From an uncultured Bacteroidales bacterium (GTDB lineage Bacteria > Bacteroidota > Bacteroidia > Bacteroidales > Barnesiellaceae): a stretch of DNA of 64,000 nucleotides. The notes under the pieces are model-generated. The model did not search any database. It was not told the origin of the DNA and saw only the letters and a program-made list of their open reading frames with translations. The stretch lies in contig CASFYQ010000012.1 in the NCBI GenBank assembly GCA_949298955.1, forward strand, positions 1-64,000. Reading direction: 5' to 3'. Positions 1 to 64,000 of this stretch are shown here, one piece after another. How positions within the stretch are numbered: position 1 is the stretch's first letter; each line of letters begins with the position of its first letter. The position numbers and the translations under genes were made by a program.

Positions 1-144
1 GAACAGAGAGTCTTTAAAGACAAGCTCCGGCACCTGCATGTACCCTCTTTCTCTCTTTGACTCGTCATTAGATACCTGCCCCCATAACGGTGCCGATAAA
101 AGGGTGAAGATTACCCCCGTCAAAATTGCATACTTGGATTTCAT
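1..144 (-). CDS. Exported protein of unknown function, N-terminal fragment
   Basis: Only the first 48 codons lie in the window; the gene continues past base 1. The start codon is at 142-144 on the minus strand. Residues 1-23 form a typical signal peptide (K3-K5, a hydrophobic stretch, then LWGQ), with likely cleavage after G22 or Q23, so the product should enter the periplasm or outer membrane. The visible mature part is charged (DESKRERG) and matches nothing I recognise. It lies 155 bases downstream of tatD on the same strand and could be its last operon partner or have its own promoter; I see no clear TAnnTTTG box between them. Confidence 0.7.
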   Translation of the reverse strand, partial: MKSKYAILTGVIFTLLSAPLWGQVSNDESKRERGYMQVPELVFKDSLF

Positions 145-299
145 AGCGTTGGATTTAATACATACCGAAATTTCAGCATCCTATTTTCATGCGTCAAGGT
201 ATGTATTTTCCTGCACATATCCAAGAGAATAGAGGTAAAAATGCGGGAATCTTTCCACCTTGCACCCGATGCGTAGGTCCCGAAGTTGCGTGGGTGGAG

Positions 300-1067
300 T
301 CACCACTCCCCGAACAGGCGCAGGGCATTGGCTGTGGTAGCCGCCTCGACCTCGGCGGCCGTCACGCCCAGAATATCGGCTATGCGCCGGGCCATGCGAG
401 GCAGATACGACGGCTCGTTGCGCTTGCCCCGGTAAGGCACGGGAGCCAGATAGGGAGCATCGGTCTCGAGCAGGAGGCGATCGATGCCTACCTCGCGCAC
501 CGTATCTTCGAGGTGGGCGTTCTTGAAGGTGACGATACCGTTTATCCCGAAGTAGTAGTCGCCCAACGTGCGCAGGGTGCGCACCTCGTCGACCGTGCCG
601 GTGAAACTGTGGAATACCCCCCGGAAGGGCCGAACCCGCCCCGACCGCAACAGCGCCACAATCGCAGCAAAAGCATCGCGGCAGTGGATAATCACAGGCA
701 AGTCGAGCTCCACAGCCCAACCCGTCTGCACGACAAAGGCCTCCTCTTGCTCCCGGGCGAAACTCTTGTCCCAATAAAGGTCGAGCCCTATCTCGCCCAC
801 GGCGCAATAATCGCCGGCAAGCAACAGCCCGTGCGTCTGGTCGAGCCGCTCGCGGTAACCGGCATCGACCGAGGTAGGGTGCAACCCCATGGCCATGCGG
901 CAATAGCCGGGAAAGAGGTCGTGGGTGGCCTGCATGGCGGCTACCGTATCGAGATCGACATTGGGCAGTATCACCCGGTCTACGCCCGCCTCGCGGGCAC
1001 GGCGCACCACCTCGGCGCGATCTTCGTCAAACTCTTCGAGATAAATATGGGTATGGGTATCGATCAT
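300..1067 (-). CDS. tatD: TatD family metal-dependent hydrolase (DNase)
   Basis: This 255-residue protein has the full set of TatD metal ligands: DTHTH at 3-7, GLHP at 61-64, GEIGLD at 91-96, HCRDA at 128-132, HSFTG at 153-157 and ETDAPYL at 201-207. The family folds as a TIM barrel with two divalent metals and acts in the cytoplasm as a 3'-5' exonuclease/deoxyribonuclease; the in vivo substrate is not evident here. The length is normal. The start ATG overlaps the stop of the preceding 233-codon gene by 4 bases (ATGA), so the two are probably translationally coupled in an operon led by the prenyl synthase. Confidence 0.93.
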   Translation of the reverse strand: MIDTHTHIYLEEFDEDRAEVVRRAREAGVDRVILPNVDLDTVAAMQATHDLFPGYCRMAMGLHPTSVDAGYRERLDQTHGLLLAGDYCAVGEIGLDLYWDKSFAREQEEAFVVQTGWAVELDLPVIIHCRDAFAAIVALLRSGRVRPFRGVFHSFTGTVDEVRTLRTLGDYYFGINGIVTFKNAHLEDTVREVGIDRLLLETDAPYLAPVPYRGKRNEPSYLPRMARRIADILGVTAAEVEAATTANALRLFGEW

Positions 1068-1765
1068 GGTTCGGGTCGTTTTTCACCGTTACGGTAATAG
1101 TAGACGATGCCATAGGCCTGGCAACGGGAGAGCCGCTCGGCCAGCGGCAAAGAGCCATAATAGGCCTCCACCTGATTCCAAAGGTCGAGAATGATGTGGT
1201 CGGCCTCCTCGCGCAACGCGTCGAGCCCCGACTGCGAGCGGGTAGTGTTGAGCTTGTAATTTTGTTGTTCGCGATAGGCATCTTTGAAAATATCGTAGTG
1301 CACGGCCACCTTGGCAATCGTAGGGTTATAGATGGGAGCACCTCCATGAGAAAGTCGCTCACGTTCACCCTCGATAAGGCGTTCGCCCCACACGAGAATA
1401 TGCTTCTCGTTCGTCAAGTCGGGTACGGTAAAATCGTCGGGGTCGAGGCCGTAAAAAAGTTTATGTTCCTTACGCACCTCATTGCGCACCACCGCCAGAT
1501 TGAGCACCTGGATAAAGTGCGAGATGTAGAGCCGCGCTGTTTTCAGATGCTCCTGATACCGGCGATTGGCATCGGCCTGCGTCGTGTAGCAATATTGAAA
1601 CCGCTCCACCGCATTCTTGAACCGCCGCACGAATGCCCGCGCCTCGTTCAGGGTCTTGTACGAAGCCGCCTGATGCTCCACATCATACGCATGCTCCATC
1701 GACACCGCTTTTTCGAGGGCGGCGATGCGGGCTTTGTCGGTATTGGGCAATCGGCGGTATGGCAT
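1064..1765 (-). CDS. Conserved hypothetical cytoplasmic protein
   Basis: This 233-residue protein has no signal peptide or membrane segment. It is rich in charged and aromatic residues and appears mainly alpha-helical, with long amphipathic stretches at about 10-110 and 150-215. I do not recognise a catalytic motif and assign no function. It sits between the prenyl synthase (25-base gap) and tatD (4-base overlap), which argues that it is a real, co-transcribed gene. GC content and codon use match its neighbours. It resembles the short uncharacterised proteins found beside tatD in Bacteroidales, but that is an impression, not a search result. Confidence 0.75.
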   Translation of the reverse strand: MPYRRLPNTDKARIAALEKAVSMEHAYDVEHQAASYKTLNEARAFVRRFKNAVERFQYCYTTQADANRRYQEHLKTARLYISHFIQVLNLAVVRNEVRKEHKLFYGLDPDDFTVPDLTNEKHILVWGERLIEGERERLSHGGAPIYNPTIAKVAVHYDIFKDAYREQQNYKLNTTRSQSGLDALREEADHIILDLWNQVEAYYGSLPLAERLSRCQAYGIVYYYRNGEKRPEP

Positions 1766-1790
1766 GATGATATATCGATTTGGAAAAGAA

Positions 1791-2765
1791 TCAATGGTCC
1801 CGTTTGATAAGCGACCGGGCCAGGTCGTAGAGCGGCTGTTTGGCCGCTTCGGGCACGTCGATTTGCTGCAACGCCTCGATGGCCCGGCGACTGTATGCGT
1901 CGACCTGCTGCAAACACAAGTCGCCCGCCCCCACCCGGTTGTAGAGGGCCGTCACGGCCGCAATTTTTTCGGCCGGGTCGCATTGGGTGGCCGACAGCCA
2001 GCGCGCCAGCTCTGCGGCATCGTCCCCTTGGGCACGGCGTCGGGCGTTGATGAGCATATAGGTCTTCTTGTTGTTGAGAATATCACCTCCTATCTTCTTG
2101 CCAAAACGTGCCGGGTCGCCATAGACATCGAGCCAGTCGTCCTGCAACTGAAAGGCCAGCCCCAGCGACTCGCCGAAGCGATAGATGCGGTCGGCATCGT
2201 CGGCACCGGCTCCGCCTATGATGGCGCCAATCTTCAAGGCTCCGCCCAGCAGCACGGCCGTTTTGAGGCGTATCATCTCGATATATTCGTCTTCGGTCAC
2301 ATCGTCGCGGCTCTCAAACTCCATATCGAACTGTTGCCCCTCGCAAATCTCCAAAGCCGTTTTCAAAAACCAGTCGATGACTGCCGCCGTGTGCGGAGCC
2401 GGCGTGCGGGCAATATGGCGGAAGGCGATAATCTCCATAGCGTCGCCTGAGAGAATGGCCGTATTCTCGTCCCACACCTTGTGTACGGTGGGTTTACCCC
2501 GACGCACATCGGCCTTGTCCATCACATCGTCGTGCAAGAGCGTAAAATTGTGAAACACCTCCAACCCCACAGCGGCATCGAGAGCCCGACGGCAGTCGCC
2601 GCCAAACATCTCGCAGGCGAGCAGCGTCAACAACGGGCGCACCCGTTTACCACCCAACGACAGTTCATAACGCACCGGCGCATACAACCCGTCGGGCGAT
2701 GCGGCATATTCTATCTGCGAAAGCGCGGTCTCTATCGTATCGAAATATTTCTGCAAACCTTCCAT
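1791..2765 (-). CDS. Polyprenyl synthetase family protein (trans-isoprenyl diphosphate synthase)
   Basis: The enzyme condenses isopentenyl diphosphate with an allylic diphosphate to lengthen isoprenoid chains in the cytoplasm. The 324-residue sequence has the substrate-binding GGKRVRP at 38-44, the first aspartate-rich motif DDVMD at 79-83 and the second, DDWLD, at 209-213, both intact. Chain length (farnesyl, geranylgeranyl or octaprenyl) cannot be fixed by eye, so no symbol is given. It is the first gene of the minus-strand cluster with the 233-residue protein and tatD, and is preceded by a -7 box at 2816-2823. IspH at 4885-5775, transcribed away from it, supplies the same pathway. Confidence 0.9.
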   Translation of the reverse strand: MEGLQKYFDTIETALSQIEYAASPDGLYAPVRYELSLGGKRVRPLLTLLACEMFGGDCRRALDAAVGLEVFHNFTLLHDDVMDKADVRRGKPTVHKVWDENTAILSGDAMEIIAFRHIARTPAPHTAAVIDWFLKTALEICEGQQFDMEFESRDDVTEDEYIEMIRLKTAVLLGGALKIGAIIGGAGADDADRIYRFGESLGLAFQLQDDWLDVYGDPARFGKKIGGDILNNKKTYMLINARRRAQGDDAAELARWLSATQCDPAEKIAAVTALYNRVGAGDLCLQQVDAYSRRAIEALQQIDVPEAAKQPLYDLARSLIKRDH

Positions 2766-2815
2766 AAATTGTTTTTCAATATTTTTGATGTATTACCAAG
2801 AAACAGAATAGAGGT

Positions 2816-2823
2816 CAAATTTA
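2816..2823 (-). promoter_or_regulatory. Bacteroidota -7 promoter element for the prenyl synthase operon
   Basis: On the minus strand these bases read TAAATTTG, matching TAnnTTTG, about 50 bases upstream of the prenyl synthase start. Inferred from the motif alone. Confidence 0.5.
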
Positions 2824-2950
2824 GTCATTTCTACCGAGTCGGACAAGAGCCGGGCCGATAAGTTTACCCATAAACCTCGCGAGCAATATACTTTATCGCC
2901 CTTTTTCCCGTTATTAAATCATCGAAAACCTATTTATCAGCCAACTATGG

Positions 2951-3108
2951 TTTTCGTAGAAAATAGGAGAAGGCCCGGCAAAAAATCCAGGCAAACGTGA
3001 CTTTCTGCTCTCGCCTTTCACTATCTTTGCATATTGCGAAAATAGGATGCGGCTCGACAAAAAGTTCAAACAGGTTTGGCTTTCTGCTCTCGCCTTTCAC
3101 TATCTTTG
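2951..3108. repeat. Two tandem ~79-bp promoter-bearing repeat units
   Basis: Two units, about 2951-3029 and 3030-3108, each end in the same block reading TTTCTGCTCTCGCC then TTTCACTATCTTTG. The block's -7 boxes lie 79 bases apart (3022-3029 and 3101-3108). The other part of the unit carries a GAAAATAGGATGCGG-type block, degenerate in the first copy. The same unit in opposite orientation recurs at 58017-58205. Each unit places a promoter at its end facing the next gene, here porQ. Confidence 0.75.
3101..3108 (+). promoter_or_regulatory. -7 promoter element for porQ
   Basis: TATCTTTG lies 18 bases before the porQ start codon and inside the second repeat unit. An identical box at 3022-3029 in the first unit could act as a second start site. 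Confidence 0.55.
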
Positions 3109-3125
3109 AACCCCGAAAACGAAAT

Positions 3126-4154
3126 ATGAGATACTCGCTTCGATACATATCGGTACTGCTGGCACTTGCCTCCTGCCTGGCAGGAAGAGGGCAGGAAGGG
3201 ACAAGCTCGTTCGACTTTCTCAACATTCCTACCTCGACCCATGCCTATGCACTGGGGGGCACCAACATATCGGTTATCGACGAAGATATAAATCTGGTCA
3301 ACCAGAACCCCGCCCTCTTGGGGCCCGAGCTCGATTTGCAACTGGGCCTCAACTACATGAAATACGTGGGCGGCATCAATCTGGCCGGAGCCACCTTCGG
3401 CAAGGCGGCAGGCGAACGGGGAGCTTGGGCCGCCGGCATTCAATACTATGGCTACGGCAAGATGCAGAGTGCCGACGAGACGGGCGTCATCACGGGTGAA
3501 TTTTCGCCCCAAGACATCGTGTTCAACGGCATCTACTCGCACGACATCACCACCACCCTGCGCGGCGGAGTCAATGCCAAAGTCATCTACTCCTCCTACG
3601 AGCAATACACCTCGTGGGCCCTCGCCGTAGACTTGGGGCTCAACTACTACAACGCCGACAACGACCTGTCGCTCTCGCTCGTAGCACGTAACCTGGGAGG
3701 CCAAATCAAGCGTTACAACGAAACCTTCGAACGCATGCCTTTCGACTTGCAGCTGGGCTACACCCAAAGTCTCAAACATGCCCCCATACGCATTTCGGTC
3801 ACCGCCCGCCACCTCACACGCTGGAAACTGCCCTACCCGGCTCTCGAAAGCAGCTCCTACACAGGAAGCACCGATATCGTCGAGAAAAACAGCTTTGTCG
3901 ACAACCTCTTCCGCCACCTTATCTTCGGCGTGGAGTTCCTCCCCACCGACCGTCTCTATTTCGGGCTGGGCTACAACTACAAGACCCGCACCGACATGAA
4001 GACAGCCAGCCGCAATTTCCTCTCGGGATTCAGTATCGGCGGCGGTATCCAAGTACGCATGTTCGGCCTCGGAGTCGCCCTCGCCCAACAACATACGGGA
4101 GCCACCACCTTCATGGTAAACCTCTCGCTCAATCTCTTTGAATTTAAAAAATAA
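3126..4154 (+). CDS. porQ: Type IX secretion system protein PorQ
   Basis: This 342-residue exported protein starts MRYSLRYISV and has a signal peptide to about residue 22 (GRGQ). The mature protein is rich in alternating aromatic/hydrophobic strands, as in PorV/PorQ-type outer-membrane beta-barrels, and opens with the family-typical TSSFDFLNIPTSTHAYALGG. Upstream in-frame ATGs were rejected because the repeat promoter lies between them and this start. PorQ is an accessory outer-membrane component of T9SS, thought to assist cargo attachment together with PorU/PorZ. The gene order porQ-cmk-ispH supports the call. The PorE-like protein at 39841 and the CTD-bearing proteins at 59731-62857 are the matching machinery and cargo. 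Confidence 0.85.
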   Translation: MRYSLRYISVLLALASCLAGRGQEGTSSFDFLNIPTSTHAYALGGTNISVIDEDINLVNQNPALLGPELDLQLGLNYMKYVGGINLAGATFGKAAGERGAWAAGIQYYGYGKMQSADETGVITGEFSPQDIVFNGIYSHDITTTLRGGVNAKVIYSSYEQYTSWALAVDLGLNYYNADNDLSLSLVARNLGGQIKRYNETFERMPFDLQLGYTQSLKHAPIRISVTARHLTRWKLPYPALESSSYTGSTDIVEKNSFVDNLFRHLIFGVEFLPTDRLYFGLGYNYKTRTDMKTASRNFLSGFSIGGGIQVRMFGLGVALAQQHTGATTFMVNLSLNLFEFKK

Positions 4155-4163
4155 CCAACCCAT

Positions 4164-4865
4164 ATGGATCAACCTCGCATTACTATCGCCATCGACGGAT
4201 TCTCGTCTTGCGGCAAAAGCACCATGGCCAAAGCTCTTGCCCGCCGCATCGGCTACATCTATATCGACAGCGGAGCCATGTACCGCGCCGTCACCCTCTA
4301 CTGCCTCGACCACAACCTCATCGACGGCGACACGGTCGACACCGAGACCCTGCAATCGCGCATGGACGACATTCACATCGATTTCCGCCCCGACCCTGCC
4401 ACGGGCAAGACGCACACCTTCCTCAACGGTACCGACGTAGAGCAGGAGATTCGCTCCATGCGCGTATCGGACAAGGTGAGCCCCGTGAGCGCCATACCCT
4501 TCGTGCGCACCGCCATGGTAGCCGCCCAACAGAAGATGGGCGAGCGCAAAGGCATCGTGATGGACGGCCGCGACATAGGCACCACGGTATTCCCCGGGGC
4601 CGAGTTGAAAATCTTTGTCACCGCCTCGGCCGAGACCCGCGCCCAGCGCCGGGTCGACGAGCTGCAGGCCAAAGGCGTGGCCGTCGACTTCGACGAAGTG
4701 GTGGCCAACATCAACAAGCGCGACCACATAGATCAGACCCGTCAAGAAAGCCCTCTGCGACGAGCCGACGACGCCATTCTGCTCGACAACTCGCACATGA
4801 CCATCGACGAGCAAGACGCCTGGCTGCTGGCCCGCTATGAAGAGACCATCGACAAACTGCGCTAA
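4164..4865 (+). CDS. cmk: Cytidylate kinase
   Basis: Cytidylate kinase phosphorylates CMP/dCMP to the diphosphate with ATP in the cytoplasm. The 233-residue protein has the P-loop GFSSCGKST at 12-20, the nucleotide-binding IDSGAMYRA segment at 34-42 and the signature [11 protein letters not shown] at 134-144. Its length fits the family. It begins 9 bases after porQ and is followed 19 bases later by ispH, so the three are probably one transcript. No anomaly was seen. Confidence 0.96.
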
Positions 4866-4884
4866 CCGGGAAAGGAGACGACAG

Positions 4885-5775
4885 ATGGCACGCATAGAAA
4901 TCGACGAAAACTCGGGATTCTGCTTCGGAGTAGTCACCGCCATACGCAAGGCCGAGGAGGAACTCGACCGCACCGGTCACCTCTACTGCCTGGGCGACAT
5001 CGTTCACAACAGCAACGAAGTAGAACGGCTCAAAGCCAAAGGCCTCATCACCATCGACCACGAACAGCTCAAACAGTTGCACAACGTGAAAGTACTGCTG
5101 AGAGCCCACGGCGAACCCCCCGAAACCTACCGCATCGCAGCCGAAAACCACATCGAGATTATCGATGCCACCTGCCCCGTGGTGTTGCAACTGCAACGCA
5201 AAATCAAAACAGCCTACGACTCCAACCCGCCCGAAGAGGCTCAAATCGTCATCTACGGGAAAACCGGCCACGCCGAAGTTAACGGACTGGTGGGACAAAC
5301 CTGCGGGCAAGCCATCGTTATCGAAAACAGCCAAGACCTCGGCAAAATAGACCCCGGCAAAAAACTGTTGCTCTACTCGCAAACCACCAAGTCGGTCGAG
5401 GGATTCCGCCATATCGTCGACGAAATCAAACAACTGAAACCCGACGGCCGCTTCGAATCGTTCGACACCATCTGCCGGCAAGTCGCCAACCGCATACCCA
5501 ACATCCGCGAGTTTGCCCGCCGCCATGACCTCGTGCTCTTCGTCTGCGGCAAAAAAAGTTCCAACGGACGCGTGCTCTTCGGCGAATGCCTGCAAGTCAA
5601 CCCCCAATCGCACCTCGTCTCCGACATCTCCGAAATCGATCCCGACTGGCTCAAAGGCAAAGAAAGTATCGGTATCTGCGGCGCCACCTCGACACCACGC
5701 TGGCTCATGACCGAGGTACAGGCCTATGTAGCCCGGCAGCTCGACACCTCCCCGATACCCCGGGCCGATGAGTGA
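4885..5775 (+). CDS. ispH: 4-hydroxy-3-methylbut-2-enyl diphosphate reductase
   Basis: IspH makes isopentenyl and dimethylallyl diphosphate from HMBPP, the last step of the MEP pathway, using a 4Fe-4S cluster. The three cluster cysteines are visible at C13 (GFCFGV), C97 (ATCPVV) and C197 (DTICRQ); H41, H75 and the GHAEVNG loop at 128-134 are also in place. The start ATG at 4885 was chosen because AAAGGAGA, one of the few Shine-Dalgarno-like sequences here, lies 8-15 bases upstream, and an earlier in-frame ATG would overlap cmk and add a non-homologous extension. The product is 296 residues. It feeds the prenyl synthase encoded at 1791-2765. Confidence 0.96.
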   Translation: MARIEIDENSGFCFGVVTAIRKAEEELDRTGHLYCLGDIVHNSNEVERLKAKGLITIDHEQLKQLHNVKVLLRAHGEPPETYRIAAENHIEIIDATCPVVLQLQRKIKTAYDSNPPEEAQIVIYGKTGHAEVNGLVGQTCGQAIVIENSQDLGKIDPGKKLLLYSQTTKSVEGFRHIVDEIKQLKPDGRFESFDTICRQVANRIPNIREFARRHDLVLFVCGKKSSNGRVLFGECLQVNPQSHLVSDISEIDPDWLKGKESIGICGATSTPRWLMTEVQAYVARQLDTSPIPRADE

Positions 5776-5894
5776 ACCACGAGCAGCAGGAGCTGCCACA
5801 TAGGCATCGGCCCCTAAAAATACACCTCAAAAACAAATATTTTACAACTATCGTTATTTAATTTAACTCGCATCGTTTATTCGATTTTTATCTT

Positions 5895-5902
5895 TATCTT
5901 TG
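5895..5902 (+). promoter_or_regulatory. -7 promoter element for pfkA
   Basis: TATCTTTG lies 25 bases before the pfkA start codon in an AT-rich gap, suggesting pfkA is transcribed separately from ispH. Confidence 0.6.
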
Positions 5903-5927
5903 CCAAGAACTAAACTATTTACAGGCT

Positions 5928-6908
5928 ATGTCGCAAATTAAATGTATCGGTATTTTGACTTCCGGTGGCGACGCTCCCGGAATGAACGCAGCTATCCGCG
6001 CGGTAACCCGTGCTGCCATCTACAACGGATTTGAGGTAAAAGGTATCTACCGGGGTTATAAAGGCCTCATTACCGGCGAGATAGTTCCTTTCAGAACACA
6101 AAACGTAAGTAACATCATACAACAAGGCGGCACGATCTTGAAAACCGCCCGCTGTCAAGAGTTCAAGACTCCCGAAGGCCGTAAAGTCGCCTACGACACC
6201 CTCATGAAAGAGGGTATCGATGCCCTCGTGGTCATCGGTGGCGACGGTACACTTACCGGTGCCCGCATCTTCGCCTCCGAATTTAATTTCCCCATCGTGG
6301 GCCTGCCCGGCACCATCGACAACGATCTCTACGGGACCGACACCACTATCGGCTACGATACCGCCCTCAACACCATCATGGACGCTGTCGACAAAATTCG
6401 CGACACCGCCACCTCGCACGAACGGCTCTTCTTCATCGAGGTCATGGGCCGCGACGCCGGCTTCCTTGCCCTCAACGGAGCCATCGCTACAGGATCCGAG
6501 GCCGCCATCATTCCCGAGATTTCGACCGAGGTCGACCAACTCGAAGAACTTATCAAAAACGGATTCCGCAAATCGAAAAACAGTAGTATCGTGCTCGTGG
6601 CCGAAAGTCCCATCACCGGCGGAGCCATGCACCTGGCCGAGCGCGTACAGAAAGAATATCCGCAATACGACGTGCGGGTAACCATTTTGGGCCATATCCA
6701 ACGCGGCGGTTCGCCCACGGCCCACGACCGAATCCTGGCCAGCCGCATGGGAGCCGCAGCCATCGACGCCCTGATTGAAGGCCAACGCAACGTCATGATC
6801 GGTATCCGCAACAACGAAATCGAGTACGTACCCTTCAACAAGGCTATCAAAAACGACAAACCCATCGACCGCGAGCTGCTCAATACCTTGCGCAAGCTCT
6901 CGATTTGA
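5928..6908 (+). CDS. pfkA: ATP-dependent 6-phosphofructokinase
   Basis: The enzyme commits fructose 6-phosphate to glycolysis in the cytoplasm. The 326-residue protein contains GGDAPGMNA (13-21), GGDGT (104-108), PGTIDND (127-133) and the substrate-binding [13 protein letters not shown] near residue 250. The glycines in GGDGT and PGTIDND are typical of ATP-using enzymes; pyrophosphate-dependent forms usually have GGDDT and PKTIDND. The length matches the bacterial single-domain enzyme. It has its own promoter at 5895-5902 and a candidate hairpin terminator at 7021-7058. Confidence 0.96.
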
Positions 6909-7020
6909 TTCCTCAAAGGAAGGCAAACATTCGAGGGGCGCCAAAGAAGCATACGCCGGACAAGAGAATAAAAAAGAGGAGCCAGTCTATCCGGATTGCT
7001 CCACAACCCCTTATACCGAG

Positions 7021-7058
7021 CCCTGTCGGGAATATTATCCGGCAGGGTTCTTCGTTTT
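7021..7058 (+). terminator. Candidate terminator downstream of pfkA
   Basis: CCCTGTCGG (7021-7029) pairs with CCGGCAGGG (7039-7047) with one G-U wobble, followed by a T-rich run (TTCTTCGTTTTC). It lies about 110 bases beyond the pfkA stop. Confidence 0.5.
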
Positions 7059-7268
7059 CGCGCCACACCACCGTCCTGTCATTCCGGGCCCGACCCGGAA
7101 TCCGGGAATGCCCCATTTGCACCCCACGACCGGCCCCTGCATCGAATACGGGGCGACACGGCAAGCCATACCGCCCCCCGACGTGATATACAAAAAATAC
7201 CAAACCGGGGCAAAAATTTTCCGCTGTGCAAAATGTAAAATTTATTTGCATTTACAAATCCCTTCTTT

Positions 7269-7276
7269 TATCTTTG
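7269..7276 (+). promoter_or_regulatory. -7 promoter element for the RSH gene
   Basis: TATCTTTG lies 21 bases before the start codon, with a TTTG-like -33 region (TTATTTGC) upstream in AT-rich DNA. Confidence 0.6.
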
Positions 7277-7297
7277 TGAGAATTAGATTTCAAAACT

Positions 7298-9541
7298 ATG
7301 GAACCGTCCGACCAAGCATACACGAACGAAGAGCAACTGATCGAAGACAAATTCCAGGAACTGCTCAACGGGTATCTCAATTCCAACCACCGGAAGAAGG
7401 TAGAGATCATTGAACGTGCATTTAAATTTGCCAAGGAGGCCCACAAGGGCATTCGCCGTCGCTCGGGCGAACCCTACATACTCCACCCCATCGCCGTGGC
7501 CCGCATCGTGAGCCAGGAGATAGGGTTGGGCTCCACCTCGATATGTGCCGCCCTGCTTCACGATGTAGTCGAGGATACCGAATATACGGTCGAAGACATC
7601 GAAAACCATTTCGGCAAGAAGATTGCCTCGATTGTCGACGGGCTCACCAAAATATCGGGCGGTATCTTCGGCGACCAGGCTTCGGCCCAAGCCGAGAATT
7701 TCCGGCGGCTGCTGCTCACCATGTCGGAAGATATTCGCGTGATTCTCATCAAGATGGCCGACCGCCTGCACAACATGCGCACCCTCGGGTCCATGCTTCC
7801 CAGCAAACAATACAAAATTGCCGGCGAAACCCTCTATATCTACGCCCCGCTGGCTCACCGTCTGGGACTCTTTGCCATCAAGACCGAACTCGAAGACCTC
7901 GCCTTCAAATACGAACACCCCGAGGCCTACAACCAGATAAAACAAAAGATTGCCGAGACCGAAGATTCGCGCCAGCAAATCTACAACAACTTTGCCCGTC
8001 CTATCGTCGCCAAACTCAAAGAGCTGGGCTTCGATTTCGAGATGAAGGCCCGCGTAAAATCCATCTACTCCATTTGGAACAAGATGGAATCGAAGCACAT
8101 ACCCTTCGAGGAGGTGTACGACCTCTATGCCGTGCGCATCATCTTCAAGTGCCCCAACGAGGCCGACGAGAAGAAAGAGTGCTGGACCATCTACTCGGTC
8201 ATTACCGACATCTACAAGCTACACCCCGAGCGTACCCGCGACTGGGTGAGCCGGCCCAAAGCCAACGGATACAAAGCCCTGCACCTCACCGTCATGGGTC
8301 CCGACGGCAACTGGATTGAGGTACAGATACGCAGCGAAAAGATGGACGAAATCGCCGAGCGCGGTTTTGCCGCCCACTGGAAATACAAGGTGGGAAACTC
8401 CGACGAAGAGTCGGAACTCGACATTTGGCTCAAAACCATCAAAGATATTCTCGAACACCCCGAGCCCAATGCCATCGATTTCCTCGACACCATCAAGCTC
8501 AATCTGTTCAGTACCGAGATTTTCGTCTTTACCCCCAAAGGCGAACTCATCACACTGCCCAAAGGAGCCACCGCCCTCGACCTGGCTTTCACCCTGCACT
8601 CCGACCTGGGCTTCCACTGCATCGCCGCCAAGGTGAACCACCGGCTTGTGCCCCTCAGCCAAAAGCTGCACAGCGGCGACCAGGTAGAAATACTCACCTC
8701 CAAGTCGCAGACTCCCAAGGAAGAGTGGCTCAACCTCGTCACCACCGCCAAGGCCCGCAGCCGGCTCCTGGCCTCGCTGCGCAAAGACCGGCGCAAAATC
8801 ATCGCCAAAGGCGAAGCCCTGCTAAAAGAATTTTTCGAAAGCAACCATATCGAAGACAGCAACGAGCTAATAAACAAAGTTATTGGCAGCCTGGGGCTAT
8901 CAAACCGCGACGACCTCTTCTACAAAATCGGTCACGAAGAAATTACCCTCAACGAGAACATCAAGAAAATCATCAAGGGCAAGAGCATAAACCCCTTCAT
9001 GCGATACCTCAAACTATCGTTCGGCAACAACGGCAACAAGAGCGAACAACCCAAACCTCTGCCCCAACAACCCATAGCGATAGACCGCAAGCAAACCTAT
9101 ATCTTGCGCGACGAGAACGGCGTGAAAAACTACAAGGTGGCCGACTGCTGCTGCCCCATTCCCGGCGACGACGTGTTGGGCTATGTCGAAGACGACGAGA
9201 CCGTAGTGGTGCACAAGCGCGAATGCCCCGTAGCCATGCGACTCAAATCGAGCTTCGGGCCACGTCTGGTATCGACACAGTGGGAAGCCAGCGAAGCACT
9301 CTCTTTCCCCGCCAAAATCGAAATACAAGGAATCGACCGCATGGGTATCCTCAACGAGATCACCCGTGTCATCTCCAACGAACTGATAATCGACATGAGA
9401 GGCCTCACCATACAAGCCAACGAAGGTGTATTCAACGGTACGGTCAACATCATGGTGCACGACACCCGGGTAGTCGAGTCGCTCTGCTCCAAATTACGGA
9501 AAATAAAAGGCGTGCAAAAAGCTGCACGCTGCAAAGAATAA
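7298..9541 (+). CDS. RelA/SpoT-type bifunctional (p)ppGpp synthetase/hydrolase
   Basis: This 747-residue protein is a long RSH enzyme that makes and degrades the stringent-response alarmone (p)ppGpp on or near the ribosome. The hydrolase domain (about 40-200) has H63 and an intact HDVVEDT at 88-94, so hydrolysis should be active. The synthetase domain (about 235-350) has YDLYAVRIIF and RPKANGYKALHLTV. A TGS domain (about 405-465) and a C-terminal ACT domain (about 665-747), separated by a cysteine-containing segment (DCCCPIPGD), complete the usual order. It is followed 9 bases later by the PgpH-like HD phosphodiesterase, so two nucleotide second-messenger enzymes appear co-transcribed. Confidence 0.94.
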   Translation: MEPSDQAYTNEEQLIEDKFQELLNGYLNSNHRKKVEIIERAFKFAKEAHKGIRRRSGEPYILHPIAVARIVSQEIGLGSTSICAALLHDVVEDTEYTVEDIENHFGKKIASIVDGLTKISGGIFGDQASAQAENFRRLLLTMSEDIRVILIKMADRLHNMRTLGSMLPSKQYKIAGETLYIYAPLAHRLGLFAIKTELEDLAFKYEHPEAYNQIKQKIAETEDSRQQIYNNFARPIVAKLKELGFDFEMKARVKSIYSIWNKMESKHIPFEEVYDLYAVRIIFKCPNEADEKKECWTIYSVITDIYKLHPERTRDWVSRPKANGYKALHLTVMGPDGNWIEVQIRSEKMDEIAERGFAAHWKYKVGNSDEESELDIWLKTIKDILEHPEPNAIDFLDTIKLNLFSTEIFVFTPKGELITLPKGATALDLAFTLHSDLGFHCIAAKVNHRLVPLSQKLHSGDQVEILTSKSQTPKEEWLNLVTTAKARSRLLASLRKDRRKIIAKGEALLKEFFESNHIEDSNELINKVIGSLGLSNRDDLFYKIGHEEITLNENIKKIIKGKSINPFMRYLKLSFGNNGNKSEQPKPLPQQPIAIDRKQTYILRDENGVKNYKVADCCCPIPGDDVLGYVEDDETVVVHKRECPVAMRLKSSFGPRLVSTQWEASEALSFPAKIEIQGIDRMGILNEITRVISNELIIDMRGLTIQANEGVFNGTVNIMVHDTRVVESLCSKLRKIKGVQKAARCKE

Positions 9542-9550
9542 CCCCACATC

Positions 9551-11683
9551 ATGGATCAAACCCGCATACAGAAAATTCTGTCCAGCAAACGCGTTTTACA
9601 GTTTGTCTTTTTCATAGCCGCGGTAACTCTGGTTACCTATTTCTTCCCCGGCGAGGGGAAATTCCGCTACTCTTTCCAAGAGGGGAAGCCCTGGAAATAC
9701 GGGCTGCTCACGGCCCCGTTCGACTTTCCCATCTACAAAGACGAGACCGTTATCGAACAAGAGAAAGACAGCATCATGCTCGGCTTTCAGCCGATATTCT
9801 CGTTCAACGAAGCAATAAGCGCCAAATCGACTGCCGATTTTGAAAACTCGCTCAACAGCCTTACCGGCCTGACCATCTCGCCGGAACTGCGTAAAAACAT
9901 GGTTCAAGCCCTGCGCGACACCTATCGCAAAGGCATCGTCTCGTCCGACGCCTACTCCCGGTTACAGTCGAGCAAATTCAAGGAGATACGCATTGTCGAG
10001 AACAACGTCGCCCGCGAGGTTCCCGTGGCCGAACTGCAATCGCCGCGAGAGGCCTATGAAAACATCATCGACCGGTTCCCCGACGCCTACTCCCATCACG
10101 TGCTGCAAAACTGCAACCTCAACGACTACCTCAACATCAACATCACTTTCGACAGCGTCACCACCGACCGCCTCAAAGACAACCTGCTGCAACGCATCGC
10201 CCTCTCCGACGGTATTGTCCAGGCCGGCGAGCGCATCGTGGACCGGGGCGAAATCATCACCCCGCAAACCTACCGGATACTCAAATCGTTCGAAACCGTG
10301 TCGCTCAAAAAAAGCACCGGCAACGACCACCGGGGCTACACCATCGTGGGACAGATTATCGTCTTCACCTGCCTCTTTGCCTTCTTCTACCTCTTTTTGG
10401 CGCTCTTCCGCCCGCAGACTTTCAACGAGATGCGCACCCTCGGTTTCATGATGATGCTCATCGTGGGAATCTCGCTCATCGCCTTCTTCCTATCCGAGAT
10501 ACGCGTACAAGGCATATACCTCGTACCTTTCGCCATCATACCCATCATCATCGTCACCTTTTTCGACTCACGCACGGCTCTCTACGTGCACCTCATCACC
10601 GTGCTCATCTGCGCCTTCACAGCCCCCTTTGCTCTCGAATTTATCTTCTTGCAGCTCATCGTGGGCATGACCGCCATCGACAGCCTCAGCGATCTCTCAC
10701 GACGGTCGCAACTCATGCGCTGCGCCGTATTCGTCTTCCTGGCCTACTGCTTTGCCTACGTGGGCTACACGTTGCTCTCCGAGGGCGATTTGTCGAAAAT
10801 CAACTACACCATGTTCATCTATTTCGGCATCAACTGCGTGTTCCTGCTCTTTGCCTACCTGCTCATCTACATCTTCGAGAAGAGTTTCGGGTTCATCTCT
10901 ACCGTCACGCTGGTCGAACTCTCCGATGTGAACAACCCCATTCTGCGCCAACTCTCAGAAGAGTGCCCCGGCACCTTCCAACACTCGCTGCAAATATCGA
11001 ACCTCGCCGCCGAGGCCGCCAACAAAATCGGGGCCAAAGCCCAGCTGGTACGTACCGGTGCCCTCTACCACGACATAGGCAAACTGAAAAATCCCGCCTT
11101 CTTCACCGAGAACCAGTCGGGGTTTAACCCCCACACGCCCCTCTCATTCGAGCAGAGCGCACAAATTGTCATCTCGCACGTAACCGACGGACTCAAGATG
11201 GCCGACAAACAAAGTCTGCCCCAGGCCATCAAAGACTTTATCGCCACACATCACGGCAAGGGAAAAGCCAAGTTCTTCTACAACTCCTATCGCAACAAAT
11301 ACCCCGACCGCCCCGTCGATGAAGCCAAATTTACCTATCCCGGACCCAATCCGTTCAGCAAAGAGACGGGTATCCTCATGATGGCCGATGCCGTCGAAGC
11401 AGCCTCGCGCAGCCTCAAAGAGTATACCAACGAAAGCATCTCACAACTGGTCAACCGCATTATCGACTCGCAAATCGCCGACGGGCTGCTGCGCGACACC
11501 CCCCTCAGCTTCCGCGACGTGGAGACCATCAAGGCTACTTTCATCGAGAAACTCAAGACCATCTACCACACCCGCATCAGCTATCCCGAACTTAACAAAA
11601 ACGAGAAACCTCACGAAGAAAAATCGGACGAAGGGCCCGCTCCCGAAAGCGACAAAGAGACCGACGCCTCCACTCCAAAATAA
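9551..11683 (+). CDS. 7TM-HD family phosphodiesterase (PgpH-like)
   Basis: This 710-residue membrane protein has an N-terminal transmembrane anchor (about 16-35), a 230-residue extracytoplasmic 7TMR-HDED-like domain, about seven membrane segments (roughly 265-450) and a cytoplasmic HD domain. Metal ligands are visible at about H478 (FQHSLQ) and H507-D508 (YHDIGK), with HVTDG and THHGKGKAKF further on. Characterised relatives (PgpH of Listeria) hydrolyse cyclic di-AMP; the substrate here is inferred. The C-terminus is a charged, low-complexity tail (KNEKPHEEKSDEG). The gene starts 9 bases after the RSH gene and probably shares its transcript. Confidence 0.9.
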   Translation: MDQTRIQKILSSKRVLQFVFFIAAVTLVTYFFPGEGKFRYSFQEGKPWKYGLLTAPFDFPIYKDETVIEQEKDSIMLGFQPIFSFNEAISAKSTADFENSLNSLTGLTISPELRKNMVQALRDTYRKGIVSSDAYSRLQSSKFKEIRIVENNVAREVPVAELQSPREAYENIIDRFPDAYSHHVLQNCNLNDYLNINITFDSVTTDRLKDNLLQRIALSDGIVQAGERIVDRGEIITPQTYRILKSFETVSLKKSTGNDHRGYTIVGQIIVFTCLFAFFYLFLALFRPQTFNEMRTLGFMMMLIVGISLIAFFLSEIRVQGIYLVPFAIIPIIIVTFFDSRTALYVHLITVLICAFTAPFALEFIFLQLIVGMTAIDSLSDLSRRSQLMRCAVFVFLAYCFAYVGYTLLSEGDLSKINYTMFIYFGINCVFLLFAYLLIYIFEKSFGFISTVTLVELSDVNNPILRQLSEECPGTFQHSLQISNLAAEAANKIGAKAQLVRTGALYHDIGKLKNPAFFTENQSGFNPHTPLSFEQSAQIVISHVTDGLKMADKQSLPQAIKDFIATHHGKGKAKFFYNSYRNKYPDRPVDEAKFTYPGPNPFSKETGILMMADAVEAASRSLKEYTNESISQLVNRIIDSQIADGLLRDTPLSFRDVETIKATFIEKLKTIYHTRISYPELNKNEKPHEEKSDEGPAPESDKETDASTPK

Positions 11684-11798
11684 AACCACATAACCCGAGA
11701 CTCTTGTCCTCGGTGAAAAACCGTCATCACACTTTTATGACCTTGCCACAAACCCGGGGAGGAGAGATATTTCTTTTGCAGGAAAATTGCAAAAGAAG

Positions 11799-13832
11799 AT
11801 GGTACCGATACGACACGAGACAATAACGGTTGAAGCCAACCGGCTGCGAAACGAGAAGCTGAAACGATTCTATTCCCCCGCGACGGGCGAGGGCAGCGAC
11901 ACGGGCGACCGACGCCCCTTGCAGCTACCCGACGCTCCGCTGCCGCTGCAATATATCCCGGCGGCAATGTTCGACGAACCGCTGGTGCGACAACTTGCCG
12001 AAGCAGGGAGTCTGGTCGATTTTCTGCGTCGGCAGGGAGTCGAAATTGTCGACGACAGTCCCACCCCGGCAGCAAACGGCGAGGGCGACGACAGCAAGCT
12101 TTCGCCTCTCGACACGTTGTGGCGGGAGTTCATACAGGTGCGCATACGATACGACTTCGAATTTTGGGCATACAGTTTCGTACGCATCAAGGACAAGTTG
12201 GGGGCCGACGATATTCCCTTTCGGCTCAACCGGCCGCAACGCCGCATACTGGGCATGCTCGAATCGATGCGCACTGCCGGCCGCCCCATTCGCCTCATTC
12301 TGCTCAAAGCCCGCCAGTGGGGAGGCTCTACCCTCATACAAATCTACATGGCTTGGATACAGCTGGTGCACCGCCGCAACTGGAACAGCGTGATATGCGC
12401 CCACATCAAGGAGTCGGCCGCCAACATCAAGGGCATGTATAGCAAACTGCTGGCCAATTATCCCGACTGGCTGCTCGACGAAGGCAAGCCCAAATTCCGC
12501 CCTTTCGAACGTATGGCCAACACCTCGGTCATTGCGGGGCGCGACTGCCGGGTCACCATCGGGTCGGCCGAAAGCCAGGAGTCGATACGAGGCATCGATG
12601 TCGCCATGGCACACCTCTCCGAGGTAGCCTTCTGGCGCAACAGCCGAATGAAATCGCCCGAGCAACTGGTACGCTCGGTATGCGGCTCGATTATGCTGCT
12701 GCCCTACTCGATGGTCGTGATGGAGAGCACGGCCAACGGCACCGGTTCTTATTTCCACCAGGAGTGTGAACGGGCCAAACGGCACGAAAGCGACAAACAG
12801 TTTGCCTTCGTGCCCTGGTTCGAAATCGAAATGTATACCATTCCCGTCGACGACTACGACTCGCTCATCGCCACACTCACCGACTACGAGCGTATGCTCT
12901 GGGCCCGCGGAGCCACCCTCGAAGCTATTGCCTGGTACCGGCAGAAACGCAAAGAGTATGCCCGCCATACCGACATGATGGCCGAGTATCCCAGCGACGA
13001 CATCGAGGCGTTCTGCTACTCGGGCGAACGGGTGTTCGACCCCACGCTCGTCGAGAAATTGCGGCGCAGTTGCTGCTCACCCCGCTTCGAAGGCGACATT
13101 CACGGCCGGGAGCTTACCGGCCGGGAAGCTCTCGAAGACATCGAGTTGGAGGCCCGACCGAACGGACCGCTGCAAGTGTGGGAATATCCGGCCGAACGGC
13201 ACGAGATGCGCGACCGCTATCTGGCAGTGGTCGACATCGGCGGTCGCTCCGACACGGCCGACTACTCGGTTATCGCCATCTTCGACCGCTACTGGATGCT
13301 CGAAGGAGGGCCCGCCGAGGTGGTGGCCCAGTGGCGGGGGCACATCGACCACGACCTGCTCGCCTGGAAAGCCGCCCAACTCGCCACCTATTATCAAAAT
13401 GCCCTGCTGGTCATCGAGAGCAACACCCTCGAAACCGAGCACGACGACAGCGAACACTCGGCCTACCTGCTCGACACCCTCTCGCGTTACTACGAGAACC
13501 TCTATGCCCGACAGGCTCCGCCCGACAGCATCGGGCAGCGTCCGGCCTCTCGCTGGGGCTTCCACATGAACCGGGCTACCAAGGTGCTGGTAATCGACGC
13601 CCAGCGGTCGGCTCTGCGCGAGAGAGCCTACATCGAGCACGACGCTCAGGCCTGCTACGAACACGACGTGTTCGAACGCAAGCCCAACGGCAGCTACGGA
13701 GCCATGGAGGGGCACCACGACGACATACTCATTACCCGCTGCATCGGCAACTACATTTGCAGCCGCGAACTCCCTTCGTTCATCAAGCCGGGCCGCCTGG
13801 GCGAGAACATTGTCAACGAGTCGTCGATATAG
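11799..13832 (+). CDS. Orphan phage-type terminase large subunit (ATPase-nuclease)
   Basis: This 677-residue protein has the two-domain plan of a phage DNA-packaging terminase. The ATPase part has a Walker A-like LLKARQWGGST (168-178), a Walker B region GIDVAMAHLSEVAFW (265-279, glutamate E275) and a coupling motif MESTANG (308-314). The nuclease part has RNase H-fold acidic residues D479 (LAVVDIGG), E540 (LLVIESN) and D641-D642 (GHHDDIL). All key residues are present, so it should be functional. An ATG at 11799 is preferred over an in-frame TTG four codons earlier. No small terminase, portal, protease or capsid gene is adjacent, and GC content matches the host. It may be domesticated or a phage remnant; the biological role is unknown. 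Confidence 0.8.
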   Translation: MVPIRHETITVEANRLRNEKLKRFYSPATGEGSDTGDRRPLQLPDAPLPLQYIPAAMFDEPLVRQLAEAGSLVDFLRRQGVEIVDDSPTPAANGEGDDSKLSPLDTLWREFIQVRIRYDFEFWAYSFVRIKDKLGADDIPFRLNRPQRRILGMLESMRTAGRPIRLILLKARQWGGSTLIQIYMAWIQLVHRRNWNSVICAHIKESAANIKGMYSKLLANYPDWLLDEGKPKFRPFERMANTSVIAGRDCRVTIGSAESQESIRGIDVAMAHLSEVAFWRNSRMKSPEQLVRSVCGSIMLLPYSMVVMESTANGTGSYFHQECERAKRHESDKQFAFVPWFEIEMYTIPVDDYDSLIATLTDYERMLWARGATLEAIAWYRQKRKEYARHTDMMAEYPSDDIEAFCYSGERVFDPTLVEKLRRSCCSPRFEGDIHGRELTGREALEDIELEARPNGPLQVWEYPAERHEMRDRYLAVVDIGGRSDTADYSVIAIFDRYWMLEGGPAEVVAQWRGHIDHDLLAWKAAQLATYYQNALLVIESNTLETEHDDSEHSAYLLDTLSRYYENLYARQAPPDSIGQRPASRWGFHMNRATKVLVIDAQRSALRERAYIEHDAQACYEHDVFERKPNGSYGAMEGHHDDILITRCIGNYICSRELPSFIKPGRLGENIVNESSI

Positions 13833-13963
13833 GCGGGAGACGCTCCCGGGAGAAGGATTTCACGGTTCGGCGTGAGCAGAGGCAAAGCAGCTGCTCCTCC
13901 GGGCCGGATGATAAGAAATACTAATAATCGGGGCTCTCTTTTGGCAAAGCTCTTGCCTTCGAC

Positions 13964-13971
13964 TATCTTTA
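13964..13971 (+). promoter_or_regulatory. Probable -7 element for the thioredoxin-like gene
   Basis: TATCTTTA, one base off TAnnTTTG, follows GCTCTTGCCTTCGAC, which resembles the end of the promoter-bearing repeat at 3082-3108. It lies about 110 bases before the start codon, leaving a long leader. Confidence 0.4.
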
Positions 13972-14081
13972 CAGCCGAAAAGCCTCGACGGGGAAGCCGG
14001 GCTTTCGTCTCATTACCGAGGGAGGATTGACTGCCATATCTGATTTTCCCCATTCCATCAAATCTGCAAACCACAACCGAT

Positions 14082-14552
14082 ATGAAAATAAAGTACATCT
14101 TGGGTATCGCTTTGACCTGCCTGCCATTCCTCTTCCCGGGCCAGGCCAAGGAACAACCCTCCCAACAGGAAAAGAACGCACAAGTGCAGCCGGTAAAGCC
14201 CCGCCAACTCACCAAGGCCGAGTTTCTCTCGAAAGTGGTTAATTTCGAGAAGACCCCCGACCGCTGGGAATACCTGGGAACCCGCCCCTGTATCGTCGAT
14301 TTCTACGCCAGCTGGTGCGGTCCCTGCCGCCAACTGGCCCCCATACTCGATGAAATTGCCGCCGAATATGCCGGGAAAATCGATGTCTATAAAGTCAATA
14401 TCGACAAGGAGCCGCAACTGGCTGCGCTGTTCGGGATACAAAGCATTCCCACCCTGCTCTTCTGCCCCATGGAAAACCAGCCCCAGATTGCCGCCGGGCT
14501 CATGAGTAAGGAGAGCTTGCAAGAGGCCATCGAGCAGGTATTGCTCCCGTAG
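14082..14552 (+). CDS. Exported thioredoxin-fold protein
   Basis: This 156-residue protein has a signal peptide (about 1-22, ending FPGQA) and a thioredoxin domain with the active site ASWCGPCRQ at about 73-81 and the cis-proline segment GIQSIPTLLF near 126. The CGPC motif is that of reducing thioredoxins rather than DsbA-like oxidases. Export implies a role in periplasmic disulfide reduction or peroxide protection, as for similar Bacteroidales proteins. It stands alone with its own probable promoter and is followed 66 bases later by the SLC13 transporter on the same strand. Confidence 0.88.
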   Translation: MKIKYILGIALTCLPFLFPGQAKEQPSQQEKNAQVQPVKPRQLTKAEFLSKVVNFEKTPDRWEYLGTRPCIVDFYASWCGPCRQLAPILDEIAAEYAGKIDVYKVNIDKEPQLAALFGIQSIPTLLFCPMENQPQIAAGLMSKESLQEAIEQVLLP

Positions 14553-14618
14553 GCGACCTGTACCCCCATGACAAAGAATCACAGACCGAAGCTTCTTCAA
14601 CACTAAAAACTTTACACG

Positions 14619-16478
14619 ATGGTCATCACTCTCGTAATTCTCGTTATCACATCAGCACTGTTCGTCTCGGGCAGATTCCGCTCCGACATCATAGCGTTAT
14701 GCTCACTCATCGCCCTGATGGTCTGCGGCATCCTCACCCCAGAAGAGGGGCTGTCGGGATTTTCAAACAATGTCGTAATCATGATGGTCGGACTGTTTGT
14801 CGTCGGAGGAGCAATCTTCCAGACAGGACTCGCGAAGATGATCAGTTCACGTATTCTCAAACTGGCAGGCAACAGCGAACTGAAACTGTTCCTGTTGGTC
14901 ATGCTGGTAACCGCCTCGATAGGTGCGTTTGTCAGCAACACGGGTACAGTGGCACTCATGCTTCCCATCGTAGTAAGCCTGGCAAACAATGCGGGGACCA
15001 ACCCCAGCCGGCTGCTGATGCCGCTCGCCTTTGCAAGCAGCATGGGAGGAATGATGACGCTGATAGGTACTCCGCCCAACTTGATTATCAGCGACACGCT
15101 CTCCCACGCAGGGCACGAACCTCTTTCGTTCTTTTCCTTTACACCAGTAGGCGTCATCTGTATTCTGACGGGAATATTGGTGCTTCTTCCCCTTACCAAA
15201 TGGTTCCTTTCGCGGAAAGAAAAATCCGACCCGGACGCCGGAACAGGCAAGTCCCTGACGCAACTGGCCAAGGAGTACAGACTCTCCAATAACCTTTACC
15301 GGTTGAGAGTCCTATCGGATTCGAGGGCTTTGGGAAAAACCATCGTCGAACTGGATGTCCGCAACGTGTACCATCTCAATGTGCTGGAAATCAGGAGAGT
15401 CGATACGGCACAACACAAGTTTCTCAAGACTGTGACACAAAAGCAAGCGTCGGCAAACACAATCATCAAAAGCGGAGATGTGCTGTATGTCACGGGAGAA
15501 ATATCCTCTGTAAACCGCTTTTCGGAAGAGCTTGGACTTGAACTGATGGACGAGCACAATGCGGAATTTGCATCGCTCCCTCAGAAAAAACTCGCGTTCT
15601 ACAATATAGGCATAGCCGAAATCCTGCTCATGTCCTCCTCAAAAATAGTAAACATGAAAGTAAAGGAAGCCGGTTTCAGAGACAAGTTCAATGTCAATGT
15701 ACTGGGTATCAAACGGCGAAAAGAGTATATTCTCAATGATTTGGGAAATACCGTGATGCACAACGGAGATGTGCTGCTGGTACAGGGTGCATGGCCTGAT
15801 ATTGCCAGACTAAGCAAAGATGATACCGAATGGGTGGTTTTGGGACAGCCGCTTGAAGAAGCCCAAAAAGTCACATTGGATTACATGGCACCGGTAGCCG
15901 CCATAATCATGGTAGCCATGATAGCCATGATGGTATTCGATTTCATACCCGTGGCACCCGTCACGGCGGTGATGATTGCAGCCTTACTGATGGTTATAAC
16001 AGGCTGTTTCCGCAATGTCGAAGCGGCCTACAAAACCATAAACTGGGAAACCATTGTCCTTTTTGCCGCCATGCTGCCGATGTCGCTTGCCCTCGAAAAG
16101 ACAGGAGTATCGAATTATATTGCGAATGCTCTGGCGGACGGGCTGGGATCGCATGGGCCGATGTTGATGATGGCCGGAATCTACTTTGCCACTTCGCTTA
16201 TGACCCTGTTTATCAGCAATACGGTTACTGCCGTGCTCATGGCTCCGATAGCCTTGCAGAGTGCCACACAGATTGGAGTGAACCCTGTCCCGTTTCTATT
16301 TGCCGTGGCAGTCGCGGCAAGCATGTGCTTCGCCTCTCCTTTCTCCACTCCGCCGAATGCCCTGGTGATGAAAGCCGGACAATATACATTCATGGATTAC
16401 ATAAAGGTAGGACTTCCGCTACAAGTTATCATGGGAATCGTCATGGTTATTGTACTGCCACTGTTGTTCCCTTTCTGA
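14619..16478 (+). CDS. SLC13-family permease with two RCK-C (TrkA-C) domains
   Basis: This 619-residue inner-membrane protein has about 12 predicted membrane segments in two halves (about 1-200 and 425-619). Between them lie two cytoplasmic RCK-C domains at about 225-300 and 310-390. The SLC13-type signatures SNTGTVALMLPI (about 107-118) and IGTPPNLIISD (about 149-159) recur in weaker form in the second half (SNTVTAVLMAPIAL; STPPNALVM). Relatives carry sulfate, dicarboxylates or other anions with sodium or protons; the substrate is not predictable. By eye its codon use is less GC-rich than its neighbours (more third-position A and T), suggesting later acquisition. Confidence 0.88.
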   Translation: MVITLVILVITSALFVSGRFRSDIIALCSLIALMVCGILTPEEGLSGFSNNVVIMMVGLFVVGGAIFQTGLAKMISSRILKLAGNSELKLFLLVMLVTASIGAFVSNTGTVALMLPIVVSLANNAGTNPSRLLMPLAFASSMGGMMTLIGTPPNLIISDTLSHAGHEPLSFFSFTPVGVICILTGILVLLPLTKWFLSRKEKSDPDAGTGKSLTQLAKEYRLSNNLYRLRVLSDSRALGKTIVELDVRNVYHLNVLEIRRVDTAQHKFLKTVTQKQASANTIIKSGDVLYVTGEISSVNRFSEELGLELMDEHNAEFASLPQKKLAFYNIGIAEILLMSSSKIVNMKVKEAGFRDKFNVNVLGIKRRKEYILNDLGNTVMHNGDVLLVQGAWPDIARLSKDDTEWVVLGQPLEEAQKVTLDYMAPVAAIIMVAMIAMMVFDFIPVAPVTAVMIAALLMVITGCFRNVEAAYKTINWETIVLFAAMLPMSLALEKTGVSNYIANALADGLGSHGPMLMMAGIYFATSLMTLFISNTVTAVLMAPIALQSATQIGVNPVPFLFAVAVAASMCFASPFSTPPNALVMKAGQYTFMDYIKVGLPLQVIMGIVMVIVLPLLFPF

Positions 16479-16591
16479 GAACATCAACCGGCAACAGTAC
16501 ATGAGGATATTTGCAACAAGAACGGCACAAACGGTTCGACCGGCATTCACCTGGTAAAGAGGGGAAAGGGGGGTTCGACAATCAGGTGGTT

Positions 16592-17107
16592 CTATTCGCC
16601 GTCGTCGGGCCACAAGCACAAGGCAATGCGGGCACACCCCTCGGCATCGGCCAACGCCTGATGATGACGGTCGAAGGGAATCCCCAGATAGGCGCACACC
16701 GTGGGCAGCCGATAGTTCCCGATAGCCGCACGCGGAATCACCCGCCGCGCCTGTGCAAGGGTGCAAAAAAAATCGCCATACACATAGTCGATGCCATACA
16801 TGCGGCAGGTAGCCCGCAGCACCCGTTCGTCGAAAGATTTGTTGTGAGCCACCAGCCGCAGCCCCTCGACCAGCGGCGACACCTCGCTCCACACCTGTCC
16901 GAAATTGGGAGCATGACAAGTGTCGGCCGGGAAAATGCCGTGAATCTGCTCCGAAAAACGGCGCACATAATAATCGGGCTCGGGGCGCACCAGCCGGTGT
17001 ATGCGATGTGTCACCTCGCCCCCGCGCACCACCACAAGCCCCACCGAGCAGATGCTGGTGGGTTCGTAATTGGCGGTTTCGAAATCGATGGCGGCAAAAT
17101 CTTTCAT
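16592..17107 (-). CDS. DnaQ-like DEDDh 3'-5' exonuclease
   Basis: This 171-residue protein has the four acidic residues and histidine of DEDDh exonucleases: D8 and E10 (AIDFET), D93 (HNKSFDERV), H149 and D154 (HHQALADAEG). It resembles the proofreading epsilon subunit of DNA polymerase III but has no extra domain, so it may act in repair or RNA/DNA trimming. The start MKDFAAIDFET was preferred over a longer frame whose extra 55 residues are unlike the family and overlap the divergent mtnN promoter region. No clear promoter box was found for it. Confidence 0.88.
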   Translation of the reverse strand: MKDFAAIDFETANYEPTSICSVGLVVVRGGEVTHRIHRLVRPEPDYYVRRFSEQIHGIFPADTCHAPNFGQVWSEVSPLVEGLRLVAHNKSFDERVLRATCRMYGIDYVYGDFFCTLAQARRVIPRAAIGNYRLPTVCAYLGIPFDRHHQALADAEGCARIALCLWPDDGE

Positions 17108-17215
17108 ATCGAGAAATCTATCCGGCGATAAAAATAGGTAAAATTCCCGAAAACGGCATACCCCTCGCCCCTGTGAATTTCGCCGTCCAAATTTTGCTGT
17201 CCGTGAGATTACCCC

Positions 17216-17223
17216 TACCTTTG
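17216..17223 (+). promoter_or_regulatory. -7 promoter element for mtnN-luxS
   Basis: TACCTTTG lies 23 bases before mtnN, with TTTTGC about 20 bases further upstream as a -33 candidate. Confidence 0.6.
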
Positions 17224-17246
17224 CCCTGCAAGAGAAAAACGAAAAA

Positions 17247-17930
17247 ATGAGAATAGGAATTATCGTAGCCATGCAGAGCGAGCTCGATTGTGTGCGCCGC
17301 CTGCTGGAGAACCCCCGCGAAGAGCGTCACGGCTCGTCGCTCTTTATCGCCGGGACAAGCGGCACCCACGAGCTGATACTCACCCAAAGCGGAATCGGCA
17401 AGGTATCATCGGCCATACGGACCTATGAACTGATAGACCGCTATCGCCCCGACTGCGTACTCAACACCGGGGTGGCCGGTGGCATAGACCCCTCGATGCG
17501 GGTGATGGATATAGTCGTAGGGGCCGAGATTGTCTACCACGACGTGTGGTGCGGCGAGGGCAACGCCTGGGGGCAGGTGCAGGGATTGCCTCCCCGATTT
17601 CACAGTGCCGGGGCTTTGGTCGAGAAAGCCTTGCAGGTGGAAACCCCGCTGCGCCTGTACAAAGGGCTGGTGTGCAGCGGCGACCGCTTCATCACCGACC
17701 CGAAAGAGCTTGCCGAAATCAAACGGCTCTTCCCCGAAGGTATGGCCGTCGACATGGAGTCGGGCTCCATCGCCCAGGTATGCCACATGCGCGGCGTCCC
17801 CTTTTTGAGTTTCCGCATCATCAGCGATACCCCGGGAGTAGAGGGGCACATGGCCCAGTATAATCACTTTTGGGAAGATGCCCCTCACCGCTCGTTCGAG
17901 GTACTCACCAACCTTATCGAAAAATTGTAA
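17247..17930 (+). CDS. mtnN: 5'-methylthioadenosine/S-adenosylhomocysteine nucleosidase
   Basis: MtnN (Pfs) splits S-adenosylhomocysteine to adenine and S-ribosylhomocysteine, and methylthioadenosine likewise. The 227-residue protein has E12 (MQSEL), the NTGVAGG loop (73-79), the VDMES segment with E171 and the catalytic aspartate D194 (ISDTPG). Its length matches the E. coli enzyme. LuxS, which uses its product, starts 24 bases downstream, and a promoter precedes the pair. Together they form the detoxification branch of the activated methyl cycle and can release autoinducer-2 precursor. Confidence 0.95.
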   Translation: MRIGIIVAMQSELDCVRRLLENPREERHGSSLFIAGTSGTHELILTQSGIGKVSSAIRTYELIDRYRPDCVLNTGVAGGIDPSMRVMDIVVGAEIVYHDVWCGEGNAWGQVQGLPPRFHSAGALVEKALQVETPLRLYKGLVCSGDRFITDPKELAEIKRLFPEGMAVDMESGSIAQVCHMRGVPFLSFRIISDTPGVEGHMAQYNHFWEDAPHRSFEVLTNLIEKL

Positions 17931-17954
17931 TATCCCTTTAAATACCCATCGGTT

Positions 17955-18455
17955 ATGAAAAAAATACCCAGTTTCACCATAGACCATATTCATCTGTTGC
18001 GCGGCATCTACGTTTCGCGCAAAGACTACTTGGGCGACCACGTAGTCACCACCTTCGACATTCGCATGAAAGAGCCCAACCGCGAGCCGGCCATCGGCTA
18101 CGGAGCCTTGCACACCATCGAGCACCTGGCTGCCACCTACCTGCGCAACCACCCGGCGTGGGGCGATAAAATCGTATTCTGGGGCCCGATGGGCTGCTGC
18201 ACGGGCAACTATTTCCTGATGCAGGGCGACCTCGAGTCGCGCGACATCGTCGACCTCATGCGCGAGACCTTCCGCTTTATCCGCGATTTCGAAGGCGAGG
18301 TGCCCGGGGCCGCACCACGCGACTGCGGCAACTACCTGCTGCACGACCTGCCCATGGCCCGCTGGGAAGCCGACAAATACCTGCGCGAGGTACTCGACGT
18401 AATCGAGGAGAAAAATCTCGTCTACCCTACGGTCGAGGATACGGTCAACGATTGA
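17955..18455 (+). CDS. luxS: S-ribosylhomocysteine lyase
   Basis: LuxS converts S-ribosylhomocysteine to homocysteine and DPD, the autoinducer-2 precursor. In this 166-residue protein the metal ligands H53 and H57 (HTIEH) and C124 (RDCGNY) and the catalytic cysteine C81 (GCCTG) are all present. The double cysteine at 81-82 is slightly unusual, as many family members have GCRTG or GCQTG. The gene follows mtnN in the same transcript. Its last 11 bases overlap the 3' end of the convergent SanA-like gene. Confidence 0.96.
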   Translation: MKKIPSFTIDHIHLLRGIYVSRKDYLGDHVVTTFDIRMKEPNREPAIGYGALHTIEHLAATYLRNHPAWGDKIVFWGPMGCCTGNYFLMQGDLESRDIVDLMRETFRFIRDFEGEVPGAAPRDCGNYLLHDLPMARWEADKYLREVLDVIEEKNLVYPTVEDTVND

Positions 18456-19113
18456 AAGGCGTCTCCTCTTTCTCTCCCAGAAAGCGGGGTTGCTTATCGG
18501 TAAAGAAATCGAGAAACATTTTCACACGGGCGAGGTATTCTCGTCCGTGTATTTTTATGTATTTCGCCCGGCGGGCTACGTCGCGGGCATTATAGCCGAC
18601 GGCCGACATACCGCAGTGCTTGGCCAGATAGATGGCCCGCTCGTTGTGGAATTTCTGCGAGATGACAGTGAGGCTGTCCTGCCCGAAAATCTCCTTGGCC
18701 CGCACGATGGAATCGAGGGTGCGGAATCCGGCATAGTCGAGTACGATGCGGTCGGCGGGCACGCCGTGGGCCACCAGCGAGTCGCGCATGCAGGTAGGCT
18801 CGTCGTAGTCGCGGTCGTGATTGTCGCCACTCACCAGAATATAGTCTATCTTGCCCGCCTCGAAGAGCTGTGCCGCGGCCTCGATGCGATAGTCGAAATA
18901 GTAGTTATGGGCACCCTGCGGGGTAATGGGCGCCGTGCCGAGCAGCAGCCCTACTGTGCGATGGGGTATCGCTTCGGTCGTGTCGAACGTCTTGTCGCGG
19001 GCATATCCCTTTACCAGTCCGTTACAAATTCCTATGACGGCAACCACCCCTATAACAAGAATCACTGCCACAACTATCACACTCATTCCAAATCTCCTTG
19101 TATATCGTTTCAT
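18445..19113 (-). CDS. SanA/YdcF-like (DUF218) membrane-anchored protein
   Basis: This 222-residue protein has one N-terminal membrane helix (about 9-32) and a DUF218-type domain with VGLLLGTAP (about 54-62), YILVSGDNHDRDYDEP (about 91-106) and the ISQKFHNERA segment. SanA in enterobacteria affects envelope barrier function and vancomycin sensitivity; ElyC relatives act in envelope biogenesis. The molecular activity is unproven. The gene converges on luxS with an 11-base overlap, so read-through could produce antisense RNA at both ends. A -7 box is at 19134-19141. Confidence 0.85.
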   Translation of the reverse strand: MKRYTRRFGMSVIVVAVILVIGVVAVIGICNGLVKGYARDKTFDTTEAIPHRTVGLLLGTAPITPQGAHNYYFDYRIEAAAQLFEAGKIDYILVSGDNHDRDYDEPTCMRDSLVAHGVPADRIVLDYAGFRTLDSIVRAKEIFGQDSLTVISQKFHNERAIYLAKHCGMSAVGYNARDVARRAKYIKIHGREYLARVKMFLDFFTDKQPRFLGEKEETPFNR

Positions 19114-19133
19114 TATGCCCCTGTTTCAGGGAA

Positions 19134-19141
19134 CAAAGGTA
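19134..19141 (-). promoter_or_regulatory. -7 promoter element for the SanA-like gene
   Basis: The minus strand reads TACCTTTG about 20 bases upstream of the start codon. A weaker plus-strand candidate for flavodoxin (TTACTTTG, 19239-19246) lies in the same gap. Confidence 0.5.
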
Positions 19142-19276
19142 GTGAAAAATAGTAAAATACCGGCGTTTTTCCCTCAATTTAAGTAGAGAACGAAAGAAAA
19201 CCCCCATATATAGGTATTGGGCAGCCGGAAAAGAAGCCGTTACTTTGACACCGTAAAACCAAACAACCGTTACACG

Positions 19277-19777
19277 ATGAAAAGAACTGGTATATTCTAC
19301 GGCTCTTCGACCGGCATGACCGAGGGAGTAGCCCACACAATCGCCCAAAAACTGGGGATAGCCCCGACCGATGTACACGATGCGGCCCGACTCTCGGCCG
19401 AGCTGCTCGACAACTACGAGGCATTGATACTGGGCAGCTCGACCTGGGGTTGCGGCGAATTGCAGGACGACTGGTACGATGCCGTGAAGGTGTTGCGAAA
19501 TGCCAATCTCTCCGACAAAACCATCGCTCTCTTCGGCTGCGGCGACAGCGAGTCGTACCCCGACACGTTTTGCGATGCCATGGGTCTGCTCTACGACGAG
19601 CTGAAAGAGACGGGCTGCCGCTTCACCGGCAATCATGTAGCAACCGACGGCTACTCGTTCTCCTCGTCGGTATCGGTTGTCGACGGCGAGTTCGTAGGGC
19701 TTGCTCTCGACGAGACCAACGAGGCCGACAAAACGGCCGACCGCATCGAGGCTTGGGTGAAAAACCTCGACTTGTAA
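19277..19777 (+). CDS. fldA: Flavodoxin
   Basis: This 166-residue FMN electron carrier opens with the phosphate-binding loop YGSSTGMTEG (about 8-17) and has the isoalloxazine-flanking segments SSTWGCGELQDDW and GCGDSESYPDTFCD. It is of the long-chain type, as shown by the inserted loop near residues 118-140. Flavodoxin carries low-potential electrons in the cytoplasm, for example to or from pyruvate:ferredoxin oxidoreductase, and can replace ferredoxin under iron limitation. The start at 19277 is the MKRTGIFYG methionine; earlier codons are not family-like. DUF2023 follows after 15 bases. Confidence 0.95.
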   Translation: MKRTGIFYGSSTGMTEGVAHTIAQKLGIAPTDVHDAARLSAELLDNYEALILGSSTWGCGELQDDWYDAVKVLRNANLSDKTIALFGCGDSESYPDTFCDAMGLLYDELKETGCRFTGNHVATDGYSFSSSVSVVDGEFVGLALDETNEADKTADRIEAWVKNLDL

Positions 19778-19792
19778 ACCCGCTAAACCGAT

Positions 19793-20146
19793 ATGCCCAT
19801 GATGACCTGTCAATCTTTTCCGGCCGAGTTGAAAGTGTTTTTGAACCATGTGTACGAATACAAGAAAGGGGTTCGAAACATGGTGCTATACACCACCCAC
19901 AAGCGGCATGAGGAGTTTGCCGTGGAGCGGCTTAACAAGCAGAAAATCGATTACTGCATACAACCCATCGGGTGTGACAAAATCAACCTCTTCTTCGGTC
20001 GCCGGGAGTGCATCGAGGTGATTCAGTCGCTGGCCTCCCGCCCGCTGAACCAGCTCACTCCCGAGGAGGATTTCATCTTGGGTGCCCTGCTGGGGTACGA
20101 CTTGTGCGGACAATGCCTGCGCTATTGTAAACGTAAAGCCAAATAA
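19793..20146 (+). CDS. DUF2023 family protein
   Basis: This 117-residue protein contains the family-like core YEYKKGVRNMVLYTTHKR and KQKIDYCIQPIGCDKINLFFG, and ends with a cysteine cluster, CGQCLRYCKRK, that could bind metal. As I recall it, DUF2023 genes lie next to flavodoxin in other bacteria as well, including Helicobacter; here the gap to fldA is 15 bases. The linkage suggests a role in flavodoxin maturation or electron transfer, but the function is unknown. The start could instead be M3 or M4. The terminator at 20223-20260 ends the unit. Confidence 0.85.
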   Translation: MPMMTCQSFPAELKVFLNHVYEYKKGVRNMVLYTTHKRHEEFAVERLNKQKIDYCIQPIGCDKINLFFGRRECIEVIQSLASRPLNQLTPEEDFILGALLGYDLCGQCLRYCKRKAK

Positions 20147-20222
20147 ACCATCTTTCCACGCTCTATCTAATTGCCAAAAGGGAAAGAAATCTAAATTTTG
20201 AAGTTTGTTTTTAGTTGATGGG

Positions 20223-20260
20223 ACTCACTGCGCCGCGAGGCACAGTGAGTTCTGCTTTTT
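20223..20260 (+). terminator. Terminator after fldA-DUF2023
   Basis: ACTCACTG (20223-20230) pairs with CAGTGAGT (20243-20250), followed by TCTGCTTTTT. Confidence 0.75.
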
Positions 20261-20434
20261 GGCCGGAATGCCCGAATACCATGCACTACGGTAGCTAAAG
20301 AAATTTATAAAAATGGCTATAATGATTCTCTGTGTAAATATTTTTCATTCGAATAAATGCGAAATAATAGAGGCTCAAATCATTACAAGGAGTCAAAAGT
20401 GCCAATAGAAGAATGATTTATGCAAAAGAACTCG

Positions 20435-20442
20435 TATCTTTG
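20435..20442 (+). promoter_or_regulatory. -7 promoter element of the AbiF-like locus
   Basis: TATCTTTG follows an AT-rich 200-base stretch with no other feature, and would start transcription about 7 bases later, directly ahead of the structured RNA. Confidence 0.6.
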
Positions 20443-20448
20443 TATACA

Positions 20449-20512
20449 GGCATAAAAAAACCCGGATTCATCACCAGTAACTGAAAGCTGGGAGAGGAAC
20501 ACCCGGGACTGC
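20449..20512 (+). ncRNA. Candidate abiF-type structured RNA
   Basis: The transcript leader contains nested stems: CCCGG (20461-20465) pairs with CCGGG (20503-20507), and CCAG (20474-20477) pairs with CTGG (20488-20491), with purine-rich linkers. It sits between a promoter and an Abi_2/AbiF-like gene. I recall a published abiF RNA motif found next to such genes, and the position and shape fit; the match to that covariance model is not tested. The boundaries are approximate. Confidence 0.5.
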
Positions 20513-20532
20513 AATACAAAGGTACAAATAAT

Positions 20533-21191
20533 ATGGAATATAACAAGGCCTATTTTGAAAAAGTTTTCTCCGCCAAAAGGATGGAGAGATATTCTTTATC
20601 CAGGAGATGAAAAGAGAGCTATTCTGCATTACCAATGTAATTTAGAATTGGCGGAGGCTTTTTATATCAGCCTTTCGGTTTTTGAAGTTACTTTACGAAA
20701 TACTCTGTGCCGGGAACTTGAAACAATGACGGGGCGAACCGATTGGTATGCCGTATTCCCGACCACTCCAGGATTGGCCAGATTGAATCATTACATCACG
20801 CAAGCTATCAAGCAGATTTCCGGGAGACACGAAAGCATTACTCCTTCGAAAATTGTAGCCGAATTGACATTAGGCTTTTGGGTATCGTTACTCAACAGCG
20901 AATATGAGCGCCTGCTCTGGAAGGATTTACGCAGAGCATTCCCATTTATGCCGAAAAAAGACCGTCAGAGAAAAAAAGGTTTCGGCTCCATTGAATAGCT
21001 TCAGAACTTTCCGAAATCGAGTTTTCCATAATGAATCCATTTGCTGGAATCTAAAACGAGTAGAAGAAATTCACAATGAGATGATTACCGTAATGGGGTG
21101 GATAAACAAAGACATACCTGATTGGCTGCAACTCGTCGACAGATTCGATACAGTGTGTGCTCATATTCGAGAAATAATGGAGTGGAAATAA
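20533..21191 (+). pseudogene. Abi_2/AbiF-like abortive infection gene with two frameshifts
   Basis: Three frames together encode one Abi_2-like protein of about 215 residues. The first frame starts MEYNKAYFEKVFSAKRMERY from ATG 20533. The second, from about 20592, continues with LYPGDEKRAILHYQ and LAEAFYISLSVFEVTLRNTL. The third, from about 20965, carries the HEPN ribonuclease motif R-N-R-V-F-H (21012-21029) and ends at 21191. Both shifts equal one extra base; the second falls in a run of seven A (20951-20957), where six would restore the frame. The ATG at 20555 in the middle frame is probably not the true start. Decay, phase variation and sequence error are all possible. AT-richness relative to its neighbours suggests transfer. 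Confidence 0.7.
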
Positions 21192-21225
21192 CACGACTGT
21201 TGACTCTTCAATTTCTCCTCTACTG

Positions 21226-21299
21226 AATCCATACGAAACGACCTCCCCGCCTGCCCGATGTATGCCGGATACAGACAAGGAGGTCGTTTCGTATGGATT
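21226..21299. terminator. Bidirectional terminator between the AbiF-like locus and the aminotransferase gene
   Basis: A perfect 21-bp inverted repeat (21226-21246 and 21279-21299, inner ends ACGACCTCC / GGAGGTCGT) flanks a 32-base loop, exactly between two convergent genes. It ends in AATCC/GGATT with a T-run on one side only. Confidence 0.7.
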
Positions 21300-21319
21300 T
21301 ATATCGAGGTCGATATGTC

Positions 21320-22513
21320 TTATTTCAATCGGGCAAGTACCTCTTTCATACGACGCATGGCCTCGGTGATATTCTCTTCGGAGGTTGCGTAGGAAAGGCG
21401 CAGGTAGTCGGGAGCGCCAAAGGCATCGCCGGCAACGGTGGCTACATGGCCCACTTCGAGGATATACATGGCCAGGTCGGACGAGGTATTGACTACCCGC
21501 TCACCGTCGGTTTTACCCAGATAGTAGCTAATCTCGGGGAAGAGATAGAAGGCTCCCTGAGGATTATTGACCTTCAAGCCGGGAATCTCTTGTGCCAACC
21601 GTACTACCAAATCGCGACGGCGCTCAAAAGCCCGACGCATGGTCTCGACACAGCTTTGGTCCCCGGCAAAAGCGGCGGCGGCGGCTTTCTGGGCAATCGA
21701 CGAGGCACCCGAGGTGTACTGTCCCTGCAACTTGTTGCAAGCCTTGGCAATCCACAGCGGTGCGGCAATGAACCCGATACGCCAACCGGTCATGGCATAG
21801 CCCTTGGATACACCGTTGATGATGACTACCCGATCGCGAACGGCGGGGAAGCGGGCTATGCTTTGGTGTGCGCCCACGTAATTGATGTGTTCGTATATCT
21901 CGTCGGAGATAACAAATATCTGGGGGTGGCGCTCCAAGACAGCGGCCAGAGCGGCAAGCTCGTCGTGCGAATAGACGCTACCCGTGGGGTTCGAAGGCGA
22001 ACAGAGAATAAGCATCTTGGTCTTGGGGGTGATGGCGGCTTCGAGTTGGGCCGGAGTCATCTTGAAATCCTGCTCGATGCCGGTCTCGACAATGACGCTC
22101 TTGCCCTCGGCCAATTTCACCATCTCGACATAGCTCACCCAGTAGGGAGCGGGCAGCACTACCTCGTCGCCGGGATTGACAAGCGAGAGTATCGTGTTGC
22201 AAATCGACTGCTTGGCTCCGTTCGATACCACAATCTGCTCGGGGGTAAAATCGAGGCCATTCTCATTTTTGAGTTTTGCGCAGATGGCTTGACGCAAATC
22301 CATATAGCCGGGGACAGGCGAATAGTGCGAGAAATTGTCGTCTACCGCTTTTTTCGCAGCCTCCTTGATATGTTGGGGGGTATTGAAATCGGGTTCACCC
22401 ACACTCAGGTTAATCACATCGACACCCTGAGCTTTCAGTTCACTACTTTTCTGCGACATCGCAAGCGTTTGCGACGGAGCAAGAGCTGCCAAACGATCGG
22501 ATACTTGGTTCAT
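21320..22513 (-). CDS. Class I pyridoxal-phosphate aspartate aminotransferase
   Basis: This 397-residue enzyme interconverts aspartate/2-oxoglutarate and oxaloacetate/glutamate in the cytoplasm. The Schiff-base lysine is K237 in INGVSKGYAMTGWRIG; other signatures are NLSVGEPDFNTP (35-46), the CSPSNPTGSVY segment (171-181) and VISDEIYEHI (201-210). These are features of the subgroup Ib (thermophilic-type) enzymes. The start MNQVSDRLA was chosen because the 15 codons before it cover the promoter region. A promoter is at 22546-22553. Confidence 0.92.
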   Translation of the reverse strand: MNQVSDRLAALAPSQTLAMSQKSSELKAQGVDVINLSVGEPDFNTPQHIKEAAKKAVDDNFSHYSPVPGYMDLRQAICAKLKNENGLDFTPEQIVVSNGAKQSICNTILSLVNPGDEVVLPAPYWVSYVEMVKLAEGKSVIVETGIEQDFKMTPAQLEAAITPKTKMLILCSPSNPTGSVYSHDELAALAAVLERHPQIFVISDEIYEHINYVGAHQSIARFPAVRDRVVIINGVSKGYAMTGWRIGFIAAPLWIAKACNKLQGQYTSGASSIAQKAAAAAFAGDQSCVETMRRAFERRRDLVVRLAQEIPGLKVNNPQGAFYLFPEISYYLGKTDGERVVNTSSDLAMYILEVGHVATVAGDAFGAPDYLRLSYATSEENITEAMRRMKEVLARLK

Positions 22514-22545
22514 GAGAATAGCTTTTAAGTTTTTTATTTTCCCCA

Positions 22546-22553
22546 CAAAGGTA
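22546..22553 (-). promoter_or_regulatory. -7 promoter element for the aspartate aminotransferase
   Basis: The minus strand reads TACCTTTG 32 bases before the start codon. The rest of the 22514-22865 gap holds only this, the xusA promoter and GC-rich DNA of no recognised type. Confidence 0.6.
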
Positions 22554-22823
22554 CACAAAGAAAATCAATTCGCCAATAATCACAAATCGTACAATACAAA
22601 TTTCTTTTCACCGCACGATTATCAGAGCAAAAAGCCATCACGAATGGCTGTAAAACCGAATACGCCCTATAAAAAGGCTCTTGCCCGGGCAGGAAACACC
22701 CGGCAAATCTTCGCCCGGCAACACGCTGCGGCCAGATGCAACCACCCCCGAGTAACCACCAATGGGGAGAAACGTCTCTCACTATACCTATAAAAAGCGA
22801 TTGTGCCGTACCGGGAGGCACGG

Positions 22824-22831
22824 TACCTTTG
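22824..22831 (+). promoter_or_regulatory. -7 promoter element of xusABC, with overlapping inverted repeat
   Basis: TACCTTTG lies 34 bases before the preferred GTG start. Immediately upstream, GTACCG (22807-22812) and CGGTAC (22821-22826) form an inverted repeat that overlaps the box, a possible iron-responsive operator; no Fur box is clear by eye. Confidence 0.5.
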
Positions 22832-22865
22832 CAGCGAATTACCAAATACAAACTATTCTTATCCA

Positions 22866-25301
22866 GTGAACTCAAAACTATCGGTATTTTTCTTATTCTG
22901 CTTTATCTTATCGCTTCTTGCTTTCCCGGCAAAAGCACGACATAATCACAGGGGGTGCCACCCGACCGGCTCCATCGTATGGGGCCAGGTGGTAACGCAA
23001 GAAAACGGCAAGCCCCAACCCGTCGACTATGCCACCGTCTACCTCAAAGGGAGTGCATCGGGGGGAACCACCAACGAGCGGGGCCGCTACCGGCTCAAAG
23101 CGCCTGCGGGCGACTACACGCTGACAGTCTCGGCCATCGGGTACGACCCGTTCGAGCAACGCATCTCGCTGAAACGGGGCGAGCCCCTCGAAATAAACGT
23201 AACACTCACCCCCAAGAACCAGGAGCTTGCCGAGGTAACCGTGGTATCGACGGGGGTGAACCGGGTGAAGCGGTCGGCCTACAACTCGATAGCGGTAGAT
23301 ACCCGCGAGATGCAGAACTCGACAAAAAATCTGAGCGACGCCCTGGCCAAGGCTCCGGGGATAAAGCTGCGCGAATCGGGCGGCGTGGGGTCGGATATGC
23401 AACTCATGCTCGACGGGTTCAGCGGCAAGCACGTGAAGGTGTTTATCGACGGGGTCCCGCAAGAGGGAGTGGGCAGTTCGTTCGGATTGAACAATATCCC
23501 GGTAAACTTTGCCGAACGCATCGAGGTGTACAAGGGGGTGGTGCCGGTAGGTTTCGGCACCGACGCCATTGGCGGGGTTATCAATATCGTTACCAACAAA
23601 CAACGCCGCAAGTGGTTCTTCGATGCCGCCTATTCCTACGGGTCGTTCAATACCCACAAATCGCACATTCATTTCGGGCAAAGCCTGAAAAACGGTTTTA
23701 CCTATGAGGTCAACGCCTTCCAAAACTACTCGGATAACGACTACCGGGTCGATGCCAGCCATGTGGAACGGTGGAACGACGACGGCTCGTCGGTCATCAC
23801 CGATGAGGTGTTCCGGGTGAAGCGGTTCAACGACACCTACCACAACGAGGCGGTCGTAGCCAAGGCGGGATTCACCGGCCGGTCGTGGGCCGACCGCCTG
23901 ATGCTGGGTTTCACCTACTCGCACATGTACAAGGAGATACAGACCGGCGTGCGACAGCACACCGTCTTCGGCGAGAAGCACCGTCGGGGGCACTCGATTA
24001 TGCCTTCGTTGGAGTACAGCAAGCGCAACTTGTTCACCCGGGGACTCGATTTCTCGTTCACGGCTAACTACAACCGCAACACCACCACCCACATCGATAC
24101 GACGAGCTATCACTACAACTGGTTCGGCGAACGTCGTTTCAACACCAACGGCCGAGGCGAACAGAGCGAACAGCATGCCCGGGTCTACAACGACAACTGG
24201 AACGCTACGGCAACTCTCAACTATCGGATAAACAAGGTACACACCATCACCTTTAACAACGTGTGGAGCGCCTTCCACCGCACCAACGCCTCGCTGCTCA
24301 CCGGCACCGAAATCGAAAACGAATTTGCCAAAGAGACCCGCAAGAACATCGCGGGGCTGTCGTACCGGCTCATGCCCTCCGACCGGTGGAACCTGTCGGT
24401 ATTTGCAAAATACTACTACCAATATGTGTCGGGGCCCATGGCGACCGACGACAAGGGTACCGAGTTTGTAATGGTCGATCGCACGGTGCGACAGGGGGGC
24501 TACGGCGCCGCAGGCACCTGGTTCGTGCTTCCCGGGCTGCAAACCAAGCTGTCGTATGAGAAAGCTTACCGGCTGCCTACCATCGAAGAGATGTTCGGCG
24601 ACGAAGACCTCGAAAGCGGCGAGGTGAATATCCGGCCCGAGAACAGCCACAACGTGAATTTCAACCTCAGCTACTCACTCACCACAGGTCGCCACTCGTT
24701 TTATGTCGAAGGGGGGCTGCTCTACCGCAACACCCGTGACTATATACAGCGTAACATTCAAGACCTGAGCGGCGGCAAGGAGAATGCCACCTATACCAAC
24801 TATGGGAAGGTGGTGACCAAGGGCTACAACCTCTCGGCCCGGTACAGCTTGGGGCGATGGTTGAGCCTGGGCGGCAGTTTCTCGCAAATGGACGTGCGCG
24901 ACATGGAGCCATACCAGATAGGCAGCACGGGCACCTCGACGCCCAACCTCACCTACAAGGCTCGCATGGCCAACGTGCCCTATATGTTTGCCGACAGCGA
25001 CATCAGCCTCTACTGGCACGATTTGGGGAGAAAAGGCAACGTACTCACCGTGACCTACGACAACCAGTATCTGCACAGTTTCTGCTACAACTCGGAAGTG
25101 ATAGGTACCAACAGCAATGCCTACATGATACCCGACCAGTTCTCGCACAACCTCTCGGTGAGTTACAGCCTGCACCAGGGAAGGTACAACCTGTCGCTCG
25201 AATGCCGCAACCTCACCGACGAGCGGCTCTACGACAATTTCAGCCTACAAAAGGCAGGGCGCGCCTTTTACGGGAAAATACGCATCCATTTCGGAGACTG
25301 A
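22866..25301 (+). CDS. xusA: XusA-like TonB-dependent siderophore receptor
   Basis: This outer-membrane receptor imports ferric siderophores using TonB energy. The preferred GTG start gives 811 residues with a signal peptide to about residue 24 (FPAKA). An ATG at 22803 is rejected because the promoter box lies downstream of it. After the signal come a carboxypeptidase-D-like domain (about 40-125), a plug domain (about 135-245, with LMLDGFSGKHVKVFIDGVPQ) and a 22-strand-type barrel ending in an aromatic residue pattern (RIHFGD). It is followed by a DUF4374 lipoprotein and a PepSY membrane protein, the XusABC xenosiderophore system described in Bacteroides thetaiotaomicron. The exact siderophore is unknown. 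Confidence 0.85.
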   Translation: MNSKLSVFFLFCFILSLLAFPAKARHNHRGCHPTGSIVWGQVVTQENGKPQPVDYATVYLKGSASGGTTNERGRYRLKAPAGDYTLTVSAIGYDPFEQRISLKRGEPLEINVTLTPKNQELAEVTVVSTGVNRVKRSAYNSIAVDTREMQNSTKNLSDALAKAPGIKLRESGGVGSDMQLMLDGFSGKHVKVFIDGVPQEGVGSSFGLNNIPVNFAERIEVYKGVVPVGFGTDAIGGVINIVTNKQRRKWFFDAAYSYGSFNTHKSHIHFGQSLKNGFTYEVNAFQNYSDNDYRVDASHVERWNDDGSSVITDEVFRVKRFNDTYHNEAVVAKAGFTGRSWADRLMLGFTYSHMYKEIQTGVRQHTVFGEKHRRGHSIMPSLEYSKRNLFTRGLDFSFTANYNRNTTTHIDTTSYHYNWFGERRFNTNGRGEQSEQHARVYNDNWNATATLNYRINKVHTITFNNVWSAFHRTNASLLTGTEIENEFAKETRKNIAGLSYRLMPSDRWNLSVFAKYYYQYVSGPMATDDKGTEFVMVDRTVRQGGYGAAGTWFVLPGLQTKLSYEKAYRLPTIEEMFGDEDLESGEVNIRPENSHNVNFNLSYSLTTGRHSFYVEGGLLYRNTRDYIQRNIQDLSGGKENATYTNYGKVVTKGYNLSARYSLGRWLSLGGSFSQMDVRDMEPYQIGSTGTSTPNLTYKARMANVPYMFADSDISLYWHDLGRKGNVLTVTYDNQYLHSFCYNSEVIGTNSNAYMIPDQFSHNLSVSYSLHQGRYNLSLECRNLTDERLYDNFSLQKAGRAFYGKIRIHFGD

Positions 25302-25334
25302 CAATATCAAACCTTTTAAAAACAGAATAAAGAC

Positions 25335-26810
25335 ATGAACAAAAATTTCTTCTTCACTGCATGTATCGCCCTCTTCGCCACAGGTCTGTTGTTCACCGCC
25401 TGCGAGGAGGAAGGGCCCTCGGTTCCCACCGAACTTTCCAACCTCACCGAGGTGGCAAAAGGCAACTATGTGATTGCCGCCTCGGTGGGAACCGGCACCA
25501 ACACCACCCACGTGCTGCTCACGGCCGACCGCCTGGACGACCCCAACTACAAAGTGACCCCCACGGTACAAGGTACCCAAAACGACGGGGCCACCTATTG
25601 GGTTTTCTACAAGGAGGAGTCGCTCTTTGCCCTCAACTACAACCAGGGCGAGGCCGGACAAACGGCTTCGTATAGCCTCAACCCGAATTTCGAACCGGTA
25701 AAGAACTCGAATACTTACAAGTTGAGCCGCTTCACCACCTACGGGTTCTACAACGATTACATCATGACTACCTCGACGGGCAACGGAACTATCGATGCCC
25801 AAAGCTATGCCTACACCGACAAGAACGGCTCGCCAATCACCGAGACCTATTATCCCAAACATTTCTTGCCCGCCTATATCGACGCTCGCAACGAATCGGC
25901 CAAGGACGGGACAGGCGCAGGCAACATAAAACTGCGGTCGGAGAATTTCCTCGGCAATGGCGAATTTGTGACGTTGGCCGGGCTGGAACAGGTAGGCAAC
26001 TATCTCTACTCGGCCGCCGTACCCATGGGGTTGAGCCAGTGGGGTTACATACAGACGGTCGACGGCCGCGAACACGGCTATGTGCGCGAAGGCTACGAGG
26101 ATCTGGTCAAGACCGAATCGGGAGGTTCGGGCAGCGGCTCATACAACGCCAACGAGTTGCAATGGACCCAATATCCCGACGAGTGCTGGGTAGCCGTGTT
26201 TAAGGACGAGTCGCTCGAAGAACACCGGGTCATCAAGAGCGACAAGATAAGCTATGCCTGCGGGCGTAACCGTTCGCAATACTATCAAATGGTGTGGAAG
26301 GCCGACGACGGCTACCTCTACGTATTATCGCCGAGTTATGCCAAGACCATGAAAGATTCCCGCCAGCAGACAACTCTACCGGCCGGTGTCGTGCGCATCG
26401 ACACCCGCGCCGCATGGGACGAAATAGACTTTGACCCCTCCTACTACAAACCGCTGAAAAATGCCGACGGCTCGGAAGCGGCATTTCTGCGCAGCTGGTA
26501 CATTGCCGGCAACTACTTTATGCTGCTGGCTTATGACGAGCAAGGTTTCGGAGGCACAGCCAACCGGCTGGTCATCTTCGACACCCAGGGCGACGGGACG
26601 CTGAAGCCAGTAACCGGTCTTCCTGCGCAGGTAAGCGGATTCGGGAACACCCCCTACATCGACAGCGAGGGCAAGGCCTACGTGGTGGTGAGTACCTCGA
26701 ACGGCTATCCCGCAATCTATAAAATCGACCCGGCGACGGCTACCGCTACAAAAGGGCTCACTATCGTAGCCACAAGCGTAGCGGGCGTGGGACGTCTGGC
26801 CGTGAAATAG
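25335..26810 (+). CDS. xusB: XusB-like DUF4374 lipoprotein (siderophore-binding)
   Basis: This 491-residue lipoprotein has a signal peptide ending in the lipobox FTAC with C23, followed by EEEG, an acidic stretch like the Bacteroidota surface-export signal. The rest has the repeated beta-propeller-like pattern of DUF4374. XusB of B. thetaiotaomicron binds ferric enterobactin on the cell surface and in vesicles and passes it to XusA. The gene lies 33 bases after xusA. A hairpin terminator follows it (26853-26886), so xusC is probably transcribed less than xusA and xusB. Confidence 0.85.
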
Positions 26811-26852
26811 TGTACAGTCGGCTGAAAACCGTTATCCACACAAAAAAGAGAG

Positions 26853-26886
26853 TTGGCGGCAAACTTATCCCCGCCAATTCTTTTTA
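26853..26886 (+). terminator. Intra-operon hairpin between xusB and xusC
   Basis: TTGGCGG (26853-26859) pairs with CCGCCAA (26871-26877), followed by TTCTTTTT, 25 bases before xusC. Confidence 0.75.
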
Positions 26887-26910
26887 TCACTTGAAAAGAA
26901 GAATGTCTCA

Positions 26911-28053
26911 ATGAAAAAAGCATTTTGGAAACTGCATCTGTGGTTGTCGCTCCCTTTCGGGCTGATTATCACGCTTATCTGCTTCTCGGGCGCCATGCTG
27001 GTATTCGAGCCCGAAATTGCCCGACTCTCCCACCGGGGCCTCTACCATGTGGAGCGGGTGGGGCCAACGACTATCCCGCTGGAAGAACTGGCCGCAAAGG
27101 TATCGGCCGAACTGCCCGAAGGGGTAGCCGTGACGGGAATCACCGTCTATCCCGACCCCGAGCGAAGCTATCAGGTGAATTTGTCCAAACCTCGGCGCGC
27201 ATCGCTCTATATCGATCCCTACACAGGCGAAATCAAAGGGCAAAGCCAGCGATCCCCTTTCTTCCGGACCCTGTTCTCGCTGCATCGCTGGCTGCTCGAT
27301 AAACGTCCGGCCGACGACGGTATCTTTTGGGGAAAGATTATCGTGGGGGTGAGCACCCTGCTGTTTGTCATAATCCTCATTACCGGAGTCGTTATCTGGT
27401 GGCCCCGCTCCCGCAAAGGCTTCAAACAAGGTGCAGCCATCGCCCTGCGCAAGGGGAAAGCCCGCTTTTGGCACGACCTGCACACGGCCGGCGGCGTGTA
27501 TGCCTTGTTGCTGCTACTGGCCATGGCTCTCACGGGACTTACCTGGTCGTTCGACTGGTATAGAAACGCTTTCCACACCCTCTTCGGCGTGGAGGCGAGT
27601 GCCCCGACAGCCAAGAGTCCGCACCCCGGAAAGCGCCCTCTCCAAACGGCACAACCCGGTAGCGATGCCAAACAGCTGCCCTCGCCCTTTGCTCACTGGC
27701 AACAGATATATGAGCAACTGGCTCGGGAGAATCCCGACCACTTGAAAATCGAGGTTTCGGACGGAACGGCCAGCGTGTCGAACAACCGCTATGGGAACGT
27801 GCGGGGAGCCGACCGCTACACGTTCGACCCTCAATCGGGCCAAATCACCGGGGCCTCGCTCTATAAGGATTCCGGCAATTCGGGCAAGATAAGAGGGTGG
27901 ATCTACTCGGTACATGTGGGGGCCTGGGGCGGAACCGCCTCGCGCATACTGTGGTTCCTGGCTGCCCTGCTGGGAGCCAGCCTCCCCCTTACCGGATATT
28001 ATCTGTGGATAAAACGCCTCTATCGCAAACGTCGCAACCGGGTGGTACACTGA
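26911..28053 (+). CDS. xusC: XusC-like PepSY-associated inner-membrane protein
   Basis: This 380-residue protein has a PepSY-associated transmembrane architecture: a first helix at about 11-33, a periplasmic PepSY-like region (about 50-120), two helices near 145-170 and 193-215, a second periplasmic domain (about 225-325) and a last helix near 340-365. Conserved histidines occur at LHRW (about 129) and WHDLHTAGG (about 188). Relatives reduce ferric siderophores or release iron in the periplasm. It is the third gene of the xus operon and is preceded by an intra-operon hairpin. Confidence 0.85.
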   Translation: MKKAFWKLHLWLSLPFGLIITLICFSGAMLVFEPEIARLSHRGLYHVERVGPTTIPLEELAAKVSAELPEGVAVTGITVYPDPERSYQVNLSKPRRASLYIDPYTGEIKGQSQRSPFFRTLFSLHRWLLDKRPADDGIFWGKIIVGVSTLLFVIILITGVVIWWPRSRKGFKQGAAIALRKGKARFWHDLHTAGGVYALLLLLAMALTGLTWSFDWYRNAFHTLFGVEASAPTAKSPHPGKRPLQTAQPGSDAKQLPSPFAHWQQIYEQLARENPDHLKIEVSDGTASVSNNRYGNVRGADRYTFDPQSGQITGASLYKDSGNSGKIRGWIYSVHVGAWGGTASRILWFLAALLGASLPLTGYYLWIKRLYRKRRNRVVH

Positions 28054-28086
28054 CCCCCGACCGGGATTGAGAGAAACGTAAACAAA

Positions 28087-28121
28087 CAGGGGCTATGCCG
28101 GAACAAACGGCGCAGCCCCTG
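28087..28121. terminator. Bidirectional terminator between xusC and the ABC transporter gene
   Basis: CAGGGGCT (28087-28094) pairs with AGCCCCTG (28114-28121), between convergent genes, with TGC-rich inner pairing. Confidence 0.75.
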
Positions 28122-28142
28122 TGATATTCGATATACGGTGTA

Positions 28143-29969
28143 TCAGAATTTCTGCATGTCGACCAACCGTTTATAGTAGCGGTCGAGTTTGATAAGTTCG
28201 TCGTGCCTTCCCCGCTCAACGATTTCGCCTTCGTGCATCACACAGATGAGGTCGGCATCCTTGATGGTCGAAAGCCGGTGAGCGATAACAAGGGTAGTGC
28301 GGTTGCGCATGAGGTTCTCGAGTGCCTCCTGCACGAGGCGTTCCGACTCGGTATCGAGCGCCGACGTGGCCTCGTCGAGGATAAGAATGGGAGGATTCTT
28401 CAAGATAGCCCGCGCAATGCTTATGCGCTGGCGCTGGCCACCCGACAAACGGCTGCCCCGGTCGCCGATGCAGGTATTGTACCCCTCCTCGGTGGCCATG
28501 ATGAAATCGTGGGCATTGGCAATCTTGGCCGCTTCGATGACCTGCTCCATGGTGGCATCTTCGACACCGAAGGTGATGTTGTTGTAGAACGAGTCGTTGA
28601 AGAGGATAGCCTCCTGGTTCACGTTGCCCATCAAGCCGCGCAAATCGTGTACCTTGAAATTCTTGATGTTCACCCCGTCGATGTAGATGCCGCCCTCGTT
28701 CACGTCGTAGAAACGCGGCAAGAGGTCGGCCATGGTCGACTTGCCCGAACCCGACTGTCCCACCAGGGCCACGGTCTGTCCTTTCTTGATGGTGAGGTTC
28801 ACGTGCTTGACCACGTCCTCGGTATTGTATCGGAACGACACATCGCGGTATTCGATGCCCTCTTTCATATCGGAGAGTTCGACCGGCTTCTCGGGGTCTT
28901 GTATGGGATTCACGGCCGAGAGAATGAGATCGACCCTCACCATCGAAGCCAAACCTTTCTGTATCGAATAGGCCGCTTTGGAGAGGTCTTTGGCCGGATT
29001 GATGATGCTGTAAAAAATGACCAGATAGTAGATGAACGAAGCGGCATCGATGCTGCTCGTGCCCGAGAGAATGAGCGAACCGCCGTACCAGAGCACGATA
29101 CAGATGGTGCAAGTACCCAGGAACTCGCTCATGGGGTGAGCCAAAGCCTGCCGCCGGTTGATGCGGTTGGATATGCGGTAAAATACATTGTTCTCGTTGT
29201 GGAACCATTTAATCATCTTGCTCTCGGCATTGAAGGCCTTGATGATGCGCAGCCCGCCCAATGTTTCTTCGATAATCGACATCAGCTGTCCCCACTGGTT
29301 CTGCCCTTCGAGCGAACGGCGTTTGAGCTTCTTGCCCACCTGCCCCATGATGTAACCGGCCGTAGGCAGGAGTATCAGTACAAAGACGGTGAGCTGCCAG
29401 CTGATGGCAAACATGGTGCCCAGACAGACGAGTATCATAATGGGGTTCTTGAACATCATGTCGAGCGAAGCCATAATCGAGTTTTCTATTTCACCTACAT
29501 CGCCCGACATGCGCGCCATCACATCGCCTTTCTTTTCGCTGGTGAAGAATCCTATGGGCAGGCTCACCACCTTGTCGTAGACGTAGTTGCGTATGTCGCG
29601 CACGATACCAGAACGCAACGGAATCATAAAATGCGAACTCAGATAGGTGGCGGTGGTCTTGAAGAAGGTCATCACCATGAGGAACACGCCCAGGATAAGC
29701 AGAGCGAAACTGGCTCCCCGCTCGTCGATGATGGTTGTGATGTAGTAGTAGAAATTGTTCACAATGACATCTTTCAGCGAAGCCGAGCCCCACGGCATGA
29801 AAGTGTAGGAGGCTTGTTTGAGCTTGAAGAGGATTTCCAGAATGGGTATGATGAGCGCAAAGGAGAAGAGCGTCAATATCGAAGCCAGAATATTAAAAAA
29901 GATGTTGAGGACGAGATAATATTTATAAGGGGGTACAAACCGCCGCAGGATAGAAAAAAAATCTTTCAT
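28143..29969 (-). CDS. ABC transporter, fused permease and ATPase (MsbA/lipid exporter type)
   Basis: This 608-residue half-transporter has six membrane segments (about 1-330) and a C-terminal nucleotide-binding domain with Walker A GQSGSGKST (about 402-410), the LSGGQRQR signature and Walker B ILILDEATSALD, followed by the H-loop (VIAHRLSTI). Homodimers of this type flip lipid A precursors, other lipids or drugs at the inner membrane; the substrate is unknown. It stands alone with a promoter at 30016-30023. Confidence 0.92.
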   Translation of the reverse strand: MKDFFSILRRFVPPYKYYLVLNIFFNILASILTLFSFALIIPILEILFKLKQASYTFMPWGSASLKDVIVNNFYYYITTIIDERGASFALLILGVFLMVMTFFKTTATYLSSHFMIPLRSGIVRDIRNYVYDKVVSLPIGFFTSEKKGDVMARMSGDVGEIENSIMASLDMMFKNPIMILVCLGTMFAISWQLTVFVLILLPTAGYIMGQVGKKLKRRSLEGQNQWGQLMSIIEETLGGLRIIKAFNAESKMIKWFHNENNVFYRISNRINRRQALAHPMSEFLGTCTICIVLWYGGSLILSGTSSIDAASFIYYLVIFYSIINPAKDLSKAAYSIQKGLASMVRVDLILSAVNPIQDPEKPVELSDMKEGIEYRDVSFRYNTEDVVKHVNLTIKKGQTVALVGQSGSGKSTMADLLPRFYDVNEGGIYIDGVNIKNFKVHDLRGLMGNVNQEAILFNDSFYNNITFGVEDATMEQVIEAAKIANAHDFIMATEEGYNTCIGDRGSRLSGGQRQRISIARAILKNPPILILDEATSALDTESERLVQEALENLMRNRTTLVIAHRLSTIKDADLICVMHEGEIVERGRHDELIKLDRYYKRLVDMQKF

Positions 29970-30015
29970 ATATAGCTTGTTATGTTCCGGGAGCGAAGCC
30001 GGGAAATTTCAGCTG

Positions 30016-30023
30016 CAAAGATA
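30016..30023 (-). promoter_or_regulatory. -7 promoter element for the ABC transporter gene
   Basis: The minus strand reads TATCTTTG about 46 bases before the start codon. Confidence 0.55.
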
Positions 30024-30181
30024 GTATATTTACCTACATGAGCGAGGCGGGAAGCCGAAAAAGTTTTATCGGGGCTGCTCTTCCGGCCTCTCCGCAACGG
30101 TTTAGCAGCAGCCGGGAGAGCCCAACCGGGTGCCGCCCCATTCTTCAATGGCAAATGCTTGCACAGGCAAAATTATTATCC

Positions 30182-30189
30182 TACTTTTG
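30182..30189 (+). promoter_or_regulatory. -7 promoter element for the 30239-34152 gene cluster
   Basis: TACTTTTG lies 49 bases before the glycosyltransferase start, with TTGCACAGG further upstream as a -33 candidate. Confidence 0.55.
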
Positions 30190-30238
30190 CACTCGAAGCA
30201 GGTGGCCGGCGGTATGGTCTTTCTGCCGATAGCAAGTT

Positions 30239-30976
30239 ATGAACGAGACGAGTCACACATTATCGATTATTATTCCTGCCTACAACGAAGAGAAAACGAT
30301 TGCGGAACTGCTGCAACGCGTACTCGACGCCGAGCTGGGCCAGGGTATGGGGCGGGAACTGATTGTCGTGGACGACTGTTCGACCGACTCGACCGGCCGC
30401 CTGGTCGAAGCCTTTATCGCCGCTCACCCCGAGGCTCCCATCACCTACTTGAAACACGACCGTAACCAAGGCAAGGGCATGGCCGTGCGCACCGGCATAC
30501 AGGCCGTGACGGGCGACTATGTGGTGATGCAGGATGCCGATCTCGAACTCGATCCCAACGACTTTGCCAAGATGCTGCCGCACCTCCTCTCGGGCGAATA
30601 CCGGGTGGTATACGGCTCACGCTTCCTGGCCGAGGAGAACTCGCACACCTACTTCAGCTACCAGCTGGGGGGCAAGTTCCTGTCGGTAATGACCAACCTG
30701 CTCTACGGACAGCACATCACCGACGAGCCCACCTGCTACAAGATGTTCGAGACCGGATTGCTCAAATCGATACCGCTCGATTGCAGGGGTTTCGAATTTT
30801 GTCCCGAGGTAACCGCCAAAGTCTCGCGCCTCGGCTGTAAAATCAAAGAGGTGCCCATACGCTACTATCCCCGCTCGATTGAAGAGGGCAAGAAATTGCG
30901 CCTGAAAGACGGATTCAAGGCGATAGGTACCTTGCTGAAATACCGTTTTTGGAAAAATTCCCACCATGAAAAATAA
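30239..30976 (+). CDS. Family 2 glycosyltransferase, polyprenyl-phosphate type
   Basis: This 245-residue cytoplasmic GT-A enzyme has SIIIPAYNEEKTI (9-21), VVDDCSTDST (43-52) and the metal-binding QDADLELD (98-105). It resembles dolichol-phosphate mannosyltransferases, which transfer a sugar from a nucleotide donor to polyprenyl phosphate for later use outside the membrane. No membrane segment is present. It is the first gene of a tight cluster: the next gene overlaps it by 11 bases, and a GT-C-like membrane enzyme, the expected user of such a lipid-linked sugar, follows. Confidence 0.88.
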   Translation: MNETSHTLSIIIPAYNEEKTIAELLQRVLDAELGQGMGRELIVVDDCSTDSTGRLVEAFIAAHPEAPITYLKHDRNQGKGMAVRTGIQAVTGDYVVMQDADLELDPNDFAKMLPHLLSGEYRVVYGSRFLAEENSHTYFSYQLGGKFLSVMTNLLYGQHITDEPTCYKMFETGLLKSIPLDCRGFEFCPEVTAKVSRLGCKIKEVPIRYYPRSIEEGKKLRLKDGFKAIGTLLKYRFWKNSHHEK

Positions 30977-31538
30977 TACAGCCAACACTCAAAAAGGGGC
31001 GTCCCGCAAAGGTAACACCCCCCTCGATTCCAAGCCGAGAGTTACTGCCGCCTGGGTGGCCAAAAATCTGGCTGCCGTAGTCGTGGCCGTGTTTCTGCTG
31101 AACAAACTCGTGCTGGATCTGCAACCGGGATACAACTGGGCCTACAATATGCTGCGAGGGAACCTGGAAGCCGTGCAACATTATGCCCGCACCACTACCG
31201 ACCAACGGTTTGAGATGAAGCTGGGGCTCTCGCACGTCTACCTGCGCTACCTCAAAGAGTGTACCCCGCCCGATGCCGTCATTCTGCTGCCCTCGAAAGA
31301 GGCTTTCTTCCCCGAAGGTCAAGAACGCATCTTCTCGGGCGAGCCTTATAACAAGCTGTGGGCTACCCGCTTCCTGTATCCGCGCCGGGTCATTATCCCC
31401 TCGGAACTGGGTAAGACCCCGTGGAGCGAAAAGATTACCCACGTAGCCATCGTCAACGGTGTGGGCTATGAATACCTCGATTACGAGGTTCCCGAGAAAG
31501 CGCCTCATGCCATATTGCCCATTCACAAAAAACCGTAA
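30966..31538 (+). CDS. Membrane-anchored protein of unknown function
   Basis: This 190-residue protein has a short basic cytoplasmic N-terminus, one membrane helix (about 31-51, AAVVVAVFLLNKLVLDL) and an extracytoplasmic domain of about 135 residues. The latter has notable segments VILLPSKEAFFPEG and WATRFLYPRRVIIP. I do not recognise the family. It overlaps the glycosyltransferase by 11 bases and is 5 bases ahead of the GT-C-like gene, so it probably serves the same process, perhaps as an accessory of that membrane enzyme. Confidence 0.75.
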   Translation: MKNNTANTQKGASRKGNTPLDSKPRVTAAWVAKNLAAVVVAVFLLNKLVLDLQPGYNWAYNMLRGNLEAVQHYARTTTDQRFEMKLGLSHVYLRYLKECTPPDAVILLPSKEAFFPEGQERIFSGEPYNKLWATRFLYPRRVIIPSELGKTPWSEKITHVAIVNGVGYEYLDYEVPEKAPHAILPIHKKP

Positions 31539-31543
31539 TCGCC

Positions 31544-32920
31544 ATGCTCACCCTCGGAATCGTACTTACCTGCCTGAACGGTATTTTGCTGACCGCCCTC
31601 ATCGGCTCACGGTTTTCGTGGACCGAACGCGCAGGGCTCTCGTTCCCCCTGGGAATGACTCTGCAGACCGTCCTGATGGCTCTGCTCGACCTGGTTCATA
31701 TCCCCCTGACGGCTACCTCGACCCTGCTGGCCGGGTTTGTCGCTTTTGCCGGTCTGCTGTTTGTCGTGTGGCGTTACCGCGGCATCGACAGCCTGCGCTT
31801 CACCCCGGCCATGCTCGACGACTTGAAGCAGGCCAACCTGGTGTGGGTGCTGCTGCTTGTACTCATCGGCTACTGCGAATACATGAACTTCTCGAAGTGC
31901 ATCTTCTTCCCGCCCAGCGACCGCGACAGCCTCGCCGCTTTCGACACATTGGGTTTCGTGGCGGCACACGACCACACCTACATGCGCATGAGTCTCTTCG
32001 ATACCGACTACAACCCCACGGTGCATCGGGCAGGCAGCAGCATCGCCTACGCACCTTTCGTGCAAATGAGCTATGCCTACGTCTATCTGCTGGGAGCCGA
32101 GACCTCCAAATCGATACCGGCCTTGATGTACCTCTTCTTTATCATCGCTTTCTACGGTATTTTGCGCCGCAATACCGGCAAGACAGTCGCTGCTCTTGCC
32201 ACCCTCTTCATGATGATGGCCCCCGAGATGCTCGCCTTTTCGTCGCTCTCGGCCACCAACGTGATGCAGGCCATCTTTGCCTCGCTGGGTATCGCCTACA
32301 CGGCCAGCTGGCTGCGTAGCCGCCGCGACCACGAGCTCTATGCCGGAGCCTTGCTACTGGGTGCCAACATGTGGTGCCGCAACGAGGGTATCGTCTTTAT
32401 CGGAGCCGCCTGCGTGGTGCTGCTCGTCGACTGCATACGCCGCAAAAGCTACCGCAAGGGGTGGTATTTCACGGGGCTGGCACTGCTCCCGGCCGTGATT
32501 TGGTTTATCTACATGAAGGTCGGCGGCCTCTATACCGAGGGCATGGCCATCACCCGCCTCTTCTGGGACGGTGAAAAGGCCGGCGAAATCGTCGACGGCT
32601 TTTGGGCCCTGTTCGCCAATACGCTCTACTACGGCTGGACCTTCCCGGCCTTCGCCCTCTTCGTCGTCGCCGACCTCTGGTTTATGGTCAAGAGCCGTGA
32701 CAATGTGGCGCTGCTGGGCATGATTGTGCTGAGCGTCATCTTCTACGGTCTGGTCATCTATCATGTAGACTATGTGTGGGACTCGATGCACAACGTGCTG
32801 GCCTACTCGGCCAAGCGGTTCTTTTTCTGCTTCGTGCCCATGTGCTGGTATTTTGTAGCCACCTCACGCATCGCGCGCCGGGGAGGCGACTACATCGAGC
32901 AATATCTCTCGCTGAAATAA
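31544..32920 (+). CDS. Multispanning membrane protein, GT-C glycosyltransferase-like
   Basis: This 458-residue protein has about 11-12 predicted membrane segments. A large extracytoplasmic loop (about 120-165) contains acidic residues (PPSDRDSLAAFDTL and FDTDYNPT), the arrangement in PMT/ArnT-type glycosyltransferases that use polyprenyl-phosphate sugars. The assignment is by topology and context (GT2 partner at 30239), not by a decisive motif, so it might instead be another envelope enzyme. The final 45 residues end in a short basic cytoplasmic tail. Confidence 0.65.
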   Translation: MLTLGIVLTCLNGILLTALIGSRFSWTERAGLSFPLGMTLQTVLMALLDLVHIPLTATSTLLAGFVAFAGLLFVVWRYRGIDSLRFTPAMLDDLKQANLVWVLLLVLIGYCEYMNFSKCIFFPPSDRDSLAAFDTLGFVAAHDHTYMRMSLFDTDYNPTVHRAGSSIAYAPFVQMSYAYVYLLGAETSKSIPALMYLFFIIAFYGILRRNTGKTVAALATLFMMMAPEMLAFSSLSATNVMQAIFASLGIAYTASWLRSRRDHELYAGALLLGANMWCRNEGIVFIGAACVVLLVDCIRRKSYRKGWYFTGLALLPAVIWFIYMKVGGLYTEGMAITRLFWDGEKAGEIVDGFWALFANTLYYGWTFPAFALFVVADLWFMVKSRDNVALLGMIVLSVIFYGLVIYHVDYVWDSMHNVLAYSAKRFFFCFVPMCWYFVATSRIARRGGDYIEQYLSLK

Positions 32921-32937
32921 AACTTTGGTAAAAATAT

Positions 32938-34152
32938 ATGAAATCCTTTCTCCTCACCCTGCTCATCTTGGCCATCGCACCCATCGCGACAGGAATCTGC
33001 GGCGAGGAGAAAACATCGGGTATCGTCTGCCACTCGCAGGTACTGCTCGAGAATCAGATAAATCCCGATATCCCGGCCGTCGCAAAACTGTGGGAAGAGT
33101 ACCTCAACAGCCGTCCCGACAGTCTCTACAACAACCCTCACTGGAACGAGGCCGACAAAGCCCGATACACCAGCTACGACCTGTTGCGCTCCGAGGGATA
33201 TCTCCACCTCTACCGGCAGGCTGCGACCTCCGGGCTGGACAACCTCGTACTCTCGATTGTACCACTCACCGACAACGGCGACTGCTACGACATACGGTCG
33301 ATGTTTTATTGGCAAAACGAGCAGGTCCCCTATGTCGTAGCCATCGTCCATGTCCTTGCCCGCAAAGACGAACGAGGTGAGTTCAAACTTGCCAACTGGC
33401 TGCACTGGTACTCTCGTGAATGGCAGACAAAGCAGGTGGGACTCATCACCTATCACTACTATCCCGGATACAGATTTGACGAATCGAAAGCCAAGAAGGC
33501 CAACCAGTTTCTCGCCATGCTGCGCGACAAGTTCGAACTGCCGGAAGAGGAGGTGACCGTCTACATTTCGCCCGGGTGGAAAGAGACCGAACTCCTCAAA
33601 GGATACGACTATACGGTAGCCGCCACGGTCGTGAGCGACAACTCCAACCTGGGCGGGACCACCGATATCGACAACCGCATCATCTACTCCAATGCAGTAA
33701 AAGGTGAGTTTTACGAGCACGAGTTGATGCGTCTGGTCCGGAACCACTTCCCCCAGGAAATGCACCGGCTGTTCACCAACGGCATTGCCGAATACTATAC
33801 CGAAGACCGCATGATGCGCGGTGTTCCCATACAAGAACACTTCGATCGGCTCGACCGTTACCTGAACGAACACCCCGAAATCGACCTGCAAGAGTTTGAC
33901 CGCTTCGACGCCGGCAACCGGGCCGAGCCGATATATCTCGTGGGGCTGGCCACCGTATGGCTCACTTTAGAGAAAGGCGGTTACGACCTGTTGAAACGGG
34001 GCATGCGCACGGTGAGTAACAACGACGACGAGATGCGCCGTTTTTTCGACCGGGAATTAGGGATACCGGTCGACAGCATCGACCGCCGATTGCGCGAGTT
34101 GATTCATCACTTTGCCGTAAACGGCTTCGAACCAGTAGCCCACGCTCATTGA
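32938..34152 (+). CDS. Exported protein with degenerate gluzincin-like motif
   Basis: This 404-residue protein has a signal peptide (about 1-21) and no other membrane segment. The region 257-290 reads like a peptidase-MA/gluzincin active site: H261-E262 in EHELMR, then 24 residues later E285 in NGIAEYY. The second zinc histidine of HExxH is arginine (R265), which would normally abolish zinc binding. The nearest later histidine, in VRNHF, is off register. It may be an inactive peptidase-like binding protein or a new variant. It starts 17 bases after the GT-C-like gene and closes that cluster. Confidence 0.7.
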   Translation: MKSFLLTLLILAIAPIATGICGEEKTSGIVCHSQVLLENQINPDIPAVAKLWEEYLNSRPDSLYNNPHWNEADKARYTSYDLLRSEGYLHLYRQAATSGLDNLVLSIVPLTDNGDCYDIRSMFYWQNEQVPYVVAIVHVLARKDERGEFKLANWLHWYSREWQTKQVGLITYHYYPGYRFDESKAKKANQFLAMLRDKFELPEEEVTVYISPGWKETELLKGYDYTVAATVVSDNSNLGGTTDIDNRIIYSNAVKGEFYEHELMRLVRNHFPQEMHRLFTNGIAEYYTEDRMMRGVPIQEHFDRLDRYLNEHPEIDLQEFDRFDAGNRAEPIYLVGLATVWLTLEKGGYDLLKRGMRTVSNNDDEMRRFFDRELGIPVDSIDRRLRELIHHFAVNGFEPVAHAH

Positions 34153-34410
34153 CCGGGCCCCCAAATACGGTCGGGCCGACCAGAGGGAAATCCGTGCAGC
34201 CCCCCGAGAATCTGCCCGGGAAGGATTGCCGGTAAAACAGATAGAAACAGAGCCTGTCCTGCACTTGTGAATTTTATAAGAATTTGCCGGAGAAAGATAA
34301 ACAGACTCTAAAAAAATGCAAAAAGATAAAGGGAGCCTTTAAACCTTGACCGCAGGTCGGGGTCATATAGGCATTGTAACTGTCCTGATCAATAGATTGA
34401 TTTTTTTAAG

Positions 34411-37209
34411 ATGTGCAAAAGAGGTATTTTAGCCCTAATCGCGTGTATTTTTTGCTGGATAGGCGCCCCGGAAGCGTGGGCGCAATTTTCGATTTCGGGA
34501 ATTGTCAAAGATAAAACCGACGAGATGCCGCTGCCCCAGGTGAGTGTGCGGGTATTGTCGGCCAACGACAGTACATTTGTCTCGGGGGCATCGAGCCGCG
34601 ACAACGGTTCGTTTGCCGTGAATATCACCAAAGCCGGCAACTACATCGCAGCGTTCTCGTATCTGGGCTACAAAACCGAATATACTCCCGTCAGACTCAC
34701 TGCCAACCAACGCAGGCGGAACATCGGCACGATTCTGCTCGAAAGCAACGACATTCTGCTGCAAGAGGCCGTCGTGGTGGGCAAAGCCCCCGAGGTGGTG
34801 GTGAAAGAGGATACGGTAGAATTTAATGCCGACTCGTACAAGACCCAGCCCAACTCGGTTGTGGAGGACTTGTTGAAGAAACTGCCCGGTGTCGAGGTCG
34901 ACAGCGACGGCAAGATAACTCATGCCGGCAAAGAGATAACCAAGATATTGGTAGACGGGAAGGAGTTTTTCTCGGACGACCCCAAGGTGGCTACCAAGAA
35001 CTTGCCGGTAGACATCGTGGAAAAATTGCAGGTGGTCGACCGTAAGTCGGATCTCGCCCGCCTGACCGGTGTCGACGACGGCGAAGAGGAGACCGTCATC
35101 AACCTCACCATCAAAAAAGGCATGAAACATGGCTGGTTCGGCAATGTATCGGGCGGTTACGGACTCGACGGCCGCTACGAGGCGGGAGCCATGATCAACC
35201 GCTTCTTCGGCGACAACCAGGTGACGATTCTCGCCGGGTCGAACAACACCAACAACATGGGATTCACCGACTTGGGCGGCAGCCGTTTTCGGCGATTCGG
35301 CGGCATGAACGGCATCAACACCAGCCACAACGTAGGTGTCAATTTCAATGTGGGCAAAGAAGAGATATTCCGCGTGGGAGGCGACGTGAGCTACAACAAC
35401 ACCAACCGCCATGTGCTGCAACGCACCGAACGACAAAACCTCTTTGCCGACAGTACCTCGTATTACAGCGGTTACAACAAGATGAACGACCACGGTCAAA
35501 ACATACGCGGTAATTTCAGAGTGCGCTGGAACATCGACTCGCTCAATACCATCGAGTTCCGCCCTCGGTTTGCCGTAGCCCTCTCTCGCTCCGACAGCTA
35601 CGACTCGGCCCTCACCACGGCCGGCGATCTGGCCCGCAGCAAGGTCAATTTCAGCGAGAGCGACAACTACAACAAGGGCACGGGCTATGACCTTTCGGGC
35701 GAACTGGTCTACAACCACAAGTTCCTTTCGCGACCGGGACGTTCGTTCAGTATTCAAGCCGAATACAAATTCAGCAACACAAAAGAGGACGGCTGGACCA
35801 GAGCGCTCTACGAGTATTACCAGCTGGCCACCGACAGTACCCTCGACCAGATGGACGACAACCACACCTGGAGCAACAACTACGGCGCCCGACTCACCTG
35901 GACCGAACCGCTGGGCGATGTGTCGAAGGGGCGTTTCCTCACCCTCTCCTACCGATTCAAGGGCAATTTCAACAACGCCGACAAATATACCTACGACATA
36001 TTTACCGACCCGATATCGGGCCTGCCCATCGATACCACGCGCAACGACGACCTGAGCAACAGCTTCCGCAACGACTATTTCATGCACCGGGCCCAAGTGG
36101 GATTCAAGCAGGTGAAACCCACCTATACCTACGACATAGGTGTAGCCGTGGAGCCCTCGTCGTCACAATCGACCGACCTTATCGACAGCGACCGCAACAT
36201 ACCCAAGCGCACGGTCTTCAACGTGGCGCCCTACCTGCGCTATCGCTACAAGATGGGCAAGCAGACATCGCTGCGCATTGACTATCGAGGTACCTCGTCC
36301 CAACCCACGATGGCTCAGTTGCAACCCGTAGCCGATGTGTCGGATCCCCTTCGCGTCGTTATCGGTAACCCCTCTTTGAAACCTGCGTTCAGAAATATCT
36401 TGCGAGTCCGCTTCAACGACTATGACGAGAAGAGCCAGCGGGCCATCATGGCGATGCTCTTCGGCGGATTCACGACCAACAGCATTATCTCCGAAACGAC
36501 CTACGATGCCACCACCGGCGGACAGACGACTACCTACCGCAATGTAAACGGTGTGTGGAATGCTTCGGGTATGCTCATGTTCAGCACCCCTTTCCGCAAC
36601 AAGCACTGGCAACTGAACAGTTTCAGCCGCCTGAGCTACAACAACAATGTGGGCTACAACAACGGCATGCGCAATGATGCCGGGTCGTTCAATGCCGCAG
36701 AGAATTTGAGCCTGGCTTTCCGCTCGGACTATTTCGATGCCGAACTGCGAGGCAACTACCGATACTCGCTGGCCACCAACAGCATGCAAAATCAGAAAGA
36801 CCAAAGCACCCACAACTACGGCGGAACCCTCAACCTGAGCGGCTACCTGCCCTGGTCAATCACCCTCAGTACCGACTTGACTTACAGCGGTTCGGCGGGA
36901 TATTCGACAGGCTACAATACCGAGAGCTGGTTGTGGAACGCCCAAGCTTCCTATCAGTTTCTCAAAGGGAAAAACGCCACCATCGCGCTGAAAGTATTTG
37001 ACATTCTGGGGCAGCGCAACAACATACGCCGTACCATCACGGGTAACTATATTCAAGACGTGGAGTACAACACGCTCAACACCTACGGTTTGGTAACTTT
37101 CACCTATCGGTTCAACACCTTCGGCGACAAGCGCCCCAGCGGCCCCGGTGAACGGGGTCCCCGCGGGTTCGGGCCGCCCCCGGGCCGCCCGGGAAGACGA
37201 CCGTTCTAA
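34411..37209 (+). CDS. Outer-membrane beta-barrel protein with carboxypeptidase-like N-domain (TonB-receptor-like)
   Basis: This 932-residue exported protein has a signal peptide (to about residue 25, AWAQ), a carboxypeptidase-D regulatory-like domain (about 28-115), a plug-like region (about 125-225, with PGVEVDSDGKITHAGKEI) and a long beta-barrel. It fits the Bacteroidota outer-membrane beta-barrel family, which resembles TonB-dependent transporters; the ligand is unknown and no SusD partner is adjacent. The tail (after about 905) is unusual, rich in glycine, proline and arginine. The 258 bases ahead of it hold no clear TAnnTTTG box or other feature. The terminator at 37240-37277 follows. 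Confidence 0.85.
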   Translation: MCKRGILALIACIFCWIGAPEAWAQFSISGIVKDKTDEMPLPQVSVRVLSANDSTFVSGASSRDNGSFAVNITKAGNYIAAFSYLGYKTEYTPVRLTANQRRRNIGTILLESNDILLQEAVVVGKAPEVVVKEDTVEFNADSYKTQPNSVVEDLLKKLPGVEVDSDGKITHAGKEITKILVDGKEFFSDDPKVATKNLPVDIVEKLQVVDRKSDLARLTGVDDGEEETVINLTIKKGMKHGWFGNVSGGYGLDGRYEAGAMINRFFGDNQVTILAGSNNTNNMGFTDLGGSRFRRFGGMNGINTSHNVGVNFNVGKEEIFRVGGDVSYNNTNRHVLQRTERQNLFADSTSYYSGYNKMNDHGQNIRGNFRVRWNIDSLNTIEFRPRFAVALSRSDSYDSALTTAGDLARSKVNFSESDNYNKGTGYDLSGELVYNHKFLSRPGRSFSIQAEYKFSNTKEDGWTRALYEYYQLATDSTLDQMDDNHTWSNNYGARLTWTEPLGDVSKGRFLTLSYRFKGNFNNADKYTYDIFTDPISGLPIDTTRNDDLSNSFRNDYFMHRAQVGFKQVKPTYTYDIGVAVEPSSSQSTDLIDSDRNIPKRTVFNVAPYLRYRYKMGKQTSLRIDYRGTSSQPTMAQLQPVADVSDPLRVVIGNPSLKPAFRNILRVRFNDYDEKSQRAIMAMLFGGFTTNSIISETTYDATTGGQTTTYRNVNGVWNASGMLMFSTPFRNKHWQLNSFSRLSYNNNVGYNNGMRNDAGSFNAAENLSLAFRSDYFDAELRGNYRYSLATNSMQNQKDQSTHNYGGTLNLSGYLPWSITLSTDLTYSGSAGYSTGYNTESWLWNAQASYQFLKGKNATIALKVFDILGQRNNIRRTITGNYIQDVEYNTLNTYGLVTFTYRFNTFGDKRPSGPGERGPRGFGPPPGRPGRRPF

Positions 37210-37239
37210 CCACCGCCCCATATTCCCATATCGAAAAGA

Positions 37240-37277
37240 CAGCACCGCGTCGAAACAAGAAATTCGACGCGGTGCTG
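37240..37277. terminator. Bidirectional terminator
   Basis: CAGCACCGCGTCGAA (37240-37254) and TTCGACGCGGTGCTG (37263-37277) form a perfect 15-bp stem with A-run before and T-run after, between two convergent genes. Confidence 0.9.
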
Positions 37278-37316
37278 TTTTCGGATATATCCTCGGAGCC
37301 AGAAGAACCCCGCAGA

Positions 37317-38381
37317 TTAATGCACAGTCACCATCGTGGCCCCGAAGCCGTATTCGCGGAAGGAGGCATCCTGGCAGGTGCAGTTCTTGTATTTGTCGCG
37401 CACCTCTTTCAACAAGGCGTTGCGAAGCACCCCCTCGCCCTTGCCGTGGATAAAGACGATTTTGCGACCCTTGGCCTGACGGTACCGGTCGAGAGTCTCG
37501 CGCACCTTGTCGAGCTGATAGTTGAGAATATCGGCGTTGGAGAGCCCGGCCGTAGTGTCGAGCAGAGCCGATGCGTGGAGGTCGACCTCGATGATACCGG
37601 GCTTCTCGGCCCGACGGGTCACGGGTTTGCGCACGGGAGTATCGACACTTTTTTTCATCTTCATGGCCCGTTCGAGATCCGAAGCATCGAATACCACAGG
37701 GCGCACGGGAATATCGTTTTTCACGATGTCGATGCACCACGACGGCTCGTCGAAATAGAGGCTCTCACGGAAGGTGTGCAGCTTGTAGAACTTGGTAGCG
37801 TCGAGCCTGTATTCCACCGCCACGGGACTCTTCAAGGCAAAGTGCTTGTCTTTCTTGAAGGCGATGTATTGGATACAGATGCGTTCGAGGGTGTTGACCT
37901 CGTCCTGTCCGAACTCTTCAAGCAACAGTTGAATGTTGGGTTCCACCACCCCGGCATAACGGGTGCGCCACCCCTCGTCGTCGCGGCTGAGGTAGGCGAA
38001 ATAGAGATAGTAGTTGCTGTCGTTGACCAGGTAGCACGAGAACTGGGTCGTATTGAGGTGTTTGCTCTCGTCGGGAAGATAGGCCAGGGTGATGTTCAGC
38101 CGTTCGCCTTCGGGACGCTCTTCGCCGGCCAGGTCGTCATCGGCATCGCCGGCCACGGAATCCGTCCGTTTCTCGACCGGAGGCAGTTCGACCACCTTCG
38201 AGGCGGGCACGGAGGCACTTTTTTTCGCCGGTTCGGCGGGTTCTACCACCACGCATTCCCGGGCCAGTACCGGGGTTTCGAAACCATCTTCATCGACATA
38301 GGCTATGTCTTTCACTATTCTTACCACCACTCCGCCTCCTACGGCATTGAGGTAGCGCACTCTATCGCCAACTTTTACCAT
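37317..38381 (-). CDS. Smr-domain protein with N-terminal DUF2027-type region
   Basis: This 354-residue cytoplasmic protein starts MVKVGDRVRYLNAVGGG, a small beta-rich domain, followed by a linker rich in alanine, glutamate and proline (about 70-110). The central domain (about 110-265) is of DUF2027 type, and the C-terminal Smr domain (about 275-354) has DLHASAL and FIHGKGEGVLRNAL. Smr domains nick DNA or RNA structures, and the family is related to MutS2 tails, but here no MutS part exists. The true start was chosen because 27 extra upstream codons match nothing and overlap the queA promoter region. Function unknown. Confidence 0.85.
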   Translation of the reverse strand: MVKVGDRVRYLNAVGGGVVVRIVKDIAYVDEDGFETPVLARECVVVEPAEPAKKSASVPASKVVELPPVEKRTDSVAGDADDDLAGEERPEGERLNITLAYLPDESKHLNTTQFSCYLVNDSNYYLYFAYLSRDDEGWRTRYAGVVEPNIQLLLEEFGQDEVNTLERICIQYIAFKKDKHFALKSPVAVEYRLDATKFYKLHTFRESLYFDEPSWCIDIVKNDIPVRPVVFDASDLERAMKMKKSVDTPVRKPVTRRAEKPGIIEVDLHASALLDTTAGLSNADILNYQLDKVRETLDRYRQAKGRKIVFIHGKGEGVLRNALLKEVRDKYKNCTCQDASFREYGFGATMVTVH

Positions 38382-38469
38382 AATTTCTTTTATTTTAGGT
38401 GTAATCGAGGTTCGCCCGCGGCCTTGCGATTTCGTCGCGGCAAACCGTGCTATATTCGGCAAAGTTGCT

Positions 38470-38477
38470 TATTTTTG
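38470..38477 (+). promoter_or_regulatory. -7 promoter element for the queA-like gene
   Basis: TATTTTTG lies 20 bases before the start codon of the divergently placed QueA-type gene. Confidence 0.6.
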
Positions 38478-38497
38478 CACGATATTCAAAACAGATT

Positions 38498-39715
38498 ATG
38501 CAAAAAACGCAAGATATTCGCATCGAGGATTTCAACTATCCGCTACCCGACGAGCGCATCGCCAAATTTCCGCTACCCCGACGGGACCGGTCGAAACTGC
38601 TGGTTTACCGCCAAGGAGCAATCGAGGAGCATCATTTCTACAACCTGCCCGAGGTGCTTCCCCCCGACAGTTTGCTGGTATTCAACAACACGCGGGTGAT
38701 ACAGGCCCGACTGCATTTCCGCAAAGAGACGGGGGCTCTCATCGAAGTCTTTTGCCTCGAACCGCTCGAGCCGCACGAATATGCCCTCTCGTTCCAGTCG
38801 ACCGGGTCGTGTTCGTGGCTCTGCCTCATCGGGAATCTGAAAAAATGGAAAAGCGGCGTCCTCACCCAGGAGGTCGAAATCGACGGCAAGGTCGTGCACT
38901 TTACCGCCGAGCGGGGATTGCCTCACGGCAATGCTCACGAGGTGCGCTTCACCTGGGACGCACCCGAGGTAACCTTTGCCTCTCTGCTCGACCATGCCGG
39001 CGAGCTGCCTATCCCCCCCTACCTCAACCGAGAGACCGAGGAGAGCGACAAGACCACCTACCAGACCGTCTACTCGAAAATCGAGGGGTCGGTGGCCGCC
39101 CCTACCGCCGGACTGCATTTCACACCCGAAGTGCTGGAAGCTCTCGAAAACAGGGGTATCCCCCGGCTCGAACTGACGCTGCACGTGGGTGCCGGGACTT
39201 TCAAACCGGTCAAGAGCGAGACGCTCGAAGGACACGAGATGCACACCGAATACATCTCGGTAGGTCGCGACCTCATCGATACCCTCGCCCATACCTCCCG
39301 CCGGGTGATTGCCGTAGGCACCACCTCGGTACGCACACTCGAAAGCCTCTACTACATAGGCAAAAGACTGGCCGCCGAACCCGACGCCGCTCCCCAATCG
39401 CTCGTCGTGAGCCAATGGCAACCCTACGACGGCAGTGCCGAAATCGAGCCGCGCGAGGCTTTGCGACACATCGTCGACTATCTCGACAGCCATGGCATGA
39501 CACGACTTGTCACGGCAACGCAAATTATCATCGCACCGGGCTACCGCTACCACATCGTGCAGGGTATGGTCACCAATTTCCACCAGCCGCAAAGCACCCT
39601 GCTGCTGTTGGTATCGGCCTTTGTCGACGGCCGATGGCACGAAATCTACGACTACGCTCTGGGGCACGGATTCCGATTCCTCAGCTACGGCGACAGCTCG
39701 CTGCTGCTGCCCTGA
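38498..39715 (+). CDS. S-adenosylmethionine:tRNA ribosyltransferase-isomerase (QueA family, long form)
   Basis: QueA transfers the ribosyl part of AdoMet to preQ1 in tRNA during queuosine synthesis. The 405-residue sequence has the family start EDFNYPLPDERIAKFPLPRR, the VFNNTRVIQARL segment (about 63-74), the AAPTAGLHFT motif (about 197-206), LHVGAGTFKPV (about 228-238) and the MVTNFHQPQSTLLLLVSAF motif near the end. It is longer than standard QueA (about 345), as in a second QueA-like family common in Bacteroidota, so it could have a related but different role. The start MQKTQDI follows the promoter. Confidence 0.85.
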   Translation: MQKTQDIRIEDFNYPLPDERIAKFPLPRRDRSKLLVYRQGAIEEHHFYNLPEVLPPDSLLVFNNTRVIQARLHFRKETGALIEVFCLEPLEPHEYALSFQSTGSCSWLCLIGNLKKWKSGVLTQEVEIDGKVVHFTAERGLPHGNAHEVRFTWDAPEVTFASLLDHAGELPIPPYLNRETEESDKTTYQTVYSKIEGSVAAPTAGLHFTPEVLEALENRGIPRLELTLHVGAGTFKPVKSETLEGHEMHTEYISVGRDLIDTLAHTSRRVIAVGTTSVRTLESLYYIGKRLAAEPDAAPQSLVVSQWQPYDGSAEIEPREALRHIVDYLDSHGMTRLVTATQIIIAPGYRYHIVQGMVTNFHQPQSTLLLLVSAFVDGRWHEIYDYALGHGFRFLSYGDSSLLLP

Positions 39716-39840
39716 CATTCGCCCGGGCAGCCACACAATAAATCGGCAAAAAAAACGTATCTATAATAGTATCGGTACGAACAGAATCAGAGTGGGAGCC
39801 GGTTGTCCGCTCCCGCTTTTTCGTTGCCCGGCAAACAGAG

Positions 39841-41808
39841 ATGAAGATAAAGACGGTATTTTGGGGATTGGCTATGGCCGGCGTGTTGGCGTCGTGCTCG
39901 GGGGCAAAACTAAGTGTTGCCAACGAGCAATACGCCCGTGGCGAGTTTTACGATGCCGCCCAGACATACCGCAAGGTGTATAGCAAGACCAACCCGCGCA
40001 AGGAGCGCAAGTTGCGTGGCGAGATTGCCTTCAAGATGGGCGAATGTTACCGGCGCATCAATATGGCGGCCCGCAGCTCGGCGGCTTATCAGAATGCCAT
40101 ACGCTATGAATACCCCGACAGCATGACGCTCTTCTATCTGGCCCGCAGCCAACAATATGAGGGAAAATACAAAGAGGCCGTCAAGAACTACCAGGCCTAC
40201 CTGGCTACCAATCCGCAAAGCACCTTGGCCAAAAACGGGATACGGGGCTGCAACCTGGCTATACAATGGAAAAAGACACCCACCCGCTATATCGTGAAAA
40301 AGGTTCCGATACTCAACTCGCGCCGCAGCGACTTTGCCCCCATGTTTCTGGGGACAGATTTCGACCGACTCTATTTCACCTCGTCGACCGAGAAAGCTTT
40401 GGGCCAGAACAAAAGCGGAATTACCGGCACGAAAAACTGCGACATCTATTTTTCGAAGAAAGACGAGCGGGGTGCCTGGCAGAAACCCGAACCTGTCGAA
40501 GGCGATGTCAATACCGACGAGGACGAAGGGGTAATCAGTTTCAGCCCCGACGGTACCACCATGTATCTGAGCAAGGCTCGCCGCGAGCCCAATGCCGACA
40601 CCTCGGTCGAGATATACACCTCGACCCGTACAGGCGCCCAGTGGAGTGCTCCGCAGAAATATGAAATCACGGCCGATACTCTCTCGGCCTTCGGCCACCC
40701 GGCCGTATCGCCCGACGGCGAATACCTCTATTTTGTCTCCGATATGCCAGGCGGATACGGAGGTAAAGACCTCTGGCGTATCTCACTCACCGACAAAGAG
40801 GGTTCGCTCGAGAATCTGGGAGTGCAAATCAACACCCCGGGCGACGAGATGTTTCCCTATATCCGCGAGAACGGCGACCTCTATTTCTCCTCCGACGGTC
40901 ACCCGGGCATGGGCGGCCTCGACATATTCAAGGCGCGCATGAACTCGTCGGGCATGTGGCAAATCGAAAACATGAAGGCCCCCATCAACTCGTCGGCCGA
41001 CGATTTCGGCATCACCTTCGGCGAAGAGGAGACGGGCTTTTTCTCGTCGAACCGGGGCGACGGCCGGGGCTACGATAATATTTACAGTTTCGAATTACCG
41101 TCGATACGCGTGTGGATAAGCGGCACGGTGCTCGACAAGGACGACGAGCCGGTGCCCGACGCCATTATCCGTATCGTGGGTAATGACGGTTCGAACCAGA
41201 AAGAGGTGGCCCGCAAGGACGGCAGCTTCCGGTTCAAACTCGACCGGGGCGTACACTACGTGATGCTCGCTACTTGCCGGGGGTACCTCAACTCGAAGCA
41301 GGAGTTTATCTCCGATGCCGAGGAGAAAGATGCCGAGTATGGGGTCAATTTCGTACTGGCCTCTATCAGCAAGCCCATTCTTATCGAAAATATCTTTTAC
41401 GATTTCGACCGGGCAACCCTGCGTCCCGAGTCGGAAGCATCGCTCAACGAACTGGTGAAGATGCTCGACGACAACCCCAACGTGACAATCGAGTTGGGTG
41501 CCCACACCGACTTGAAAGGTAGCGACCAGTACAATCTGCGCCTGTCGGAACGGCGGGCCCAGTCGGTTGTCGACTACCTGATTAAATCGGGTATCGACCC
41601 CCGGCGGCTGCAACCCAAGGGTTATGGAGAGAGCCGGCCCAAGGTCATCACCAAGAAACTGGCTGCCCAGTATCCGCAATTCAAGGAGGGCGACGTGCTC
41701 AACGAGGAGTATATCAATAGTCTTGCCCCCGAAGACCAGGAGATTGCCAATCAAATAAACCGGCGCACTGAGTTCCAGGTGCTGTCGATTACCTGGAATT
41801 TGTATTGA
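39841..41808 (+). CDS. porE: PorE-like OmpA-family lipoprotein of type IX secretion
   Basis: This 655-residue protein has the domain order of PorE: a lipobox LASC with C19, TPR-like helices (about 25-135), WD40-like beta-propeller repeats (about 150-415, with SFSPDGTTMYLS and AVSPDGEYLYFVSD), a carboxypeptidase-D-like domain (about 420-500) and a C-terminal OmpA peptidoglycan-binding domain (about 515-640, NLRLSERRAQSVVDYLI). In Porphyromonas gingivalis PorE is an outer-membrane T9SS component that contacts PorKLMN/PorP and binds peptidoglycan. Other OmpA-TPR proteins exist, so the PorE identity is probable rather than proven. The domain set supports an envelope-anchoring role. Confidence 0.75.
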   Translation: MKIKTVFWGLAMAGVLASCSGAKLSVANEQYARGEFYDAAQTYRKVYSKTNPRKERKLRGEIAFKMGECYRRINMAARSSAAYQNAIRYEYPDSMTLFYLARSQQYEGKYKEAVKNYQAYLATNPQSTLAKNGIRGCNLAIQWKKTPTRYIVKKVPILNSRRSDFAPMFLGTDFDRLYFTSSTEKALGQNKSGITGTKNCDIYFSKKDERGAWQKPEPVEGDVNTDEDEGVISFSPDGTTMYLSKARREPNADTSVEIYTSTRTGAQWSAPQKYEITADTLSAFGHPAVSPDGEYLYFVSDMPGGYGGKDLWRISLTDKEGSLENLGVQINTPGDEMFPYIRENGDLYFSSDGHPGMGGLDIFKARMNSSGMWQIENMKAPINSSADDFGITFGEEETGFFSSNRGDGRGYDNIYSFELPSIRVWISGTVLDKDDEPVPDAIIRIVGNDGSNQKEVARKDGSFRFKLDRGVHYVMLATCRGYLNSKQEFISDAEEKDAEYGVNFVLASISKPILIENIFYDFDRATLRPESEASLNELVKMLDDNPNVTIELGAHTDLKGSDQYNLRLSERRAQSVVDYLIKSGIDPRRLQPKGYGESRPKVITKKLAAQYPQFKEGDVLNEEYINSLAPEDQEIANQINRRTEFQVLSITWNLY

Positions 41809-41852
41809 CGCAGGCTTTCCCGGTATATCCAGTACGTTTTTCAACTTTTTTC

Positions 41853-42718
41853 AACCCCTCCGGCTGCGCCACCTCCCCTATATTTTGCTTTGCAAAACAC
41901 AGGGGAGGAGGTTAAGAGTATTCTGCCTTCCCCTATATCACTGGCGAAATACAAGGGAGCCTAAAAATATCCTGTCTCCATCTATATCCCTCGCAAAACG
42001 CAGGGAGGGGGGAGTATTCTCCTTCTCCCCTGTGTCGTGAAACGATATAGGGGAGAGACCGAGGGACGGCTGGACCGAGGTGAGGGGTTGAAAACCTATT
42101 CCGTAAGTAAAATTCCTTACCGGGCTATATCCTGCCTACTTACTCCCCTGATTACACAGAATTTGAAGGGAACTCCAACCCCTCCGGCTACGCCACCTCC
42201 CCTATATTTTGCTTCGCAAATCACAGGGGAGGAGGTTAAAAGTATCTACCTTCTTCTCCTATATATCACTGGTAAAACACAGGGGAGCCTAAAAGTATCC
42301 TGCCTCCCTCTATATCCCTCGCAAAACGCAGGGAGGGGGGAGTATTCTCCTTCTCCCCTGTGTCGTGAAACGATATAGGGGAGAGACCGAGGGACGGCAG
42401 GGCCGAGGTGAGGGGTTGAAAGCCTATTCCGTAAGTAAAATTCCTTACCGGGCTATATCCTGCCTACTTACTCCCCTGATTACACAGAATTTGAGGGGAA
42501 CTCTAACCCCTCCGGCTACGCCACCTCCCCTATATTTTGCTTCGCAAATCACAGGGGAGGAGGTTAAAAGTATCTACCTTCTCCTATATATCCTTTGTGA
42601 AACGCAGGGAGGGGTTAAAAATATCCTGTCTCCCTCTATATCCCTTACAAATCACAGGGGAGGAGTTTAAAAGTATCCTGTCTCCCCTGTATTCTTGGTG
42701 AAATACAGGGGGAGTTTG
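41853..42718. repeat. Tandem hairpin-rich repeat array
   Basis: Two nearly identical units (41853-42176, 324 bp; 42177-42504, 328 bp) and a shorter diverged third (42505-42718) each begin AACCCCTCCGGCT. Each unit carries several inverted repeats with CTCCCCT...AGGGGAG arms, for example 41872-41879 with 41901-41908 and 42024-42031 with 42049-42056. The hairpins have similar inner loops. Frames through the array give arginine- and proline-rich near-identical peptides in each copy and are not genes. The array fills most of the 977-base gap between the porE-like gene and xth. Confidence 0.9.
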
Positions 42719-42751
42719 AGCTATATTTGTGATAAATTCGATATATAATTG

Positions 42752-42759
42752 TATTTTTG
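42752..42759 (+). promoter_or_regulatory. -7 promoter element for xth
   Basis: TATTTTTG lies 26 bases before the start codon; another TAnnTTTG match (TATATTTG) is at 42722-42729. Confidence 0.55.
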
Positions 42760-42785
42760 TTCCTATCAACTACAAGATAAAGATC

Positions 42786-43544
42786 ATGCTGAAACTTATA
42801 TCGTGGAATGTCAACGGGCTGCGCGCTTGTTATGAAAAAGGATTCGCCGACATATTCGGACAACTGGACGCCGATTTCTTCTGTCTGCAAGAGACCAAGA
42901 TGCAAGAGGGGCAACTCGATTTGCAATTCGAGGGGTACCGTTCCTATTGGAATTATGCCGAGAAAAAGGGCTATTCGGGAACGGCAATCTTCACCCGGCA
43001 CCAACCTATCGCCGTGGGCTACGGCATGGGCATGGAGGAACACGACCGGGAAGGGCGCGTCATTACGCTCGAAATGGAGCGTTTTTTTCTGGTGAATGTC
43101 TACACGCCTAATTCACAAGAGGGATTGAAGCGGCTGGAATACCGCATGAACTGGGAAGATGATTTCTTGCGGTTTTTGAAACAGTTGGAGGCCAAGAAGC
43201 CGGTAATCGTGTGCGGCGACCTCAACGTGGCTCATCAGGAAATCGACTTGAAAAACCCGAAGAGCAATCGGAAAAACGCCGGGTTTACCGATGAAGAGCG
43301 TGGCAAATTCGCCCAACTGCTGGCTGCCGGATTCACCGATACATTCCGCTATTTCTACCCCACTCAAACGGATATTTATTCGTGGTGGTCCTATCGGTTC
43401 AAGGCGCGAGAGAAAAACGCCGGTTGGCGTATCGATTATTTTCTTACCTCGGCTTCGCTCGACGAGCGGTTACGCGGTGCAAAAATACACACGGATATTT
43501 ACGGGTCGGACCATTGCCCTGTCGAACTAAACATCGACTTGTAA
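42786..43544 (+). CDS. xth: Exodeoxyribonuclease III / AP endonuclease
   Basis: This 252-residue enzyme of the EEP fold repairs abasic sites and trims 3' ends. Signature motifs are SWNVNGLRA (5-13), LQETKMQ (about 32-38), the GDLNVAHQEIDL catalytic region (about 144-155) and YGSDHCPVEL near the end. Metal-binding N, E, D, N and catalytic H residues are all visible. The start MLKLISWNVNG is family-typical; earlier in-frame codons lie in the promoter region. The gene appears monocistronic. Confidence 0.95.
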   Translation: MLKLISWNVNGLRACYEKGFADIFGQLDADFFCLQETKMQEGQLDLQFEGYRSYWNYAEKKGYSGTAIFTRHQPIAVGYGMGMEEHDREGRVITLEMERFFLVNVYTPNSQEGLKRLEYRMNWEDDFLRFLKQLEAKKPVIVCGDLNVAHQEIDLKNPKSNRKNAGFTDEERGKFAQLLAAGFTDTFRYFYPTQTDIYSWWSYRFKAREKNAGWRIDYFLTSASLDERLRGAKIHTDIYGSDHCPVELNIDL

Positions 43545-43614
43545 TCGATCTACCACTCCGGATGAAGGCGTTTTAGCTACCGAATCTATTCCCCCGAGAC
43601 ACTGTCTTTTGCAG

Positions 43615-44517
43615 TTACCGCAACCGCAAGGTATCGCCTACCGAGGGGATATAGTCGTCGGGGAGTTTGTTCATCTTGTAGAGATTTTTCAAGCGAATAC
43701 CATAACGCTGGGCAATAGCGTGCATCGAGTCGCCCGAGCGTACCACGGCAAAATCGTAACCTTTGTCGGCCTTTTTCTTTTTCTTTTCCAAGTAGACGAT
43801 GTCGCCCGCTTCGAGGGGATAGTCCTTGGGCACCTCGTTATATCCGGCCAGTTTCTTGGCCGAGAAACCGAACTCGCGGGCTATGGATTCGAGAGTGTCG
43901 TCGTTGCGGGCTTCGACATAAAGCAATCCCCACGAGCGGTAGACGGGGTGCGGATTGGCGACTACTACCGGCGGTAAATCCTGTACCCGGATAGGCTTGA
44001 AATTCTGACGGTCGTATTTGTAGAGTTCATAAAGTTCGATAGTCTGTATCAGCTTGTTGGCATAAGATCGGTCGGTCGCATAGCCGCACGCTTTCAAGCC
44101 CTTGGCCCAACCGCGGTAGTCGGTCACTTTCAGTTCGAAGAGCGAGGCATACCGGGGGCGTTTGAGAAACTTGGCATGGTCCTCGAAAGAGTCTTCGGGT
44201 GAGTCGTACTTGCGGAAGCAGTCGTCCTTGCGGTCGTCGTCGTGATAGACCCGTTTCCCTTTCCAGTCGCTGTGGCACTTGATGCCGAAATGGTTGTTCG
44301 ACTTGCGGGCCAGCTCGCTGCGTCCGGCCCCCGACTCGAGCAGGCCTTGTGCCAAGGTGATGCTGGCAGGTATGCCATACTGTTTCTGATGTTTGACAGC
44401 CAGCGATTTATATTGGTCGATGTAGTCGAGATAGACTTTGTTCTTGTGCTGGGCCGAGAGAGGGAGCAGCGACAGAAGAATAAAGAGGAGTGCAACCTGA
44501 TATCGTAATTTCATCAT
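43615..44517 (-). CDS. Exported glucosaminidase with two LysM domains
   Basis: This 300-residue protein has a signal peptide (about 1-22, LSAQ) and a GH73-like N-acetylglucosaminidase domain (about 30-165) with the catalytic glutamate E61 in GLLESGAGRSELA. Two LysM peptidoglycan-binding repeats follow (about 200-245 and 253-300). It should hydrolyse peptidoglycan in the periplasm during wall turnover or division. Gene context gives no further hint; it is convergent with xth and divergent from cdd. Confidence 0.9.
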   Translation of the reverse strand: MMKLRYQVALLFILLSLLPLSAQHKNKVYLDYIDQYKSLAVKHQKQYGIPASITLAQGLLESGAGRSELARKSNNHFGIKCHSDWKGKRVYHDDDRKDDCFRKYDSPEDSFEDHAKFLKRPRYASLFELKVTDYRGWAKGLKACGYATDRSYANKLIQTIELYELYKYDRQNFKPIRVQDLPPVVVANPHPVYRSWGLLYVEARNDDTLESIAREFGFSAKKLAGYNEVPKDYPLEAGDIVYLEKKKKKADKGYDFAVVRSGDSMHAIAQRYGIRLKNLYKMNKLPDDYIPSVGDTLRLR

Positions 44518-44569
44518 CGGGATTGAATAAAAAATGAATGATAAAAATTCCTGTTCTCAAAAATATCGC

Positions 44570-44577
44570 TATATTTG
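44570..44577 (+). promoter_or_regulatory. -7 promoter element for cdd
   Basis: TATATTTG lies 30 bases before the cdd start codon, in AT-rich DNA. Confidence 0.6.
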
Positions 44578-44607
44578 TATGGTAAGTAGAACCGCTTAAT
44601 TTGCATT

Positions 44608-45090
44608 ATGGAAAACAAGAATATCACCACAAAGATAATAGTTTGCTCGTATGAAGAGCTAACCGAGACCGAGAAAAAATTGGTCGACACGGCCAAAGAG
44701 GCCTCCAACCGTTCCTATGCTCCCTACTCACGCTTTCAGGTAGGAGCTGCCGCTCTGCTCTCGGGCGGACTGATAATATCGGGCAGCAATCAGGAAAACG
44801 CGGCTTATCCCTCGGGGATTTGCGCCGAACGCACCACACTTTTCTATGCCAACTCGCAATATCCCGACCTTGCTGTCGAATCGCTGGCTATCGCCGCACA
44901 GACGGGCGGGAGTTTTATCGAACGCCCCACGGCTCCCTGCGGAGCCTGCCGCCAAGTGATACTCGAAACCGAGGAGCGTTACCGTCACCCCATACGCATC
45001 TATCTCTACGGCACCGACGAAATTTATATCGTCGAGTCGATACGCGGCCTGTTGCCTCTCTGTTTCGGGAAAAACGACCTGCCCGAATAG
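44608..45090 (+). CDS. cdd: Cytidine deaminase
   Basis: This 160-residue homotetramer-type enzyme deaminates cytidine and deoxycytidine for pyrimidine salvage. Zinc ligands C72, C111 and C114 (CAERTT; PCGACRQ) and the proton-shuttling E74 are present. The region YSRFQVGAAAL (40-50) is also typical. The length is as expected. It has its own promoter and is followed by dnaX with a separate promoter. Confidence 0.95.
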   Translation: MENKNITTKIIVCSYEELTETEKKLVDTAKEASNRSYAPYSRFQVGAAALLSGGLIISGSNQENAAYPSGICAERTTLFYANSQYPDLAVESLAIAAQTGGSFIERPTAPCGACRQVILETEERYRHPIRIYLYGTDEIYIVESIRGLLPLCFGKNDLPE

Positions 45091-45108
45091 AAATCGTTCA
45101 AAAAGACG

Positions 45109-45116
45109 TATATTTG
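45109..45116 (+). promoter_or_regulatory. -7 promoter element for dnaX
   Basis: TATATTTG is followed by a 130-base leader before the dnaX start codon. Confidence 0.5.
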
Positions 45117-45246
45117 CAGGATTCAAACAAACGGAGGTTCCGGCGGCATGCCGCACCTCGCCCGTGCTCGGCAAACAAGGGGATTTACCCCCCGAAGCAT
45201 CGCCGCGCAGGGTAATAGAAATATAGAACAGAACTTAACTCTCAAT

Positions 45247-47043
45247 ATGGACAACTATATTGTTTCGGCACGCAAATACAGGCCCTCGACGTTTCGGTCG
45301 GTCGTAGGTCAAAAAGCACTCACGCAAACCCTTAAAAATGCCATCGACTCGAAGAAACTGGCCCATGCCTACCTCTTCTGCGGGCCTCGTGGCGTAGGCA
45401 AGACCTCGTGTGCCCGTATCTTTGCCAAGACAATCAACTGTTTCCACCCCACCGAAACGGGCGAGGCTTGCAACGAATGCGAGTCGTGCCGGGCTTTCAA
45501 CGAGCAACGCTCCTACAACATCATCGAGCTCGACGCCGCCTCGAACAACTCGGTCGACGACATTCGCGCCCTCATCGACCAAGTGCGCATCCCGCCCCAA
45601 ATCGGACAGTACAAGGTGTTCATCATCGACGAGGTGCACATGCTCTCGGCGGCGGCTTTCAACGCATTTCTCAAAACGCTCGAAGAGCCGCCCCACCACG
45701 CCATCTTTATTCTGGCCACGACCGAGAAGCACAAGATTCTCCCCACCATTCTGTCGCGCTGCCAGGTGTATGATTTCCAGCGCATCACCACTGCCGATAT
45801 TGCCGACCACCTGCAATATGTAGCTTCGCAAGAGGGCTTCACGGCCGAACCCGAAGCGCTCAATGTCATCGCCCAAAAGGCCGACGGCGGTATGCGCGAT
45901 GCCCTCTCGGTATTCGACCAAGTAGTAAGTTTCACCGGCGGACACATCACTTACCAAGCGGTTATCGAGAATCTCAACGTGCTCGACTACGAGTATTATT
46001 TTCGCCTGGTCGACGCTTTCCTGCAAGGCAACGTACCACAGGCTCTCCTGATTTTCAAAGAGGTGCGCGACCATGGCTTTGAGGGGCAGTTTTTCGTGGG
46101 AGGTCTCGGCCGTCACCTGCGCGACCTGCTGGTGAGCAAAGACCCCTCGACACTGCCGTTGCTCGAAGTAAGTACCTCGGTGGCCAAGCGTTACGGCGAA
46201 CAAGCACAAAAATGCTCGCTTGCTTTCCTCTACCGGGCCATGGAGTTGAGCAACCGTTGCGACCTCGACTACCGCATCAGCAACAACAAACAGTTCCTGG
46301 TGGAACTTACCTTGATACAAATCTGCCAAATCGAACACCCGGTAAGCGTCACCCCCCAGGAACCACCCTTGCAAAAGATAACCCCGGGCACAGCACAATC
46401 GGCTCAGGCGGCTCAAACCCGCCCCCAGGCACAAGCTTCGCCACAATCGCAGCAGGTACAGGCACCTGCCCAAAACCAGGCTCAGCCGACCGCACAAACC
46501 GCCGAACCTCAGGCTGCTTACCGACCGGCCACGATACGTCCCGTGCCGTCTACCCCCAAATCGACGGTTCCGACATCGGCGTCACCATCGAAAAAAGCGG
46601 CTCCCGTGCGCATCTCTATCCACCAGAAACCGGCCGAAGCGCCCCAAGAGGAGCAGGCTCCTGCAACCCAAACCGTGCTCGACACCCCTTTCACCGGGGA
46701 GGCCCTCGATGCGGCATGGCTCGCCTATACCCAGACGATTCCCACCGAGGTCGTCCTCGTCAACACCATGAAGAGCTGCCGTCCCAAATTGCTCGATTCA
46801 CACACGTTTGTCGTCTCGGTCGATTCACAAATTCAGGTCGACTGCATCAACGAACATTTTCACGAATTGATGGCTTTCTTGCAAAACGCATTGAAGAACA
46901 ACCAGTTTTCCATGCAGTTGCGCATCAACCAACCGGGCGAGAAAGAGATTATTTTCAGTCCCAAAGATGTACTGGTGAAGATGATCGAGAAGAACCCCGA
47001 CATCAAAAATCTTTACGACACCTTCGACCTCGAAATCGCCTGA
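45247..47043 (+). CDS. dnaX: DNA polymerase III subunit gamma/tau
   Basis: DnaX is the ATPase of the clamp loader. The 598-residue protein has Walker A GPRGVGKT (46-53), a zinc-binding C65/C75/C78/C81 set (CNECESC), IIDEVHML (126-133) and the sensor TEKHKILPTILSRCQ region. A low-complexity linker rich in Q, A and P (about 385-500) is followed by a tau-like C-terminal domain. The start MDNYIVSARKYRP is family-typical; an upstream in-frame ATG adds 33 non-homologous residues. No slippery A-run for a short gamma form was noted. Confidence 0.95.
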   Translation: MDNYIVSARKYRPSTFRSVVGQKALTQTLKNAIDSKKLAHAYLFCGPRGVGKTSCARIFAKTINCFHPTETGEACNECESCRAFNEQRSYNIIELDAASNNSVDDIRALIDQVRIPPQIGQYKVFIIDEVHMLSAAAFNAFLKTLEEPPHHAIFILATTEKHKILPTILSRCQVYDFQRITTADIADHLQYVASQEGFTAEPEALNVIAQKADGGMRDALSVFDQVVSFTGGHITYQAVIENLNVLDYEYYFRLVDAFLQGNVPQALLIFKEVRDHGFEGQFFVGGLGRHLRDLLVSKDPSTLPLLEVSTSVAKRYGEQAQKCSLAFLYRAMELSNRCDLDYRISNNKQFLVELTLIQICQIEHPVSVTPQEPPLQKITPGTAQSAQAAQTRPQAQASPQSQQVQAPAQNQAQPTAQTAEPQAAYRPATIRPVPSTPKSTVPTSASPSKKAAPVRISIHQKPAEAPQEEQAPATQTVLDTPFTGEALDAAWLAYTQTIPTEVVLVNTMKSCRPKLLDSHTFVVSVDSQIQVDCINEHFHELMAFLQNALKNNQFSMQLRINQPGEKEIIFSPKDVLVKMIEKNPDIKNLYDTFDLEIA

Positions 47044-47180
47044 CACCGCACGCCGGCTCTGCCCATGCCCGAGGTTATCGCCGGTTCGATAGCCACAGTA
47101 TAATCTGTTTTATGAGAAATATCCCCCGACGCGGAGGGAAACCCGCCTTGAAAAGGAGGCCGCAGCCGTCTCGAAGGCTG

Positions 47181-47642
47181 TCATAGAGGAATGCCGTACT
47201 CGTGTTTCACCTCGTCCATCACAAAAGTACTCATGAGCGACCCCATGCTCTCGATGGTCCCCAACACGTTGAGAATAAACTCCTGGTAATATTTCATGTC
47301 GGGGGCATGGATTTTGAGCAGGTAGTCATAGTCGCCCGAAATGTTGTAACACTCGGTCACCTCGGGAATCTCGCGCACGATGCGGGTGAACTCGGTAGCA
47401 ATGTCGCGATTGAGACGAGTGAGTTTCACACTGCAAAAGACCACGAAACCGCGGTTGAGTTTGCCGGGATCGAGCACCGCCACATATTTGCGGATATAGC
47501 CATTGGCTTCGAGACGCTTCACCCGCTCGAAGACCGGCGTGGGCGACAGATTGACCTGCGCCGCCAACTCCTTGGTGGTGAGGCGCGAGTTGTTTTGCAG
47601 AACGCGCAGAATCTGCAAATCGGTTTTGTCCAGTATCTCCAT
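47181..47642 (-). CDS. Lrp/AsnC family transcriptional regulator
   Basis: This 153-residue protein has an N-terminal winged helix-turn-helix (about 6-55, LDKTDLQILRVLQNNSRLTTKELAAQ) and a C-terminal RAM ligand-binding domain (about 65-145, with ITECYNISGDYDYLLKI-like sequence). It likely forms octamers or tetradecamers that respond to amino acids. It is divergent from metY with a shared 181-base control region that includes a palindrome, so metY is a likely target; this is inference. Confidence 0.92.
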   Translation of the reverse strand: MEILDKTDLQILRVLQNNSRLTTKELAAQVNLSPTPVFERVKRLEANGYIRKYVAVLDPGKLNRGFVVFCSVKLTRLNRDIATEFTRIVREIPEVTECYNISGDYDYLLKIHAPDMKYYQEFILNVLGTIESMGSLMSTFVMDEVKHEYGIPL

Positions 47643-47709
47643 TAGAACACGATTCTCCGGGGCTTAATCCCCAAACTGTCAAATATCGGTTTTATTCTTT
47701 ATCACATGT

Positions 47710-47717
47710 CAAATATA
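47710..47717 (-). promoter_or_regulatory. -7 promoter element for the Lrp gene
   Basis: The minus strand reads TATATTTG about 70 bases upstream of the regulator start. Confidence 0.45.
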
Positions 47718-47768
47718 GTGATATTTTCCATATTGTCCGATTTTCTTGTTTGATATATCCAAAACAAA

Positions 47769-47787
47769 TAGTTTTGTACAGTACAAA
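47769..47787 (+). promoter_or_regulatory. metY promoter with overlapping palindrome
   Basis: TAGTTTTG (47769-47776) fits TAnnTTTG. It overlaps the perfect palindrome TTTGTAC-A-GTACAAA (47773-47787), and a TTTGTAC half-site follows at 47791-47797. A regulator bound there would block transcription of metY; the divergent Lrp protein is the obvious candidate. Confidence 0.5.
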
Positions 47788-47823
47788 CATTTGTACACGA
47801 CAACGATACAAACGAAATCGAAT

Positions 47824-49110
47824 ATGGATACGAAGAAATTGCATTTCGAGACTTTGCAGCTCCATGTGGGACAGGAGCAGCCCGACCCCGCCACCGACGC
47901 CCGGGCCGTGCCCATCTACCAGACGACCTCCTATGTCTTTACCGACTCGGCCCATGCCGCCGCTCGCTTCGATCTGAAAGAGCCGGGCAACATTTACGGC
48001 CGCCTGGGCAACCCCACACAAGAGGTTCTCGAGCAGCGCATCGCCGCCCTCGAAGGGGGTGTGGCCGCCCTGGCCGTAGCCTCGGGGGCTGCCGCCGTGA
48101 CCTACGCCATTCAAAACCTTGCTGTCGCGGGCGACCACATCGTCGCCGCCAAGACCATCTATGGCGGCACCTACAATCTACTGGACAACACGCTGCCTGC
48201 CTATGGCGTGACTACGACCTTTGTCGACCCGGCCGACCTCTCGAATTTCGAGCAGGCCATACGTCCCAACACCAAGGCGGTCTTCATCGAGACACTGGGC
48301 AACCCCAACTCGGGCATTATCGACATCGACGCCGTGGCCGAGATAGCACACCGCCACCGCATTCCACTGGTCATCGACAACACCTTCGGCACCCCCTACC
48401 TCATTCGTCCCATCGAACACGGGGCCGACATCGTGATACACTCGGCCACCAAATTCATCGGCGGGCATGGCACCTCGCTGGGCGGTATCATCGTCGACTC
48501 GGGTCGTTTCGACTGGGCCGCTTCGGGCAAATTCCCCCAACTGAGCGAACCCGATCCCAGCTACCACGGAGCCCGCTTCACCGACGTGGCCGGAGCAGCG
48601 GCCTACGTCGCCCGCATACGGGCCGTAATCCTGCGCGACACCGGCGCCGCCATCAGCCCCTTCAACGCTTTTCTGCTGCTGCAAGGGCTCGAGACCCTTT
48701 CGCTACGTGTCGAGCGCCACGTCGAGAATGCCCTTCGCGTAGTCGATTTTCTGGCTCATCACCCCAAGGTAGCCCGGGTGAACCACCCCGCACTGCCCGA
48801 CCACCCCGACCATACCCTCTACGAACGCTATTTCCCTCACGGGGCTGGCTCGATATTCACTTTCGACATCAAGGGAGGCGAAGCCGAGGCACACCGTTTC
48901 ATCGACAGCCTCGAAATCTTCTCGCTGCTGGCCAACGTGGCCGACGTGAAATCGCTGGTCATTCACCCGGCGTCGACCACTCACGCCCAACTTACCGACG
49001 CGCAGAAGGAGGAGCAGGCCATCTATCCCGGCACCGTGCGCCTCTCGATCGGCACCGAACATATCGACGACCTCATTGCCGACCTGTCACAAGCCCTCGA
49101 CCGGGTATAA
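47824..49110 (+). CDS. metY: O-acetylhomoserine sulfhydrylase (PLP enzyme)
   Basis: This 428-residue enzyme of the Cys/Met metabolism class makes homocysteine from O-acetylhomoserine and sulfide (or cysteine from O-acetylserine). The PLP lysine is K210 in SATKFIGGHGTSLGG; other marks are YGRLGNPTQ (58-66), IDNTFGTPYL (184-193) and the ASTTHAQL motif near 382-389. The start MDTKKLHFET follows the promoter. It lies divergent from the Lrp gene and is closed by a terminator at 49147-49185. It uses homoserine made by ThrA, encoded nearby. Confidence 0.92.
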   Translation: MDTKKLHFETLQLHVGQEQPDPATDARAVPIYQTTSYVFTDSAHAAARFDLKEPGNIYGRLGNPTQEVLEQRIAALEGGVAALAVASGAAAVTYAIQNLAVAGDHIVAAKTIYGGTYNLLDNTLPAYGVTTTFVDPADLSNFEQAIRPNTKAVFIETLGNPNSGIIDIDAVAEIAHRHRIPLVIDNTFGTPYLIRPIEHGADIVIHSATKFIGGHGTSLGGIIVDSGRFDWAASGKFPQLSEPDPSYHGARFTDVAGAAAYVARIRAVILRDTGAAISPFNAFLLLQGLETLSLRVERHVENALRVVDFLAHHPKVARVNHPALPDHPDHTLYERYFPHGAGSIFTFDIKGGEAEAHRFIDSLEIFSLLANVADVKSLVIHPASTTHAQLTDAQKEEQAIYPGTVRLSIGTEHIDDLIADLSQALDRV

Positions 49111-49146
49111 CGACTGTAACGGAAACGAAATCACTCCCCGACATAG

Positions 49147-49185
49147 AGAGGCCGACCCAAAAGAGATTTTTTGAGGTCGGCCTCT
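49147..49185. terminator. Bidirectional terminator between metY and thrC
   Basis: AGAGGCCGACC (49147-49157) and GGTCGGCCTCT (49175-49185) form a perfect 11-bp stem with A- and T-runs in the loop, between convergent genes. Confidence 0.85.
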
Positions 49186-49245
49186 TCTCACCAAATAGAA
49201 TATTTCTCCGGCCCCTTGCATCAAGGAGCGGAATGACAAAAGCGG

Positions 49246-50550
49246 TTACTGCTGATTGAGCAGGAAATGCTTGAAGGCGTTGAAGCCGATGGGCATCAAG
49301 ATGCTCTGCTTCTCGCCCTGCATGAAATCGCGCAGTTTCCCGGGAATCGGGATAGAGTCGCCAATGGCAGCCTCGACGGTATCGAGGAATTTGGCAGGAT
49401 GTGCCGTTTCGAGACAGATACCGATTTCGCCGGGTTGCAGACCGTCGACCAGAGCCTGATAACCGCAGGCTCCGTGGGGATCGAGCAGATAGCGCTCGCG
49501 GTGGAAGGTGTCGCGCATGGTGCGGCGTATCTCGTCGTCGGTGTAGCTTACGCCGCTGATGTCGGCACAGATAGCCTCGTGCGAATGGCCATAAAGGTCG
49601 AGTATGCGGGCAAAGTTGCTGGGGTCGCCCACGTCCATGGCGTTGGCGATGGTGGCAATCGAGGGCCGCGGATTGTAGGAGCCCGTGCGCAGGTATTGCA
49701 GGAATACATCGTTGCGGTTGTTGGCGGCGATGAATCGCTTCACGGGGAGTCCCATGCGCTTGGCAATGAGTCCGGCAGTGAGGTTACCGAAATTACCGCT
49801 GGGCACGCTGAAAACCACCTGCTCGGGGTGCTCGACCATGCCGCACAACTGGGCATAGGCATAGAAATAGTAGAAGGCTTGGGGCAGGAAGCGAGCCACG
49901 TTAATGGAGTTTGCCGAGGTAAGGTAGAGCCTCTCGTTCAGCTCGGGGTCCATGAAAGCGCTCTTCACCAATGCCTGACAGTCGTCGAAAGTACCGCTCA
50001 CCTCCAAGGCGGTAATGTTGTGCCCCAGCGTGGTGAACTGTTTCTCCTGTATCTCGCTTACCTTGCCTTGCGGGTAGAGGACGAAGACCTTCACACCGGG
50101 CACGTCGAGGAATCCGTTGGCGACGGCGCTGCCGGTATCGCCCGAGGTGGCAACCAGCACATTGACCTGTCGCTCTTCCTGCCGGTTGAAATAGCCGAGC
50201 AGACGCGCCATGAAGCGGGCACCCACGTCCTTGAAGGCCAACGTGGGGCCATGGAACAGTTCCAAGCTGTATCGGTTGTCGGCCACCTGCACCAGAGGAA
50301 TATCGAAATCAAGGGCGTCGTAGACAATCTCTTTCAGTTGGTCGGCCTCGACCTCCTCGCCGAAGAAAGCTTCGGCCACCACAAACGAGATTTCGCGCAG
50401 CGTCATCTCTTTCATATTTTGGTAAAAGGCCGGGGGAAACCGGCGAATCACCTCGGGCATAAAGAGCCCCTTATCGGCAGCCAGTCCCTTCACGACGGCA
50501 TCGTGGAGAGTGACCGGAGAAGTTTTTTTGTTCGTGCTGTAAAATTTCAT
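49246..50550 (-). CDS. thrC: Threonine synthase
   Basis: ThrC converts O-phosphohomoserine to threonine with PLP. The 434-residue protein has the PLP lysine K107 in HGPTLAFKDVGARF (100-113), and the VATSGDTGSAVANGF loop (about 149-163) for phosphate binding. It is the last gene of the threonine operon, 15 bases after the ApgM-like gene, and ends near a bidirectional terminator. Confidence 0.95.
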   Translation of the reverse strand: MKFYSTNKKTSPVTLHDAVVKGLAADKGLFMPEVIRRFPPAFYQNMKEMTLREISFVVAEAFFGEEVEADQLKEIVYDALDFDIPLVQVADNRYSLELFHGPTLAFKDVGARFMARLLGYFNRQEERQVNVLVATSGDTGSAVANGFLDVPGVKVFVLYPQGKVSEIQEKQFTTLGHNITALEVSGTFDDCQALVKSAFMDPELNERLYLTSANSINVARFLPQAFYYFYAYAQLCGMVEHPEQVVFSVPSGNFGNLTAGLIAKRMGLPVKRFIAANNRNDVFLQYLRTGSYNPRPSIATIANAMDVGDPSNFARILDLYGHSHEAICADISGVSYTDDEIRRTMRDTFHRERYLLDPHGACGYQALVDGLQPGEIGICLETAHPAKFLDTVEAAIGDSIPIPGKLRDFMQGEKQSILMPIGFNAFKHFLLNQQ

Positions 50551-50565
50551 CGCTCTTTGTATTTG

Positions 50566-51771
50566 TTATCGAAAGAACTCTTTCATAAATTCGTCGCCCA
50601 CCAGCGAGCCGTAAAATCCATCGGCCACGCTGAACTCGTCGTAGCGGGAAACACCATCTGGCTCGACTCCGGGCCGCCAGATAACAAACGGCACGGGAGC
50701 CGCCGTGTGGGTGCGCACCCGACAAGGCGTGGGGTGGTCGGGCAAGAGGGCGATGGCCACGGGTTCGTCCATGCGGGTTACCGCCTCGATGAGAGGCCGG
50801 AGCACACGACGGTCGAGATTTTCGATGGTGCGGAGCTTCAACGCCACATCGCCTTCGTGGCCTGCCTCGTCGCTGGCCTCGATATGCAAATATACAAAAT
50901 CATGGGCATATAACGCATCGATTGCAGCCTGAACTTTTCCCTCATAATTGGTATCGTAAAGCCCTGTGGCTCCCTCGACCACGACAGGCTGCAAACCGGC
51001 ATAGACGCCGATGCCCCGAATGAGGTCGACGGCCGAGATGACTACCCCGCTGCGTATGCCGTATCGCCTGGACAGTGTCTCCATGCAGGGCTTATAACCC
51101 GGCGACCAGGGCCAAATGCTGTTGGCGGGGTCTTTGCCTTGGGCCACACGCCGCCGGTTCACGGGGTGAGCGGGCAGAATCTGCTGCGAGCGCAAGATGA
51201 GGTCGTTGAGGCGGCGGGCCGTAGCGGTAGCCTCGTCGACGAGGGGCCGCACCATCACATCACGGAAGGGAGTGCCGGGCACATCGTGCGGCGGGGTGCA
51301 ATCGACCCGCTTGTCACCCCCTTTGAGTTTGAGCAAATGACGGTAGGACACCCCGCGGAAGAAATTGGCGTCGTCGCCTCCCAACTCCTGTTGCAGGAAA
51401 TCGATAAGTTCGGAAGCCTCGTCGGTGGTGATATGTCCGGCCGAATGGTTTTTGATGCGTCCGTTTTCGATACAGACGAAGTTGCAGCGCATGGCCATCT
51501 CGCCCGGCTCGATGTCGATGCCCATGCTGGCCGCCTCCAACGAGCCCCTACCCTCGAACACACGGTCGAGGTCATAACCCAGCACCGCCAGATTGGCTAT
51601 TTCGCTACCGGGGTGATAACCGTCGGGCACGGTTTTGAGCCGGCCGCAACGGCCATGAGCAGCCAACCAATCCATGGCGGGAGTATCGGCGGCTTGCAGA
51701 GGGGTTTTTCCCCCCAGTTGTTCGATGGGCTCATCGGCCATGCCGTCGCCCAGCACTATGATATGTTTCAT
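50566..51771 (-). CDS. Cofactor-independent phosphoglycerate mutase-like protein, proposed homoserine kinase
   Basis: This 401-residue protein has the alkaline-phosphatase-superfamily metal motif VLGDGMADEP (about 5-14) and other family signatures (GVSYRHLLKLKGG, SEAGHEGDV-like HIEASDEAGHEGDVALK). It resembles archaeal-type ApgM. In Bacteroidota such genes occupy the place of homoserine kinase between thrA and thrC, as here, and no classical GHMP ThrB is present. The homoserine kinase role therefore rests on position and family precedent; phosphoglycerate mutase activity remains possible. Confidence 0.85.
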   Translation of the reverse strand: MKHIIVLGDGMADEPIEQLGGKTPLQAADTPAMDWLAAHGRCGRLKTVPDGYHPGSEIANLAVLGYDLDRVFEGRGSLEAASMGIDIEPGEMAMRCNFVCIENGRIKNHSAGHITTDEASELIDFLQQELGGDDANFFRGVSYRHLLKLKGGDKRVDCTPPHDVPGTPFRDVMVRPLVDEATATARRLNDLILRSQQILPAHPVNRRRVAQGKDPANSIWPWSPGYKPCMETLSRRYGIRSGVVISAVDLIRGIGVYAGLQPVVVEGATGLYDTNYEGKVQAAIDALYAHDFVYLHIEASDEAGHEGDVALKLRTIENLDRRVLRPLIEAVTRMDEPVAIALLPDHPTPCRVRTHTAAPVPFVIWRPGVEPDGVSRYDEFSVADGFYGSLVGDEFMKEFFR

Positions 51772-51791
51772 AACGAATGTCGGTTTTTAGC

Positions 51792-54227
51792 TTATCGGAT
51801 ATTGGCAATTCCTATAATGTCGGCAAAGACACCGGCCGCCGTCACCTCGGCACCGGCCCCATAGCCCTTGATAATCATGGGGTACTCACGGTAGCGGTCG
51901 GTGGTGAGCAGAATGACGTTGTTGCTCCCTTCGAGGTGATAGAAGGGGTGATCCGGCCCGACCTCGCGCAGCCCTACCTCGACCTCGCCGTGATCGAGCG
52001 TGGCGACGAATCGCAGCACCTTGCCCTGCCCGGCCACCCGCCGTCGGTAAGCCTCAAACTCGGCATCGTAGGCGGGAATCGTCTGCCAAAAATCGTCGAG
52101 GCTCCCGGCAAAATAGGTATCGGGGATAAAGAGGTGTTTCTTCACATCGCTCTGCTCCACACGGTAACCGGCCTCGCGGGCCAAGATTACCAACTTGCGT
52201 ATCACGTCCTGCCCACACAGGTCTATGCGGGGGTCGGGCTCGCTGTAACCGGCCTCCTTGGCCATGCGCACAGCCCGGCTCAGAGGTACCCGGTCGCTCA
52301 CCACGTTGAAAATGTAGTTGAGTGTACCCGAAACCACAGCCTCGATTTTGAGTATCTTGTCGCCGCAGTTGATGAGGTTGTTGATGGTATTGATGATGGG
52401 CAACCCCGCTCCCACGTTGGTCTCGAAAAGGTATTTCACATCGCGCTTGCGGGCGGTCTGTTTCAACTCGCGGTACAGGTCGTACGAGCCCGAGGCAGCA
52501 ATCTTGTTCGATGCCACCACCGAGACGTTGTGGTCGAGCAGCGCCCGGTAGAGCGCGGCGATGTCGGCACTGGCGGTGCAGTCGACAAAGACCGAGTTGA
52601 AGATGTTCATGCGGATAATCTCGTCTTTGAGCCGTTGGGGCGAAGCGGGCGTACCGAAGCGGTCGAGCAGCTCGATGCAATGCTCGATGTCGATACCCTC
52701 GCGATCGAAGAGGCATTTGCGCGAATTGGCAATACCCACCAAGCGCAGTTGCAACGCCTTGGTCTCGAGCAACCGCTGTTGCTGTTTGCAAATCTGCCGC
52801 AACAGGTCGCGCCCCACGGTTCCCACCCCGGCCACAAAGAGATTGAGCACCTGCGACTCGGAGAGAAAAAACGAATCGTGTATGACATTGAGGGCCTTGC
52901 GCAGACTCTCACGGGCGATAACAAACGAAATGTTGGTCTCCGACGCGCCCTGGGCACAGGCAATTACATTGATACCGTTGCGGCCCAACACATTGAACAG
53001 TTTACCCGCGATGCCGGGGGTATGTTTCATATTCTCGCCCACGATAGCCACGGTGGCCAATTCCTTCTCGGCTTCGATGGCACTGATTTCGCCCACAGCC
53101 ATCTCTTCCTTGAACTCATCGCGCAGCACCCGCACGGCCACATCGGCGTCGGCGTTGCGCACGGCAAAGGTGGTGTTGTTCTCCGACGAGGCTTGCGAAA
53201 CCAGAAAAACACTGATACCCGACTTGGCCAGCACATGGAATATGCGCGAGTTGATGCCGATTACCCCCACCATGCCCATGCCCGAGAGGGTGATGAGGCA
53301 CGTGTCGTTGATCGACGAGATACCTTTGATGGCCTTCCCTTCGAGGTGCGAATGGTCGGCCGAAATGAGAGTTCCGGGAGCCGACGGGTTGAACGTATTT
53401 CGGATACGGATAGGAATATTCTTGTGGAACACCGGATAAATCGTAGGAGGATAGATAACCTTCGCCCCGAAATTGCACAGCTCCATCGCCTCGGTAAACG
53501 AGAGGTGCTCGATGACATAGGCGGTGTTGATTACCCGGGGGTCGGCCGTCATAAAGCCGTCGACATCGGTCCAAATCTCGAGCTGCGAGGCACCGAGAGC
53601 CGTAGCCAGGATAGCCGCCGTATAGTCCGACCCGCCCCGTCCCAGATTGGTCACATCGCCTGTCGCGTGATCCGAAGCGATAAATCCGGGTACCACAGCC
53701 ACCCGGGGCAACCGGGCAAAGCAACTCTTTACCCGTGCATTGGTATCGCCGAAATCGACAATGTGCTTGCCATACTGACGGCGGGTCTTGATGAAGAGAC
53801 GGGCATCGTAATGAACCGCGTCCTCGATGACCCGGCTCACGATGAGCGACGAAAGGCGCTCGCCATAGCTCACAATCGTGTCGAGAGTCTTGGCCGAGAG
53901 GTCTTTGATAAGCGATACCCCCTTGAAGATGTTGCCCAGCTCGCCGAGCAGCGGGTCGATGAGTTCCAGCAACCCGGGCTGTTTCGACGGGTCGACCGTG
54001 CTCTTCACCATCGATTTGTGCCGTTCGACAATCGCCAGGAAGCGGGGTTCATAGGCATCGCCCCCTTCGGCAGCCACACGGGCGGTCTCGATGAGGCGGT
54101 CGGTAATCCCGCCCAAAGCCGAAACGACGACAATGACGGGTTCGTGACAACTCTCTACTATCTGTTTGACACTCGACATGCTCTCGACCGAGCCTACCGA
54201 CGTGCCACCGAATTTCAAAACTTTCAT
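51792..54227 (-). CDS. thrA: Bifunctional aspartate kinase / homoserine dehydrogenase
   Basis: This 811-residue fusion catalyses the first and third steps of the aspartate pathway. The kinase part (about 1-290) begins MKVLKFGGTSVGS and has the RGGSDYTAAI segment. Two ACT regulatory domains (about 310-455) follow, then homoserine dehydrogenase (about 460-811) with the NAD(P)-binding AGVGTVGRDL near 460. The start at 54227 is family-typical. A leader peptide rich in threonine, isoleucine and methionine at 54357-54419 suggests attenuation. It heads the operon thrA, ApgM-like gene, thrC. Confidence 0.95.
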   Translation of the reverse strand: MKVLKFGGTSVGSVESMSSVKQIVESCHEPVIVVVSALGGITDRLIETARVAAEGGDAYEPRFLAIVERHKSMVKSTVDPSKQPGLLELIDPLLGELGNIFKGVSLIKDLSAKTLDTIVSYGERLSSLIVSRVIEDAVHYDARLFIKTRRQYGKHIVDFGDTNARVKSCFARLPRVAVVPGFIASDHATGDVTNLGRGGSDYTAAILATALGASQLEIWTDVDGFMTADPRVINTAYVIEHLSFTEAMELCNFGAKVIYPPTIYPVFHKNIPIRIRNTFNPSAPGTLISADHSHLEGKAIKGISSINDTCLITLSGMGMVGVIGINSRIFHVLAKSGISVFLVSQASSENNTTFAVRNADADVAVRVLRDEFKEEMAVGEISAIEAEKELATVAIVGENMKHTPGIAGKLFNVLGRNGINVIACAQGASETNISFVIARESLRKALNVIHDSFFLSESQVLNLFVAGVGTVGRDLLRQICKQQQRLLETKALQLRLVGIANSRKCLFDREGIDIEHCIELLDRFGTPASPQRLKDEIIRMNIFNSVFVDCTASADIAALYRALLDHNVSVVASNKIAASGSYDLYRELKQTARKRDVKYLFETNVGAGLPIINTINNLINCGDKILKIEAVVSGTLNYIFNVVSDRVPLSRAVRMAKEAGYSEPDPRIDLCGQDVIRKLVILAREAGYRVEQSDVKKHLFIPDTYFAGSLDDFWQTIPAYDAEFEAYRRRVAGQGKVLRFVATLDHGEVEVGLREVGPDHPFYHLEGSNNVILLTTDRYREYPMIIKGYGAGAEVTAAGVFADIIGIANIR

Positions 54228-54356
54228 ATCTGCATATTCTATCGGCACAGCCTCGCCCTTGCAAAAGAAGGCGGGCTACACCCGTTCCTTAAAAAAAGTG
54301 GTTGAAAAAACCGTATCGCAACAGTTCACGAGAAATAAAAAACAACGTCCTCCCCC

Positions 54357-54419
54357 CTAAGGGGTGGTACCCATTGCAATCATGCAAGTACAGCATAGCG
54401 TATGCAGCAGTTCGATCAT
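54357..54419 (-). CDS. Candidate threonine operon leader peptide
   Basis: A 20-residue open frame starts with ATG at 54419 and ends with TAG at 54357, inside a transcribed leader of about 270 bases ahead of thrA. Nine of its residues after the start are Thr (four), Ile (two), Met (two) or Cys-flanked Met, ending MGTTP. The stop lies within a possible hairpin (CCCC TTA GGGG), after which U-rich stretches follow (TTGTTTTTTATTT). This resembles amino-acid-dependent attenuation, as in E. coli thrL. Its translation and effect are not shown. Confidence 0.5.
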   Translation of the reverse strand: MIELLHTLCCTCMIAMGTTP

Positions 54420-54507
54420 GGCGTTGTCTTTTTCGGTACCGGCATTTCGGGGGTGTGGCCCAGACGGGATATGCCGGCCGGATAACACAAAAACATTTCC
54501 TGTTTTG

Positions 54508-54515
54508 CAAAAGTA
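54508..54515 (-). promoter_or_regulatory. -7 promoter element of the threonine operon
   Basis: The minus strand reads TACTTTTG, giving a start about 85 bases before the leader peptide. The rest of 54420-54813 shows nothing else apart from the ansA promoter. Confidence 0.6.
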
Positions 54516-54709
54516 ATCTTTTTTTTGGATTTTCAGCCATTCAATCACAAAATGATTTACAACAAGCCCGTTTCTTTTACAATTTTATATTTTCACCCCG
54601 TTTTTAAACAACATTTTGAACTTGACTTTTTGCCACGAAACAGACCATGAGAGCAGAGGTAGACAAGATTTTTGCCCGACAAAATGATATTTTTTTCTCG
54701 CAAATAATT

Positions 54710-54717
54710 ATTTTTGT
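54710..54717 (+). promoter_or_regulatory. -7 promoter element for ansA
   Basis: TATTTTTG lies about 96 bases before the ansA start codon in AT-rich DNA. Confidence 0.55.
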
Positions 54718-54813
54718 AGTGCCAAACAGGAGTCTCTCCCTGCACAGGGCGGAGCGGCACCGCATGAGATTCATTCCGGCACACTCTTGTTTCACGTTGT
54801 AAAACCATTGTGT

Positions 54814-55860
54814 ATGTCTGAAAATATAACATCGGTTCTTATCATCTACACCGGTGGTACCATCGGAATGGTAGAAAACAGCCAGACGGGAAGTCTCGAA
54901 CCTTTCAATTTCCACCATCTCCTCGACAAGGTTCCCGAATTGCGACAACTCGGGTTCTCCATCTCGACCGTGCAGTTCGAGCCGCCCATCGACTCGTCGG
55001 AAATCGAGCCCGACTCGTGGGTGAAACTGGTGCATATCATCGCCGACAACTATGACCTGTTCGACGGATTTGTCGTGCTGCACGGCACCGACACAATGGC
55101 CTACACGGCATCGGCACTGAGTTTCATGCTCGAAAACCTCAACAAACCCGTTATCCTCACCGGCTCGCAACTGCCCATAGGCATGCTGCGCACCGACGGC
55201 AAGGAGAACCTCATCACGGCCATCGAAATCGCGGCCGCCAAAAATGCCGTGGGCGACCCGCTGGTGCCGGAAGTGTGCATCTTCTTCGGCAACCAGTTGA
55301 TGCGGGGAAACCGTACCACCAAAATCAGCGCCGAGAGTTTTCATGCGTTCGTGTCGACCAACTATCCGCCGCTGGCCCAGGTGGGCGTGCATATCCACTA
55401 CGACGAGAACCAAATCGCCCGCGTCTCCCGCAAACCGCTTCGGCCCCACTACCTGATGAATACCAACATCGTGGTGTTGAAACTCTTCCCGGGCATATCG
55501 GAGCAGACCGTACGCTCGATTTTGAATATCCCGGGACTGAAAGGGGTCGTGCTCGAAACCTTCGGGTCGGGCAACGCGCCGGTCAAGGAGTGGTTTCTCA
55601 CGCTACTCAAAGAGGCGGTAGACAAGGGCATCGTTATCGTCAACGTGAGCCAGTGCATGGGCGGCACCGTGCAGATGAGCCGGTACGGCACGGGCAGCAA
55701 ACTCGAGAATGCCGGCGTGGTGAGCGGATATGACAGCACGACCGAGGCGGTACTCACCAAACTGATGTTCCTTTTCGGCCACGAATATCCCTCGAAGGTG
55801 GTCAAGGAGAACATGAACTGCTCGCTCAGCGGAGAGGTTACCCTATCGCTGCACAACTAA
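54814..55860 (+). CDS. ansA: Type I (cytoplasmic) L-asparaginase
   Basis: AnsA hydrolyses asparagine to aspartate and ammonia. The 348-residue protein has the first threonine motif IYTGGTIGM (11-19) and the second, LHGTDTMAYTASAL (89-102), as well as GSQLPIGMLRTDGKEN. No signal peptide is present, so it is the low-affinity cytoplasmic type. The start MSENITS is preferred over an ATG 9 codons earlier. Located divergently from the threonine operon, it supplies aspartate. Confidence 0.94.
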   Translation: MSENITSVLIIYTGGTIGMVENSQTGSLEPFNFHHLLDKVPELRQLGFSISTVQFEPPIDSSEIEPDSWVKLVHIIADNYDLFDGFVVLHGTDTMAYTASALSFMLENLNKPVILTGSQLPIGMLRTDGKENLITAIEIAAAKNAVGDPLVPEVCIFFGNQLMRGNRTTKISAESFHAFVSTNYPPLAQVGVHIHYDENQIARVSRKPLRPHYLMNTNIVVLKLFPGISEQTVRSILNIPGLKGVVLETFGSGNAPVKEWFLTLLKEAVDKGIVIVNVSQCMGGTVQMSRYGTGSKLENAGVVSGYDSTTEAVLTKLMFLFGHEYPSKVVKENMNCSLSGEVTLSLHN

Positions 55861-55888
55861 AACCGAGACTTATTTCATTGAGATACCC

Positions 55889-55921
55889 GTGAGGCGAAGC
55901 GACAAAGCAGCTTTGCCTCAC
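55889..55921. terminator. Terminator between ansA and the DUF1648 gene
   Basis: GTGAGGCGAAGC (55889-55900) pairs with GCTTTGCCTCAC (55910-55921) with one mismatch, then TTGTTTTTG. It covers the last bases of the convergent gene. Confidence 0.7.
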
Positions 55922-56364
55922 TTGTTTTTGTCCATCTGCGACCACCCGGTCACGACGATATAGAGGATAGCCAAGGCAAAAGCCAAAACCAGTAAAATAC
56001 TAACCTCCACCACTTGCCCCACGCCCAGTGTGATATAGAGGAAGAGAGCCATGACCAAAACCTTGATGTGGCAGATGATGCGCGACATCCGGCGGTAGAC
56101 CTGCTCCCGGTTTTCGTCGGTTATCTCGACCGGATAGTTGCAATTCCGAGGGTGATGCTGGAACCAAGTGAGCAACCCGTACAATGCCAAGGCTATCGCG
56201 GGCAAGAGGAGTGCAGTCCAAGGCTCGCCCCAACGATCGATTTCGCCCCGAGCGTTAAAGTGCAGAGGTATCTCGGTCCGGCTGCCGAATTGAATCCACA
56301 GACCTACTCCAAAAGCGGCGAGCAGGAAAAGCAATGCCGGTATCTCTTTCCAAAATCGTTTCAT
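55918..56364 (-). CDS. DUF1648 membrane protein
   Basis: This 148-residue protein has about four membrane segments (about 7-26, 50-68, 101-120, 123-143). The DUF1648 core is seen in RTEIPLHFNARGEIDRWGE (about 28-46). DUF1648 occurs in SdpI-like immunity and regulator proteins, but function is unknown in this stand-alone form. ATG 56364 (MKRFWKEI) is preferred over a TTG two codons earlier. It follows apbE on the same strand (27-base gap). Confidence 0.8.
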   Translation of the reverse strand: MKRFWKEIPALLFLLAAFGVGLWIQFGSRTEIPLHFNARGEIDRWGEPWTALLLPAIALALYGLLTWFQHHPRNCNYPVEITDENREQVYRRMSRIICHIKVLVMALFLYITLGVGQVVEVSILLVLAFALAILYIVVTGWSQMDKNK

Positions 56365-56391
56365 GGTCAATCGTTTATTATCCCGGTCATC

Positions 56392-57417
56392 TTACTTTTT
56401 CAACATCAGTTTCTGCATGCCGGGAGTCACCCAGCAGTCGATACGCGCCGTATCGGTAGCATTCTGGTAGAGAAAGAGTGCCTCGATACCCGGCAGCGAG
56501 TCGACCAACGCCCGACTGCGCTCGAGCCCCATTACCATAAAGGCGGTCGCATAGGCATCGGCCGTCATGCAATCGGGAGCCCATACCGTAGCGCTCAACA
56601 GCGAATGCTGCACAGGATAGCCTGTCACCGGGTCGATGGTGTGGGCAATGCGTTTGCCGTCGACCACCCGGTAGTTGCGATAGTTGCCCGAGGTAGCCAA
56701 CCCGCCTTCGGTCAGTTGCAACACCTCTTCGATGGTGCCCGCCTCGCCCCCTTCGATGGTAGGCCGATTCACCCCTACCCGCCAGGCATTCCCTTCGGGA
56801 TTGCGCCCGCTCACAGCCACCTCGCCGCCAATCTCGACCATATAGTCGCCGATGCCGCGGTCGGCCAACAGCCGGCCTATCACGTCGCAGGCATACCCTT
56901 TGGCAATGGCCGAGAAATTGAGGGAGACTCGCGAATCGTTCTTGACCACCCGGCGACCGTCGAGCGAGAGTTTGTCCATACTCACAAGGGCGAGCAGACT
57001 GTCGACCTGCGTCGAATCGGGGAAGAAGCCCTGCTTAAAGCCGAATCCCCAGGCATTGACCAACGGCGAAACCGTGGGGTCGAAGGCTCCACCCGTGCGG
57101 CGATGCACCTCTTGCGAAGCGGTAAAGACGTGGTCGAACCACGCATCGGTCTCGACCGGCTCGCCCCGGTTGACCCGCGATATAATCGACGTGTCGTTGA
57201 AGGGCGAAAGCGATGCGTCGAACCGCAGAAGCTGTTGCTTGATTTCTTCGGCCAGCGACTCGGACGACTTGTAGGTGATGTGATAGAAGGTGCCGAAGAT
57301 GAGTCCCTCGTCATACCGGTAGGTATTCTTCTCGCAGCGGCGCATGGCATTGGCAACCAGAAAGACCGCCAAAAAGAGAACTACCGCCGCCCACGAACGT
57401 GCATATCGTTTATCCAT
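56392..57417 (-). CDS. apbE: FAD:protein FMN transferase (ApbE)
   Basis: ApbE attaches FMN covalently to threonine residues of exported proteins such as Na+-NQR and RNF subunits. The 341-residue protein has an N-terminal membrane anchor (about 9-27), the GTFYHITY start (about 42-49), ALSPFNDTS-like sequence, the AIAKGYACD flavin segment (about 171-179) and the GGEVAVSGRNP motif (about 197-207). It acts outside the inner membrane. It follows mntP by 6 bases and precedes DUF1648. Confidence 0.92.
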   Translation of the reverse strand: MDKRYARSWAAVVLFLAVFLVANAMRRCEKNTYRYDEGLIFGTFYHITYKSSESLAEEIKQQLLRFDASLSPFNDTSIISRVNRGEPVETDAWFDHVFTASQEVHRRTGGAFDPTVSPLVNAWGFGFKQGFFPDSTQVDSLLALVSMDKLSLDGRRVVKNDSRVSLNFSAIAKGYACDVIGRLLADRGIGDYMVEIGGEVAVSGRNPEGNAWRVGVNRPTIEGGEAGTIEEVLQLTEGGLATSGNYRNYRVVDGKRIAHTIDPVTGYPVQHSLLSATVWAPDCMTADAYATAFMVMGLERSRALVDSLPGIEALFLYQNATDTARIDCWVTPGMQKLMLKK

Positions 57418-57423
57418 AATCGA

Positions 57424-57990
57424 CTAAAAACAGGTATGTTCCAACAAAATCTTCGCCCCGATGCCGATGAGTATCACCCCACCCAGCACCTCGGCATAGT
57501 TGTGTATGTGCCGCCCGAACTGGCGCCCCACATAAAGCCCGGCCAACGAGAAGGCAAACGTGACCCCGGCGATAACTATCGTGGGGAGTACCATCGACAT
57601 GTTGAGGAATGCAAACGAAATTCCCACCGCCAGGGCGTCGATGCTCGTGGCCAACGACAAGCCGATAAGGGTGCGCGTGTCGGAAGGGTCGATGCAGCAA
57701 GGCTCCTCCTCGTTTTTGCGAGGCCACCCCTCCCAAATCATCTTCGCACCCAGAAAGAGCAATACCCCGAAGGCCACCCAATGGTCATACGACTCGATAT
57801 AGCTTTTGAACCCGATACCCAGCGACCAGCCTATAAGTGGCATAGCCCCTTGAAACAGAGCCATAAAGGCGGCTATCTTCAATACACGCGACAGCTTGAA
57901 AGGCTTCAACAGCACGCCCGAGGTCAACGACACGGCGAAACTGTCCATACACAGCCCCACGGCTAAAACAAAAAGTGCAAGTAATGACAC
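57424..57990 (-). CDS. mntP: Manganese efflux pump MntP
   Basis: This 188-residue inner-membrane protein has six predicted helices in two homologous halves. Both carry the family's acidic motif: GLCMDSFAVSL (about 12-22) and TSIDALAVGISF (about 114-125). MntP exports excess manganese. A cysteine pair (EPCC) in the central loop is unusual. It starts the mntP-apbE-DUF1648 cluster; its promoter is within the repeats at 58017-58024. No yybP-ykoY manganese riboswitch was recognised. Confidence 0.9.
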   Translation of the reverse strand: MSLLALFVLAVGLCMDSFAVSLTSGVLLKPFKLSRVLKIAAFMALFQGAMPLIGWSLGIGFKSYIESYDHWVAFGVLLFLGAKMIWEGWPRKNEEEPCCIDPSDTRTLIGLSLATSIDALAVGISFAFLNMSMVLPTIVIAGVTFAFSLAGLYVGRQFGRHIHNYAEVLGGVILIGIGAKILLEHTCF

Positions 57991-58016
57991 AAGTTATTTG
58001 AGTTATTGTTGTGGTG

Positions 58017-58205
58017 CAAAGATAGTGAAAGGAGAGGACAGAACGTCAAGCTCGCTTGAACTTTATGCCAAACCGCATCCTATTTTCGTGAAACAAAGAC
58101 AATGAAAGGAGAGTGGAGAATAAAATATCGAAACATCGTTTCAGATATTTTTATCCCGAACCGAATCTTATTTTCTGTAAAGACAGCGAAAGGCGAGAGG
58201 TGAAA
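58017..58205. repeat. Three tandem promoter-bearing repeat units, inverse to those at 2951-3108
   Basis: Units begin at 58017 (CAAAGATAGTGAAAGG), 58094 (CAAAGACAATGAAAGG) and 58178 (TAAAGACAGCGAAAGG), 77 and 84 bases apart, each with a later block like AACCGCATCCTATTTTCG (58071-58088). The first unit reads TATCTTTG on the minus strand at 58017-58024, the likely mntP -7 box 27 bases before its start. The third is truncated. Confidence 0.75.
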
Positions 58206-58459
58206 CAAGCAGGGGCACAACTTTCGGGTTGAAACCCAAAGCGGGGGAATCGCAACCCTCGCGAGTTACGGTTCCTCCGCCATCACACACATAACACAGT
58301 ATATATAGAAAACACCTCACGGTGTGAATTGGTTCACGAAAGAGAGACCGATTCTGCCCCCGACCAACGAGCCGGCGCTTACACCATAAAGAACAAACGC
58401 CCGCCGGTTTTGTTTGACCTCCGATACTTTTCTCCCGCCCGCAAACACCCCTTATACAC
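58206..58459. other. Non-coding stretch without recognised feature
   Basis: Beyond the repeat units and before the terminator at 58460, this stretch shows no credible gene, RNA or promoter. Confidence 0.4.
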
Positions 58460-58495
58460 GTAACGCCCGCAGGGACATTCCCTCGCGGGCGTTAC
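58460..58495. terminator. Terminator downstream of the 58532 lipoprotein gene
   Basis: GTAACGCCCGC (58460-58470) pairs perfectly with GCGGGCGTTAC (58485-58495). It lies 37 bases beyond the minus-strand stop. Confidence 0.75.
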
Positions 58496-58531
58496 GACGT
58501 TTGATAGCCAATTCTTGTATCGAAAAAGATA

Positions 58532-59605
58532 TTACTTACGCAAAATCACATAACAATAGTCTTTGTTCAAGATGAACGAATTGGTGCCATAGGCTGTCGT
58601 GAAACGAGCGATGATACCGTTGTTGCGTCCATTGGTCTCGTAGAGGTCGAATGCGGCTTGCGCATCGGCCAAATCCTGTACCTTGTCGCCAAAAGCATCG
58701 GTCACATAAATTTCTTCCAAGGTTCCCAGATTATAGGACTCGTAGTTTTGGAGCATATCTTTCCAACGGGTAATGGTCTGGTCGTCCTCGGGAACATACA
58801 CCGAAATTTCGAGAATGGTCTCCAGAGTCTTGTCAGAGTCGAAATAGGCGGTATAGCTGTTACCCTTGTGGTCGAGTGCGCTATCGAAATAGATATACGA
58901 CATGGCCGTACCAAAGAGAATTTTGTTACCGATGGCATAATATTCTTGCAGCACCTCGTCGATGTTTTCGCCCACATAACGGCCCAACGTGCTGAAATCG
59001 AGAGAGAGATAGTTGCGGCAAAGCTCTACACGGAACTGGTCCTTATCCATCACAGGGCAGCAGTAGACCGTCTTTTGAATGCCGAAAATGGGGAAGATGA
59101 GCATATTGGCCTCGGAGGTCAACAGCGGGAGGGTCTCCTCGGTAGTCTGCTTGATACCCCCTTCGCCAGAGGTATAGTCCTTGAATTTCGTACCCAGGAA
59201 AGTACCCAGCTTGAAATCGCGGAACGATGAAACAAGACTCGTCCACACGGCCGACTCCTGCCCTACCGACTTACCGGCGGGCACCATCTTGATAGTCGAG
59301 ACGGTGGTACCGTCGACCTCGATTGTCGCCTTATACTGGTTGCCCTTTTGATCTTGTACATAAAGGAGGTTGTTCTCCTTGTCGGCTGCAATCTCGGGAG
59401 CGGCACTCCACACCTGGTCGATGTCTTGGTCAATCAAGGCCGACAAATCGGAATAGGTCGTTTCCCAGTAAGTTACCGTTCCTTCTCCACCATCTCCACC
59501 ACCGGGTATCTGGGGTTCGTCGTTGTTCTGATTGTTTTCGCTGCATGCTGTCATGGCAAGGAATGACATAATTATGCAAAAAAGTCGAATAAATTTCATT
59601 TTCAT
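58532..59605 (-). CDS. Lipoprotein of unknown function
   Basis: This 357-residue lipoprotein has a signal peptide with lipobox MTAC and C21, followed by SENNQNNDEPQ and a glycine-rich linker (PGGGDGGEG). The remainder is mixed alpha/beta with no recognised motif. Its start could be M1 or M3. Codons are less GC-rich than neighbours, as often seen for niche-specific surface proteins. It is divergent from the T9SS-type cargo gene at 59731 and shares a short promoter region with it. Confidence 0.8.
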   Translation of the reverse strand: MKMKFIRLFCIIMSFLAMTACSENNQNNDEPQIPGGGDGGEGTVTYWETTYSDLSALIDQDIDQVWSAAPEIAADKENNLLYVQDQKGNQYKATIEVDGTTVSTIKMVPAGKSVGQESAVWTSLVSSFRDFKLGTFLGTKFKDYTSGEGGIKQTTEETLPLLTSEANMLIFPIFGIQKTVYCCPVMDKDQFRVELCRNYLSLDFSTLGRYVGENIDEVLQEYYAIGNKILFGTAMSYIYFDSALDHKGNSYTAYFDSDKTLETILEISVYVPEDDQTITRWKDMLQNYESYNLGTLEEIYVTDAFGDKVQDLADAQAAFDLYETNGRNNGIIARFTTAYGTNSFILNKDYCYVILRK

Positions 59606-59685
59606 ACTGTTTAATATTTAATAATTAATACTTTTCCCCTATTTCTTTTTTCAATTCACAACTTTTATTCTTTACTTTGCCCGCA

Positions 59686-59693
59686 CAAATATA
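59686..59693 (-). promoter_or_regulatory. -7 promoter element for the 58532 lipoprotein gene
   Basis: The minus strand reads TATATTTG about 80 bases from the start codon. An overlapping plus-side candidate, TTACTTTG (59672-59679), may serve the 59731 gene. Confidence 0.5.
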
Positions 59694-59730
59694 ATATTAC
59701 AAACAAACTTTTTAATAGAATAGAAATATT

Positions 59731-60732
59731 ATGAAGAATTTTTATCTTATTTTAAGTTGTTGCGTTGCATTTTTATTTACAGCACAAGCCCAAGAGTTTT
59801 CGGGCGACAATTTCAACAAGGACTGGGAAAGCGACGGCGGTAACCAAAAGGTACAGCCCGCCGGGTGGCACGCGTTGTATTCCAACGTAAGCGGGTTTGT
59901 CAGCATGAAAGCCGGCACGGTTTCCAAGGGTGGCGACGACACCGATGCCTACCCCATCATCGAGAATGTGTTTGCCGGTAGCAATATGTTTGGCACCAAA
60001 TATGGTTACGTAATTCCCGGCATCCTGTCGCTGGGCAATCCCTGGCTTTATGTAAACACGACCTACTACACGGCCAATACGGGCGACCTGGGCGTAGACG
60101 GAGGTGTGGCCTTTACCGCACGCCCCCAAAAGATTACTTTCAAGGCCCAATACTACAACGCCCCGACCAGCGACATCGACGATGCCGCCTGCATCACGGT
60201 CTATCTGTGGAAGGGCAGTGCCGAGTCGACCGACATCAGCGGTGCCTCGCACACCGACGAGATGAGCGCCGTACTGGCCGGAAATGCGGGTGCCACCCTC
60301 ATCGGGTCGGGCACGCTCACACTCGACAGTGACATCGACTCCTTTGAACCGCAAGAGGTAACAATCGACTATCTCTCGGACGAAACGCCCGAAAAGATGA
60401 ATATCGTTTTCTGCGCCTCGAACTACCTGAGCAAGCGTCCCGACCAATCGCTCGAAGTAGCCGAAGGCAACTACCTCTATGTCGACGATGTGGCCGTGGT
60501 CTATGGCTCGGGCATCGAGAGTGCCACCGCCGACCGGCTGGAACTGACGGTAACCCGCCAAGGTCTCTCGGTCAACGACCTCACACCGATGCCGGTCGCC
60601 ATCTATACCACCGACGGCAAGCTGGCAAGTCGGGGACAGACCGACAACGGGCAGTATGCATTCGCCTTTACTCCGAGTCAAGTCTATATTGTAAAAATCG
60701 GTACTACTGCTTTCAAAGTAAGTGCTCTCTAA
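59731..60732 (+). CDS. Secreted protein with T9SS-type C-terminal sorting domain (PCMD-like)
   Basis: This 333-residue protein has a signal peptide (about 1-20, TAQAQ), a beta-rich body (about 25-260) with features of PCMD carbohydrate-related domains, such as VAFTARPQKITFKAQYY (about 126-142), and a C-terminal stretch (about 265-333). That end shows the T9SS pattern of short strands, VAIYTTDGKLASRG and VYIVKIGTTAFKVSAL. Export through the inner membrane by Sec and the outer membrane by T9SS is therefore likely. Its ligand is unknown. It is followed 10 bases later by a subtilisin-like protease with the same kind of tail. Confidence 0.75.
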   Translation: MKNFYLILSCCVAFLFTAQAQEFSGDNFNKDWESDGGNQKVQPAGWHALYSNVSGFVSMKAGTVSKGGDDTDAYPIIENVFAGSNMFGTKYGYVIPGILSLGNPWLYVNTTYYTANTGDLGVDGGVAFTARPQKITFKAQYYNAPTSDIDDAACITVYLWKGSAESTDISGASHTDEMSAVLAGNAGATLIGSGTLTLDSDIDSFEPQEVTIDYLSDETPEKMNIVFCASNYLSKRPDQSLEVAEGNYLYVDDVAVVYGSGIESATADRLELTVTRQGLSVNDLTPMPVAIYTTDGKLASRGQTDNGQYAFAFTPSQVYIVKIGTTAFKVSAL

Positions 60733-60742
60733 ACCCGGCTCC

Positions 60743-62857
60743 ATGAACAAACCCAAACTATGTGCCGTGCTGTTGTGCGGGATATTCCTGCTCAACGGCA
60801 TGGTATGCCAAGCCGACAGCAGCAAGCTGTCGGCCTCGTCGCGTCAAATGCTCGACCGGGCAAACACCGCAGGCAGCCGGTTGAAATCGGAAGGACGAGA
60901 GCCTGTGCTGCAACTGCTGCTACAATGCGACGCAACCGCCACCACGGCCGAACTGCAAGCCGCCGGGGCAGAATCGTGCGTAGCGTTGGGCAACGGGTTC
61001 TTTACCGCCCGGGTGAGCCGGGCCCATCTGCCACAAGTGCTGAAACAAGATTTCGTTCTCAAAGCCGAGCTATCCCGCCGGGCAGACCTGTCGCTCGACC
61101 AGGCTCGCAACGAGACCTTTGTCGACCAGGTGCAGAGTGGAGAGTCGCTCGTCTCGCCCTTCACCGGGAAAGGGGTGATACTGGGCTTTGTCGACTCGGG
61201 ATTCGACGTGTCACACCCGGCTTTCCGATCGGCCGACGGGGAGACGCTGCGCATCGAGCGATTCTGGAACCAGATGAACAACCGGCTTCTGACCACTCGG
61301 GAGAGCATTCTTGCCGAAGGTACCGACAACGAAGAGCAGACCCACGGCACCCACGTGGCAGGCATAGCGGGCGGCGGCTATTTCGGCCCCATACAGACAT
61401 CGGCCACCGCATCGCTCGACCGCAACCCCTACTATGGCGTGGCCTACGATGCCTCGCTCGTGATGGTGGGGTCGACCCTCGACGATACCGACATCTTGAA
61501 CGGTATCCGCTACATCTTCAACTATGCCGACTCGGTGGGCCGACCGGCGGTGGTCAACATCAGTTTGAATACCCCCTACGGGCCGCACGACGGCACCTCG
61601 CTTTTCGACCAGGCCATCGATGCCCTGGTGGGTAAAGGGAAGATTTTGGTAGGCTCGATAGGTAACGACGCCAAAAACAGGGCGCATGCCTCGATGACGT
61701 TGAGCGACAGCTCCACCCCGGTGCTCACCTTCTTCAAGCCCACCGGCTATGAGTCGAACACCTTCGAGGTATGGGGTCAGGCCGACGGATTTTCAGTGAC
61801 CTTGTCGCTCATCGACAACCAAGGCAATGCCGTGTGGAGTTGCACGGCCGACAAGACCGACCAGACTTTTGCCGTGCCCGATGACTACAATTACTCGCAA
61901 GGGGGCGAAATCGCCTGCTACACCGAGTTGTGGAACGACTCACGACGCATGTACCGAATTGCTCTCAATAATCTGAATCTGAAAGGATACAATATCGAGG
62001 TGGGTGTCGAGGGGCAGCCCCAGCACATCGACCTTTGGACCGACAAAAACAGCGGGCAGTTTACCGACAACGGCAAGAGTACCCACGTGAGCTACGACAC
62101 TGAATACACGTTGGGCGAGCTGGGCGGTACGGGCCGGCGCACCATTACCGTGGGCAACTACACGACCCGCAACGCATGGACCAACTACTCGGGCAACAAA
62201 CAGTCGATGATTATCGATTACCCGCTGAACAAAATCAACTATACGTCGAGCTGCGGCCCCTCGGCCGACGGCCGGGTAAAACCCGACGTGACGGCTCCCG
62301 GCGGCATGATTTTCAGTGCGGTGTCGTCCTACTCCGACTACTACAAGGAGAGCAGCACCAACACAGTGGCCTGCACCGCCCTCGGCGGGAAGAGCTACTA
62401 TTGGGGACAGATGACGGGCACCTCGCAGGCTTCGCCATTCGTGGCCGGCGTGATTGCCACCTGGCTCGAAGCCAATCCCGAGCTCTCGCCCGAGGATATA
62501 CAGTCGGTACTGCAAAAGAGCTCCCGAACCGACAGCTACACGGGAACGTGCCCCAACCCTATTTACGGCTATGGCAAAATCGATGCCCTGGCCGGTATCG
62601 GCGAGGTGTTGTCGCCCACGGCTATCGACCGGGTAGACATGAACGGGAAGCCCTACCGGCTCTACCGCGACGGTATTCTCTTCACCGAGTCGCAGACTGC
62701 CGCAATCGTGCTGACAAGCCCCGACGGCATTATCCGCTACCAAACGACCATCGAGGCGACCCCGGGCACACGCATCGAATGGCAGACTGCGGGAGTTCCC
62801 ACCGGGCTCTATATCCTGCGCATCGGCAATCACAGCGAGAAGGTTCTCGTGCATTGA
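60743..62857 (+). CDS. Subtilisin-like (S8) serine protease with T9SS-type tail
   Basis: This 704-residue exported protease has a signal peptide (about 1-24) and a propeptide-like region (to about 125). The S8 catalytic residues lie in GFVDSGFDVSHPAF (Asp, about 151), THGTHVAGIAGGG (His, about 209) and GTSQASPFVAGV (Ser, about 564). The C-terminal 75 residues end GLYILRIGNHSEKVLVH, a T9SS sorting-domain pattern. The start MNKPKLCAV was preferred over an ATG 7 codons earlier that lies in the end of the upstream gene. It is probably co-transcribed with the preceding cargo gene. Confidence 0.87.
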   Translation: MNKPKLCAVLLCGIFLLNGMVCQADSSKLSASSRQMLDRANTAGSRLKSEGREPVLQLLLQCDATATTAELQAAGAESCVALGNGFFTARVSRAHLPQVLKQDFVLKAELSRRADLSLDQARNETFVDQVQSGESLVSPFTGKGVILGFVDSGFDVSHPAFRSADGETLRIERFWNQMNNRLLTTRESILAEGTDNEEQTHGTHVAGIAGGGYFGPIQTSATASLDRNPYYGVAYDASLVMVGSTLDDTDILNGIRYIFNYADSVGRPAVVNISLNTPYGPHDGTSLFDQAIDALVGKGKILVGSIGNDAKNRAHASMTLSDSSTPVLTFFKPTGYESNTFEVWGQADGFSVTLSLIDNQGNAVWSCTADKTDQTFAVPDDYNYSQGGEIACYTELWNDSRRMYRIALNNLNLKGYNIEVGVEGQPQHIDLWTDKNSGQFTDNGKSTHVSYDTEYTLGELGGTGRRTITVGNYTTRNAWTNYSGNKQSMIIDYPLNKINYTSSCGPSADGRVKPDVTAPGGMIFSAVSSYSDYYKESSTNTVACTALGGKSYYWGQMTGTSQASPFVAGVIATWLEANPELSPEDIQSVLQKSSRTDSYTGTCPNPIYGYGKIDALAGIGEVLSPTAIDRVDMNGKPYRLYRDGILFTESQTAAIVLTSPDGIIRYQTTIEATPGTRIEWQTAGVPTGLYILRIGNHSEKVLVH

Positions 62858-62888
62858 CCTCCACGAAGCACTCCAACTCCAAAACGAA

Positions 62889-62918
62889 AGAGGGATTGCA
62901 ACCGGCTGCAATCCCTCT
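62889..62918 (+). terminator. Terminator after the S8 protease gene
   Basis: AGAGGGATTGCA (62889-62900) pairs with TGCAATCCCTCT (62907-62918), flanked by AAACG and CGTTTT. Confidence 0.85.
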
Positions 62919-62956
62919 TCCGTTTTATCTTTTCGGGGAAATTATAAACGACGAGG

Positions 62957-63451
62957 CTATTTGTGGCGCTGCCCCTTGTGAGCATTCTTACCACCGTGCC
63001 ACCTCATCATGGCGCGCGGAAATTTCATTTGGGCATTCTTGAACTTGAAAAGTTTTTCGCTCGAAAGAAAAGTCTTGAACTTGTCGTAATACTCGCGGTC
63101 GAGCTGTGCCATCTTTTCGTCTTTCTCAAGCAGGGCCTGAGCAGCCTTTTCATACTCGGTATCGGAGACGGAACTTTTTGACCGGGCTATCTTGCGAGCA
63201 AAGTCACGAGCCTCCTTGTCGACCTTCCATTTCTTGGATTCCAGCTCTTCATACAGGGGAAAGAACTGCTTGGCCTCTTGGTCGGTAAGCTCTATTTGTT
63301 TCATCATGTAATCGCGGCGAAACCGGCAGAACTGCTCAAACTTGGCCTTGCGCTGCTCTTTGGAATCTGTTTTATCTTGTGCCGCAAGCGACATGGGCAA
63401 CCCCAGCAAAACGATTGCCGAGAGCCATAAAATTGCTTTTCTCATAATCAT
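62957..63451 (-). CDS. Exported helical protein, CpxP/Spy-like
   Basis: This 164-residue protein has a signal peptide (about 1-24, SLAAQ) and a charged, helical mature part with the ELTDQEAKQFFPLYEEL segment (about 54-70), like the LTxxQ-type periplasmic chaperone/sensor families. The tail is basic and histidine-rich (WHGGKNAHKGQRHK), possibly metal-binding. It follows the anti-sigma-like gene by 17 bases; a CpxP-like target next to an envelope-stress sigma factor would fit. The start could be M3 rather than M1. Confidence 0.75.
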   Translation of the reverse strand: MIMRKAILWLSAIVLLGLPMSLAAQDKTDSKEQRKAKFEQFCRFRRDYMMKQIELTDQEAKQFFPLYEELESKKWKVDKEARDFARKIARSKSSVSDTEYEKAAQALLEKDEKMAQLDREYYDKFKTFLSSEKLFKFKNAQMKFPRAMMRWHGGKNAHKGQRHK

Positions 63452-63468
63452 CGTTCATTCAATATTCT

Positions 63469-63837
63469 TTAATAATCGCCCTCGGTGTACAACATCTCAT
63501 AGGCCGTATAGTCATCGACATAATGGGCAAACCATTCGTCTTCTATCGAGCTATCCTCCGGAACCGAAGCGGTCATCTCGACATTGGGATTCTCGCCTTT
63601 CTCGACCGAGAATATGCCGGTAAACATCTTCATCATGAGCCATACGCCCGCAAACATGGCAGCCATATAGACCCAGGGCCTCACCCGCAACCATAAGGTA
63701 GGCTGCTCGGGCAACGGGATTTCCCGCTCGGGCAGAGAGTCGACCATCTTCTCGGTGAAATCGGCAAAATAATCTTCCGGGACGCACATTCCGTGCTTCC
63801 GGCCGATTTCATCTAATAGGGGAGTCTTCTTTTCCAT
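63469..63837 (-). CDS. Probable anti-sigma factor, single-pass membrane protein
   Basis: This 122-residue protein has a cytoplasmic N-terminal region (1-52), one membrane segment (about 53-70) and an acidic periplasmic tail. Its place between a sigma factor and an exported CpxP-like gene is the usual arrangement of an anti-sigma/sigma pair in Bacteroidales. No zinc-binding anti-sigma motif is present, so the assignment rests on topology and context. Confidence 0.65.
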   Translation of the reverse strand: MEKKTPLLDEIGRKHGMCVPEDYFADFTEKMVDSLPEREIPLPEQPTLWLRVRPWVYMAAMFAGVWLMMKMFTGIFSVEKGENPNVEMTASVPEDSSIEDEWFAHYVDDYTAYEMLYTEGDY

Positions 63838-63880
63838 AGCTACACCTTTTGTTTGTTAGACAAGAAACGAATGAAAAGGT

Positions 63881-64000
63881 TTAAATATGCTCTTGCAGAT
63901 ATTCTTCTATTTTTTTGGCGGCATGGTGATACGAGGCTTTGAGCGCTCCTACCGAGGTGCCCAGAATCTCCGACATATCCTCGTATTTCATCTCGTCGAA
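63881..64000 (-). CDS. ECF-type RNA polymerase sigma factor, C-terminal fragment
   Basis: The last 39 codons of a gene that enters from beyond 64000. They encode sigma region 4 (FDEMKYEDMSEILGTSVGAL, then KASYHHAAKKIEEYL), the helix-turn-helix that reads -35/-33 promoter DNA. It probably controls the two genes downstream, a typical sigma/anti-sigma/target arrangement. The stop is at 63881-63883, and the gap to the anti-sigma-like gene is 43 bases. Confidence 0.85.
   Translation of the reverse strand, partial: FDEMKYEDMSEILGTSVGALKASYHHAAKKIEEYLQEHI

Follow-up and report, generated by a model that had tools for sequence, protein, structure and literature searches.

The presence of an apparently complete phage terminase gene amid ordinary host genes raises the question of what a DNA-packaging motor does in such a place. 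The gene was encountered in the window, the whole 64-kb stretch of DNA analysed here, which opens contig C12 of the Barnesiella genome G000. On the 5' side of the gene are a SpoT-like gene and then a 7TM-HD phosphodiesterase (9551-11683; PF07698/PF07697/PF01966), and on its 3' side is a thioredoxin (14082-14552; PF00085). The earlier note, made from the sequence of this window, had set the gene between a second-messenger phosphodiesterase and a thioredoxin and had seen no small terminase, portal, protease, capsid or tail gene in the window. This description holds, as proteins of related phages compared with the entire 64 kb matched the large terminase (TerL) and no further gene. The gene is also found downstream of the phosphodiesterase in longer loci from other Barnesiella, sometimes with a restriction-modification-like gene pair in between. 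A two-gene unit between the phosphodiesterase and terL is seen in six Barnesiella genomes (L012-L015, L067, L068) and is absent from G000; it pairs an Eco57I/N6_Mtase-type methylase (~495 aa) with a partner of ~243 aa that is encoded on the other strand. Elsewhere in the window, between 20000 and 21250, the G+C content falls to 0.37-0.44 in surroundings mostly of 0.5-0.6, and this segment may be a later insertion.

The terL gene (11799..13832, forward strand) codes for a large terminase with ATPase and nuclease domains, as judged from profile and fold matches, motifs and dN/dS values. Its open reading frame yields 677 aa from the ATG at 11799 or 681 aa from a TTG at 11787, and the ATG is to be preferred in view of the promoter-like -7 box, described below, at 11775-11779. 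Searches of Pfam and NCBIfam returned no match for the protein. A PHROGs search recovered phrog_2, the terminase large subunit (7.4e-20), and a profile comparison against the PDB recovered T4 gp17 (8.6e-17). The AlphaFold model (mean pLDDT 84.7) again had T4 gp17 as its top Foldseek match (7.0e-23), with the HK97, D6E and Sf6 terminases lower, and matched the nuclease domain of RB49 gp17 with a TM to target of 0.76-0.78. In the numbering of the 681-aa form, from which that of the earlier note is obtained by subtracting 4, a Walker A-like motif (LLKARQWGGST) spans residues 172-182, a Walker B-like motif (VAMAHLSEVAFW) residues 272-283 and a MESTANG motif residues 312-318, with nuclease residues at D483, E544 and D645/D646. 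The protein thus has the Walker A, Walker B and coupling motifs of a packaging ATPase (LLKARQWGGST, LSE and ESTANG) as well as an RNase H-like C-terminal nuclease with an acidic triad. The aspartate of Walker B is replaced by serine, as it is in most of the related phage TerLs. The key ATPase and nuclease residues are invariant in 32/32 orthologues. Profile, fold and motif comparison therefore agree with the original assignment of an intact TerL that keeps all its motifs.

TerL is single-copy and intact in all nine Barnesiella genomes, and the eight copies other than that of the window are 81-90% identical to it and free of stops. Among 393 sampled Bacteroidales genomes 32 were TerL-positive (E < 1e-30). 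The proteins from families f22, f29, f61, f69 and f89 share 58-66% identity with the window protein, except that of G333 (54%), and in f29 the gene was recovered from 8/8 genomes, one copy being split over two contigs. Outside Barnesiella, TerL adjoins conserved virion genes that phages also carry. A P22-type portal, sought with profiles from genes neighbouring TerL in those other genomes, and an SU10-type major capsid protein (MCP) were each detected in 36/36 TerL-positive Bacteroidales genomes, this co-occurrence being counted within the TerL-positive set; a tail protein homologous to phage gp34 was detected in 28 of 29 genomes. In G381 and G146 of family f26 (L085, L086), a portal, a capsid and a far more divergent TerL lie within about 10-25 kb, and these clusters are possibly prophages or a separate compact system.

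The proposal that the window holds a solitary terminase is thus correct for the window and incorrect for the genome, since portal, capsid, tail and lysis genes are found on other contigs. The other particle genes of G000 lie on four contigs besides C12, giving five contigs in all when the endolysin is included. On C18, a P22-type portal on the forward strand (1524-3542; profile match, with an inferred start codon) is followed by genes for proteins of 166, 167 and 768 aa (7120-10453). The 166-aa and 768-aa members of this trio match phage virion proteins, and the P22-type gene arrangement marks all three as putative ejection proteins. The ~768-aa protein (L147 8147-10453) matches only part of the 5,000-5,500-aa DarB-like/LPD38 phage proteins (L065/L066), and looks as if it were a cut-down, domesticated version of the giant phage protein. 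The head operon, on the reverse strand of C14 (25253-29773), codes for a scaffold-like protein, the capsid and three further proteins, and this scaffold-capsid-connector operon accounts for the connector-like proteins encoded in G000. The tail gene is on the reverse strand of C20 (17891-20407). The functions given for the small proteins of the particle loci are putative. Most of the particle proteins are homologous to those of temperate Bacteroides phages, and their genes are unlinked to terL and mostly single-copy.

The dispersal can be measured in G008, a finished genome of one 3.08 Mb contig, where the tail gene is at 1,132,363, the portal at 1,148,840, the MCP at 1,395,207 and TerL at 1,427,246. 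These loci cover about 297 kb (1,132,363-1,429,276) and fall into at least three well-separated virion regions, namely tail/portal/ejection, head and TerL. A scan of the first 1.22 Mb of G008 found structural phage homologues limited to these particle genes, and no integrase, replication or repressor genes were found with the scattered particle genes. A functional temperate prophage would combine contiguous virion genes with genes for integration and replication, and in both G008 and G000 the genes are instead dispersed. In G265, G096 and G036 the particle genes fall within about 40-55 kb, interspersed with genes that have no phage match.

Alignment of the Barnesiella regions upstream of four of the loci revealed a common element, T.TAT.A...TGCCAYAAA, with TTT(G/A)C positioned exactly 31 nt after TGCCA. 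In the window, this promoter-like element occupies 11734..11781 on the forward strand and consists of TATGACCTTGCCACAAA (11736-11752) and TTTGC (11775-11779), with the same 31-nt spacing from TGCCA to TTTGC. The TTT(G/A)C box is similar to the -7 element of Bacteroides, TANNTTTGY (PMC12632263). The element precedes five virion operons of Barnesiella, those of TerL, portal, head, tail and ejection proteins, and the spacing is identical in all 32 instances. The pattern TATNANNNTGCCANAA-N23-TTT has one match in the window, at TerL, and 0 in 60 Markov shuffles of it. The form TGCCAYAA-N23-TTTGC likewise occurs once in the window, at TerL; within 1.22 Mb of G008 it is confined to the portal and ejection operons, and it stands before the ejection operon in each of the three genomes read for it (G000, G003, G008). 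G008, G004 and G002 each contain four copies of the exact 42-nt pattern, which in every case belong to the operons of tail, portal, head and TerL. When a position weight matrix built only from the TerL and head promoters of other species was run over 2.44 million positions, the G008 portal site ranked 1st and the G008 tail site 2nd; this ranking of held-out sites counters the concern that the motif had been selected post hoc.

The Barnesiella motif was sought in the particle loci of other families and was not found there. In G265 (f61; L151-L154) we noted a different motif, ATAATTATA[AG]NAT. It has exactly three copies in 80 kb, all of them immediately preceding virion operons, at the scaffold, c3-TerL and tail genes. 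This tentatively suggests that the regulon persists in f61 with a changed signal. Within Barnesiella, additional exact or near-exact copies of the virion motif occur at G003:C2:649400, G003:C3:421760, G003:C4:372936 and G000:C2:253795, and one of those in G003 (L320) stands before a 232-aa protein without a family. The genes behind such copies may be missing parts, for example a small terminase, or a regulator.

The motif search also led to an N-acetylmuramoyl-L-alanine amidase of endolysin type (Amidase_3, 9.7e-25; phrog_435, 3.3e-34), which homology and promoter together mark as the putative endolysin of the particle system. In G000, G003 and G004 the gene begins 65 nt from the first position of the motif, and in G006 it follows the motif closely, so that the motif-preceded endolysin is seen in at least four species. 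One close orthologue of the amidase is present in seven of the nine Barnesiella genomes, the two without it, G001 and G008, being sister genomes. In G265, the head and tail genes have a holin and an endolysin as neighbours. In Barnesiella, both a small terminase (TerS) and a holin were sought and neither was found. Two small-terminase candidates, the ~80-aa c3 that precedes TerL in other families and the 232-aa protein of G003, are alike by eye, and were set aside as the profile match between them was too weak. A ~140-aa gene upstream of phage TerLs was also rejected; of the loci searched, just those of G265 yielded a homologue.

In the TerL tree the families form separate groups (f61 without G333), and their order, f22, f1 and then f29/f89/f61+f69, is that of the rpoB tree; the branching within f22 and within f29 likewise agrees between the two. 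Pairwise distances correlate with those of rpoB at 0.83 for TerL, 0.83 for the portal, 0.73 for the MCP and 0.88 for the tail protein, and at 0.76-0.90 among these four proteins; in a permutation test, 0 of 2000 permutations gave correlations as high. Median dN/dS values within Barnesiella are 0.116 for TerL (range 0.06-0.18), 0.076 for the portal, 0.044 for the capsid and 0.196 for the tail protein, with 0.018 for rpoB. The portal tree deviates from that of rpoB, with f89 branching first and f1 joined with f22, mostly at modest support. Moreover, the TerL and capsid of G333 (G333:C231) group with the viral contig L026 and not with the other f61 copies, and in the MCP tree L026 and G333 fall inside the GTA-like group with a support of 91. 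This placement leaves room for some exchange between the particle genes and phages. The G333 copies may themselves come from a recent prophage that is related to the domesticated genes.

We propose, at a probability of roughly 0.77, that TerL drives DNA packaging in a podovirus-like particle that the host has domesticated. This particle would most likely be a gene transfer agent (GTA), with its genes dispersed over the Barnesiella chromosome as one regulon. Scattered genes that lack an integrase, replication genes and a repressor, and among which TerS and holin were not found, could also be read as decay, with TerL, portal and capsid being functionless leftovers of one or more broken-up old prophages. 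This is very unlikely, given that the core genes are intact in 9/9 Barnesiella and in other families, that their dN/dS is well below 1 with catalytic residues invariant, and that remnants would not be expected to retain one promoter type of exact spacing at five operons. The very recent loss of a prophage, one of the options in the earlier note, is contradicted by the antiquity of TerL in these families, where it follows rpoB, and is further opposed by its conservation and promoter. Selection for a cellular use, which the same note had suggested, is supported by the intact TerL genes, their low dN/dS and invariant catalytic residues; it was to be abandoned if phage structural genes adjoined the terminase or catalytic residues were lost, and we observed neither adjacent phage genes in Barnesiella nor the loss of any such residue. 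The recruitment of TerL singly by the cell, for instance to mobilise DNA or to serve in defence, would agree with its isolation in the Barnesiella neighbourhood, but is exceedingly improbable in view of the portal and capsid kept in every TerL-positive genome, the promoter type that they share with it in Barnesiella, and the virion genes that adjoin TerL in other families. Scaffold, ejection and tail genes, and in most species lysis genes, also persist with this type of promoter, which is not what a lone recruited terminase would leave. Packaging in trans, also suggested at the outset, comes close to the likely truth, as the other particle genes lie elsewhere in the chromosome.

Particles derived from phages have come to serve other ends as well, and the delivery of host DNA is here a prediction, so that a domesticated particle employed for something other than transfer, such as killing relatives or carrying a protein cargo, has to be considered. 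We regard this as unlikely: the conservation of the TerL ATPase and nuclease residues, the portal and the ejection-type proteins points to DNA packaging, and headless killing particles would have no use for TerL, portal or capsid. It is also conceivable that the scattered genes are helpers, making particles for one specific plasmid, satellite or related phage. Some satellites are known to hijack the particles of phages, and related temperate phages occur in Bacteroides and on a Parabacteroides plasmid record. We give this explanation very little credence, since no conserved mobile partner was seen beside the loci, and since agreement with the host tree across six families would not be expected of a system that depended on such a partner.

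A domesticated particle that is probably a GTA accords with the published definition (PMC9662315), by which caudoviricete-derived proteins form particles; the genome is endogenized in the host, often at multiple loci, is vertically inherited and co-diversifies with the host, and is not fully packageable in one particle; and mostly random host DNA is packaged and delivered to other cells. TerL, portal, MCP, scaffold and tail proteins are similar to those of tailed phages and are predicted to form the particle. The genes are endogenized at multiple loci in G008 and G000, and they co-diversify with the host, the deep order of the portal tree and G333 being the exceptions. The joint packaging of all loci in one head is implausible at a span of about 297 kb, and a regulon that is unpackageable as a unit fits a GTA and not a virus. 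Because the genes are up to hundreds of kb apart, the particles could not carry the whole set, and the DNA delivered would be that of the host. The packaging of random host DNA and its transfer between cells are steps that we infer, and we term the system GTA-like, and probably a GTA proper. Against a GTA stand the endolysin missing from G001 and G008, the TerS and holin not found in Barnesiella, the grouping of G333 with L026, the order of the portal tree, the motif not found in other families, and several G003 motif copies that precede genes other than the named particle genes.

As envisaged, a common regulator, perhaps a sigma factor or an activator, would switch the regulon on under some condition. 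Heads would assemble on the scaffold, TerL would dock on the portal and fill them with chromosomal DNA, and a short tail with the ejection proteins would complete the particle. A fraction of the cells would then lyse with the help of the endolysin and free particles whose delivered cargo would be host DNA. We further consider it probable, if with somewhat more reserve, that this is an undescribed GTA of the Bacteroidales that was present in the ancestor of at least six families, and whose genes have dissolved into the chromosome, joined only by a dedicated promoter, so that the host would now run the head, portal/ejection, packaging, tail and lysis genes like any other of its regulons.

Among the known systems, RcGTA of Rhodobacter capsulatus, which with its relatives forms the Rhodogtaviriformidae, has its head and tail genes mostly in one cluster and an HK97-type capsid. 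It resembles the Barnesiella system in its phage-derived virion genes, vertical inheritance, several loci and host control. Compared by description, the latter differs in its unlinked TerL, portal and ejection, head and tail modules, its P22-type portal and SU10-type capsid, and its occurrence in Bacteroidota; RcGTA has five loci (PMC9662315). The closest in setting is FpGTA of Faecalibacterium, also from a gut bacterium, with podovirus-like parts, separate structural and lysis operons (I, 10.5 kb; II, 5.5 kb; about 125 kb apart) and conservation across the genus (PMC12946183). However, FpGTA belongs to Bacillota and has two compact operons, and its particles and packaged DNA have been shown experimentally (PMC12946183), whereas the Barnesiella system has at least five virion operons and a lysis gene and is known from genomes alone. 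For Bacteroides, the same study reported lateral transduction and no GTA (PMC12946183). Compared likewise by description, VSH-1/BhGTA of Brachyspira is another GTA of an intestinal anaerobe, with a genome likely dispersed over multiple loci (PMC9662315), but belongs to a different phylum.

The temperate Bacteroides phages BKO1-TP3, BS-TP4 and BF1-TP2 and the IMG/VR contig L026 have similar TerL (42-53%), portal (about 47%) and capsid (up to 65%) proteins and homologous scaffold, connector, ejection-type and tail proteins. In contrast to the Barnesiella genes, these are contiguous viral genomes, and BKO1-TP3 (65 kb) has an integrase, a repressor, replication genes and a 5,500-aa DarB-like protein, whose Barnesiella counterpart of about 770 aa is a partial match. 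We also noted that gp51 of BKO1-TP3 (PQ571269.1; L065 20001-22034), a large terminase, is annotated as 'tail spike protein', as are its equivalents in PQ571277 and PQ571263, an apparent misannotation.

GTAs are known from a few lineages, mainly Alphaproteobacteria and recently gut Bacillota, and we found no description of one in Bacteroidetes, Bacteroidota or Bacteroidales in the open-licence literature searched. The common promoter, which has already pointed to the endolysin, predicts a regulon, a regulator and co-expression of the particle genes. If the proposal is true, this would be an unusually dispersed GTA, with a bearing on how domesticated viruses dissolve into host genomes. Bacteroidales are reported to belong to those groups of gut bacteria that exchange genes at the highest rates (PMC12946183), and an ancient, vertically kept system of this kind would, if real, offer a concrete mechanism for part of that exchange.
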